Shown here piece by piece: positions 1-64,000 of a DNA stretch of 64,000 bases. Below the pieces are notes generated by a model. It made no database searches. It had not been told where the DNA came from and was given only the letters and a program-made list of their open reading frames with translations. This stretch comes from Progne subis subis (taxonomy: Eukaryota > Chordata > Aves > Passeriformes > Hirundinidae), in assembly GCA_022316685.1 (NCBI GenBank), contig JAKJHU010001344.1, positions 1-64,000 on the forward strand, read 5' to 3'. Positions within the stretch are counted from its first letter, which is position 1; each line of letters opens with the position of its first letter. Made by a program: the position numbers and the translations under genes.

Positions 1-1635
1 ATATTTATGAGCCCATTAACTCAGCACTCCAAGTGACCTTGACTCGACCTGCTCTGAGAAAAACCTGCATTATCATTCACCCTTCCGGCTTTAAAAATGG
101 GATTTTGGGGGGGAGTTTTTTGCTTTTTTTATTTTATTTATTTTTTTTTTTAATAAGTCAGCTTGCTTTAAGTGCCTTCACACTGGTGCCACAACCTGGA
201 GAGTCCTGAGCTGGGTTTCCTTTGCTCCCCAACCTGTTGGATGTGAATCCTGCAGGAAGGATTCCGAGGGAAGGGGCTGTGCCAGGCGGAGCAGTGTGAG
301 ACAGATCCGTAAAATTCACACGTTTACAGCTCTTTTCAGCCGCTCTCACCTTGAGGCCTTGAGCCTTGAGAGGTGAGAAATAAAATCCCGCTGGGCTGGG
401 AGCAGGAGGGAGAAGGAGCAGGGTGGGATGGGGATGGGCAAAGCGGGGTCTGGGAAGCGGGGCAGGAGCTGCCCCTGCTCTCCTTCAGGTGTGATCCTGC
501 CCCGTCCCCAGCGTGTGGAATGTCCCCTTGGTTTCCAGACTTTGGGCTTCTCTTCCCTTCGCTTTGTCCCTGACAGATCTAATTGCAGGATGAGTGCAAT
601 TCCTCCCTCTAAATCCGTGGAAAAGAAGAAAATCCCCTCGAGCGGCTTGAGTCCTTCCAGAGCCTGATGGTGTGCTTTGTGCCAGACAGCTGGAGCTGGG
701 AATTCCCGGTGCTGAGGCTGTTGGGAATTGCTGCTGATTGTCCCTGGTCTGTGGCATCTGCTCAGAGCCTCACACCCCAAAAACCTGTCAGACTGAGCAC
801 CCAGAGCACCCCAAAATGCATCTCTGTCAGAGACTGTGTCTGGGGTGTTCTGGAGCTTCAGGAGATCTTCCTGATTGGAAAATTTAGGTGGGAAATTTTG
901 CTTTTAGGAATGGAGATGGTGGCTTTGTTAACGAGGTTTTCCAGATCTTTTATACCCATGTTGTGTTTGCGTGGGTGGGAGGGATTGGGATTTTCGTTGG
1001 GAATTGTGCTGCTGTTGCTGCTTTATCCTGGTGTCGTGGGCTTTAGAGCACAGAACGCTCCGAGCCTTTTTGGGTTTATTTTTAGGAAAGTTGCATCAGC
1101 TGTCACATTGCCCCGAGTGCCTCCCACTCCTTGAGCCTTCCCTTGTCATTCCCCCCAGGAACCGGTTTCTGCTCCTTGATTTTCTCTCGGTAATCCCAAA
1201 GGGGATGTGGTGGGAGAAGCAGGGCTGCAAGTGAGGAGTGGCCAAATCCAGGGAGTTTATTCCTGTCTGAGCTCAGTTCCTCCCCCTCAGTGCCTCCTCT
1301 TCGTTTTACCTCTCCAGCCTGGACGCTGCATTTTCCTCCCTTGCACAAAATCTTTTCTCCTCTGCTTTTTGTTTTTTCCCCCCCGCTTCATTTGTGTAGA
1401 ATTCCTTTTGGCCTCTCCCCGTGGTTTCCTGGAAAAGGAACCTGCCCCAACACGTGCAGGTGAATTATTGCAAAGCTGTGCCAGATGTGAAGGCAGCACA
1501 GGCACCTCACTGTGCTCCAGATGTCGGGTGAAAACAGAAGCGCCCGTGCACCAGGTGAGCCTGGGACAACCAAGAACCTTGGAATTCCAAGTTCCTCTGG
1601 TTGATTTTATGGTGTTTTTTCTAGAGCTGAGCCCA

Positions 1636-2150
1636 GGGGATCCCTTGGGGCTGTCAGCCCTTTATGGAGTGAAGTTCTCTTCTTTCTTGAGACCCTTTGG
1701 GGCCAGCAGCCCTTTCTGGAGCAGCATTTTTGAGGTTCTTATTTCCTGAGATCCCTTGGAGCCATCAGCCCTTTCTGGAGCAGCATTCCTGAAATTCTTT
1801 CTCTTTTCCATGATCCTGAGATCCCTTGGAGCCAGCAGCCCTTTCTGGAACAGCATTTTTGAGGTTCTCTTTTCCTGAGACCTCTTGGAGCTGTCAGCCC
1901 ATTCTGGAGCAGCGTTCCTGAAATTCTCTCTCTTTTCCATGATCCTGAGATCCCTTGGAGCCATCAGCCCTTTCTGGAGCAGCATTCCTGAAATTCTCTC
2001 TCATTTCCATGTTCCTGAGACTCCTTGGAGCCATCAGCCCTTTCTGGAGCACCATTCCTGAAATTCTCTCTCATTTCCATGATCCTGAGATCCCTTGGAG
2101 CCATCAGCCCTTTCTGGAGCACCATTCCTGAAATCCCCTCGTTTCCACGC
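1636..2150. repeat. Minisatellite, unit about 58-70 bp
   Basis: Seven or so copies of a unit built on GATCCCTTGGAGCCATCAGC, CCTTTCTGGAGCAGCATT and CCTGAAATTCTCTC follow one another. Shorter and longer unit forms alternate because the TTTTCCATGATC segment is present or absent. Confidence 0.85.
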
Positions 2151-2641
2151 TCTCTGATTTCGGTGTTCCTGCAGAGAGCCGAGTTGAGGGAAGATTTTTG
2201 AAGGAGCCATCAGCGTTCCAGCAGCTCCTCTCAAGCTCCTTGTCCCATCACGACGTGCAGCTGACCCTTCCCTCCCCACCACCCGAGCCCTTCACCTGAG
2301 TGTCTCCCAAAATTCATGAAAGCTCTGGGATGCTCCGGGATTCCTCGGCCAGCCCCTCTCTCCCCGCGCTCCCGGTGCTCTCAGAGCTGCGGGCTCTGGA
2401 GGTCACAGCTTCGTGGTGGGTGGTGGTGAAGCTCCTCAGCGTGGGCTCCTGATGAACCAGCCCCTTCCCTTTACATCAAAGCAGCTTCTGATCCTGCCGT
2501 GCTTTCAGCTCCCGTTTTCATCTCGGAGCTGCCTCTGAAGTCCGTGAAGGGCTCTGGCTCCAGAGCCGGGATTTGGTGGGTTGGGATGTGTTCCCTGTGC
2601 TGCCCCTGCTGCTCCCTGTGCAGCTTTTCTGGGATAACCCT

Positions 2642-3130
2642 TGACAGGAATGACAAGATTTGTCTTTACCAACAAGCCCTGGGTCTGCTGGTAGATAAAA
2701 CCAGCGCTGAGAGATGAGAGAAACCATGGGAAGGATCCCACTGATTGATGGATGGAAAAGAAGAAATTTGCCTTTACTAACAAACTGTAGGTTTGTTTAT
2801 AAATGAAATTGGATATCGAAAGGTGAAAGTAACAATGGGGAAAACCCCATAAATCCCGTAAGAATTAAAAATTAGGGGGTTATACATTAAAAGGGGAATC
2901 TGAGGCATTTTGGGAAGTCTGTGCCTCTCAAGTCCCTCAGCCAATGGGGAAAGAGAGAGGGAAATGCGGCCGGGAAATTGGGATAAAAAGGAGGCTGCAT
3001 CCTCCAAAATCTGAGAGACCCCGGGGGAAATGCCCCATGGCCTCTCCCTTTATTGGAATAAAGTAAAAGGACTCCTCTGTCTCCACTTTAGACATAAACC
3101 TCTGGTGTTCGTGGGTTAATTTTCCTAACA
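2642..3130 (+). mobile_element. Solo LTR, family A, copy 1 (sense)
   Basis: A 489-bp element runs from TGACAGG to CCTAACA and is flanked by the 4-bp duplication CCCT (2638-2641 and 3131-3134). It carries a TATA-like GGATAAAAAGG near 2980 and an AATAAA near 3058, in the order expected of an LTR read on the + strand. Two more copies lie at 26559 and 60620. No internal retroviral sequence is attached, so it is a solo LTR left by recombination. A 4-bp duplication is typical of class I (gammaretrovirus-like) elements. Confidence 0.85.
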
Positions 3131-5019
3131 CCCTGCAGGATCCTGCAGACTTTCCCTGGCAGTGTAAGCGACTGAAGCGTGGCAGGAGCTCGGTGTCACC
3201 TTGGGCAGTGTTTCTGGAGGATGCTTTGCTACATCAGGCAGTCTCCTCTTTCCTTCTCGCTCTGAAAATTCTGCAGGAACTTTTTTTCTAGAAGGATTCC
3301 CTCAGAGCAAGCACAGTCTAAAAGGTGGGTTCCTGGCCTTCAGAAATTCACACTCGTGACAAACAGCAAAGATTTAGAAATCGGAGCTCAAACACCTGTG
3401 AAGCACAGGGACATCTGATGGTGTCATTTATTTTTTAAACACTCTTTTAAACGTTCTTTAAGACCAATGAATCGTTCCATCCGAGGATGGCCCCTCTCTG
3501 TCCCGCCAGCAGCTGCTGTTCCTCGCAGGGATTCTGAAAAGCAGATTGCTTCCCAATGATTCTCATCTCACACTTGCCACTCTCTGGCAGAATTTTTTTC
3601 CAGGCTGTAATTGCTTTTATTTGCGAGTTGACAAGAATTATCCTGCCCTGGGCGAGCACGAGGCTGGAGCTGGGAAGGTTTTTGTGTGTTTTTGAAAGAA
3701 TTTCTTTCATCACCACTTAAAACCCAGGAAAATGGGGAAAGTTTCCTTTCCCTGTGCAATGATTGGAGCTTCATTATTGCAGGAACTCCTGGGTGCTTTA
3801 TCTGGAATATTCAGATGTTTTTCTTCCATGGGAAGTGTTTTCCATAGGGCTGGGAGACGTGGATGAAGTGGCTTTTGAAATCCCTATTTAAATGTCAGCT
3901 ACATCTTCTTTGGGATCTGCAAAATCGACTTCCTTATTTAATTCCATCGCTTTATGTGCTTTTAATTGGAAACGAATCCCACAAAGGCTTCAAAGCCCTA
4001 AAACTTTGCTTCAGTGGGAAATGGTCTTCCTGCAAAAAAAAATCCCCTTTTCCCTTGGAAGGTGCATTCCCTGCGGAGAACATTCTGGAGAAGCTGGAAC
4101 CAGAGCAATTCAAATTCCTGGGAGACCTGGCGGGGAACTTCCAGCCTTTGGAATTGCTGCCCTCCAGGCCTTATTTGAACGTGGATTTCCTCTCTGAAAA
4201 GCAGGAATTTGTAGGTCAGGGAGCCCTGGATTCCTGGAGGCAGAGCCGATGCTGCCTTCCCAAGGGAATTCCAACCATCCTTGAGCATCCTCGCTGCTGT
4301 TGGGAAGTTCGAGGATTGGGAACGCTTTGGACAGAGAGGTTCGTGCTCCCACACTGTCCCAGAGCTCCTGGCACTGCAGAAATAACCGGGAATAATGGAA
4401 GGAAGGCTCAGATGGGATTTGGAGGAGCTCCGTAATTTGTCTGTATTCCTGGAGGGAAGGGAAGGGAAGGGAAGGTTTCGGCTCTTCCCGAGGCCGTGGA
4501 GCAGCAGAATCCGCTTTTCCCTGCTCCTGGCTGCCATTCCTTCTCCTGGGAAGCATCTGCTTCCCAAATCCTGCCCGGGGACGTGGCAGGGAGGGAGAAA
4601 CTGCTGTGCCATCGGCCCCTGAGCTCTACCCTTCAATCCCATCAGACGGGATCGGATCCCATTCCCTCTCTCCCCCCAGTCTCACTTTTCCATGCATTAA
4701 CGTGATGCATTCCATTTGCTGCATGGTGGAAAGCTTTTAGTGAATATTCAGACCGGGAAGGAGAGGCTTTTAGGCCGAAAACGACCCTGATAATGGTTTA
4801 ATTGCCCTTTTTTTATCCCAATTCGTCCTTTCTTTGTTGTTTAGTCACCTCAGGGGCAAAGATCCCCATGGAAATGTCACTGCTGCGTGCTCCTGAATCC
4901 CAGGGAATGAGGGGCAGGGACGCCTGTGATAGTGGAGGGAGAAAAAAAAAAAAAAGAAAATATCCCTGAAGGTCATTCATTCTTAATTTCTTTCTTTGTT
5001 TGTCCTGCAAACACACGTC

Positions 5020-5024
5020 GAAAG

Positions 5025-5073
<49 letters not shown>

Positions 5074-5095
5074 GAAAAGAAAAAAGAGGTTTTTG
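5020..5095. repeat. Poly-A run
   Basis: About forty uninterrupted A residues (5029-5068) are followed by AAAG-rich sequence. There is no LINE or processed gene attached on its left, so it is not evidently a retrotransposed tail. Confidence 0.8.
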
Positions 5096-6505
5096 CGAGA
5101 ACACTCAATAGCTGTGATCTAAAATGAGGGGGTTTTTTTTGGGACTGAGACTGAGTCTGACACGCCTGGCTGGAAGCTTAGAAAAATATCCTCCTTCAGG
5201 ACGCGACCCAAAATATAGACTGCAAAGCAGTGAATAATACCCAGATTTGGCAGGGGAAGGAGGCTTTAAGTAAGCGCGGATGATGTTCCGGGTTGTAAAA
5301 AAGTCGGATATTTGGGATTCTCTTTAAAACGCTGTCACGGCAGAGCACCGCTTCCTCCCGGCGAAAGCAAAGGATTTGGACAAACGCTGGTGGGAAGGAT
5401 CAGTGCCTTCACTCCGAGGCGTTCCAGGAGCTGTCTTGTGCGGTTTTTCTTGTTCAGACACCGATTCCTGTCATTTTGGGGCCGCTCCGGAGCCTGTGCG
5501 GGGAGGTCTCGCTTTGCACGGGGATGCAGGGAGCTGGTTCGGTGTCAGGATCCGTCACCGGGGCTGATAAACCTCGTGTTCTGCACCCTCCCTTATCTGC
5601 AGCTTCAAAGGGAGCAGCGCAGACACCTCGGCTGCTTTCAAAGCCCTCTCCCTGCTGGGCTTCCTGCAGGCCCCACTCGGGGATGTTTTTCTGCTGTTTA
5701 CAAGTTGTTTCAAGGATGGGATCGCTTTGTTTTCGGATGTCGGCCGCCTCACAGAATCTGGTTTAAATGCTCTTTGCCTGCTGGGTTTGCTGTGTTTGCT
5801 CCCCGGATCCCGGCGCGTTCCCCTTCCCTGGGCTGGCTTTCCATCCCTCCCTGGAGCTGGGAATCGCCACTGATGGGTCCATTCCGAGCCGGATTCATCC
5901 CTCTGCCCTTAAAATGGGGTTTTTTGGGGATGTCTGGGCCTCAGAGGTGGAAAATGTCAGCGTTTCAAACACTGGCGTGCGTCTGTGCAGTTCCTCGTGA
6001 GAGGGCAGAGGGAACAAAGTGTGGCCACAGCGTGGAAAAACTCCAGGAATCTGGAATTGGAATTGTGTTTTCAGAGCTGGCATTTGTTACTCTTGATGTG
6101 TTCTCAGAGCTGGGCTGTTGTATCTCTTACTCCTGGTGTGTTTTCACAGTACTCCGTTGCGTTCGTTCAACTTGACATCTCCATGAATATCTGGGATCTC
6201 TGTGTCCTGGCACATCGGGAGTACATCCCCACATCTACCTATTGATAATTTAGCCAAACTTCTCCATTTTCCAGCTCCAGTCCAGGCCTGGGGGCCTCTT
6301 GTCCTCCAGTCCCGACCTTGCAGTTAACGTGGCAAAAACTGCCCCCTGTTGCTGTTGTTTGCTTTGCTGCTGCTGCTTTCAAAAGCTACAGATGCCCTGG
6401 CAGGGATCAGTGGGATGAGGAGGGAAGTGCAGAGGCTGTTTTCCATTCTGGATCCCTGGGAGCTGCTGGATTCCTGAAGGGAGAGGGAATTGCCTTAACA
6501 GCAGT

Positions 6506-6673
6506 TTGGGATTGGGATCGGGATCGGGATTGGGACTGGGATTGGGATTGGGATTGGGATCGGGATTGGGATTGGGATTGGGATCGGGATTGGGATTGGG
6601 ATTGGGATTGGGATTGGGATCGGGATCGGGATTGGGATCGGGATCGGGATTGGGATCGGGATCGGGATTGGGA
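6506..6673. repeat. GGGATT/GGGATC hexamer array
   Basis: Some 28 copies of GGGATY run in register, with C/T variants arranged irregularly. Each unit supplies a run of three Gs, so the + strand could form G-quadruplexes. It is not the telomere repeat, which is TTAGGG. Confidence 0.9.
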
Positions 6674-7317
6674 CTGCAGCCTCACCTGAGCAGGGTCAGC
6701 TCTGAGCGGTGAAACCCCAGCCAAACATCCTCGGGACAGGGGAAGATTTTCCTTTCCAGGCCTTGATGTTTCCTTAAGGAATTGGAGCTGGCTCTGGGGA
6801 TTGGCTGTCAGGCAGGAACAGGAGGGATTTCTGTGATAATCATGAATTCCTCAAGCTTCCAAACCCGGTGTTTCCCTGCCCTGGGAGCTGCCACCGCTGC
6901 TGGCTCTTGGCACGGGGACATTTTTGTGTCCCAGACTGAAACCTGGTCCCGTGGGTTGTTACAGGCAGGCACTTCAGTGAGTGTCTGAGCTCAGATCAGG
7001 CTGCCCAAAGCCCAGATGGAGGCAGATCCTGGCGCTGGATCCAGGGAATTGCTGAGGTTTTGCTCCTTGGCACAGTTCTGCTCTCTCCTGGCAGGTCGGG
7101 ATCTCTCCAGCTCCTGCTGCGCTTGGCTGGGACACTTTTGGCTGTTTCACAGCGGGGCTGGGTTGGTTTTTGCCTCCCAGGGACCTTTCTGGTGGCTGGG
7201 TTTGGAGTGAGGATCAGGAAGATGCCCAGGGCGTCAGTAAATATTGGAGGTTAGGAATAAACAAAATGCTGTTGACAATTCATGTCCACGGATTGCTTTA
7301 CCGGCTGGAATTCCCAC

Positions 7318-7462
7318 AGAATTGTGGAGGAGTTTGGGATGGAAAGGACCTTAAATCCCATCCCATTCCACCCCTGCCATGGCAGGGACACCTTCCACTG
7401 TCCCAGGCTGCTCCAAGGGTTGTTCCAGGGCTGAAACATCCACAGCTTCTCTGGAAAATCCA
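7318..7462 (-). mobile_element. CR1 LINE 3' fragment
   Basis: The + strand reads a diverged GTTTGGGATGGAAAGGACCTT followed by GGCAGGGACACCTTCCACTG and a tail ending in ACAGCTTCTCTGG. This is the reverse complement of the 3' end of avian CR1 LINEs, so the element points left. It lacks any coding part. Confidence 0.8.
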
Positions 7463-8399
7463 ATAAACTGTTACAAAACCTGAAAACTCGCCCAGCCCTT
7501 TCTACACTTTTAAAACAATCCCATTCCTATGAAAATTCCCAGTTGGAGCACAGGGGGAATACCCATCCTTTCCTGCTCTCCTTTATCCCCTTTGCCTTTC
7601 TCCCACTCTTTTCTAAATTAATTTTATAATCATCCTTTAAATGATGGAGCAGCTGAAATTAGCTCTTTTAGCCAGAATTACCTGCGTTTAAAGACCTCCC
7701 TTAAAAAAGAAAACGCATAAAGGTAATGAATAGCTTCAATTATTATAATGTGGCTTAGCTTGTGCTTTTCTCTTCGAAAAACCTGGTTTTGATAAGTCAG
7801 CTGTTCTTAAAAGCAGGGGGGAGAAAAAAAATAACAGAAGTGCTTGAGGGTGGAAGCTGGCACGAAGGAGTTTGGAAATCGAGTTGTCCCCTGTGTAATG
7901 GCAGAGAATAAATTCCCCCCACTGACCCTGGAGCGGTGCCCTGTGCTCCCAACAGCCGGTGGGAAGGGGAGCGTTCAGAGAGGATCTGGGGGTTTTGGTT
8001 TTGTTTTTATTTTTTTCTACCCAGTCACAGGTGCTTCATGTGAGTTTTAAAAACCAAAGGATATTTGTTCAAAGCCGCACTGGAATTTCCTGAGCCTGCC
8101 GGTGAATCAAAGGAGAGGGGAATCTTGAAAGAGGCTTCAAAGCTGCTCTGAGATGGGTGAGGGGGAGGCTGGAGATGGCAAAGCTGATTTGGGAGAGCGG
8201 GGCAGGAGCGGGGTGCTGGAACAGGGAACGGGGCCAGGGGCTGCTCCCAGCTCCCCCCAGCCCTGGAAATGCTGATCCTGCCCCAGGGAGGGATCCCAGG
8301 CTGGGATGGACGGGAGGGGACTCGGGATGCTCAGGGGTCTCTGCTGGGCCTTTGGATTTCCTGCTGCTGCTGCTGCTGGGCACGAGGGTGCTGGGGCAG

Positions 8400-8770
8400 G
8401 TGAATCCTGTATCCAGTGTATTCCTGTGCCCAGGGAGATTCTGTGTCCTGTGCCAGGTGGGTGCTGTGCCAGGTAAATCCTGTATCCAGGTGTATTCCTG
8501 TGCCCAGGTAGATTCTGTGTTCCTGTGCCAGGTGGGTGCTGTGCCAGGTAAATCCTGTATCCAGGTGTATTCCTGTGCCCAGGTAGATTCTGTGTTCCTG
8601 TGCCAGGTGGGTGCTGTGCCAGGTAAATCCTGTATCCAGGTGTATTCCTGTGCCCAGGTAGATTCTGTGTCCTGTGCCCAGGTGGGTGCTGTGCCAGGAG
8701 TTTTTTGTGCCAGGTGGATCCTGTATCCAGGTGTATTCCTGTGCCCAGGTAGATTCTGTGTGCTGTGCCC
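8400..8770. repeat. Minisatellite, unit about 70 bp
   Basis: Units containing AAATCCTGTATCCAGGTGTA, TTCCTGTGCCCAGGTAGATT and TGTGCCAGGTGGGTGCTG repeat about five times with length variants. Long open frames over it are a by-product of the repeat. Confidence 0.85.
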
Positions 8771-9239
8771 AGCCGGGTGCCCACCCCTGCTGTTGGTGCT
8801 GCCAGTTCTGCTGTCCCAGTGCAAACTGGGGCGTTCCCAGTCAAACCTCCTCGGGCTTTGCATTTCCCTGCCTGGATCCCCGTTCCAGCCCAGCCCCGGG
8901 ATTTGGGAATGTTCCCTGATTTCCCTGTGCTCGGGAAAGGGCTCCTGATCCAAGGGCTGGGCAGCTCTCTCCCATTTATTCGATGTGCACAGGCAGAGGC
9001 AAGCTCAGGAAAAGCTCGCTGCTCTGCTGAAACTCTGATATTTCACCCTCTGATTTGAGCCTCGTCTCCATCTGAAGACAGAAAAAGCTCCTGAGTCTGA
9101 TGGCTGCACTTCTTCATCTTAAAAGTCTTTTCCAGCCTTAACGATTCCGCGATCTGTGTTGCCACATTCCCCCAAAAACCCGTTTAAAAGCAGAAATGTT
9201 GAAGCAGGAGGGGCTGTGCTCAATATCTGCTCAAAAGCA

Positions 9240-9480
9240 GAACAACCTCAATGATTGGCATTTAGAACATTCTGTCATTGATTATTTTTTTTTTTCTCTT
9301 TCAGGCTTTTAAGGAACTATAGATTTTTAGCCTGAAATTAATATATCGGAATTTTGGTGGGCAGAATAAAACCCTCATTAAATTTTGCAATGGATCAAAC
9401 AGCTTGCAATTAAAATTCATTTTGAAGCGAGTTAGCAGAAGTTTTGTTAATGTTTAACATCTTTATGGGTGTCATTCTTT
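9240..9480. other. AT-rich candidate conserved noncoding block
   Basis: Unlike its GC-rich, repeat-laden surroundings, this stretch is AT-rich, non-repetitive and has homeobox-like TAATTA or ATTAAA cores, as conserved enhancers in CSMD introns often do. It has no ORF. Composition alone suggests this; conservation is not tested. The blocks 7625-7800 and 22740-22930 look similar. Confidence 0.25.
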
Positions 9481-11333
9481 GTAAATTTGGATTAATCGAG
9501 TCCAAAGGGACAAACTCACGGATTCTGCATTTGTTGGAATGCCAGGCTTTGCTTTGCTTTTGGCATTTTTCCCCTTCCTTCATGCAAGTTCTGATTTGAG
9601 CAAGTTGCCAGGAAAGTAACTTATTTTGGGGTTTTTTTTCCTGCCAAACTGCCAAGAATCCATCTTCCTAAATCTCGGAAAGACTGCAGCAAATCTCTGG
9701 GAATGACAAGAAAGGCTCCACTGACTCCAAGGTGTTTCCTGGTGGGAAGTTCAGGAGATTCCAAGTTGGATTTTTTTTAGGTTTTCCTTCTAAAAATGTT
9801 GCTCAGAACAAGCTGCTCTGGGCATGTCAAAGCCTTGGCTGGGCTCCTGGTTGTATCCTGAAGCTTGGAGGTTTCCTTGACTGGAACATAAACCACCCTG
9901 AAACATTTGGAATTGTGAATTTTCATCTTTCTCACTCCCCTTGGATATTTTCCCTGCCATCCCAAAGCAGGGAGCAGCAAAAGCAGTGGGAAATATTCCA
10001 GAGTGTGTGTGGAATCCGAGACCAGAACCTGACCTGGCAGAGCTTTAAAATCCCCTTGGACCTGCAGGTGAGGAAGGGAATTGCAGAATCTGCAGAGCTG
10101 CTGCTTTGAAGACTCTTCCCAGCAAAGCCGGATTGAACCCAAATTTAATCCAACCCAGGGGGAAGAAAAAAAAAATCAGGAGCAGGCTCTGCTGTCCTCA
10201 AACACCACCAGCAACATGAGCAGGCTCTTAATGGCACTCCATCGACCGAAAAGGGAGAGAGTTCATCTAAACTGGGGAGAATTCTGGGAATTTCCTGGCG
10301 GATTTGGCTGCTCGGAGGCTGCACCAGGCTTTGGTTTAAACCAAATAAAATAAGTGGCACAAATAAAGTTGTCGCTGCACGGGGCTGCTCCCGGCCTGCA
10401 GGTTCTTGTCAGGTGCCCCGGCTTCAGTTGGGGTGTTTGAGCTTTTGAGTTTTTGTTGCAGGGAGATCCTGCAAAAATAAAATAAATATATATATATATA
10501 AAGGTGCTCAGATCCTCCTAGAACTCGTGGAATTCCGCAGAATTCCAGGCTGGCAGGATGCTGCCGGCTGTGCTGTGAGGTGGCACTGTCCCGCCAGCTC
10601 CGTGGAATCTCTCCTCCCCTGTTTTCCCTCTGAACTGGACAGGATTGCTCCTTTTCCCCCTTTTTTCCAGGGTGGGAATGTGCCCATGGCATCCCTCAGC
10701 TGCTCCCAGGGCTCTGTCCCCTCTCCCACATCACTAACGAAGGCACAGAACATCACCGGCCCCACGCTCTGAAGGTGGATTTCCATTGTTTTTTTTTCCC
10801 CCCCCGGCTGTCTGCTGCCTTTCCTAGAATTCTGCTTCATTTGTGGCCGGAGAACATTTCAGGATTTTTTTTTTTTTAACCTGCTCAGACCCTTGGAAAT
10901 AGGGAGTGACGGGCGAGTGAGCAGTGACACATCAGCTGAGCGGAGAAGGCGCAGATTGATCTCTGAGGAGCTGGGAGAAGGAAGAGCAGCCCGGAGCAGC
11001 AAAGGGCAGACGGAGAGCAGCTTCAAAAAGCAGGAAAGAACTCCGGCAGCGCTCAGGAGTTTCTGCAGCTGGAAAGACTTCACGTTGTGCTAAGGTCAGC
11101 CACGGTGTGTCTTAAAAAAGGACATTTTGCCCTGGCGCAGTTCCCGTGGTGCTGCCTCGGCAGCTCGGATCCGTGCGCTCGGGTGTTGGGAGCTCTTCAT
11201 CCTCCCGGGAAAGCCAAGTGTTGGAGTCCAGGGCATTCTTTTGGTTGCACTGGAAGGTCAGAGACGTGGCACCGAGGGATGGAGCAGCCCTGGGCCCTGC
11301 TCTGCTCGGGTGGTGATGCTCAGAGCTTTGGTC

Positions 11334-11708
11334 TGTGTCACCGAGACACACAAAGCAGTCACACGCAGACAGATTTTCACAGAGGTCCTTCCGATCCGGC
11401 TCACAGCTGAGAGAGCAGAGAGAAGAGACCCCTTTGTTTATTTCTTACTTTTTATACATTTGTGGGTCTAGCAGAAGATTGGCTTTTTGGGGTTTCCACC
11501 CCTCAGCCTCAGTGGCCAGACCAACTGTCAGTTACAGTTGTTTTCAGGTTAGAAATATGCAAACAAAGGACAGAGAATGAAAAACAAAGGATTTGTTTAT
11601 GTTACATCTGTGGGAAAAAGGTAGAAAACTGCTCTAATATTCTACAGTAACTAAAAGATCTGACTCCATTTCAAAAGGCTTTAAAAACTCAGAAAAACCA
11701 GGGTAACA
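11334..11708 (-). mobile_element. Solo LTR, family C (antisense)
   Basis: On the - strand the segment starts TGTTACCC and ends GGTGACACA, with TATAAAAAG followed about 15 bases later by AATAAA (around 11435-11456). That compact TATA to poly(A) layout is LTR-like. Flanks GGTC and GATC would be a mutated 4-bp duplication. Only one copy is present, so the call rests on structure. Confidence 0.6.
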
Positions 11709-11835
11709 GATCTGGAGAGCAGAGAGAGGATTGATGAGTTCGGGAGGAAGGGCTGGATCTCAGCCAGCACCGGGGCTAAGGCAGGCAGGGATCCCTCAAG
11801 GATCGGCAGGTTTGGTCATCCCCGGCCATAAAAAC

Positions 11836-12281
11836 TGTGAAAAACACCAATCGCTTGTTTTAAAAAAGAGTTTTAAGAGTTTAATAGTAATAAAATGGTC
11901 ATAAAAGTAGTAATAGAGTTAGAGTAATGCAAATTTGGACAGTTAGGGTTAGGACAATAGGAGACAATAAAAACAAATAAGCTCCGAAAAAGGACCCGTT
12001 AACAGAGGATTAACCTTTAAAAGCAGTCGCCTGTTGAATATTCATACATCTCATACATGGTGCATAAATTCCATTCAAACAAAGGATTCTCTTCGGTCAG
12101 TGTCACTTCTTCCCCTTAATCCCTACAGCATCTTCAAGGCTGTAGTATCTTCTGATAAGGGAGGCATAAATTCTTTTTCTCTGGAAGATTTACATCTCCT
12201 GTGGTTGGTATTTCCTTGCGGGTACCCCCTTCCCCTCTTTAAAAAAACATCCCACATACACAGTTTCTATTTTTAACTACA
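11836..12281 (-). mobile_element. Solo LTR, family D (antisense)
   Basis: A 446-bp AT-rich segment is bounded by perfect 5-bp duplications AAAAC (11831-11835 and 12282-12286). Read on the - strand it starts TGTAGTTAAAAATAG and ends TTTTTCACA. Its U3-like part contains a GGGTACCC site, and an ATTAAA lies near the far end. A 5-bp duplication is usual for ERVL-type or some ERV1 elements. The sequence resembles songbird LTRs as I remember them. Confidence 0.8.
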
Positions 12282-12379
12282 AAAACTACATTTTAACCGC
12301 AAAACTACATTTACCACGCTATCAAAATATTAATACAGCACTGCTAATCAACACAACGTAATACATACAGTAAATATTT

Positions 12380-12440
12380 ATAGAGCCGTATAATATGCTT
12401 GATATAATATATATATATATATATAATATATATATTTAAT
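12380..12440. repeat. AT-rich dinucleotide run
   Basis: ATATAT runs interrupted by AATAT, about 100 bases after the family D LTR. It could extrude a hairpin. Confidence 0.8.
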
Positions 12441-12979
12441 ATAGAATAACTTTTCACAAAAAGCTCGCCCAGGTTCTGGGGTATTTGACACAGTGTGGGG
12501 TGTGTGACGCCCTCCCCGTGAGCGCTGCTTCTCTCCCTGCCTGATGGAATTTTGGGGGTTCTGAGGGAGCTGGAACCAACGTTGTTGGCTTTTAATTGGA
12601 ACAAGGAGGTTCACCAGCGCACTCATAATTTTATCAGCCTAAATTCTGAATTCTGGGGAAGCCAAAACCTGGGTCTGTCAAGCTGCTGCTCCAATTGCAC
12701 TTCGGGTAACTCAGCTGCTGGGGTTTTTTTTTCTTTTTTTTTTTTGTGTTCTTTTTTGTTTTGGTTTGGGTTTTTTGGTTTTTTGGGGGTTTTTTTTGGG
12801 AATCTGAAAGCAACAGGTGGGTTTGGAGTTCGCTGGGGCACTTTGGAAAACCCGTTCCATTCTCTGCCCTCAAACTGGGGCTGGGAATTCCCTGTCCCCA
12901 AGGCTTGCAGGGCAGGGGACATCACCCGTGCTGCCACTGGGAGTGGGAAAACCTGGAAAATCGCGTTGGGAGCATCCCC

Positions 12980-13086
12980 GGCTGGGCTGGGCTGGGCTGG
13001 GCTGGGCTGGACTGGGCTGGACTGGGCTGGGCTGGGCTGGGCTGGGCTGGGCTGGGCTGGGCTGGGCTGGGCTGGGCTGGGCTGGG
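12980..13086. repeat. GGCTG pentamer array
   Basis: About 21 copies of GCTGG/GGCTG with two GACTGG variants. It is a simple microsatellite. Confidence 0.9.
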
Positions 13087-16000
13087 GGAAGCAGCTGGCT
13101 CCTGCGGTGATCTGTGCTGTAAATCAAAGCTAACAAGGGGGCAGGTTGTGCTGCCTCTCCCCGAGCTGTGCAGACCGGGATGAGCTCGGAGATGCTCAGT
13201 CTGTGCCTTTCCTGCCTGCACGATGGGCTTCAAAGAGCCGAGCTGCTGCTCCCCTCGCCGCGGTCCTGGTGGCTCCCAGCGCCTTGTGGCTTTTTGGTCC
13301 CATTAAAATCAAGCTGTGAACACAAGCAGGTTATTGATTCTTGAGAGCAGGAGGATGATTTGGCAGGCGGTTAATGAGCAGAGAACTCTTCCAGGCTCTG
13401 ATTTTCCGAAGGGTGTTGGAGCTGGAACATCTCAGTTAAGGCGTGTCAAGGAGCCTGCGAAGCCTCCCAGTCATCCAGAATTAATCTGTTCCTAACTGGG
13501 GGTTTAGGGCAGGCTTCTGCCAGGTTTGGCTGCTTAGGGGTGGTCCCAAAAACCTTTCTGGGTGGCCAAGAAGGGTCTCCCTCCAATCCCTTCTTGCTTG
13601 TCACTGGGGTGACTCTCATCACCCTCCGGGGACACTGACACAGCCTCGACCCCAAAGCAGCCCCTCCGAAGGCTCCAATCCTCCCTGCAGCCTCAGGACA
13701 GAGCTGCAGGGCTTGGTTTTGGGGGTTTGTTTTGGTGCCAAGCTGTGGGATGTGTCCCGGTGTGTCCGTGAACACAGACAAGGCCACGTGTGGGAGCATC
13801 GCTGCGGAGAGATGTATTAAATAAATCTGCTGCTCACGAGTGCTCCAGTGCTTCTCCTGCTGTTGCTGCCACACGAGAGTGTCTTCGTGTGCGCAAAAAC
13901 GAGAATTGCTGGGATGAGGAGAGTGGGGCCGGCCGAGGGAGGAGGGCTGAAGTGCCATTGTTCCCTCAGAACAAGAGGGGATCTCTGCAGAGGCACAGCT
14001 CTCAACGGGACCACGAGTGCAGCAATTATTTCTGCTCAATAATTGGATTTCTTAGTTCGGGTGTGGGGGAGTACCTGGGAAATTCTGGGTTGTGTACCCA
14101 AACTTTGAAGTCCTAAATGTGTGCCAGCTGTGATCTGACACCTGTGGTGGCAGCTGTGTGTTTGTGCCCCTGTTCAGGCACAGGGGAGGATTTCAGAGGG
14201 CTTTGGATAAAGATCTGTCACTCCTGGCTTTTCCCTTCTGCTCTGAAACTCATCCCCTTTGAAGCCCCCCCATGGAGAGGGCAGGGACAGCAAATCCCAA
14301 GGACAGAGACAACAAATCCAATCCTGGACAGCCCTCAGGTGAATCCATGTAGCTGGCCTGAAGGGAAGGTTGTCCAGGCAATTTCCAAGGTGTTTTAAAA
14401 TCATTTTTCCCCGACAGTGACAAGACAGGCAGCGTTATGATAAAAATGACATTCCTGCGTCTGTAACAATGCCATTAACGTTAGTTCCGAGCACATGAAA
14501 AGGATGCCGAGGCTCCCAACGAGCCAAAATTGTGCCAATACTGAGAGAAACCATTTTCTGCGGTTGGTTTATTGCAGGTTTTAACTACAGTGTGGAAAGC
14601 AGAGGAAGGAACCCACCCCAGGCCCCCAGGATACGTTCCCCCCATAATATCCGTATTTATCACTTCCCCCGCCTCTTCCATCAGCTGCCTGCAGCTCTTC
14701 CAGGGTCGTTGTTTCCTCTCTGCTGCTGGAAGGCGTCTCCCAAACTTTTTTCTCCTTGTTAATGCTTTGCTCTCACAGTTATTTCCATCTCTAGCCTCCT
14801 CACCATTAGTGGCAAACACATCCAGGTGGATAAGGACCAATTTCCCATCCCTTCCTGCTTCCCTGTCACTAGAAGATTTCCCGCTGCAGATAACTGGAAT
14901 TTTATTGTGTGTTGGGAGCTGGCAGAGTTGTCCCTCAGCCTCTCAGGTGGCGTTTCAGCTGAAGGGACTGGTGGGAATGTCCGGACTGGGAGTTTATCGG
15001 GGTGCGCTTGTGAAAAATGGGTGTTTGCAGGCAGAGCTGCGGGAACTCGGAGCTGTTCCTCAGGCCCGGTCCTGTGTGATGGGTTCAATTGAGTGGAACC
15101 CATGTTGCAACTTCCCCAGGCCTGATTTTACCTGAGTGCCACTTGTTTATGGAGCTTGCAGGCTGAGGGATGGGGGGAACGCAAAGATTCCGTGGAAAGC
15201 GTAATTGGCTGGGTGATATCTGGGGCCTTTCTGACCACTTCATATTTGTAACGTGCCAAAAATAGCTGCTCCTTCTGCTGGAGCCACGGCTGCTGCAGCT
15301 GGGAATAGATTTTAATTGATGGATCCTGTCAGGCTCTCAGCGGCCGTGCAGGCAGGAGAACCATTAAAGTGAGATTTCTTGTCCCTGCTCACTTCAACAC
15401 TCTGCTACCAGCTCGTGGCAGCCTTGCAGTTTTCCCTTAATATCCCCGGCCTTTGTACCCATAGCCTAGGGCCATATCCCGAGATTTTAGGTTTCCCAGC
15501 AGGGAGAGCTGCTGGCCACGGGCTTTGTGTCCTGGTGTTGCAGGTGTGCAATCACTGACAAAATCCTGTGTGTGGATTAAGGGACAGGAACTCCTGGGAA
15601 GTTGTGTGGGAAAAGGGACAGAAACTCCTCAGGACGTTTTTTGCTGGAGACTTCTGGAGCTTGGGGAAAATGTGGCATTGAACTGGGACTCTGGGATGTG
15701 ACCTTGCGTGGGAACAGGCTGTGACCATCCCTAAAGGAACCTGAACAGAGGCTGTGGCCAAAACCTCTCTGAGGCTCCTCCAGCAGGGTCAGGGAGCTGT
15801 GCGGGTTTGGGCTCTGAGTTTGTGCACCTTTCCCAAGGTTTTTTCCTGGGAAAATCCGTGTTCCTGTGTTCCCTGCACCCTCCTGTTTCCCCAGCTGCAT
15901 TCACTGTGCCTCCTCCCCAGCTCCAGGACCTGCTGTTGGAGGACCAAAATCCCTCCTATGCAGAAAGAGCCTATTTTAACTCCTGGTTTGGAGGAGTCAT

Positions 16001-16150
16001 CGCTGTCTTCCTCATGGATGTGCAGGAGCACCCATCTCCACCCCGCCCCAGCCTCCCTGCCACCCACAACAGCGCCAGCTCCGTTAAACCCCAATTCCTG
16101 CCCTGCCCAAAGGCACCACAGCGGGCCGGGGTGTGCTGCAATAACGGAAA

Positions 16151-16156
16151 TTTATT
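16151..16156 (-). terminator. Poly(A) signal of the nested HMG-box gene
   Basis: The - strand reads AATAAA about 80 bases after the TGA stop of the HMG-box gene, giving a very short 3' untranslated region, as is common in spermatid genes. The short distance and the absence of other signals between stop and hexamer support a complete, functional transcription unit rather than a chance ORF. Confidence 0.7.
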
Positions 16157-16235
16157 GGGACTTTCCAAGGAGCTGCAGTCTTGGGTGGGAACTGCAGTCA
16201 CAGGCGGGAGCTGCGGTCTCAGGCGGGAGCTGCAG

Positions 16236-16334
16236 TCACAGGTAGGACATGAGGAAGTTCCGCAGGTTGACCGCCTTGGTGGTGAAGGAGATCAGGAGGT
16301 CCTTCATGCCGCTCCTGCGGCGAGACATCCTTGA

Positions 16335-16369
<35 letters not shown>

Positions 16370-16730
16370 CCTTGAGCCGGCGGCGGATCCTCCTGCCCTT
16401 CATGCTCTCGGCCATCTCCCTGTACATATCCTTGTCTTCTCTGGGCAGCCTTTGCCACATCCTGCCCAGCCTCTTGGCCTGCTGCACCACGGTGGCGTTG
16501 GGGTAGGACCTCTGCACCCGCCGGCGGTGCTTCTCCATGAAGAGGAAGAAGGGCGGCAGCGCACGCCTGGACCTGAAGCGGACGCTCTTCCCGAAGCGCC
16601 TTCCCCTCCTGGCCCGGAGGCCGCGGCGTGCCCTCATGGATCTCTGGAGCGCGCGGCTTGGCCTCTGGATGGTGATGCGGAAGAGCATCGTGGTTCTGGG
16701 CCCGCGGCCCGAGCGCAACGGCCGGGCCAT
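16236..16730 (-). CDS. Arginine-rich single HMG-box protein, putative spermatid chromatin protein
   Basis: An intronless 164-residue reading frame starts at an ATG in a good context (GCC before, G after) and ends in TGA. Residues 1-55 are basic and low in acidic residues. Residues 56-115 fit an HMG box: PPFFLF opens helix 1, YPN and AKRLGRMW form helix 2 with the invariant tryptophan (92), and EDKDMYREMAE gives helix 3 with its tyrosine (103). Residues 113-140 are an Arg/Ser tract with an RS dipeptide repeat, and a hydrophobic tail (GMKDLLISFT to MSYL) closes the protein. About 45 of 164 residues are arginine and none is cysteine. HMG boxes bend DNA; Arg/Ser-rich tails resemble transition proteins and protamines. 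A role in packing sperm DNA is inferred. In mammals HMGB4, a testis HMG protein, is also nested antisense in CSMD2, but it has two boxes and is not this arginine-rich. Orthology is therefore open. Confidence 0.85.
16335..16370 (-). repeat. In-frame hexamer repeat coding Arg-Ser
   Basis: On the - strand the units AGG AGC repeat six times inside the HMG-box gene and encode the RS dipeptide tract. The 6-bp unit keeps the frame, so copy number could vary between alleles and change only the length of the basic tail. Confidence 0.85.
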
Positions 16731-16879
16731 GGCCGTGCTGGGCCGCACCTGCTGCTCTTCCCGCTGCCGCTGCCTCGCTGCCCGGAGCTGCTCGGCGGGA
16801 ACGCTGCGGAGGAGCGCGAGGCCGTGCCGCCCCTCCGCACCGGCTGCCGGAGCGCTCTGAGGCAGCGCCGGGCGGCGCC

Positions 16880-17000
16880 GGGCCAGGCCGCCGCGCCGAC
16901 GTCACCGCGCCACTGTGACATCAGCCGCCGGGGGCCAATCGGGACGGGCCGGCGCGGCTCCCCGCAACGCTATTGGCTGGAGGGGCGTGCTGACGTCATA
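16880..17000 (-). promoter_or_regulatory. GC-rich, TATA-less promoter with CRE and CCAAT boxes
   Basis: The stretch 150-270 bases before the HMG-box ATG is CpG-rich. It contains a GACGTCAC site (16898-16905), a TGACATCA site (16915-16922), a perfect palindromic TGACGTCA (16991-16998), and CCAAT boxes on both strands (CCAAT at 16935-16939; ATTGG at 16972-16976). I see no TATA box. CRE sites bound by CREM-tau are the known switch for many post-meiotic sperm genes (transition protein 1, protamine 1), which fits the protein. The CCAAT boxes on both strands leave open whether the promoter also fires rightward. Confidence 0.6.
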
Positions 17001-17702
17001 GTCAGCGTGGTGGAACGGGTTTGGGTTGACGTGGTAGCGATCCTGTTGGGAGTTCCATCCCGGTGGAACGTTGGGGTGGGCGTTGGTGACGTCGCTGTGT
17101 AGTGGGGACACGAGGTTCCCAAAGCAGGACAGGCCAGGCCTGGTCCTCGTATGTCATTGCCATGGCGGCACAGCAGGGCTCGGGTGAGTCGGGAGCGTTC
17201 CATGGATGGAATTTTGGGATGTGACACGGTGACGTCACTGTGTAGTGGGGACACGAGGTTCCCAAAGCAGGCCGGGCCAGGCCTGGTCCTCGTATGTCAT
17301 TGCCATGGTGGCACAGCAGGTCTCGGATGAATTGGGAATATTCTGTGGATGGAATTTTGGGATGTGCCATGGTGACGTGTGCTCCCTGAGTGAGTCAGAA
17401 GGAGCCCGGTCTGCTCCCTGTAACCCTTTTGGCTGGAGGGATGTGACGATGTCACATCTGTGATGATGTCATGGCCACGGTGATGGAGCAGGTCTTGGCT
17501 GAGTCGGGAACGCTCCATGGACAGAATTTCGGGATGTGCCATGATGACATCACCGTGCCGTGGTGACAGGTGGTCTCCCAAACCCACCAGAAGGAGCCAC
17601 ATCCCCTTCCTGTAACCCTGTGGGCTGGAGGGATGTGGTGATGTCACAGCCGTGGTGATGTCACAGCCGTGGTGATGTCACAGCCGTGGTGGTGACATCA
17701 CA
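17001..17702 (-). promoter_or_regulatory. Diverged tandem copies of the promoter module, an array of CRE-like sites
   Basis: Two long copies share GACACGAGGTTCCCAAAGCA followed by GGCCAGGCCTGGTCCTCGTA (17108 and 17249 onward). Other parts (about 17390-17455 and 17585-17650) repeat a CTGTAACCC, TTGGCTGGAGGG, TGAC/TGATGTCAC order that matches the proximal promoter (16962-17000). CRE-like cores occur at 17027, 17087, 17230 (perfect TGACGTCA), 17373, about 17444 and about 17544. A run of a 17-bp unit holding GATGTCAC follows at 17637-17691. All lie upstream of the HMG-box gene on its strand. Confidence 0.6.
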
Positions 17703-18927
17703 TCCCTTCACCCAGGGCCGTGTCCCTGCTCCGGGATTTTGGCTCCGTTTCTCACCCAGCGTTTTACAAACCTGTAACACCCGAGGAGGGAAGCGGAGCC
17801 CTTGGATTTTTTGTCATGATAAAATGTGGAGCCGCCACTCGCCGCTGCGAGGTGGCAGCTGATAATGGGAAAATGGTTTAGTAGCAGCCCTAAAAATAAT
17901 TGTCTGTGACAGCTGTTCCTTGGTTCCTGTCAGGAGAACCACTGTTATTTAAATCCACAGCCCTTGGACTCCATGGCTAATTTATTTGGGTGGACTTTTC
18001 ATTAATTTGAAAGGTTCTGCGGGTTTAAAAGCCCTCATTAATTACGCTTTAGCAGATGGGAATGCAGTAACGTTCTGCAGGTTTGCCTGGGAAGAAGAGG
18101 AATTCCCAGTGGTTTGTTTGGTTGTTTCCAGAAGGTGAAATCAGTCGCTCCCAGGCAGAGGTGAGCTTGGCTGTCCCTGTCAGAATTCTTGTGACTGAGG
18201 ACAGGACTATGAATAAAACAAATTGAAATTTTGACCACTCATTCCGGGTACAAGGTGATTTATTGAAGTTCCCAGTAGCGTTAAATATTCATATGTAGCC
18301 GATTGCATAAGTACTAAATTATGAAACAGCCCCTGCTCTGTGGAACTTGTCTCTCTGGAAGGTAAAGATGGGGGAGCAGAAGCCTTGGAAGTCGGGAGCC
18401 ATCCCTGAGTTACACAGGATAACTCTGGAATTGCAACTCTGGAATTTGGGACTCTGGAGTTGGGACTCCTGTAATTGCTGGGCTGGTTAATCCTGGCAGA
18501 GAGGGGCCGAGGACTCCTGAGGCTCACGGCGAAATCCAGCCTGGGCAGAACACACTTCCCAGTTCCCCTGCTGTGTTTACTCCAGGTTCTTTTCCAGTGG
18601 CCTCAGCCTGGTAAATAAACTCCGTTTTTCGCACCAGCCTCGTTCCTTTCATGTCCCGGCTCCCCCTTCCAGTGGAGAGGGTGATTTGCATTCCATTTAT
18701 CTCTCCCTTCCCTTGTTTCCTTTGCTCTCCAAAGAGAACCTGCCCTGGTGATTATTCTGGGGCAATGAAATAATTTCATTCCGGCAGTCACAGGTCCCTT
18801 CAGCAGGTGCTTTATTATCTCAATAATTCAGCCTAAGAGACTTTCCAGCCTCCCCAATTCCCACAGTTCAGGAGCTACAAATAAAACTCTTTTGCTCTTT
18901 CCCTGATTTGGTTTGTTTAGCCTCTTT

Positions 18928-18935
18928 TTTTTTTT

Positions 18936-18967
<32 letters not shown>

Positions 18968-18972
18968 TTTCC
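18928..18972. repeat. Poly-T and TTTTC run
   Basis: Roughly twenty Ts are followed by TTTTTC repeats. No retroelement is evident next to it. Confidence 0.8.
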
Positions 18973-21900
18973 CCTGCGTTCTTTCCAGATCCTCCCCAGG
19001 AATTACATTTAAATGTGGGATTGATGCTGCTCAGCCCAATTGCCTTAAGGGGTGCATTGTGTTAAAATGCACATAAAGGCAGCGCTGTCCCACTTGGGCT
19101 GGGTCATTTGTAAAATTCACTTTGAATCGAGGCCATTTATCTGAACTCAGCACAGTGTTTTGTTGTGTCCCTGGATTATCTACATTCTCCATCAAACTAG
19201 GTCATTTGGGTCCAGGGAAATCTGGGATACAGGTGCTGGAATAAACTGGGATGGGACACAGCCACCGGTCCTTTCTCCAGCATTGAGCTGGGTTTAACCC
19301 ACCACCACTTTTATGGGGCCTCTCTGCAGGCAGAGAGATCAGAATAAAGCACCTTTACCGCTCCAGTTTCCTCTTTTATTGGAGGATTTTCACGTGGAAC
19401 GGTGATTGCTCAGGACAAATCATTTTTTTGGGAGCAGAGCCCAGGAAGACCAGGCTTTGGACACTTCAAGACGTTGCAGAGCTTTTCCCGTGGCTGCTCC
19501 AGGTGTTTGTTTAATCATGGGAATACTCATAAATGCATCCTGGAGTTGGTGAGTTGAGGGGATTTGTGTCTGTTTTCCTGCCTGAACCTGAAGAAGGACT
19601 GTGGCTGTGCTGAGACCTTCTCAGTGCCCTGATCTCAGCAGGGCAGAGGGTCCAGGTGTGTCCTGAGGCTGATCAGGAAGGATTTCGCCACTAGTCCTGG
19701 CCGAAAATAAATCCTGATTGTGGAACCTGTTGGGATTTGCAGTGAAAAATCAGAATTTGCAAAATTTGTATTTAGCGGAAGATATTGCATGCAGAGAGGC
19801 AAAATGAACAACAACAAAAAAACCCCAACAAAACCGACCCCAAAATGCCACAAAACCGCCCAGAAACCTTTCACAGGCCTTGGCCACTGCTCTCCCTGCC
19901 CTATTAGGCAATGAGTGTTGATGAAGGGGTGGAACTGGCTCCAGTTTTGCCGCGGTGGGTGAAAATCCCATGCCAGGAGGAATAACGTCAAAGGCAAGCC
20001 AGGAAAATTAACAGGAGGAGAAGACTCTCCGTGAATCGCAATTAAAGTTGAGGTAAAGCTGCTGCCAGAGCGCTCCCAGCAGCGCTCCCAGTCCCTCCTT
20101 GTCAGGAGCAATCCCGGGAACACACAGCAGCTCCTCATTGGAAAGAACAAGTTTTTACTGTTACTTCTAAAAAAGCTGCGAGTGAAAACAGCCTCTTGAC
20201 AGAAACCATCAGGACACACCAAAAAAAAAAACCCCAAAAAACAAAAAACTACAACAAAAAAACCCACCCCAAACCTAAGCAGGAAGATGAGAAAAATGTC
20301 ACTGCTCGTAATGATGTTAATTAGGAGGTAAATGAATGTTGACATTTGAGAGCTGAGCTGAAAGGATCGGACGTGTGAAGGTGTGGAGGATCTGTGTGGA
20401 GTCTGAGGGAGGGAGAAGCTGAAATACCTGGGAGATTCCCTTTCCTGCAGGAGCAGAAGGAAGGAAAAAGGTTCAGGATTTTCTTTGTTGGTTCTCAGAA
20501 CTACACGGGGTGAACCCAGCTTTGGAAAGCTTCCTGTCTCGGACTCTTCCCTCTGATTCGGGATGGCAGGAAAAGGTCTCAGCACGGGGATGGGGCCTTA
20601 AAAGTCCCAAGGTGAATAGAAAATACTGCATTTTATAATCTGGTGATATTTGGGTGAATTTTTGCATTTATTCCGGGTACAGGTGCTCTCAGGTGTGTAA
20701 AGCTGAGCTCAGGAGCTCTGTTTGGATCCCAGCAGGTTCCTCTGTAGCTCGGGTGTGCACGTGGCTCCCTTCAGCCCAGTCCTGGTGCCTCAGCTGGTTT
20801 GGTGCTGTGTTTGGTGCTGTGTTTCGTGGTTTTTCCTCGTGCAAACCCAAGGGGAGAGTAGAACCATGGAATCGTGGGATGGGTTGGAACATGTGGAACA
20901 TGTGGGACACGTCCTTCCCACTTTTGTTGTTTTCTTCTGTTAAAGTAATTCCTTGAGAATTCCTTGAATCCTCATTGTGCCTGAATTCCAGAGCCTGGGA
21001 GACTTGACTTTTTGGCTTTTGAAAGCTGGAACAGGAGTCCTTCCCCTCAGGAATTCATCACCCTCTGCCATCCCTCCTGCACTGCTGAGGGTCACCCTGG
21101 TGGTTTTTCAAACAATAACCTTTATTCCCCTCATTTTTAGTATGGTTTGGTTTTTTTTCCCAGTCTCCTGTTTCCTGCCCTGAAGTCAGGGATCAGGGAG
21201 GTCTCTGTCCTGGGATTTGGGGCTGCTCAGCAGGTGTCTCCCATCTTTAGGACCTCGTGCTGCCGGATTCTCCCGGGAATGCTTCAATGCACCAGGAGAA
21301 TCTCCCTGGAGGTGCCTTGCCCTTGACCTGCCCACTCCATCCTCAAACCCAATTTATCCCCTTTGCCAGCCCTGTGGATTTTATGCTCCCAGCTGCCTCC
21401 TTTTCCCCTTTTATTGTCCTGAAGGGAAGCGAAAGGGACAGGAGGGGAGCGGTGCCTCTCGCGCTGCTGAAAGCCGCCAGACCTGGGGCTGCGTGTCATA
21501 AACTCCTTCCTCCCTCTACAATTCACACCGTGTTGCCTTTTATTCCTGACCCATTTTAATGGGAGTAGTTCCTCCTGTTTCCCACTTCAATGCAATTATA
21601 CCACGCTTCTCCTTTCCCACATCCCAGGAAGCTGCCCAGCCATTACATGGCATTAAATGGAGTAGTTGCAAGATTAGGTTCCTTCGGCCCGGCCATTAAA
21701 AAATGCCATTACAGAGGAGCTGCAGGAGAGCACCTGGAGAATCCGGCTTTGAGGCTGGAAGCTCTGCAGGAATATTTTTTATCGTTATTGACCACCCCAA
21801 GGCCTCTGGGAGAAGGGAGCCAAGGGCATTCCTGAGGGGTTTTATCCTCTGAGGAAGGAGGGAAGGCAGGAGTGGTTTCACGTGGGGCGGGTGGGATCAG

Positions 21901-22150
21901 CTGGACTGCAGGTTGTTGTCTTCAGGGAGAATTAAAAATACAAATTGTCAGCCCTGGGGTGCTTGTCCAGCTCTGGGACCCTTGGGACAGCAGGGACAGG
22001 GAGCTCCTGGAGCGCTGTGGAGATGAGGAAAAGGGGTGGAGGGACAGGGCGAGGGGCAATGGCTGCAGACTGCAAAAGCGGAGATTTGGGCAAGATTTCG
22101 GGAAGAAATTCATCCCTGTGAGAGCAGGGAGGGGCTGGGATGGAATTCCC

Positions 22151-22217
22151 AGAGGAGCTGGGAGGGGAGGGGAAGGGGAAGGGGAAGGGGAAGGGGAAGG
22201 GAAGGGAAGGGAAGGGA
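22151..22217. repeat. GGGGAA purine microsatellite
   Basis: Purine-only GGGGAA and GGGAA units, one strand all A and G. Confidence 0.85.
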
Positions 22218-24011
22218 TCTCTCCCTGTGCCATCAGCACCTGGTGGCCGTGCCAGCACTTGGACCTCGTCACCAGCATCCCTGTGCTTCACCCTGAGCCT
22301 CTCCTCAGGTGGAGCCCGGCTCTGGTGACATCCACGGAGCGAGGAGGGACAGAAAGGAGAGGCAGAGCCCCCTGCGAGCAGGGCAGGGGACACTGGAGCT
22401 GATAAGGAGCTGATTTGGGAGGAATGACTTTAACACCGCATGTAAATGTGGGAGTGCTGTCAGTCCCCGGATAAGATTTGGGCTGGTGAGATAACAGAGG
22501 TTCAGGGAGGGCTGATCCCGGGAATATTTCCTGCCAGCAGCTGTGTTCCGGTGGAATTCTTCTCTGCCTGCTTTTCCTTGATAGGGAGGTGACCTCCCTC
22601 TGCTCTCCGCTGTGGTTTGGGGTTGATTTTTGGGTAATATTTGTCAACAGAACAGACCAAACACCGCCTTGATTTCTCTTCTAATGCCCCTGCTGTTTGT
22701 CCCGGGGATTTCCACCGGAGAGGCGGCGAGGGGAGGCTGTGTAATTTAATCTCCCGGCTGTAAAAATCCATTTCTGCCTGTACTTGTTGAGAATTTAACT
22801 GTGACACAGCGAATATGAAATGACTCGAGTGCACTTTGATAGAGATGTCATAATGAAGGGTGATGTGAGCCCGCAGGTACAGGATGGTGCTCGCAGTTTG
22901 ATGGACAACTGGAACAATTGGATTTGTTTTTTCTTCTTTTTTCTCCCTTTTTTTTTTCGTGTTGATTGTCCTCCAGATCTTAACAATATATTTTTTTTTT
23001 ATAGCTGCCCTCTCTGTGCTACCTTCACCTGCAGTTGTCCAAGGCTCCATAAAATAACCATTTTTGTTTGAGCTAAAGAAAAACTGACTGGAGGAGAAAG
23101 ACCAGTTTTGGATCAGGGTGGATTCGTCCCAAGGAATTCCAAGGGCAGAGCGGGATCTCCTGTAAAATGAACATTTTGGGTGGTCTTGAGCTGCCTGCAG
23201 GAGCGCCAATGGAATCCTTGGAGATGTAGATTTTAGAAAAAGAGCAGAAATTTTCCCCTGGAACAAAACCAAACCTGTAGATCCTGGCTGGTTTTGTCTG
23301 TCCAGGTACCTGGGGAATTGAGTACCTTGAGGACCTGCCTGGGAGGGCTGGAAATGCCCAGTGAGGGCTTTGGGATGTGGGAAAATCCCAGCCTGGAGAG
23401 GCTGGGGGTGTGTTCTGGGAAATGCAGGCACTGGGAGAGCTGGAGCTTCCCGGGCTCCTCAACTCTGATCCCGTTATCCCAGGGGAAATTCACAGCTCAG
23501 CTCCTGGGGCGATGCCTGGGGGTGATTCCTGGATAAATGGATAAATCCCTGCTGGAATGTGGCACCTGCTCCTTTGCCCTGTGCTCCCCCCATTGCTGGC
23601 TGGGGTCTGTGTGGGGCTGATTCTGCTGTGATCCAGGGAAATGAGCACAAGGAACATTTCCATGAGCGGTGAGTGTCCAATTAACAAATCCCACTCCCTC
23701 CTCCCAGCTTTGGGTGGAGCAGAGAGTTTCTGGTGCTTTCCCAGGACTTATGGAGCATTCTGGACACGGAATCATCCCTCAGATTTACGGGGTTTTCCTG
23801 GAAACCCCTCAGATTTATGGGTTTGCTCTAATTCGCCTGCGTGACCTTGGCTGATTCTCTGCCTCCTCCCCATGTTTTGCCAGTGGAAGGTGGAAGGGTT
23901 TTTTTGGGGATTTGGCAGGCTGTGCCCTGTCTGGGGTGTGAAATAGGAACTGTGCACGGCGTGGGGATTTTAATGAGCATCTTTTGTCTAAGGAGGAAAC
24001 AGAAGAGCACT

Positions 24012-24228
24012 GGGAACTCAATAAACCCACCTGGGAATTTCATAAACCCACCTGGGAACTCAATAAACCCACCTGGGAATTTCATAAACCCTCCTGGGAA
24101 CTCAATAAACCCTCCTGGGAATTTCATAAACCCACCTGGGAACTCAATAAACCCTCCTGGGAATTTCATAAACCCACCTGGGAACTCAATAAACCCACCT
24201 GGGAATTTCATAAACCCACCTGGGAATT
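24012..24228. repeat. 21-bp minisatellite, two alternating unit forms
   Basis: About ten units of GGGAACTCAATAAACCCACC and GGGAATTTCATAAACCCACC alternate, so the higher-order period is 42 bp. Because 21 is a multiple of three, reading frames stay open over it; this is not a gene. Confidence 0.9.
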
Positions 24229-25251
24229 CCTGGCTGGCGGAAGGTGGGAGCACAGGGGCAGGTGGAATTTAAAATTAGGGTGTTTTTTTTTCCTTTTTCC
24301 GAGGGCTCTCACGCAGGGAATCTCCAAAGGAGTTGATGCTGAGTGGGTGCTGGAATGTTTGGGTGGACTCACTCTGCTGCTGAGGAGGTGCCACTCCATC
24401 CTAGAAACAACAATTCCAGGAATTCTCTGGGCAGCAAACACATTGAAAATGGATTTTTCTAAAGAAGTCACCCAGAATGATAAAGCCAGGCCTGTTTTAT
24501 GCTCTCCTGCTCGAGTCATTCAGTTGCAAACACCTTTTCACGTCGTTCTTGGCAGGAAGAGCCGAAGCTGGGTTGGAAAGGATGAGTTCGGAAAGGAGTA
24601 AAATGGGAAAAACAAATGTTTTCCTTTTTCTCATGGTTTCACTGAGTGGAAGTTACTGAAAAGCACCTTTCCTCGTCCCTGCTGCCGTTAAATTAAAGCT
24701 CCAGCACGAGTTTATCAGGGAATGAAATCTCAGAGCTTCCTGTAGGCTTCAAGCAGGTGACTCCTTGTTGTTTTTTCTTGAAGAGTCATTGAGGACAAGG
24801 TGGAATTGGGGGCAGAAATGAGAATTTAGCCGAACAATTTGTTGCTGTAGCTGGTGGCTGGCACCTCTCTCAGGGCTCCCACGTCCTGGCACAGGCAGGA
24901 TTTATTGCTTTGCAGCTCTCCTGTGGAATAATGCGGTGTAAAGCGACAATGTCAAAGCAAGTTAAGGATCTGCTTCGTTCGGAGAGACTTCCCTGCAATA
25001 ATCCCGTGTATTAAACTCCTGGAGACACTGCAGGAATTCCCAGGGGAACCATTCGGAGCAAACACTGCTCCTTCAACATCATCATTACCCAGGCTTGGCT
25101 CCCTCATAAAAATTCCTCTCGGTGATCCCAGATAATCTCTTTTGTCGCCGTCTTTCATTGTTTTTAGTGCGCCCTGCCGAGGGGAAGGAGGGAGCTCTGA
25201 GCACGGGAAAGGGACGGGAAAATCCTCGAGCTCCTTCCAACCAAACTGTGC

Positions 25252-25409
25252 GAGGAGAGGAGAGGAGAGGAGAGGAGAGGAGAGGAGAGGAGAGGAGAGG
25301 AGAGGAGAGGAGAGGAGAGGAGAGGAGAGGAGAGGAGAGGAGAGGAGAGGAGAGGAGAGGAGAGGAGAGGAGAGGAGAGGAGAGGAGAGGAGAGGAGAGG
25401 AGAGGAGAG
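25252..25409. repeat. Perfect GAGGA pentamer array
   Basis: About 31 uninterrupted copies of GAGGA over 158 bases, a pure purine strand. No interruption is visible, which points to a young and unstable array. Such tracts can form triplex (H) DNA. Confidence 0.92.
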
Positions 25410-26558
25410 TTCAGAGGTGGCGCCTGGGCCGTTTTGATGACACCTGCAGTGACAGGTGACTCGTGGCAGGAATCCTCCATGAGGTGCCATCCTCAGGGAT
25501 CCCAGAGCTCCTTTACAATGCAATTTTTCATATCCCCCTCTTTCCTAAAGGTGTTTTTTCCTTCTGGAGCTGGGTGGAGGTGTGACCACGTCCCTTTTTT
25601 GCCCCCTGAATGCCTCAGGAGCAGAGGGACAGGCCGGGAGCAGGGCAGGGGCTGCAGGACAGAGCAGCTCAGCGCCTGCCCTGACCCTGCTGGAGCTGCC
25701 ACCGGGCAGGGGTCACTTCCACCGAGCCTCTTCCATTATGGATGTGACAATCCTGGAGCCAGCCGGGATCAGCTCAGCGCCTCCTGCCGTGTCTGGTGAC
25801 CTCATGGTGCTCCAGGTCCCCAAAGGGAGCGACTTCTGTGCCCGGTGAGCTGGAGAACCACCAGGATGCAGCTCCAAAATTTCCCTTTGCAGCTTCTTGG
25901 GCTCCCTCTGCAGCTTCTGGTGGGCTGAAGCATCCTCCCCATCCCTGCCTTGCCCCCCTCCAGAGGCCCGTTTGTCAATAAAACTCCAGGTTTAATGGAA
26001 TTTAAGTGCACTGTTAGGGTGACAAAGCCGGGAGTGAGGCTGCCCAGAAATATTTCTGTTATTTCTGCCCCTTTATCTGCTTATTTATCCTTATCAGCGC
26101 ATCTCCCTGCGCCTGCCCGGGGAAAACAATCTCGGCAGCTCAGATATCCAGGCTCCAGAGGAAATTCTAATAAAGCTGTAGCAGGTTTCCTTCAGGGGGG
26201 GAGGATTTGCAATGCAGCCTCGGTTGCTGTTCTGTTGTGCCGAATTAGGGGCGGCTTGGTGTGAACGGAATAAAGATAATCGCGTTTGTCACCTCGTCGT
26301 GGAAGCGAGGCAGGTTCCAGGGTGGAAGCTCGGTTCTGTCGCTCGGCTTCTTTTTGTCGGGGTAATTAGCAGCGAGGGTGGCATTCGTTATTAGATGGTT
26401 TTAATTGGGAGGAGCCCTTTCTGTCCCCATTTGGAGCACGAAGCTCTCCCGGTGCCTGCAGCACTGGCACCGGAGGAGGAAGATCCCGTTTTCCTTCCCG
26501 GGATAACTGAGGCCGGAAAAGCCCTCTGAGGTCACCCAGGCCAACCTGGTTTCAGGAA

Positions 26559-27042
26559 AATTAATCCACAAACACCAGAGGTTTATGTCTAAAAAGGAGA
26601 CAGAGGAGCGCTTTTACTTTATTCCAATAAAGGGAGAGGCCATGGGGCATTTCCCCTGGGGTCTCTCAGATTTTGGAGGATGCAGCCTCCTTTTTATCCC
26701 AATTTCCCGGCCGCATTTCCCTCTCTCTTTCCCCATTGGCTGAGGGACTTGAGAGGCACAGACTTCCCGAAATGCCTCAGATTCCCCTTTTAATGTACAA
26801 CCCCCAAATTTTTAATTCTTATGGGATTTATGGGGTTTTCCCCATTGTTACTTTCACCTTTCGATATCCAATTTCATTTATAAACAAACCTACAGTTTGT
26901 TAGTAAAGGGAAATTTCTTCTTTTCCACCCATCAATCAGTGGAATCCTTCCCATGGTTTCTCTCATCTCTCAGCGCTGGTTTTATCTACCAGCAGACCCA
27001 GGGCTTGTCTGTAAAGACAAATCTTGTCATTCCTCTCACTGT
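26559..27042 (-). mobile_element. Solo LTR, family A, copy 2 (antisense)
   Basis: This is a second copy of the 489-bp LTR in opposite orientation, recognisable from GGAAAATTAATCCACAAACA to the CATTCCTCTCA end. Its left terminus is damaged (TTTCAGG in place of TGTTAGG) and the flanking duplication is only approximate (CTGG against CTGT), so the limits are good to a few bases. Confidence 0.8.
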
Positions 27043-27184
27043 CACCAATTCTTGTGCCACCAGCCAAGATCCCCACCTTGTCCCCAGCCCAGGGTGCCAC
27101 ATCCAGGACTTCCCTGGACACCTCCAGGGATGGGAGCTCCAAAGCTCCCCGGGCAGTTCCAAGGCCTGACCTTGCATTGTGCCC

Positions 27185-28000
27185 TTAATTCTGAGCATCT
27201 CCTTTGAGCTCCTCTGCTCTCTTAAACAAAATATACTTAAGCAAAATATACGTCAGACCTCATTTCTCGGCCACAGGAGACATCTCCTCACAATGGATGG
27301 ACTCTTCCAAGGAAAAGGAATAATTAGATCCAGTTATTGCTCCTCTTTTATTGCTGCAGGGATGGGAGGAGCGCTCCTGCATCTTAACCCTGCTCCAGGC
27401 ACTCGGGAAGAGCAGGGAGAGATCCCACAGCAGCGTGGGACATGGAAATCCTCAGATCGCAGGGAATTCTGGAAAAAAAGCACCCTACAAACAAAGAAAA
27501 TCAACTTCTGGCACCAGTCAGGGAATTCCCTTGGAAGGATGTGCCCCCTCCAGGCCTCCCAGTCCCCTCCTTCTCCGGAATGTTTTCAGGACTGGAATTC
27601 CCACTGGAATGTTTTTAAGATGCATCTTGACCTCAAGGAACTTCCGCGGGAATTCCCTGACTGGTCCCAGAGGTTCCTTTTCCTTGTTTATAGGGTGTAT
27701 TTTTGGTGGTATTTTTTTCCAGAATTCCCTGCGATCTGAGGATTTCCATGTCCCACGCTGCTGTGGGATCTCTCCCTGCTCTTCCCGAGTGCCTGGAGCA
27801 GGGTTAAGATGCAGGAGCGCTCCTCCCATCCCTGCAGCAATAAAAGAGGAACAATAACTGGATCTAATTATTCATTTTCCTTGTAAAAGTCCATCCATTG
27901 TGAGGAGATGTCTCCTGTGGCCGAGAAATGAGGTCTAGAGGTGCTTAAGTGTATTTTGTTTAAGAGAGCAGACAAGCTCAAATAAGATGTTCAGAATTAA
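27185..28000. mobile_element. 816-bp inverted-repeat (foldback) element flanked by TTAA
   Basis: The two halves are reverse complements of each other over roughly 300-350 bases, separated by a partly unpaired centre near 27560-27640. A central block of each arm (27342-27478 and 27713-27849) is identical over 137 bases. The symmetry begins and ends exactly at TTAA (27185-27188 and 27997-28000), which suggests a TTAA target duplication such as piggyBac-type transposons make, with ends TTCTGA. The ends do not look like known piggyBac ends, and no transposase is present. Alternatives are a foldback transposon of another class or an inverted duplication. Confidence 0.75.
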
Positions 28001-28296
28001 TGGTACAGCTCTCCTGATAATTTGAGGAGAGGTTTGGATGAAAAGTTAAAAATACAGGTGAAGTGAATAATAATACACAGGGAGATGAAGAGCTGCCGAG
28101 GGGTGTCCCTGAGTTGCAGTGAGAGGGAAATGAATCAGAACTGGCAGGATACCGGTGGAATATCCTGGGAAGGAAAAGGAGGCTCTGGCTGAGCTGGGGA
28201 TGGAGCTGAGAGTGAAATTTGGGCTGGGCTCGGTTCTGTGCCCTCAGCAATTCTGGTGGAACCAAGCGTCCACAGTGCGAATCCAGCTGAGGATCA

Positions 28297-28440
28297 CGGA
28301 ATTCCAGGATGGTTTGGGTTGGGAATGACCTTAGATCCCATCCAGTGCCACCCCATCCGTGGGCAGGGACACAGTCCATTATCCCAGCTGCTCCAAGCCC
28401 TGTCCAGCCTGTCCTGGGGCACTTCCAGGGATGATCCAGG
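28297..28440 (-). mobile_element. CR1 LINE 3' fragment
   Basis: A GGATGGTTTGGGTTGG start, CTGCTCCAAGCCCTGTCCAG and CACTTCCAGGGATG are seen in the usual CR1 order, reverse-complement orientation. It ends shortly before the 40-bp tandem array at 28481. Confidence 0.8.
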
Positions 28441-28480
28441 TGTGTTCTTCTTGGATTTCATGTTGACTGCCAGCCTTGAC

Positions 28481-28711
28481 TCCTCCATCCATGGAAATGC
28501 TGCTGGGATCTCCCTTTGGATCCTTCATCCATGGAAATGCTGCTGGGATCTCCCTTTGGATCCTCCATCCATGGAAATGCTGCTGGGATCTCCCTTTGGA
28601 TCCTTCATCCATGGAAATGCTGCTGGGATCTCCCTTTGGATCCTCCATCCATGGAAATGCTGCTGGGATCTCCCTTTGGATCCTCCATCCATGGAAATGC
28701 TGCTGGGATCT
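28481..28711. repeat. 40-bp minisatellite
   Basis: Nearly identical 40-bp units start TCCTCCATCCATGGAAATGC or TCCTTCATCC, about 5.8 copies. Units 2 and 4 share the T variant, so a dimer may have been duplicated. Confidence 0.92.
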
Positions 28712-28970
28712 CTCCTCCTCCTCCTCCCAGCTGCCCCCGTGGGTTTCACTTTGGGTTAAACACAGCCAGGACAGGAAAAGGTGGATCTGAGCTCCAGGAA
28801 GATGAAGTTTCAGGAAGATTCACCCGGAATTTGTGCTGGAGGCTCCAGGAGGAGCCATGGGCCAGCCTGGCTGATGTCAGGGATCATCAGCAGAGATCCA
28901 AGGGGGTGTCTAAACAGAGATGAAATGGACAGAGGGGTTAAATTAAATCAACAAAAGCAGTTCAAGGATT

Positions 28971-28994
28971 AATATATATATATATATATATATA
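28971..28994. repeat. TA dinucleotide run
   Basis: About twelve TA units. Confidence 0.85.
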
Positions 28995-30544
28995 AAACCT
29001 CCCCAGTGATGCCCTTTGGTTTTATCTGAAGCTGGTGTTTGACTGCACCCTGATTCTGGGCAGCACCTTCAAATTCGTATTTAAATCCATCTTCCCCACG
29101 TATTTCACCTGCAATAGCAGGATTTCAGATGGAATTCCTGCCTTTTCTCATGACCTCTGACTCCTGCACTGGGCTTGCAGCATCCACACCAGGAATTCTC
29201 ATCGTCTCTGGGTCCATTTAAGAGGAACTCATGGCCAGACTGAGGATAATCAAATTTCAGGGTGCTCAAAATCCCTGTGCAAACATCTCCTGCTGCTCCT
29301 CCCGTGCTTCTGCCTCACTTTGTGACACTTCATTGATTTTTTTTTTTTTTCCCCCCTTCCTTTTCTTCATCTCCTCGTGGAAACAAATTAAAGCAGGAAT
29401 TGGGATTGTAAATAGATAATGGGACGTGAATGCAGAGTAATCAGTGCCAGCCATGTGCAGCCATACTAATTGTGCCAGGGGAGGGAATGGGATAAATATT
29501 TAATGCCTGGATTCGGTGGGAAGTGAGAGAGCAAGGAAAGAAATAAAGGAAAGAGTCGAGAAGGCCTCACTTCAGTGCTTTTTCTCAAAAAGAGGAGTTT
29601 TGATGGCATTAACCCCTCCCTGTTATGAATAAAGAATTGTGTTTGATGTGGAGGCTTCGGTGTCCCTCAAGGGAAAAAAATCCCAGGTTGAAAACGCTGC
29701 TGGAAAGGATTTGGGATAAAATGAAGTGTTTCAGGTGAAGTTTATTTTTTTCCCTCAGGGTTCAGGTGGGGCTTGTGGGCAGGGTGGTAGAACAAAGACC
29801 TGCCTGCCCTGCCCTCAAGCCCCTGCCAGGAAATCTGGGATGATTTCCTGTTTTCCTGATTCTCCTCCCAGCTGAGCACCCTTGGGATCCATCCCCAGCA
29901 GTTGGCATGGCGAGGCCCTGCAGCTGGAATTAAATATCCCAATCTCAATTAACCATTAACGCTGCCTAACGAGCCCTGGGAGCCTGTGGGAGCCTCCTGG
30001 TGAAAAGACTGCGGGTGGGAGCGGAGTTTTCTATTAAATGCTGAACTCCAGCCCTGCTGGTTCTTACCCAGAACATTTAAGGACCCTTTCCCCACCCAGG
30101 CTGGGGCTGGGCAGTGCTTTTTAGGGGATGGAAAGCTCCACCCTGCAGTTCTCCTGCTGGATTTCAGGTGAGGAAGGAGAGACGAGAGGGAGTTTTGGAG
30201 GGAGCAGAGTCTGACAGGGTGTTCCTGGGAATGCGGAGCTAATGGGGGTTTCTTGGCTGATCTCATCCTTTCCAAAAGCTGTCAATGCCTCCAGCAAGTG
30301 GCATGTGGAGCTGAGGAAAAATTCTGTGCAGGAAAGTCAGGGAAAGGACTTCCTTCTCCCTTTTTCCTTCCCAGAGTGCTGGGGCTGTGATGGATTTGTG
30401 GTTTTTTTGGTCCCTTCTCCTGGTTTTGCCTTCAGGAACTTTTCCTGCTGTTGCAAAGGCAGTAGGAAGCGCCATCCATTGCTGTTTTCCAAGTGTTCCT
30501 TCGCTGGGCTGGTGGAATTTTAACAGTGCAAGTATTTGGGATCC

Positions 30545-30672
30545 TTGGAAGTTGGTGGTGGGATGGGTCTGGAAAGTCAGTCCTGGGAGGGGCTCAGCCT
30601 GGAGAAGAGGAAGCTCAGGAGAGCTTGGATTTGATGGTCCTGGAGGTCTTTTCCAACTGTAATTATTCCACG
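30545..30672 (+). mobile_element. CR1 LINE 3' fragment (sense)
   Basis: GGGGCTCAGCCTGGAGAAGA, then GATGGTCCTGGAGGTCTTTT and CCAACTGTAATTATTCC reproduce the last part of a CR1 in its coding orientation. It is the only CR1 tail here on the + strand. Confidence 0.75.
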
Positions 30673-31536
30673 AGTGTGTGCAGATGAAGTTTCTGCGTCA
30701 GTGGATTCCCAGCCCTCAGGTTACTCAACCCACCCTCCACAGATGTGCTGATCAAAACCAGAAATTGGGAAAGGAGAAGCTGAGCCTCACTCAGGCACCT
30801 CTGGGTCATTGTTGTCTGCTTTATTTATTTATTTAATCTGAGGCAATTGAATTCCAGCTGTGAAAGGGAAATTTGGCTGTGTGTAGCCAAAGGTTATTTG
30901 CGAGGAGTTTGCTGCTGCAGAATGAGCCACGAAGTGGCCCTGGAGGGGTGAGAGTGTAAAGTTTGAGGGTTTTGTGATGACTACCAGCTGGGGTTTGAGG
31001 CACCCCACGTTGGATGTCAGCCCCAAATCTGTTTGTTTGAACCTGGTGGTGTGAGAAAGTTCAAGGTTCAGTCGGTTCAGCTCCCCCAGGATGGCAAAAA
31101 GCTCCAAGGATCCATTTCTGCACCATCTCGTGCTCCTGATGGGGAAATGGCTGGGAACAGCCCTTCAAGCCCAGTTTTCAAACGCCTCAGAGCGCTGCAG
31201 GATCCGGGCACGGGATAATCCAGGGTTTGGATTGTACTGTAGGTGGCAGAGATGCTTTAGTTATGCGCTAATCACCCTGCGAGCTCATTAACGAGCCCGG
31301 AGCACAGGGCAGCCCCTCTGCTGTTAATTAACGCTGCCAATTCCAGCCTGGCTCCCACCTGGAGGAGCTGAGGTCACCTCGGGGTGGGCTGGGTGGCTGA
31401 AGGACTCTTCAGGTGCTCCATGGGCTGCCAGATCCACTGCTAAAAAATGTTTAATAATCAAATATGAACTGTCCTTCGGATGGAACAGATTCCCAGGATC
31501 CTTTTGTCTTCATTTATAAAAAAAGCAGGAGCTGTT

Positions 31537-31721
31537 GGAATGACAAAAATGGATGCTGGAATGGCAATAAAAGGTGTTGGAATGACAAAAATGGATGCTG
31601 GAATGGCAATAAAAGGTGTTGGAATGGCAAAAATGGATGCTGGAATGGCAATAAAAGGTGTTGGAATGGCAAAAATGGATGCTGGAATGGCAATAAAAGG
31701 TGTTGGAATGGCAAAAATGGG
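31537..31721. repeat. 42-bp minisatellite
   Basis: Units of GGAATGRCAAAAATGGATGC followed by TGGAATGGCAATAAAAGGTG repeat about 4.4 times. The two halves of the unit are themselves related. Confidence 0.9.
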
Positions 31722-32377
31722 TGTTGAAGTTGCAGTAATTTTTAAAGCGAGTGATAACTGGGGATTAAAATAATTAACTTTCATTAACAGGAACAGGGTT
31801 CTGTGAGAGCTTTGGTGTCCCCACCGTGGTGAATGTCACCACTGTGGGCCTCAGTCCAAGTGCTGAGACTTGGAAGAAATGTTGTTCCAGTCTAAAACTT
31901 GGCTTGGGACAAAGCTCAGCCAGGGAATTGTGAGCTGGAGTTAAATAAAGCGAACAGCATCATATTTTAAAAGGAAATAAAATTATAAACGGATACGAAG
32001 GGCTGCTGCTGGGCTCTGGAGCTGCCCACCACGGTTGCTGGCTGGAATCTTCCTCAGGTTGGGATTGGTCATAAATAAAATTAAAAAATAAAGAGGTTCT
32101 TGCCATCCTTTCCCTTCCTGAGCTAAAATAAACAGGGTTTTTATTGTAGTGGGGTTAACCAAATGTGAAGAGAGGACCTGAATAACCTTGGGGATGTTCT
32201 TTGCCTTAGGAAAAAGGAATGGAAACCTGAATCCCAGCAGGAACATGAGGCTGGAAACAGCCCTGGAGTGGGGAGGGTGCTCTCCTTGGGTCTGCGGCAC
32301 CCACGGAGGAGTTCCCAAATTCCTGGGGGAGGAGGATGGGCTGGAGAGGGGGCTTTGGGGTCACTCCCACCTCCTGA

Positions 32378-33084
<707 letters not shown>

Positions 33085-33117
33085 GTTCCAGCTGAAATCC
33101 CCCAAGCTTGGGTTTCA

Positions 33118-33308
33118 CAGGAATTCCCAGACTGGTTTGGGTTGGGAGGGACCTTAAAACCTCAGTGCCATGGGCAGGGACACCTTCCACTGTCCCAGGC
33201 TGCTCCAAGTCCCAGTGTCCAGCCTGGCCTTGGACACTTCCAGGGATCCAGGGACAGCCACAGCTTCTGTGGGAATTCATCCCAGCCCCTCCTCGCCCTT
33301 ACAGGAGA
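33118..33308 (-). mobile_element. CR1 LINE 3' fragment
   Basis: The segment begins ACTGGTTTGGGTTGGGAGGG and keeps the CCATGGGCAGGGACACCTTC and CCTGGCCTTGGACACTTCCA blocks, in reverse orientation. It starts 33 bases after the family B LTR. Confidence 0.85.
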
Positions 33309-35258
33309 GGTCTCAGGATTGGGATAAAAAGGTTTCAGGATTGGGATGATGAGGTGCTGTTGAGGGACAGGAGATCCTTTGGCAGTGAAGCTGCTGCTCT
33401 GAGGCTGGGGCAGCTCCTGGTGGGAGCAGAATGCATGGAGTGGATTCCTTGGAAGCGTTCCTGCCGTTCCCTGTGGTGTCTCTGAAGGAGGTTGTGGGTG
33501 CAGAGCCTCTGGAGGCAGCATCCAGGAGAGGGGAAGTGAAGCAGGGCAGGAGCAGGAATGGCTTCGAGTCCCCTCCCGAGGCTGGGCTCAGGGGAGCTCA
33601 GCAGGTTTCTACTCAAGAGGATTTTGCTGGGCAAAAAGCTCTGGAGAGGAGTCAAGGGAAAGGGAGAGGATTTTCTTTGGATAAATCTGCGAAGCTGCCC
33701 CGTTTGTGTGTTCCCAGGTTGTTGTTAGCAGTGCTGTCACGGCCTCAGAACATGAACTGCATCATTATTTAACTTCCCTGCTTTCCTTGAACCTATAAAT
33801 GACTTTAAACTGCAGGGAAAAGAAATTTAAAAAACCCCTTTTGTTGTTGCTGTGCAGCGCAAACGCCCGGAAAAAGCAGCTTCCCTTTGGATGCCTTTTC
33901 CCTGGCTGTCAGGATCGCTGCTTTTCTCCAAAGCACCTGTCTGAGTCAGCCCTTCTCCCTCCACAGGAAAGTCAGGATGAATGTTCTAATTCCCCCTGAT
34001 TAGATAAACGTCAGGGGGTTCTCGTCTCGCACGCAGCCTTGGCAGAGGGAATGAACTGGGGATTGAGTGCTGAGAAATGAACTCAACTCCCCGTTCCCGA
34101 GCTGGAATGGAGGCAGGACCTCGGCCCAGCTGCCAGGGGGGACCTGCCCTCCTTTGTCCTGCTGGCTTTTGTGCGCTTGGGCAGCTTTTTTTCCTGCCTT
34201 TCAAATGCTTTAAAAAATAAAAAGGCAAAACAAACAGCCGAGCAATAAAGGCTCCCGGGCGCGAAGGGAGAGGTGTCTGCAGGCAGTGGGATCTGTTGGA
34301 CAGGAGATGCTGATACTTTAAAAACCTCCCCGTAACCCTTTCCACCTGGCCTGGACATAAATATTTCACTGGAGATAAATCCCTACAAAACCAGGCGGTG
34401 TAATTCCACGGGAAGCACCGCAGCTGGAATGCATTTTTCATCAGGAGAGCTGAATGGGGATGGGCCAGGAGCAGGGGAGGGAGCTCCTTTGCTGTCTGTT
34501 TTCCACAGACGTGTCTGCACATCATTTATGGACCCCCGTGTCCTCTGGGACGGGGTCTGGCTTTGCTGATAATCTGTAAGAAAACAATTTCCCTTCCAGC
34601 TTGTTTAAATTGATCCCGAGTTTTGCAGAACACCTTCTCTCTCTGTTCCCTCTCCGCTCTCCCTAATCCGTGCCCTCATTTGGAAATCACTTTAGGAATG
34701 TAAAAGCAAGGTTAGATGCAATCAGGCTGTGGAGAGAGGGTTTTTTGTTGCTGTTGAATACAGCAGATTTGTTTCGTTCCCTTCCTGGGCGAGTTAAATA
34801 TTTCCCCCTTCCCTTTTCCCTTTCATTAAGGCCAATCTTGATTTTTGCAAACTCTTTTTCCCCATTCCCCGTGTAAGGAAATCAAAGGGACTGGGAAAAA
34901 CCCATGCATAGGATGTTTTTATATTCCCTCCCCATCCCATCTCCCCAAAAAGGTGGAAGAAAATACTTAAAAAGTGTTTTAATCAGGTGAGGCGGCAGCA
35001 CCTCGGGTGTCCCTCCCCATCAGAGGGGCTGGAATTGGAGAGATGGGAATGCTGCCCCTCTCTGCACATATTTTATGGCAGAACTCGGCTCCCTAATTGC
35101 TCTGGAGCTGATTGTTACCAACACGTAATTGCAGCTTTTATCGATCTCCCTTTCCCCCCGGGAGGAAGATAAATGGGATGAGCTCCAGCGGGAGCAGGAC
35201 AGATCCCAGCAGAGCTGCCTCTGGCAGGGAAGGGCTGGGGAATTCTGCTGCACACGAG

Positions 35259-35575
35259 TGTCGTTGTAGGACACGAGAGAAAGATGGGAGACTCCAGGAG
35301 CAGAGAAAAAAGGTTTTATTGTCTAAATCTTACACCTTTTATGAGGTGTTCCCATACAGACCCAACGTGGTCGGTGAACAGGAACGACACCTCTCTGATC
35401 CCAACCGGGGAAACAGCTAAACACCACCTGGAGAAGGATTGTTTTGGGAAAGGGGAGTTGTTTTGCCAAGGTTGTTTTGAGAAGAAGCTTTCTTGAGAAA
35501 TTTTTCCTTGGAGAAAAAGTTAGCAGCTTCCACCAGGCCAAAATCTCTCAGGCCCAGAAATACCAGGCCCACACA
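35259..35575 (-). mobile_element. Short solo LTR, family E (antisense)
   Basis: On the - strand the segment starts TGTGTGGGCC, carries CATAAAAGG and then CAATAAAACC within about 30 bases, and ends CTACAACGACA. Flanks CGAG and TGAG differ by one CpG-type change, consistent with an old 4-bp duplication. It is a single copy in this window, so the borders are tentative. Confidence 0.6.
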
Positions 35576-35602
35576 TGAGAGACACATAAATGGCTTTGTG
35601 AG

Positions 35603-35730
35603 GGGGTCTTGGGATGGGTTGGGTTGGCAGGGATCTTAAATCCCATCAAGTTCCACCCCTCCTGCGGGCAGCCACCTCCCAGGGTGCTCCCAGCCCCATC
35701 CATGGCTTTGATGGAGAGGTTTGTCCAAGG
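35603..35730 (-). mobile_element. Degraded CR1 LINE 3' fragment
   Basis: GGGTTGGGTTGGCAGGGATC and ATCCCATCAAGTTCCACCCC are recognisable, but the rest is mutated. It follows the family E LTR. Confidence 0.6.
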
Positions 35731-35739
35731 GTGGGCCAC

Positions 35740-36020
35740 AGTTTGGATGGATCTTCCCTTCCTCATCCTGCATCTCCCACCTCTCATCTTGGATCTTCTG
35801 CTCTTTATCCTTATCTCCCATTCCTCTTCCCCTCTTCCTCCTGGATCTTCCCCTCCTCATCTTGGATCTTCTACTCTTTAGTGTGGCTCTTCCACTCTTC
35901 ATCCTTATCTCCCGTTCCTCTTCCTGGATCTCCCACTCCTCATCCTGGGTTTTCCTCTCCTCATTTTAGATCTTCTCCTTTCCATCTTGGATCTTCCCCT
36001 CTTCACCCTGGATCTCCCAC
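35740..36020. repeat. Imperfect pyrimidine-rich array
   Basis: CTCATCTTGGATCTTCC-like and CTTCATCCTTATCTCCC-like units of 20-40 bases recur without strict periodicity, giving a strand very rich in C and T. Confidence 0.7.
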
Positions 36021-37149
36021 TCCTCATCCTGGATCCCACCCTTGGGTTCCACAGGGATTTTTAGCTCCTGCTGTGTGACCCCTGGAGTCTCCTGGGCAAT
36101 CCTGGGCAGCTCCGGTGCTTGTGCAAGCTTTGATTCCCAAAGATCCATTGCTCAGGCTGCCAGAAGAGGGATTTTTCCAAAGAGTTGTGTTTGAGAGGGT
36201 TTCTCTTTACCTCCAAGGAAAACCCCTGTGAGCCTCCTGCTGTATCCCAGGGGCTGCTGGATTATCCCAGCAGGAGGGAGAGATCCAGGCAGGATCAGGA
36301 TTTCACAGCAATTCCCCCAACAAGGAGAGCAGAGCTTCACAGAATAGATCTTCTTTTTTTTTTTTTTTTTTTCTCCTGTTGTTGCTGCTGCTGAAATGCT
36401 GTTTTCCAAATTAAAAATAAATAAATGTCTGCTTAAATTCTCATTTTGAGCAACAAGAAGCTGTTTAAAAGGAGCAGCCCGGCCTGCCTGCCGTGCTGGC
36501 AGAGCTTTGTAATGTCATCTCTCAAATCTGACAGGATGCTGAGTATTCCATTAGATCTGTTGGATGTGTGTGAGCAGCAAAACCCTCCAGAAAACAGGAG
36601 TTTCTGTTCATCCAATTATCCTGACACAGTCCTTTGTAGTGCTGCGCCACGTTCCAATTTACAAACAAAGTAGATTTTCAAATACCGGGTTTTCGGGGGC
36701 AGGGAGCGGGAGAATCGTTCCTGTTTGTTTAATTAAAAAGAAGCTCAAAACAAGCGGCGCTTTACTGTGCCCGGTTCTGATCCAAATGGAGCCATTTGTA
36801 AAGTCTGACTCCCATCATTAGGGCTCCAAAATGAGGGGTGAGGAGGAGAGGACGCAGCCATCCCTCTTTATCAATTTATCTTTATCAGTCTTCATCAATT
36901 TAATCTTTTTATCAATTTACCTTTATCAATTCTCCTGGAAAGGGACACGATGCAATTCGGGCAGGAGATGCTTCCTGGGGCTGCAGCTCGGGCTCTGAAT
37001 TTTGGGATTGGTGATGAGTGTCTGGTGCTTGTTGGGAGCCAGGTTTTCCATTGGGAGCAGGGTGTTTGTGTTGGATGGGATCTGGCTCTGGGAGAACCTT
37101 GCTTAGAAACGTGTCCCTGAAAAATTTCCAGGCCTGGGTGTGTCCAAAT

Positions 37150-37260
37150 TATGAACTCCTGGAATGGTTTGGGTTGAAAAAGACCTTAAAATTCCTCTCC
37201 TTCCACCCCCTGCCACCTTCCACTGCCTTCTCCTGGATTTGGGATGTTCAGCACCGGGGA
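37150..37260 (-). mobile_element. Degraded CR1 LINE 3' fragment
   Basis: CTGGAATGGTTTGGGTTG and ACCTTAAAATTCCTC are the CR1 tail in reverse orientation, followed by a shortened, diverged middle. Confidence 0.6.
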
Positions 37261-39336
37261 AATCCCTGCAGGCTGCTGTGTCCTGATGGAAGATTTGACC
37301 TTTCCAAGGATGTCTGATCCCATCCCTGGTGCCACCATCGGCTCTGGTGGGGTTCACCGGTGCTTGGGAAACTTTGCTTGGCCTCTAAATTCCCTTTATC
37401 GTGCACAAATCATCCGAGCTGAGCTTTTGTTTGCGTGGAGGGTGGAACCATTCCCAGGGGCTGGATGAGGGGATGTGCAGTGGGAAGTTGTGGAGAATAC
37501 AAAAAAAATGGGGATTATTGTATAAAGCTGCTCCTTCAGTGATCGTGCCTCAAAGCATAACCACAGGGCAGCAACTTTGAGGCTGCAGGGTCCCAACTGG
37601 CATCCTTGGAAAATTCAAATCCAAACCCAAATCCTGCCTGGGAAACTTGGAATTGCCTGGGTTTTGTTGCTGGGCTGGGATTGGGGGGTTTTCCCTCTGT
37701 TTGCTTGGAAAAAGCTGGAGAACCACTGCAGAAAGGTCTGTTGCTGTTTTATTTGAAGCAGAAATAGATTATTTTTTACCCAAAAAAAGTGAGTTTTGGT
37801 AGCCCCAAGTCTTTTTTTTTTTTTTTTTTTATCCTTTGATAACACATTTATTAAAAACATTGAGATCAGGCTGGAAATATCCTGTGATTCCCATCCACGT
37901 GGACCTTTGGGGCATCCCAAAACCTGCTGCTTTTTTTTTTTTTTTCCTTCGTGCTTCACTGGCAGGTGGATTTGGAGTAAAAAGAAACAAAGAGTTCAAT
38001 TTGCTTTGACAGCAGCCTGCTGTTAATTAGTTTTCCCTTCTTAAATTAATAATAAAAAAAAGGCAGCTGCCGTGAACAGATTGAAGCTGGTGAGGAAGAC
38101 AGGAGCAGCAGCTTTTCCTCATGAATATTTTCCAGCTAATGCAGCGCTGAGTTTGAAGTTTATTGCTGCCTTTATTTAAAGAGAAAGCCAAAAGCTGTGA
38201 GGAAATGATGAGTGAAAAGCTGTACCCAGCTTTTCAAAGCACCACCTCAGGTGAGCTTCAAGGAGCCTCTCCCTGCCTGAGCCTCCTGCAGCAGCTGTGC
38301 CAAAAAGGGGGGTTTAAAGCTCAAAAAAACCCCCTCGTTAGTTACATGGGTAATTTTTCTCGGCGGCTTTGTCTTGGGAATGTGCTAATTTAGGGATGAA
38401 AAGGCTGACAAGATGAAGAACACGGGGAGAAGGGTTTGAAGTGGGAGATGGGCTGGGCTTCAGGAAAAGGCTCCCAAAAAAAGTGATTTGGGCTCTGAGT
38501 TATCCCAGTTCCTGCAGCGGGGGCTGGTTTATCCCAATTCCTGCCTCTGGAGTCTGGAATTACCCTAATTCTTGCAGTGGAGGCTGGATTCTCCCAGTTC
38601 CTGCCTCTGGAGGCCGGAATTATCGCGGATCCAGGTGTTTGTGCTGCTCCCAGATGGCTCTGCCAGGTGGGGGTTGTGTCAAACCCTCCGGGGTGGAGGG
38701 AACCTCGGCAGCAGCTGCCAAATCCAGAGCAGAAAAACAAATTGCTGCTCCCTGGTGTGGGGAGCCTGTTGGGAGAGGATGGGGCTCTTGGAGATGGGTG
38801 GAATTCTTCTTCCCTCTCCTGGTTTTCCTCCTCTTTCAGTGGAGGTTTGGAGCAGGGAGGGAATGGTCACGCTTAGGGAGGAGTGTGGGGCTCCAAGCTG
38901 ATAATTCCCTTTGCCAATAACGGGGTTTCATTTTATTTTCCCTGCTGGTCTCCTGCCCTTTTTTCCTGCTGTTCCTTCACGCCAGCTCTGCAGGTCCCAG
39001 GTTATGAGTGCTCCCTGGAATGGCTCTGCTCTATAATGGGATATTATCATGGGATAAATTCCTGCAGCAGAAAAAGTGGGGGGAACCAGCCCAGCATTCT
39101 CCTCCTGGCATTCCCGGAGCTCCTTAGGGCTTCCCTTTTGCCTGTCCCCCATTTTTCATGGGTTACAGCAGGATGGGGACCCCATTTTTATTTTGGAATG
39201 AAAGCTCTCCAAAGCCCTAACATGGAAAATAAATCCCAGCATGGAAAATAAATCCCTGCTGGCGCTGAGGGGTCAGGATGAACTGATCCCGACGGGAAGG
39301 ATGCACGGTGTGGGCGATTCACGTTTTTCTTTTTAA

Positions 39337-47612
<8,276 letters not shown>

Positions 47613-48944
47613 CCCTTTCTCCCCTCAAAGGCTCTTCCATGAATTTCCCAACTGTCCCTAAATCCCTTCTCTTCCCTCCCTCCTTTTCTTCGGGGATGTA
47701 AAACCTGAGCACGATCATCCCTCTCCCTATCCCAGGCGTTTTCTCCCCTCTCCTCCTTATCCTGTGAGAGGGAAAAACTGGAATAAAACCTGGAAAAGCA
47801 GAGATTTAGAGAGATTTTTAACTGGAAATGTGGGGTTTTGGGGCTGTGCTTCCCCAGGAGCCTCATCCTGTGCCATGAGCCATCAGGGAATGGAGGTTTG
47901 GTTTTTTTTTTCCATTTTGCCCTTGGCCATTTTGTTCTCATTCCCTCTCTGAAATGTCACATTGTGATATTTGTAATGCTAATAAAGAACAACTTGTAAT
48001 ATTTTTAATTGAATCCCTTTAAAGCTCTTAAAATCATAAATAGGGTTTGGTGGGATTTTTTTTTTTTTCTTTCCCCAGTTCTTTTTTTCTTTAATTTTGT
48101 CTGCGGGATCTTTTTTCAGGGCTTTGGAATCCCATGTAATTCTTGAAACAAGCCTGGAATAAATTGAATCAGTGTAAGAGGATATTTGGCATAAATATGT
48201 GACACTATAAAGGAAATTTATGGTGTCCTCCTGCAAGAGATAAGAAAGGATTTGCCTGCATTATTCTGTTTCTGTGAATCAACTTAATTTTTTTTTTTTT
48301 AGCTGCTGATTTTCAGGTTTTGGGTTGGGTTGTTTTTTTGGGTTTTTTTTAAAGTTTGATTTTTATTTCAGTGAGATGATTTTTCCCATGTTTCACAGAG
48401 GGAAAAAAAAATAAAATCCTTGCAGACTCCACGTGTCTGCACATACATCTCCTAAATTAAATTATAAATTTAAATAACTAAATAAACTTCACAAATAAAT
48501 TAATTTTGAGGCTCCGTCACAGCATCAGAGAACATTTCCAGAACTAGGATGTTTTTCCCCATATTTTTCTGGTGGAATATTTCAGCTAAATATTACATCA
48601 AAGGCAAAATTTTTTCCCCTGCTTAAGCACTTTTTCCAGCTTTTCCTTTACCTGAGATGTTTTGAAGATTCTGAGCTGAGTTTCCACCTTAGTTCTGAGC
48701 CCACAGAAGGAAACCAGCTGCTAAATACTTAATAATGACCTAATAAATCCTCGCTGTGCAGTATTTTTGGGGGAAGAAAGGGAACGTGGCTTTGTGGGGA
48801 CATCAGGAAGGAGTGGTGTCATTCCTGGTCCCGCTGGCCTGGATGGGGAAGGATTTGTGTGAGGAAAAAAGGAGGAAGAAAAGGAAATAAATCAGTTTGG
48901 GCAGTAGAGAGTGGTTGGGCGTTGGTCTGAGGGGAGATGGGATC

Positions 48945-50043
<1,099 letters not shown>

Positions 50044-50369
50044 TGAGGAGATCCGGGCTTGGAGGGAGCGGAGAAAAGAGGAGATGGAGCCTGGGGTTTG
50101 TCTGGAGTCCAAGTGCACACGGAGAGAGGGATTAACTCTGTGTCGGTGTCCGAGTGGGAACGGGGTCGGGGTAGGGAGGGGAGGAAGGAGAGGGGACAGT
50201 GCAGCAAATTCCCTCCGTGTCCCTGTGAGGGTTGGTCCTGCTTGGTGTGGGATGTGGGCTCTTGAATCCAGGTGTTCCTGGAGCAGCTGCGGGGCAGGAG
50301 CTGCTCTGGATCCCTGTGCTTTTCATCTATTCCCTATTATTTCATTTATTCTGTTTCGGCTGGGGTTGT

Positions 50370-50560
50370 CACAGCATGGTTTGGGTTGGGAGGGGCATTA
50401 AAGATCATCAGGGACACCTCCCACTGTCCCACCTGGCCTTGGGCACTGCCAGGGATCCAGGGGCAGCCACAGCTGCTCTGGGAATTCCATCCCAGCCCCT
50501 CCCAACCCTCACAGAGAGGGATTCAATTCCAATATCCCCTCTAAACCTGCTCCCTTCCAA
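50370..50560 (-). mobile_element. CR1 LINE 3' fragment
   Basis: CATGGTTTGGGTTGGGAGGG, then CACTGCCAGGGATCCAGGGG and the CCCTCACAGAGAGG block are in CR1 order, reversed. A few internal deletions are visible. Confidence 0.8.
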
Positions 50561-50778
50561 AGGCAGGAATCCCAATATCATCCCAATCCCATATTCAGTC
50601 CCAATATCCCATCTAAACCCACGCGGTCAAAGCCGATGTTGAGGAGAATTGTTGGTTTACCACAGCCCTGAGAGGAGGGGATGAGCAAAGTGCGTCCTTG
50701 GCCCTGATGTTCTGTGGGAAAAAAAAAAAGTTGGAACCTGTTTAGATGCTGGGATGTGGTGGTGGAGTGTGTGTGCAC

Positions 50779-50985
50779 AGCCAGACACTTCCAGAAGCTT
50801 CCAGGCACTTCCAAACACTTCCAGAAACATCCAGACACTTCCAAACACATCCAGTCACTTCCAGACGCTTCCAAACACTTCTGGAAGCTTCCAGACACTT
50901 CCAAACACCTCCAGACACAACCAGTCACTTCTAAACACTTCCAGAAGCATCCAGACATTTCCAAACACGTCTAGACACCTCCAGT
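50779..50985. repeat. Degenerate decamer array
   Basis: Units close to ACACTTCCAA and ACACTTCCAG repeat about 20 times with AGCTTCCAG and ACATCCAG variants. Confidence 0.85.
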
Positions 50986-51115
50986 ATCCCAGGGTCCTGT
51001 CCAGCCTGGCCTTGGACACCTCCAAGGATCCAGAGCTGGCCACAGCTTCTCTGGGAAGCCTTTTCCATCTCCTCCCCACCCTGATGTTAAAGGTTTATTC
51101 AGCCCCTCAGGCTCA
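50985..51115 (-). mobile_element. CR1 LINE fragment lacking the 3' end
   Basis: The text starts at GTCCTGTCCAGCCTGGCCTT and runs to the TTATTCAGCCCCTC block, so the usual TGGTTTGGG end is missing. It abuts the decamer array to its left, which may have replaced the end. Confidence 0.7.
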
Positions 51116-52749
51116 GTTTCTGTCCCCACACCGACTCTTCCCTGTGTTTCCCGGCTTTATTTAAATCCCTGACTTTCCCTCCCGGCCGAGCACTCGTTTT
51201 ATTCAGGGCTGTAATTAAAAGTGAGCGTAATTATTTGTAATCGAAGCCCCTTTGATGTCTGGGGTTCTGGGAGGTGCCCGAGCAGCTCACCATGGAAGGG
51301 AGGCTGTGCCAGGAATGCTGATTTTTCCCAGTTTTTTTTTTTTGGCTGTGGCTGGTCCTTATCCAGGGAGAGTTCAGCCCCCAGGGGCACAGGAGGGAGG
51401 TTTGGGTTTAACTCCTGCTGTTTATGCAGTGTTGTAAATTTATTCACATTTTTGCGCTGTTAGAAGTTGAAACACGAGCCCTTTCTGTGCAGGAGTGACT
51501 CCGGGGTGTGGGGAGAGAAGGAGCTGTGACCACCCCGGCAATGGGAAGGATCAATCCCTGCCCATTTTCCCCTGGCAGTGGGAATCCAGGGCAGTGCTTG
51601 CTGCCCTCACAGCTTGTCCCAGTCTCAGCCCTTGTCTCTGGAGCAGAGGAACAGGAATTACTTTGCCGTGTAGCTCCAAAACCCCTTTCTGAGGCGTTAT
51701 TTCTGCTCTCAGGAGGTGACAGGAGTTCCTTGGATTCCTGCAAACATCGTTCCCTTAGCTGTGGATGAATCCTGAGCCTGCCAAGGCTCCAAGCTCCCAA
51801 TTATTCTCCCTTGCCTCTGGACGTTCCTGCACGTTTGGCTCCCTGCCTTTTGCAGGGGGAATCTCCCAGACTCACAGGATCTTATGTTTTGGGCTGGTTT
51901 TTAGGTGGTGGTGTTTTTGGGTTTGGTTTGGTTTGGTTTTTTGGGTTTTTTGTTTGTTTTTCCTGGGAATTGTTAGGAAGCTGGGATCCTGCTCTCCCTT
52001 CCCTCTGGAGTGAGGCAGGGACAGGATGGAGGAAGAGCCGGTGGAGGAGGATTTTAACGAGGAATATCCCAAAATTCCCATTCCCAGGCAGGCTGTGGCT
52101 CAGGGCTGTCGTTATCCATGGTATGGCTGCACAAAAACCTGGATTTTGGGAGACCCAAGTGTGGAATCAGGAGATTTTTTCAGTGCTGATTGATTGGGAG
52201 GGATTTAATCAGCCCCAGGAGGGTCCCCTTCATCAGGGGGATGTGCACTGGATGTTCCCATGGGCTTGGACAGGGGCTGGAATTCAGCACAGCTCAGGCT
52301 GTGGAGGGCGTTTCACTCTTTTCCATTATTTTTATTGTACATTTTTGTCTCCAAAAGTCCCCAGCATCCAGGTTTTGTGTGGACAGAGCAGGGTGCAGGC
52401 GTTTCCTGGGTGTTTTGTAGGATAACGCTTCCATTTGGGTTTCCTCCTACAAGTTGTGAAGGAGGAGATGAAAAGCATGAGGAAAAATATTCCCCTGGGC
52501 TGTGCCCGGTGTTTCACTGAGCCTTTTGTGGTGAGTGTTCAGGTCGAATCTTCAGCTCTGTTCCCTTGCTTTAGTGCCAGTGTTGTGCCCAAAGTTTTCC
52601 TGCTTTTCCATCAGCAGTGTGACAGGAAAAGCTCCTCCTCTGGCCTTTCTGTGCCGAACTGTCTTAATTTTCCATGGGAATTCCTCCTTAGAGGAAATTC
52701 CTCCTCTCCCCTGTGGTTGGTTTCCTCCTCAGCTTTGAAGCCTGAGCCA

Positions 52750-53690
52750 TAACAAACGCAGAATCTGCAAGTCCTGATCCTTTCCTGGATCACGAAGGGG
52801 ATTGGAATTGGTCAAACCCATTCACTTCGAGGTCAGATCCATTGGAATCGGTCAAATCCATTCAATTGGTCAATCATTCATTTCCCAGCTCGGATCAGGG
52901 ATTTCCACAGCGCGAGGAACTGCAGGTTCTGCTCATAACAAACACAGAATCTGCAAGTCCTGATCCTTTCCTGGATCATAAAGGGGATTGGAATTGGACA
53001 AATCCATTAATTTTAATACTTCCTGACTTGGATCAGAGATTTCCACGGCGCTGCAGGTTCTGCTCCAGGATCTGCCCGTCATACACTGAAATATGGATTG
53101 GTGAAATCAGCAGCCTTGGTGAGCTGTGAGAGCAGATCCCACTGCCTTTTCCTTGGGAATGATAAACAGTTTTAATTAATTCAATTAATGTCAGCTTTGG
53201 AAGGGGTTTTTTTGGGGTTTAGATGTTTTGGTGTCGTTTACAGGGAGGGAAAACCTCTCCTGGAGCAGGGAAGAAAAACACTAATTCCTGTGGGGAGGCC
53301 ACAGCTCTCCCTGCTTGTCCTGATCCTTTCCTGAATCGTAAAGGGGATTGGAATTGGACAAATCCATTCATTTTAATACTTCCTGACTTGGATCAGAGAT
53401 TTCCACAGCGCTGCAGGTTCTGCTCCAGGATCTGCCCGTCATACACTGAAATATGGATTGGTGAGAGGAGATCCCACTGCCTTTTCCTTGGGAATGACAA
53501 ATAGTTCCAATTAACTCAATTAATAATGCCGGTTTGCAAAGGGTTTGTTGTTTCTGGGTGTTCCATGCTGGAAGTTCAATGCCCAGGTTGGGAAAAGCTC
53601 TCCTGGAGCAGAGAGGGTTGGGAGAAAAGCACCAACTCCTTTGGGAAGGCCGCAGCTCTCCCTGCTCATCCCTCGGGGATGATCCCAGCA
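52750..53690. repeat. Tandem segmental duplication, unit about 350-380 bp
   Basis: TCCTGATCCTTTCCTGGATC, GGGATTGGAATTGG and GATCAGAGATTTCCACRGCG recur around 52776, 52961 and 53317. CTCTCCTGGAGCAG and CCTTTTCCTTGGGAATGA blocks recur in the same order. The first copy is partial. Confidence 0.8.
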
Positions 53691-55299
53691 TTTCCCATCC
53701 CCAGCCTGCCTGAGGGATGAACGACTGATGAACGATTTCCAGTGCCTATAAAATCCTTGGGAATCACCAGGATTTTGTGCCTGGAATTTTTCACTGACTC
53801 CAGTGGTCCTTGGACCAGGTCCTGTTCCATGGGGCTTTGGGAAAAGCAGGGAGCTGAACTTAGGGCTCATTTGCAAGTCCTCTGCTCTGTCTTTGGCAAA
53901 GAACCTCCAGCCTGGGATCCCCTGAGCCCCCAGATCCCCTCCAGATTTGCTGGGAATTCTGCATCCATAGGGCTGAGGCCTCCTCACTGACAAACTGGGA
54001 TTATTTCCTGTGCAGAGAGGAGACATCAAACCTATCCGGGGGATGTTCAGATTTTTTTTTTAGCTGGGCCCCGGTGCAGTGCCCTGGGAATTAATTCCAA
54101 CCACAGTGGGGAAAATAAAGCACTGGGGAGCTGAGAAATGCAAATGATAATCAGGGAATTTGCATAAAAGCTATTTCTGGCCCTTTTTGACATAATGGAT
54201 GTGGCTGGTTGAAGTTTCTCCTGGGGTTATTTCCACCTGCAGCCAAAAAAAAAAACCCCAAAAATCCATGTCCAAGCTGATGGAGGGAGAAGAGTCCCTC
54301 CAGGGGATGATTTATCCCAGATGGAGGGGGAAATTCTGGAGCCTGAGGAGCAGGGAAATGAGGAATGTAAAGCTGCAGGTTGGAATTGCACGAGCTGCTG
54401 TTCTCCTGGAGGGAATTATCGTGGATTTTTCTCCTCAGGATGTGACTGAGCTTCCAATCACTTCGGTGGCACTTTGGAATCAGGAGTCCCATCCCGTTTT
54501 CCTGCCCTTTGCTGATTGCTCCCTGTCACTTCAGCAGCTCCAGGTTTGGGGGTGCTGGTGGCTGTCTGGCAGTTGAAATAATTAAATTAAACGGATTAAT
54601 TTTCCATCTCAGCTTTCAGAGGGGGAAAAAAAAAAAAAAAGGGGAAATGGGTAAATAAATACAATATTCAGCATCCAAATCCTGTGCCACGAGATTGCGT
54701 TCTGGAGTGTGCTAGGATGTAATTAGTTGTTTAATTAGGGTCAGACCGCTCAGGATGCAGCTCCTTGAGTGGCTGGTTGGAGTAATGGTGTGTGCAGATC
54801 TGCAGCTCGGTGTTCTCGGGATTAATTACAGTTATTCCAGCCCTTCATGCTTTTGGAGCCTGCACAGGTTAATATTTGGGTACTAGACACAAATTAAAGT
54901 TGTCTGAAGCATCACCCAGGCTCCTGCTTCACCTTCCTGGGGCTTTGGGGGGAGAAAAAACCCCTCTTTTCACAATGACTAAAATCTCTAAATTTAACTT
55001 TCTGTGCGTTGAAAAAATACTGTGATCGTCTGGAGAAAAGAAAACACAGGACAGCTCAGCCTGAACTGTATAAACACCATTTTTAAAAATTACTTTTGGT
55101 TTGAACTTCGGGGTTTTTTTATCCCCCTGGGAATCAAGAGCTGCTCAAGTTTTGCAGGAGGTGCTGCTTAGAAAAGCAAGAAAACGCAAGAGGAAGATTT
55201 TGGCTTTCCTGGGCTTTGGTTCCTTGCCCCAAACCAAGGTGGAAAGTGTCCCCAGAGCTCTGTGATCCTTGGCACTCACCTGGGTCCTTCTCCTTCTTG

Positions 55300-55347
55300 A
55301 TTTTTGGTGATTTTTTTGGTGATTTTTTTTTTTTTTTTGGGTTTGTT

Positions 55348-55386
<39 letters not shown>

Positions 55387-55735
55387 GTGATTTTTTTTGG
55401 GTGATTTTTTTGGGGGGGTGATTTTTTTTTTTGGTGATTTTTTTTTGGGTGATTTTTTTGGTAATTTTTTTTGTGATATTTTTTTGTGATTTTTTTTTGG
55501 TGATTTTTTTGGTGATTTTTTTTTGGGGTGATGGGTTTTTTTGGTGATTTTTTTTGGGTGATTTTTTTGGGGGGTGATTTTTTTTTTTTGGTGATTTTTT
55601 TTTGGGTGATTTTTTTTTTTGGTAATTTTTTTGTGATTTTTTTGTGATTTTTTTTGTGATTTTTTTTTTGTGATTTTTTTTTTTGGTGTTTTTTTGGTGA
55701 TTTTTTTTTGGTGATTTTTTTGGTGATTTTTGTGT
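55300..55735. repeat. T-rich GGTGATTTTTTT array
   Basis: About 430 bases of T runs of 6-40 separated by GGTGA or GGGTGA. The - strand reads as a lysine-rich frame, which is a by-product. Length in the assembly is probably uncertain. Confidence 0.85.
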
Positions 55736-56440
55736 TGTGTGAAGCAGCTGGAAGAAGCATCAACCCACGTTTTGGTGATTTACTCTGTTCAAAGTCAGGA
55801 AATCGAATGTGTTTACAAAGGTCTCGTGCGTTTCGCCTGGTTTTGTGCTTTTTTTATTTTTGTTGGTCAGGTAAAGAGTCCAAGAAACGAAACTCCGTTG
55901 ATTTCTGCTGATGGGGGAATGCGAAACTCTTCTTTAATTTAATTAACCTCTTCTTTTTCTGTTTGTTCAGCCTGTCCCAGGCTGGGTTGAGGACTCTGCC
56001 CCCTAAATTGGATTTGAAAAGCAGAGATTCCCAAAGCAGCTGAGAGCCTTGGAGCACAAATTTCCCTGGGAGTTCTGCTCCTAAATGATGCAGAGAGGCT
56101 GCGAAAATCCAAAGTTTGGGTGGAACAGGAGGGAAAAACCAGGGAATGGGGATGTGGGGATGCTGAGGATTGTGTTTGCAGACAGCTGGGGACAATTCCC
56201 TGACAATTCCCATAAATCCATGAATTCTCTCCTGCTCTGAGCACGAGCCAGGAGAATTTCCAGAGCCACGAAGCAAAAGTCTCTGCAGGTCCAAATCCAG
56301 CTCCAGAATTCCAGCTTTGGGGTGGGAGGAGGCACGTTGAGGTCTCAGCACACAAATATTGGTATCACTGAAGTCATGTGGGCAAGCAGGAGGTGAAGGA
56401 GCGGGGATCCAAATAAATCACCTCCAAAAATCCTGGGAAA

Positions 56441-56653
56441 ACAAACAAACAAACAGCAACAAACCCCAAACAAACAAACAGCAACAAAACCCCAAACAAA
56501 CAAACAGCAACAAAACCCCAAACAAACAAACAGCAACAAAACCCCAAACAAACAAACAGCAACAAAACCCCAAACAAACAGCAACAAAACCCCAAACAAA
56601 CAGCAACAAAACCCCAAACAAACAAACAGCAACAAAACCCCAAACAAACAAGC
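56441..56653. repeat. CAAA-rich minisatellite, unit about 27 bp
   Basis: About eight units of CAAACAAACAGCAACAAAAC plus CCCAAA, with two shorter units near 56575-56605. It ends about 135 bases before the exon at 56789. Confidence 0.9.
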
Positions 56654-56755
56654 AAACCCCCCCCACAAAACCGAAACTTTTGGGGATGTTCTGGAGATTT
56701 CGATGCTCTCGGAAGCTGCCGCGGGATTCCCAGGGCAGGGCTTGGTGCTAATTGA

Positions 56756-56893
<138 letters not shown>

Positions 56894-57121
56894 TGAGTAA
56901 CAATTCCTGGGAACCCACCTGGCCGGGGGGAGCTGCGGGCTTGGGATGCAGGAGCTGGTCCTGCGTGGGTTTGGGGCTGGTTGTCACTTCTGGGGACAGA
57001 AAATTCTCCCCTCTGTGCTTCTCTGCTCCTCGGGGAGAGGTTGAGGGTCTCCAGAGAGCTGAGAAAAGCTGGGATACACAAGGAAAAGCACCAGGAGCTG
57101 CTTGGATCGATCTCTCTCCTG

Positions 57122-57605
57122 TGATGCCTTGGGAAGGCTGAGCTGGAACAGGGACTGGACAGAGCTGGAGAGTAAAGTGGATATTTATTGAAAGGCTTTT
57201 AGGGTACAGCTTGGGCAGGACAAGAGCCTGGGCAGGGACACACCCAAAATGGGCACAAAATGGACACAAAATGGACACAAAATGGACACAAAATGGGCAC
57301 AAAATGGCTGCCTGGTCACAAGGTCTCACACTTTTATAAGTTTTGGTCCATTTGCACATTGGGGTTCCATTGTCCAATTCCAGCTCCAGGTTCTGCAGTC
57401 CCATCCCAGTTTTCTCCCTCCAGCCACCGCTGTTTGTGCTCTGGGGCTGAACACTTGTCCCAGTTGTCCTTGGTGTGCACAGGAACAGGATTTGTTTTGT
57501 GTCGCTGCTGTGTGCAGAGAGCTGAGTGACCCTGAGTGTGAGCTCAGAGCTGCACCTGGGCAGCACAGAACCTGGAACACAGCAAAGATAAAACTTGAGG
57601 CATCA
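57122..57605 (-). mobile_element. Solo LTR, family B, copy 2 (antisense)
   Basis: A 484-bp copy of the family B LTR is bounded by a perfect 4-bp duplication CCTG (57118-57121 and 57606-57609). It differs from the 32612 copy mainly by extra ACAAAATGG units near 57245-57305. TATA and AATAAA signals are on the - strand. It lies 229 bases after the donor of the exon at 56789. Confidence 0.85.
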
Positions 57606-59276
57606 CCTGCTGCCCTCATCTGTGGCTGTAAATCTGAGATCTTGGAGTGGCATCCCAGCATTTCACACCCAGGGTGCATCTGGGGAAACGAGGCTTCTTC
57701 CAGGCTGGGATTTGGGATTTTTGCATCCTTTGCTTGCAAATCTGACGTTCTGGGGAGGTTTCTTCAGCACAGGGAACGTGCAGATGGTCCTGCTTTCCCT
57801 CCAGCAAAGCTGTGCTCTGGCAACTGATGGAGAAATTCATTGTATTTTTTCCTTCTTCTTGTTTTTCCATGTGGAGCAGCCTCCCACTCCATTTCCACTT
57901 ATCTCAGCATTTCCTTGTCTTTCCCAAACATCTTTTTTCCCTGAGATTTTGTTTCAGGGGTGATCCTTGGTCAGGAACCCCAGCCTGGAGTGTGAAGGTT
58001 GATTGTTACACAGGTGCAGTTCAGGTGTCCCAGAACATTTCACAGCTGCTTGGTCCAAACCTGCAGATCTCTGCCAGTTTGGAAGAAATTCCCGAGATCT
58101 TTTCCCATTCCATCCCTTCTGGTTTGCCGGAAACCTGTGAAGATTTTCCTTCATTCCATGGGTTTTTCCCACTCTCTGTTATCTCCTCAGCGCTTTGCTG
58201 ATGGAAATTTGGAATATCTGTGACTGAGCAAAGGAGGAATCACTTCCTGGGAAGTTCCCAGTGAATTCCTGATGCTGATCCTTCCAGGAATGTTTGGATT
58301 TTTTTTATTTTTTTGGTTAATAATCTGGGAGGTTTAATTGAAAAGCAATGAAATGGGAGAGAGATGTGAAGACCACAGTGCTAATTAACATCCATGAAAG
58401 TCCATGGATCACTTTTTCCAGACTTTTCTGCCCGCTCTCAGCTGGATCCACAGATCAGGAGCAACACCTGGATACAAACCAAAGTTTCTTTAGAGGAATC
58501 AAAATGCAGAAACTCCTGTCAAAGGCAGCAATTCCAATTTCCTTCCTGCTCTTCACCTCCCCTTGGCTGTTGAGGAGCTCAGCCCTGCTGCCTTTCCAAT
58601 CAAGGAACGCACTTGAGCAGAGTTGCACAGCGGCAGGCTCCATCCCAGCCCGAGCTGGGAGGAGCTGCTTGTTTCCAGGCTCGTTCCCATCCCTGGAAAA
58701 TGGGAGCAGAGCAGATTGTCAGGCTGAGCTTCCTGGCTTGCAGAAGGAATTTGATTTCCTGGGGTAACAAGCACCCAAGTCAATCACACCCAGCTCGTTA
58801 AAAGTGGGGTGGCAAAGGATGCAGAAAGGTTTGGAGCAGCTTTTCCTGGAGGTTTTCCCTCTTGGAGTGTTCCTCGTTCCTGCCAGGCTGCTGCTTCAAT
58901 AAATAAACTGAGAATCAACAACAATCCTCCTGAACGTCTCTGGGATGCAAAACAGGCGCTGAAACAAGATCACTTCTTCATTTAGCAGCAGCCTGAGATC
59001 AATAAAATCAGATCAGTGAGATCAGAGCAATCAGGGAGCAAAGGCAGGGGCAGAGCTGGGATTGTGACTGCAGGGAAAAACTCGCCTGGGGTTGAAGGGA
59101 GAGCCTGAGCAGTGGCTGCTGCAGGTGTCCCTGGGCTCTGTGGGATCCCTGGCGTGGGGAGGAGAGGTCTGTGAGGTCCAGGGTGGTCCCATTTCTCCTG
59201 GAAAGGAGCTGGCACTCGGCAAGGAGCGGAGTTAATGTCACCTGCACTGGGTGAGTGACACAGCCCTTGGAGCTGT

Positions 59277-59690
59277 CACACAATCCTGGAATGCTTTGGG
59301 TTGGAATTGACCTTAAAGCCCATCCAGGGACACCTTCCACCATCCCAGGCTGCTCCAAGCCCTGTCCAGCCTGGCCTTGGACACTTCAGGGATCCAGGGA
59401 CAGCCACAGCTTCTCTGGGCACCCTGTGCCAGGGTTCCCCATCCTCACAGCCAGGAATTCCTTCCCAATATCCCACCCCTTTTCCATTCCCCCTTGTCCT
59501 GGCACTGCAGGTCCTGGTGCAGAGTCCTTCCAGGCAGGTGCTGTGAGGTCTCCAATCTTTTCTTCTCCAGGCTGAGCATTCCCAGCTCTCCCAGCCTGGA
59601 TCCTGTCTCTTTTTTGATGTTTTTCTCCCTCCTCTGGCCTTGCTCCAGCAATTCCATGTTCCTCCTCTGTTGAGTTGAGTTTTTACCCAG
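59277..59690 (-). mobile_element. Longest CR1 LINE fragment in the window
   Basis: The fragment extends about 410 bases, from GGAATGCTTTGGGTTGG through CCTTGTCCTGGCACTGCAGG and TTCTCCAGGCTGAGCATTCC to the TCCATGTTCCTCCTCTG block. It covers the CR1 3' region further than the other copies, but still no reverse transcriptase. Confidence 0.85.
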
Positions 59691-60619
59691 GAACCTTTCG
59701 AGTGCTGCTGTTGTACCTGGGGTCAGGCTCAGCCCGGAGCCAGGGATGAATTTGGATTTATTCAAACGCTGCAGGAAATATTTAAAAAAACCCCTCTCTC
59801 TCCACTGGCGCCTCATTTCTGAATTCCTCGCGGATTAAACCTCAGCAGCACCGGGATAATCACAGCATTAAACACAGCAGGAATGATCATCCTGCCCACG
59901 CCAGGAGCACGGGGAAGGGAGCTGAGCTCCACCTGTGCAAAAGAGGCTCCTGTGGCTGGGGGATGCAGCTCCAAAAGCTGTGCTGAACCTCGGCGAGGTG
60001 ATTAATCCCAGAGGCTGAAGGAGCCTCGTTAATGGGGAGAGACCAGCGACGTTTCCCTCAGTCTTCCTCAGCCCTCCCGGGAGCATCCTAGGGGAAGGCA
60101 GAGCCCTGATCCTGCCGGGATCGCAGATTTGGGCTCCTGCTTTGTCTGCTGGGTGCTTTTTTTTTTTTTTTTTTTGCCTTTTTTAGATCCTTGGAGGAAC
60201 TTCCCTCAGGGCAGAAACAGAGCAGGGAATTGGGTGGAAAGTCGTGGGTTTTTTTTTTTTTTCTGGAAACTGCTGCGAGGGCAGTTCGGAGGGTTCAGTC
60301 ACCCGGGGCACAGTTTGGCTTCTGGGAATTTTATTATTTTATTTGCTGGCTGATGTTTTGCCTCAGCGAGCAGGGAAACCATTCCTTTTTTTTTTTTGCT
60401 GCTGGGTGAGATCTGTTACAATAACAGCGGTGAATTGTAATTATTGCAGCGAGGGCGGCGGGAGCAGGTTCGGCGCGGGGGTAGAACGCCGAACACGAGA
60501 GCGTTTTCATCAGGCTTGAAAACGCCTCCAGCTTTTTGGGGCGATCCTTAATCAATTTGTCACTTTTCCCTGCTCCTGCAGAGGCCTTTATTTGAGGGTG
60601 GGTGATCCTGTGGCCGCTT

Positions 60620-61108
60620 TGTTAGGAAAATTAATCCACGAACACCGGAGGTTTATGTCCAAAAAGGAGACAGAGGAGTCCTTTTACTTTATTCCAATAA
60701 AGGGAGAGGCCATGGGGCATTTCCCCCGGGGTCTCTCAGGTTTTGGAGGATGCAGCCTCCTTTTTATCCCAATTTCCCAGCCGCATTTCCCTCTCTCTCT
60801 CCCCATTGGCTGAGGGACTTGAGAGGCACAGACTTCCCAAAATGCCTCAGATTCCCCTTTTAATGTATAACCCCCTAATTTTTAATTCTTATGGGATTTA
60901 TGGGTTTTTCCCCATTGTTACTTTCACCTTTCAATATCCAATTTCATTTATAAACAAACCTACAGTTTGTTAGTAAAGGCAAATTTCTTCTTTTCCATCC
61001 ATCAATCAGTGGGATCCTTCCCATGGTTTCTCTCATCTCTCAGCGCTGGTTTTATCTACCAGCAGACCCAGGGCTTGTCTGTAAAGACAAACCTCGTCAT
61101 TCCTCTCA
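60620..61108 (-). mobile_element. Solo LTR, family A, copy 3 (antisense, beside an exon)
   Basis: A 489-bp copy lies between perfect 4-bp duplications GCTT (60616-60619 and 61109-61112), with intact TGTTAGG and CTCTCA ends on the + strand. It has the same TATA and AATAAA signals on the - strand. It inserted into the last part of a CSMD2 intron and ends only 43 bases before the exon at 61152. Confidence 0.88.
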
Positions 61109-61151
61109 GCTTTGGGGCTGTTGATTTGTTGTTTGTTGTTGATTTTTGCAG

Positions 61152-61264
61152 CCTGACGGGCACCACCGTCCCTGACCTCATCGTCAGCACCCAGCACCAG
61201 ATGTGGCTCCTCTTCCAGACCGACAGCGTCAGCAACCTGCTGGGCTTCAAAGCCACCTACGAAG
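61152..61264 (+). CDS. CSMD2: CSMD2 exon: C-terminal part of CUB domain 3
   Basis: This 113-bp exon follows gatttttgcag and ends at GAAG|gtaatc. With the GT left by the previous exon it encodes VLTGTTVPDLIVSTQHQMWL, then LFQTDSVSNLLGFKATYE. This is the closing half of CUB3: LxG..VP, the hydrophobic MWLLF strand, the TD turn and the GFKA.Y strand. It ends with one base of the next codon, as the other CUB-final exon at 32401 does. The NLLGF region differs from the sequence I recall for mammals. The next exon, expected to open Sushi 3 with a CGDPGIP motif, was not found before the window ends. Confidence 0.95.
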
Positions 61265-62426
61265 GTAATCCAGGCTCCTCCCTCCCCGTTCCCCTTTTTC
61301 CAAAGGGTCTGGGACGAGCTGGGTGCAGGGACTGGGGAGAAAAGGGAGCGTCTCCAAATAAATCAAAGCTCTGCAGGGATTTTTTTTTTGTGGTTTTTTT
61401 GTGGTTTTTGTTTTGTTTTGTTTTGTTTTTTCCTTTAGAGCAGCTTTGCTGTTTCCTTTCCCATCCCAGCCTGCTGGGTGGGGGCTGTCCCGTTGCCATT
61501 TCAGCTGTTTTATTGGGAAAAAGTTGGGAATCTCAGCTGGCAGCCCCGGACTGTGCCTGCAGGAGGGGATGGGGTGGGGGAATCCCTGGTTCCAGCAGAT
61601 CACTGGTGTCAGCTGCTTCAAACTGGGACTAGGCTGGGCTGTTTCGAGGGAAATATAAGTTAATATTGGGGGTTTTTTTGTTTGTTTGGTTGGTTGATTG
61701 GTTTTTTTCCAAAGAAACTCACGGAATGCAGCAAGATGTGAGTGCTGCAGTCTGGCCTAAGCTTGTGTGTTTGCTGTTGTCACGGGTTTTGGCAAAAATA
61801 GGGAAATTGTGAGGGGAAAACTCTCCCTGAGAGCTGCTGGAAGTGTCCAGTGGGAACGTTCAGCTCTGGATTTTCCAGGCCCCAAATGCACATTACTCAT
61901 TTTAGAGGTGTTGATTCCCAGTTCAGCTCTGGCAGGGTCTGGCTCGTTGATGTTCCCCAAGATCACTCCCAAATCCCCAATCCCAACTTTTATCCTCATG
62001 AACAGATTCTTTTTATCATCATAAACGATGGGTTTGGATTTCCAGTGCTTGGCAGAAGGAATTTGGATTAAGCTTCACTTTCCTGGAGAATCCTTTCCTT
62101 CTTCCCCACTGCATAGAGCTCAGGGATGCTGAAATTTTTGGGAGAGGGTTCCAAGGCGCCTGAGATCCTGGGGCTTCTCTTCTCCCTCTTTTTCCTTTAA
62201 TTCTTGATGATTTGTTGGGAAAACACCTTCCCCTGCAGCTGGTGCCTTCCACATCCGTCAGGATATTCTTGTAGAATTCCCAGCCCATTGTAACAGCTGG
62301 AATAAAGGATTCCTTCAGGCCACATTTTTCAGAAGTTCCTGAGAAATTTAGGATTGACTAAAGGAGATCCAGACTCCCATAATCTCCTCTTTCTGAGGGA
62401 TATTCCCCATCAGTGGACCAAAGTCT

Positions 62427-62640
62427 CAAAAAAACCCCAAAAAACCCCAAAAAGCCTTATTTCTTTTACTGATGAACCTGAGTTTGATCCAAGCAATAGC
62501 ATAAAAGTAATTTAATCTTATAAATTCCTGTGGTGAGAACAGAAACATTAAAACATGAAAAAAAAAAAAAACCAAAAAAAACCAAACCCAAACAAACAAA
62601 ACAACCCAAACCAAAACCCAGAACAAAGCCAAACATTAAT
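62427..62640. repeat. A-rich low-complexity segment
   Basis: Two A and AAACC-rich runs (62427-62455 and 62558-62630) made of AAACCCC, CAAAC and AAAACC motifs. Confidence 0.7.
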
Positions 62641-63675
62641 TTAGTGTTGCGCTGTTCTAATAGAAAGCCAGGATTTCAAATTGGAAGCAGATTTATGGAC
62701 ACTCCCACACTAATTTAATTTGGATTTCTGCTGGAATTGGGTAGGAGCTGACTCAGGTCTGTGCCCTGAGCGCCCCTGCTGCGGGCTGGGGATGATTAAA
62801 AGCTGTTTATTGTCGGGGGAGTGCTGAGCAAGGCTTGGGCTGTGCGCAGCTGGAATTCAGCCCCAGGGTGCTAAAGAGGCTCGGGAGCTCTGGAGCTGGA
62901 GATTTCCTCCCCCTGCCCTTCGTGCTTTTAATCAAACTTTTTCATCTTACCGCGGGAATTGATGCAATTGATTTACTTCTGTGCCGTTGCTTGGAATGAA
63001 CTGGTTTTAAATAACTTGGTTCAAGCAGCAGAAGAAATTAAGGGGGTTTTATTTTCCAAATTTCCATATTTGCCGGGATGAGCTCCTTTGCCAATTATCC
63101 AGGTGGGAATCCAGCCCCGGGTTTATTTTTTTTTTAGGTTCTGCATCTCCTTTCCCTCAGTATCGCTGGTGGTGGGGTCTGCCAGGAGGCCGAGGGGTTT
63201 CCATCCCTACCACATTCCAGCAGGACAAACCACTTTGGAAAACAAACCCCTCTTTTTAGGAGACAAAAAAACCTCCCCCTCAAACGATAATCCAAGGATA
63301 AAAATCAGGAATTTGATGGCACCTCCAGTATCGAACTCGGTCCTCAGCTGCTCATTTACATATTCAAGCCCTTGTTTAATGTTCTAATTAGCGGTTAATC
63401 AGCTGTCCTCCCATTAAATTAACTTTCCATGCATTGGGCTTGTCACCAACCAGGAGCTCTGGACCTGAGCCACAGGAGGGCTTTGAGCTGGTGCTGAGCT
63501 GAGCTCTGGGTCCTGCTCTTGGCGTTTAAGCCTGGCCCAAAGCTCAGTTCAGGGCTTGATGTGATGCTGATCCCCCCAGAGCCGGGCTCAGGCGGGAGGC
63601 AGAGGGAGGAAGAGCTTTTTCCTTTCAGTTCATCCCCTCCTTGCCGTGTTTCCTCTTTAGATCCCGTTTTTGGGG

Positions 63676-63780
63676 ACAATCCCAGACTGGTTTGGGTTGG
63701 AAGGGGCCTTAAAGCCCATCCTGCTCCCCCCCTCCCATGGGCTCCGAACCAGAGAATCCTTTGGGCTGGAATGACATGAT
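63676..63780 (-). mobile_element. Short CR1 LINE 3' fragment
   Basis: GACTGGTTTGGGTTGGAAGG and GCCTTAAAGCCCATCCTGCT give the CR1 end in reverse orientation; similarity fades after about 100 bases. Confidence 0.7.
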
Positions 63781-64000
63781 CCCGTTTTTATTCATTCTTG
63801 GAGGCAAAAAACTAAAAGGCAACAGAAGCACCCTGCTCTTGATTCCTCCAAATTCCTGCCCGACACCATTAGCTTTAAGGAATTAAAGTTCATTTAAGTA
63901 CAAAATCCTGTGCGTGAGGTAAAATATTTTCCTGAGTCTTTCCTAACTGCGGGCGACATTTGTGGGGTTTCCTCAGCCTCACAAACCCTTCACCCTGTGG

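What the first reader, a model, noticed from the sequence alone, without database searches (positions are those of the whole stretch)
16151..16730. Nested, antisense, intronless arginine-rich HMG-box gene
The sequence shows a complete small gene (ATG, HMG box, RS tract, stop, AATAAA about 80 bases later) inside a CSMD2 intron on the opposite strand. It is known that mammalian HMGB4, a testis HMG-box gene, also lies inside CSMD2 on the opposite strand. The bird protein has one box, 27% arginine and an RS tail, so it looks halfway between an HMG protein and a protamine or transition protein. I infer a spermatid chromatin role. If it is the HMGB4 counterpart, it has changed drastically. If it is a separate invention, two lineages have placed sperm HMG proteins in the same intron.
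Basis: partly seen in the sequence, partly recalled or inferred. Interest (0 to 1): 0.9.

Follow-up and report, generated by a model that had tools for sequence, protein, structure and literature searches.

The report
Songbird HMGB4 counterpart turned arginine-rich
A small intronless gene lying backwards inside a large bird gene looks like the songbird version of a mammalian testis DNA-binding gene, but it has lost one of its two DNA-binding boxes and swapped lysine for arginine, as sperm-packing proteins tend to; whether it acts in sperm is not yet tested.

Summary
In detail: window 16236-16730 (-) is one open frame of 164 residues with one HMG box, 27.4% arginine and AATAAA 80 nt after the stop, antisense to a CSMD2-like gene. 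It is conserved: 13 relatives at 61-89% identity, the five named ones songbirds. A second search found 21 further rows, 13 named birds and 8 unnamed; those that cover it have a decayed box A, and box B is kept. They show the route: box A decayed, then the songbird group lost its core, changed lysine to arginine (11 K-to-R columns, 1 R-to-K) and kept a C tail that a sandgrouse also has and two hawk-type rows carry out of frame. Position, strand, no coding introns, no acidic tail and a weak tree (92/90) favour kinship with mammalian HMGB4; by raw score HMGB2 is nearer. CRE sites cluster upstream. Expression and cross-species dN/dS were not testable; the second haplotype copy has a frame-breaking 1-base insertion. 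Best reading: a rebuilt HMGB4 counterpart, probably a spermatid chromatin protein.

The parts
16236..16730 (-). Complete coding sequence in one exon, 164 aa plus TGA
16392..16565 (-). HMG box (residues 56-113), box B type
   Evidence: Pfam; best PDB match by sequence is HMGB1, box B stretch; model pLDDT 87-93 over residues 61-100
16659..16697 (-). Conserved N block (residues 12-24), read as remnant of the start of box A
   Evidence: mean pairwise identity 0.90; aligned with the start of decayed box A in other birds
16569..16592 (-). Conserved block GKSVRFRS (residues 47-54); a predicted strand at 46-51 and one at 15-21, both low confidence
16335..16369 (-). Arg-Ser run, 6-bp array, length variable between species and between the two haplotype copies
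16239..16310 (-). Conserved C tail (residues 141-164), predicted helix of low confidence
   Evidence: mean pairwise identity 0.85; counterpart in Pterocles and, out of frame, in two hawk-type rows
16151..16156 (-). AATAAA polyadenylation signal
16899..17378 (.). Cluster of 8 of the window's 13 TGACGT half sites, with two full TGACGTCA (16991, 17230); partly inside a 143-bp tandem repeat
32401..32513 (+). Host CSMD2-like exon (end of a CUB domain); first host exon found in the window
39409..39486 (+). Host exon (approximate edges)
45923..46012 (+). Host exon (approximate edges)
46988..47113 (+). Host exon, Sushi domain (approximate edges)
49891..50013 (+). Host exon, CUB start (approximate edges)
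56786..56893 (+). Host exon, CUB middle (approximate edges)
61153..61263 (+). Host exon, CUB end (approximate edges; Pfam score 21.5 against cut-off 21.4)

Best explanation
This is the songbird counterpart of mammalian HMGB4: an old HMGB gene copy without coding introns, antisense in a CSMD2 intron. In birds the first box decayed; in the songbird group most of it was lost, leaving a short conserved N block, one box of B type, an arginine-serine run and a conserved C tail. Shown: frame, box, conservation, bridging relatives, lysine-to-arginine change, host and strand. Inferred: orthology with mammalian HMGB4; expression in round or elongating spermatids driven by the CRE cluster; and the mechanism, in which the box bends DNA while the arginine-rich arms neutralise the backbone and, with RS phosphorylation as a switch, help compact chromatin during the histone-to-protamine change.
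For: HMG_box E 5.4e-11. 13 relatives in the songbird group, 45 invariant columns over 14 rows; N block, box and C tail more alike (0.90, 0.80, 0.85) than linker and RS run (0.69, 0.69). Further relatives from 13 named non-passerine birds incl. goose and 8 unnamed rows; the Nipponia row aligns at 7-158 with HMGB1 boxes A+B, E 1.7e-20, and its N part with HMGB3 box A, 3.3e-7. Box B of the 33 bird rows in the tree (3 of 36 left out) is one clade, 98/99; songbird group 100/100. HMGB1-3 on one side, HMGB4 plus 9 bird rows on the other, 92/90. R/(R+K) 0.80-0.89 in 14 of 14 songbird rows, 0.26-0.69 in 22 of 22 others. Human HMGB4 is nested antisense in a CSMD2 intron (PMC2697633, passage). CRE half sites: 8 in 16731-17400 against 0.27 expected, 0 of 2000 shuffles as high.
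Against: No expression or protein data. CRE counts are inflated by a tandem repeat; 4 half sites lie in the unrepeated proximal part. GC3 is 0.92, so GC pressure may have helped K-to-R. The second haplotype copy is out of frame from codon 27 back to the start, and three of 13 relatives lack the N-terminal part. Mouse Hmgb4 mutant males are fertile (PMC6735960, passages), and mammalian HMGB4 is also reported in neurons (PMC5036535, abstract and passages).
Confidence: 0.62

Rival explanations
1. Independent avian retrocopy of HMGB2 that happened to land antisense in the same host gene as mammalian HMGB4 and then specialised on its own.
For: Bird box B scores highest to HMGB2 in 35 of 36 bird rows; 4 of the 21 rows added are named HMGB2-like; a bird+HMGB2 grouping is not rejected.
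Against: It needs two insertions of the same gene family in the same host gene and orientation; the best trees put birds with HMGB4 (74/68; 92/90); several bird rows share with HMGB4 the tryptophan and VV pair of box B (HMGB4 letters recalled).
Confidence: 0.17
2. The songbird protein is a true sperm nuclear basic protein that stays in the mature sperm head and shares packaging with protamine (a stronger form of the best explanation, not exclusive of it).
For: Length under 200, pI 12, arginine-rich, RS run, single box, as in most Drosophila HMG-box sperm proteins (11 of 15 have one box; PMC9917458, passages); passerines have corkscrew heads with a short nucleus, unlike other birds (PMC8812575, passages).
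Against: No proteomic evidence; acidic residues and a hydrophobic C tail are not protamine features; only one transition, so the sperm-shape link is a single coincidence, and the 8 unnamed songbird-group rows and suboscines are not placed.
Confidence: 0.35
3. Relic under weak constraint, on its way to a pseudogene.
For: Second haplotype copy is broken by a 1-nt insertion; Hmgb4 is dispensable in mice; hawk-type tails are out of frame; three of 13 relatives lack the N part.
Against: Box-to-end frame kept in 13 of 13 relatives and the whole frame in 10 of 13, with 45 invariant columns; the only 2 substitutions between the coding parts of the two haplotype copies are synonymous.
Confidence: 0.1
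4. SOX or other sequence-specific HMG-box factor (one database name is SOX-17-like).
For: Database name of P0006.
Against: PDB sequence matches: HMGB1 9.4e-11 against best SOX chain 4s2q 2.8e-3; colinear two-box HMGB relatives.
Confidence: 0.02

Closest known systems
Mammalian HMGB4
   Same: Antisense in a CSMD2 intron (human: PMC2697633; within a CSMD2 intron also in rat and mouse: PMC5036535), no acidic tail (PMC11276821), HMGB-type box B; single coding exon (recalled for HMGB4; the human RefSeqs have one 5' UTR intron, PMC2697633). All from passages.
   Different: One box instead of two; 27% arginine; RS run; the C tail has no counterpart in the recalled HMGB4 sequence
Non-passerine bird relatives (P0015-P0036), variously named HMGB2-like, HMG box domain-containing or uncharacterized, or unnamed
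   Same: Box B clade 98/99, same N block position, KRVSF-type block before the box; C tail shared with Pterocles
   Different: Rows that cover it retain a decayed box A; R/(R+K) 0.26-0.69; most rows end before the C tail
Drosophila HMG-box sperm nuclear basic proteins (ProtA, ProtB, Mst77F and others)
   Same: Short, very basic, mostly one HMG box (PMC9917458, passages)
   Different: That paper gives them an origin of their own from HMG-box proteins; no sequence link was tested here; sperm location of the bird protein unknown
Vertebrate protamines
   Same: Arginine-rich and very basic; RS-type runs (protamine features recalled)
   Different: Has a folded HMG box, acidic residues and a C-terminal helix prediction; no homology sought or found

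Membership tests
HMGB4 | Single coding exon | tested here: met
   One open frame covers N block to C tail; that HMGB4 has this feature is recalled
HMGB4 | Nested antisense in an intron of CSMD2 | tested here: met
   Host exons on + strand, gene on -; host named by recalled pieces, CSMD2 85% against CSMD1 70%; upstream host exons lie outside the contig and were not seen
HMGB4 | Two HMG boxes | tested here: not met
   One box. Non-passerine relatives have a decayed box A: core Trp in 5 of 16 rows that cover it (read); Nipponia box A predicted as one low-confidence helix
HMGB4 | No acidic C tail | tested here: met
   4.3% acidic residues in all; C tail read
HMGB4 | Closer kinship to HMGB4 than to HMGB1-3 | tested here: inconclusive
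   92/90 for it, 74/68 on box B alone with HMGB2 alternative p 0.324; raw scores favour HMGB2 in 35 of 36 rows; one recalled HMGB4 sequence
HMGB4 | Spermatid expression | not testable with these tools
   No transcript data
HMGB1-3 | Two boxes plus acidic tail | tested here: not met
SOX | SOX-type box | tested here: not met
   HMGB boxes match far better than SOX boxes; no SOX tree built
Sperm nuclear basic protein (HMG-box type) | Short, pI over 10, HMG box | tested here: met
   criteria as in PMC9917458
Sperm nuclear basic protein (HMG-box type) | Present in spermatid or sperm nuclei | not testable with these tools
   No proteome or imaging data

The most novel reading that the evidence does not exclude
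Songbirds converted an HMGB4 gene into an HMG-derived sperm nuclear basic protein: box A dismantled, lysine exchanged for arginine, an RS run that could serve as a phosphorylation switch, within the lineage that also has the corkscrew sperm head. It would be a vertebrate parallel to the HMG-derived sperm proteins of flies, and a lysine-to-arginine transition caught with intermediates in living birds.
Probability: 0.33. Interest if true: 0.85.

Novelty: new variant of a known kind. Interest (0 to 1): 0.62.

Why it matters
If right, it bears on where HMGB4 came from (a bird counterpart would put the nested gene in the amniote ancestor), gives a stepwise record of a two-box HMG protein becoming a one-box arginine-rich protein, and offers a concrete candidate for the chromatin side of the passerine corkscrew sperm head. 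It also suggests that several database names (HMGB2-like, SOX-17-like, HMG 1.2-like, HMG box domain-containing) hide one group of related genes.

Tried and rejected
SOX membership: rejected on match strength. Plain GC drift as the whole cause of arginine gain: disfavoured, since mean Gly+Ala+Pro is 0.160 in songbird rows against 0.197 in 19 of the 22 others while Arg is doubled and Arg+Lys stays near 0.30; GC3 of 0.92 keeps it a possible part cause. Bacterial promoter/terminator scan: not relevant to a bird, nothing found. Rfam: no match at gathering thresholds in the window. Foldseek of the songbird model: best E 4e-3, none at 1e-3; the 50 of 88 rows shown are HMG-box structures; no fold was found for the whole protein. 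Grouping of parrots with passerines on box B: not in the best tree, not rejected (p 0.397). Frame-shift test of the C tail: clear in 2 of 5 tails tried (P0019, P0031), no better than shuffles in the other 3. Rows left out: P0025, P0031, P0035 of 36 bird rows from the box tree and of 22 from the composition means; 9 of 22 non-passerine rows used in the two-box tree; 25 of 36 rows in A3, 19 of 22 in A4. dN/dS between species: no DNA of relatives was reached. Literature: PMC3933685 (nested genes) was searched for HMGB4 and CSMD2 and holds neither word in its main text. A search of the own genome with the two-box Nipponia protein and one with the host peptide did not complete, so a second HMGB4-like gene elsewhere in this genome is tested only with the window protein.

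Full report
OBSERVATION. The reading frame at 16236-16730 on the - strand encodes 164 residues from ATG to TGA, with AATAAA 80 nt downstream. Pfam finds one HMG box at residues 56-113, E 5.4e-11, above the curated cut-off. Arginine is 27.4%, lysine 4.9%, acidic residues 4.3%, no cysteine, pI 12. The RS run is a 6-bp array of 5.8 copies.

IT IS A CONSERVED GENE. A database search gave 13 relatives: Hirundo 89%, Cyanistes 75%, Anomalospiza 72%, Turdus 65% and Coccothraustes 65% are named and are songbirds (recalled; Anomalospiza as Passeriformes); the other 8 carry no species name. I call these and the window row the songbird group; suboscine coverage is unknown. Ten of the 13 cover the whole protein; P0008, P0010 and P0014 lack the N-terminal part. 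Over the 14 rows, 45 columns are invariant. Mean pairwise identity is 0.90 in the N block (66 pairs), 0.80 in the box, 0.85 in the C tail, against 0.69 in the linker and in the RS run (91 pairs each). The RS run is thus among the least conserved parts and differs by one unit even between the two haplotype copies.

THE BRIDGE TO A TWO-BOX PROTEIN. A profile search added P0015, 161 aa, unnamed. A search with P0015 gave 22 rows including itself: 13 named birds (Pelecanus, Aquila, Nipponia, Phaethon, Pterocles, Merops, Amazona, Buteo, Strigops, Anser, Athene, Falco, Otus) and 8 further unnamed rows. Of these 21, 4 are called HMGB2-like, 8 'HMG box domain-containing', 1 uncharacterized. The Nipponia protein P0018 aligns from residue 7 to 158 with HMGB1 boxes A and B (7-157), E 1.7e-20, and its N part with HMGB3 box A, E 3.3e-7. 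Box A is decaying: the core tryptophan is kept in 5 of the 16 rows that cover it (read), and the model of P0018 shows only one low-confidence helix there (block pLDDT about 40-56), while the blocks of box B are at 90 or more. In the songbird rows the alignment leaves of box A only the block 'MLFRITI', matching 'LLFYISI' in others, and a block before the box, 'GKSVRF' matching 'KRVSF'. The songbird model has a confident box (pLDDT 87-93 over residues 61-100), two low-confidence strands at 15-21 and 46-51, and a low-confidence C helix.

THE C TAIL IS OLD. Pterocles P0024 ends in a stretch with 12 of 23 residues equal to the Cyanistes tail (counted by eye). Peptide ends of P0019 (unnamed, close to Aquila) and of Buteo P0031 can be the same DNA read in the +1 and +2 frame: 1 and 0 mismatches over 12-13 residues, where the best of 20 shuffles gave 3 and 4. 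Three other tails did not show this. So the tail probably predates the songbird group and went out of frame in hawk-type birds.

LYSINE TO ARGININE. R/(R+K) is 0.80-0.89 in 14 of 14 songbird rows and 0.26-0.69 in 22 of 22 others (Merops, with an odd gene model, is the 0.69). In 119 aligned columns (14 songbird and 11 other rows), 11 change from a lysine majority to an arginine majority and 1 the other way; Arg+Lys is 0.317 against 0.291, and Gly+Ala+Pro is lower, 0.160 against 0.197. That is not what plain GC drift gives, although GC3 is 0.92.

HOST AND POSITION. Seven host exons lie on the + strand from about 32401 to 61263 with AG/GT edges; four stretches pass Pfam cut-offs as CUB (3, one only just) or Sushi (1). 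The joined peptide is 85% identical to a recalled CSMD2 piece and 70% to a recalled CSMD1 piece. The window is the start of contig C385, so host exons to the left are not seen; the gene sits in the intron before the exon for the end of a CUB domain. Human HMGB4 is nested in a CSMD2 intron on the opposite strand (PMC2697633, passage read), and it lies within a CSMD2 intron in rat and mouse too (PMC5036535, passages read). Whether it is the same intron was not tested, and the position of the other birds' genes was not seen.

KINSHIP. On 62 box columns the birds are one clade (98/99), the songbird group 100/100, and birds+HMGB4 74/68; birds+HMGB2 is not rejected (p 0.324). On 173 two-box columns HMGB1-3 separate from HMGB4 plus 9 bird rows at 92/90; alternatives have p 0.109 (HMGB2), 0.107 (HMGB3), 0.053 (HMGB1). 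Long branches meet, and the HMGB4 sequence is recalled, so this is support, not proof. By raw score HMGB2 box B is nearest in 35 of 36 bird rows. An ordinary HMGB2-type exon of this genome lies elsewhere (C224).

SECOND COPY. The genome search with the window protein found this locus, a copy on C443 (96% identical over residues 24-164), and the HMGB2-type exon. The C443 stretch is colinear with the window over 20 kb, at 97.4-99.4% in its five longest aligned pieces, with 0.3-1.1% substitutions per full kb over 13-24 kb, so I read it as the other haplotype rather than a duplicate. Its coding part has 2 substitutions, both synonymous in the window's frame, +6 nt in the RS run, and a 1-nt insertion near codon 27 that breaks the frame. 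Assembly error and segregating variant cannot be told apart here. An ATG in frame with the box, at residue 32 of the window protein, stays available on that copy, and two unnamed relatives (P0008, P0010) begin at the matching methionine, so a shorter product without the N block is possible.

REGULATION. Of 13 TGACGT half sites in 64 kb, 8 lie within 16899-17378, just upstream; in 16731-17400 shuffles expect 0.27 and 0 of 2000 reach 8; in the unrepeated proximal part 16731-17063 there are 4 against 0.06, again 0 of 2000. Part of the cluster is a 143-bp tandem repeat. CRE sites are the targets of CREM (recalled), whose loss gives azoospermia in mice (PMC3285179, abstract start seen in a listing). 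This is a lead to spermatid expression, not evidence of it.

FUNCTION. Mouse HMGB4 is reported at the basal pole of elongating spermatid nuclei, yet mutant males are fertile (PMC6735960, passages); it is also reported in neurons (PMC5036535, abstract and passages). Flies have made sperm nuclear proteins from HMG-box proteins, short and basic, 11 of 15 with a single box (PMC9917458, passages). Passerine sperm heads are corkscrew-shaped with a short nucleus, unlike other birds (PMC8812575, passages). My reading, about 0.6, is a spermatid chromatin protein; that it persists in sperm as a packaging protein, about 0.35. RS phosphorylation by SRPK-type kinases is recalled knowledge.

LITERATURE. Searches for HMGB4 with CSMD2 (4 papers), with bird (6), with spermatid and evolution (20), with chicken (14), for HMG box with sperm nuclear basic proteins (20 of 22 shown), passerine protamine spermatid (5) and zebra finch testis high mobility group (0) listed no paper whose title or abstract start describes a bird HMGB4 or this nested gene. 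A search with reptile and avian terms was uninformative: its 15 listed papers hold no mention of HMGB4. Papers were read only as the passages named; subscription journals are mostly not held.

Noticed in passing
C443:12085-12583 (own genome; L005 8085-8583): Second haplotype copy of the gene has a 1-nt insertion breaking the frame near codon 27, plus one extra RS unit; an internal ATG (residue 32) could still give a product with box, RS run and C tail. Variant or assembly error not decided.
   Followed up: partly
17085-17378 and 17635-17691: 143-bp tandem repeat carrying TGACGTCA and a 17-bp repeat (GTGGTGATGTCACAGCC) with the CRE-like TGATGTCA: CRE-bearing minisatellites next to the gene.
   Followed up: partly
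16169-16242: 19-bp tandem repeat (3.9 copies) fills most of the short stretch between stop codon and AATAAA.
   Followed up: no
P0019 and P0031 (hawk-type proteins): C-terminal peptides look like the older tail read in shifted frames, a relic visible only by comparing frames.
   Followed up: yes
C224:19269698-19269886 (L004): HMGB2-type box B exon of this genome, a non-recalled reference for HMGB2.
   Followed up: partly
P0027, P0029, P0032 (one unnamed, Amazona, Strigops): The box B tryptophan of most other birds (NPHWT) is leucine in these parrot-group rows; it is leucine, methionine or alanine in the songbird rows, so parrots may be an intermediate; the tree neither shows nor rejects a joint clade.
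   Followed up: partly
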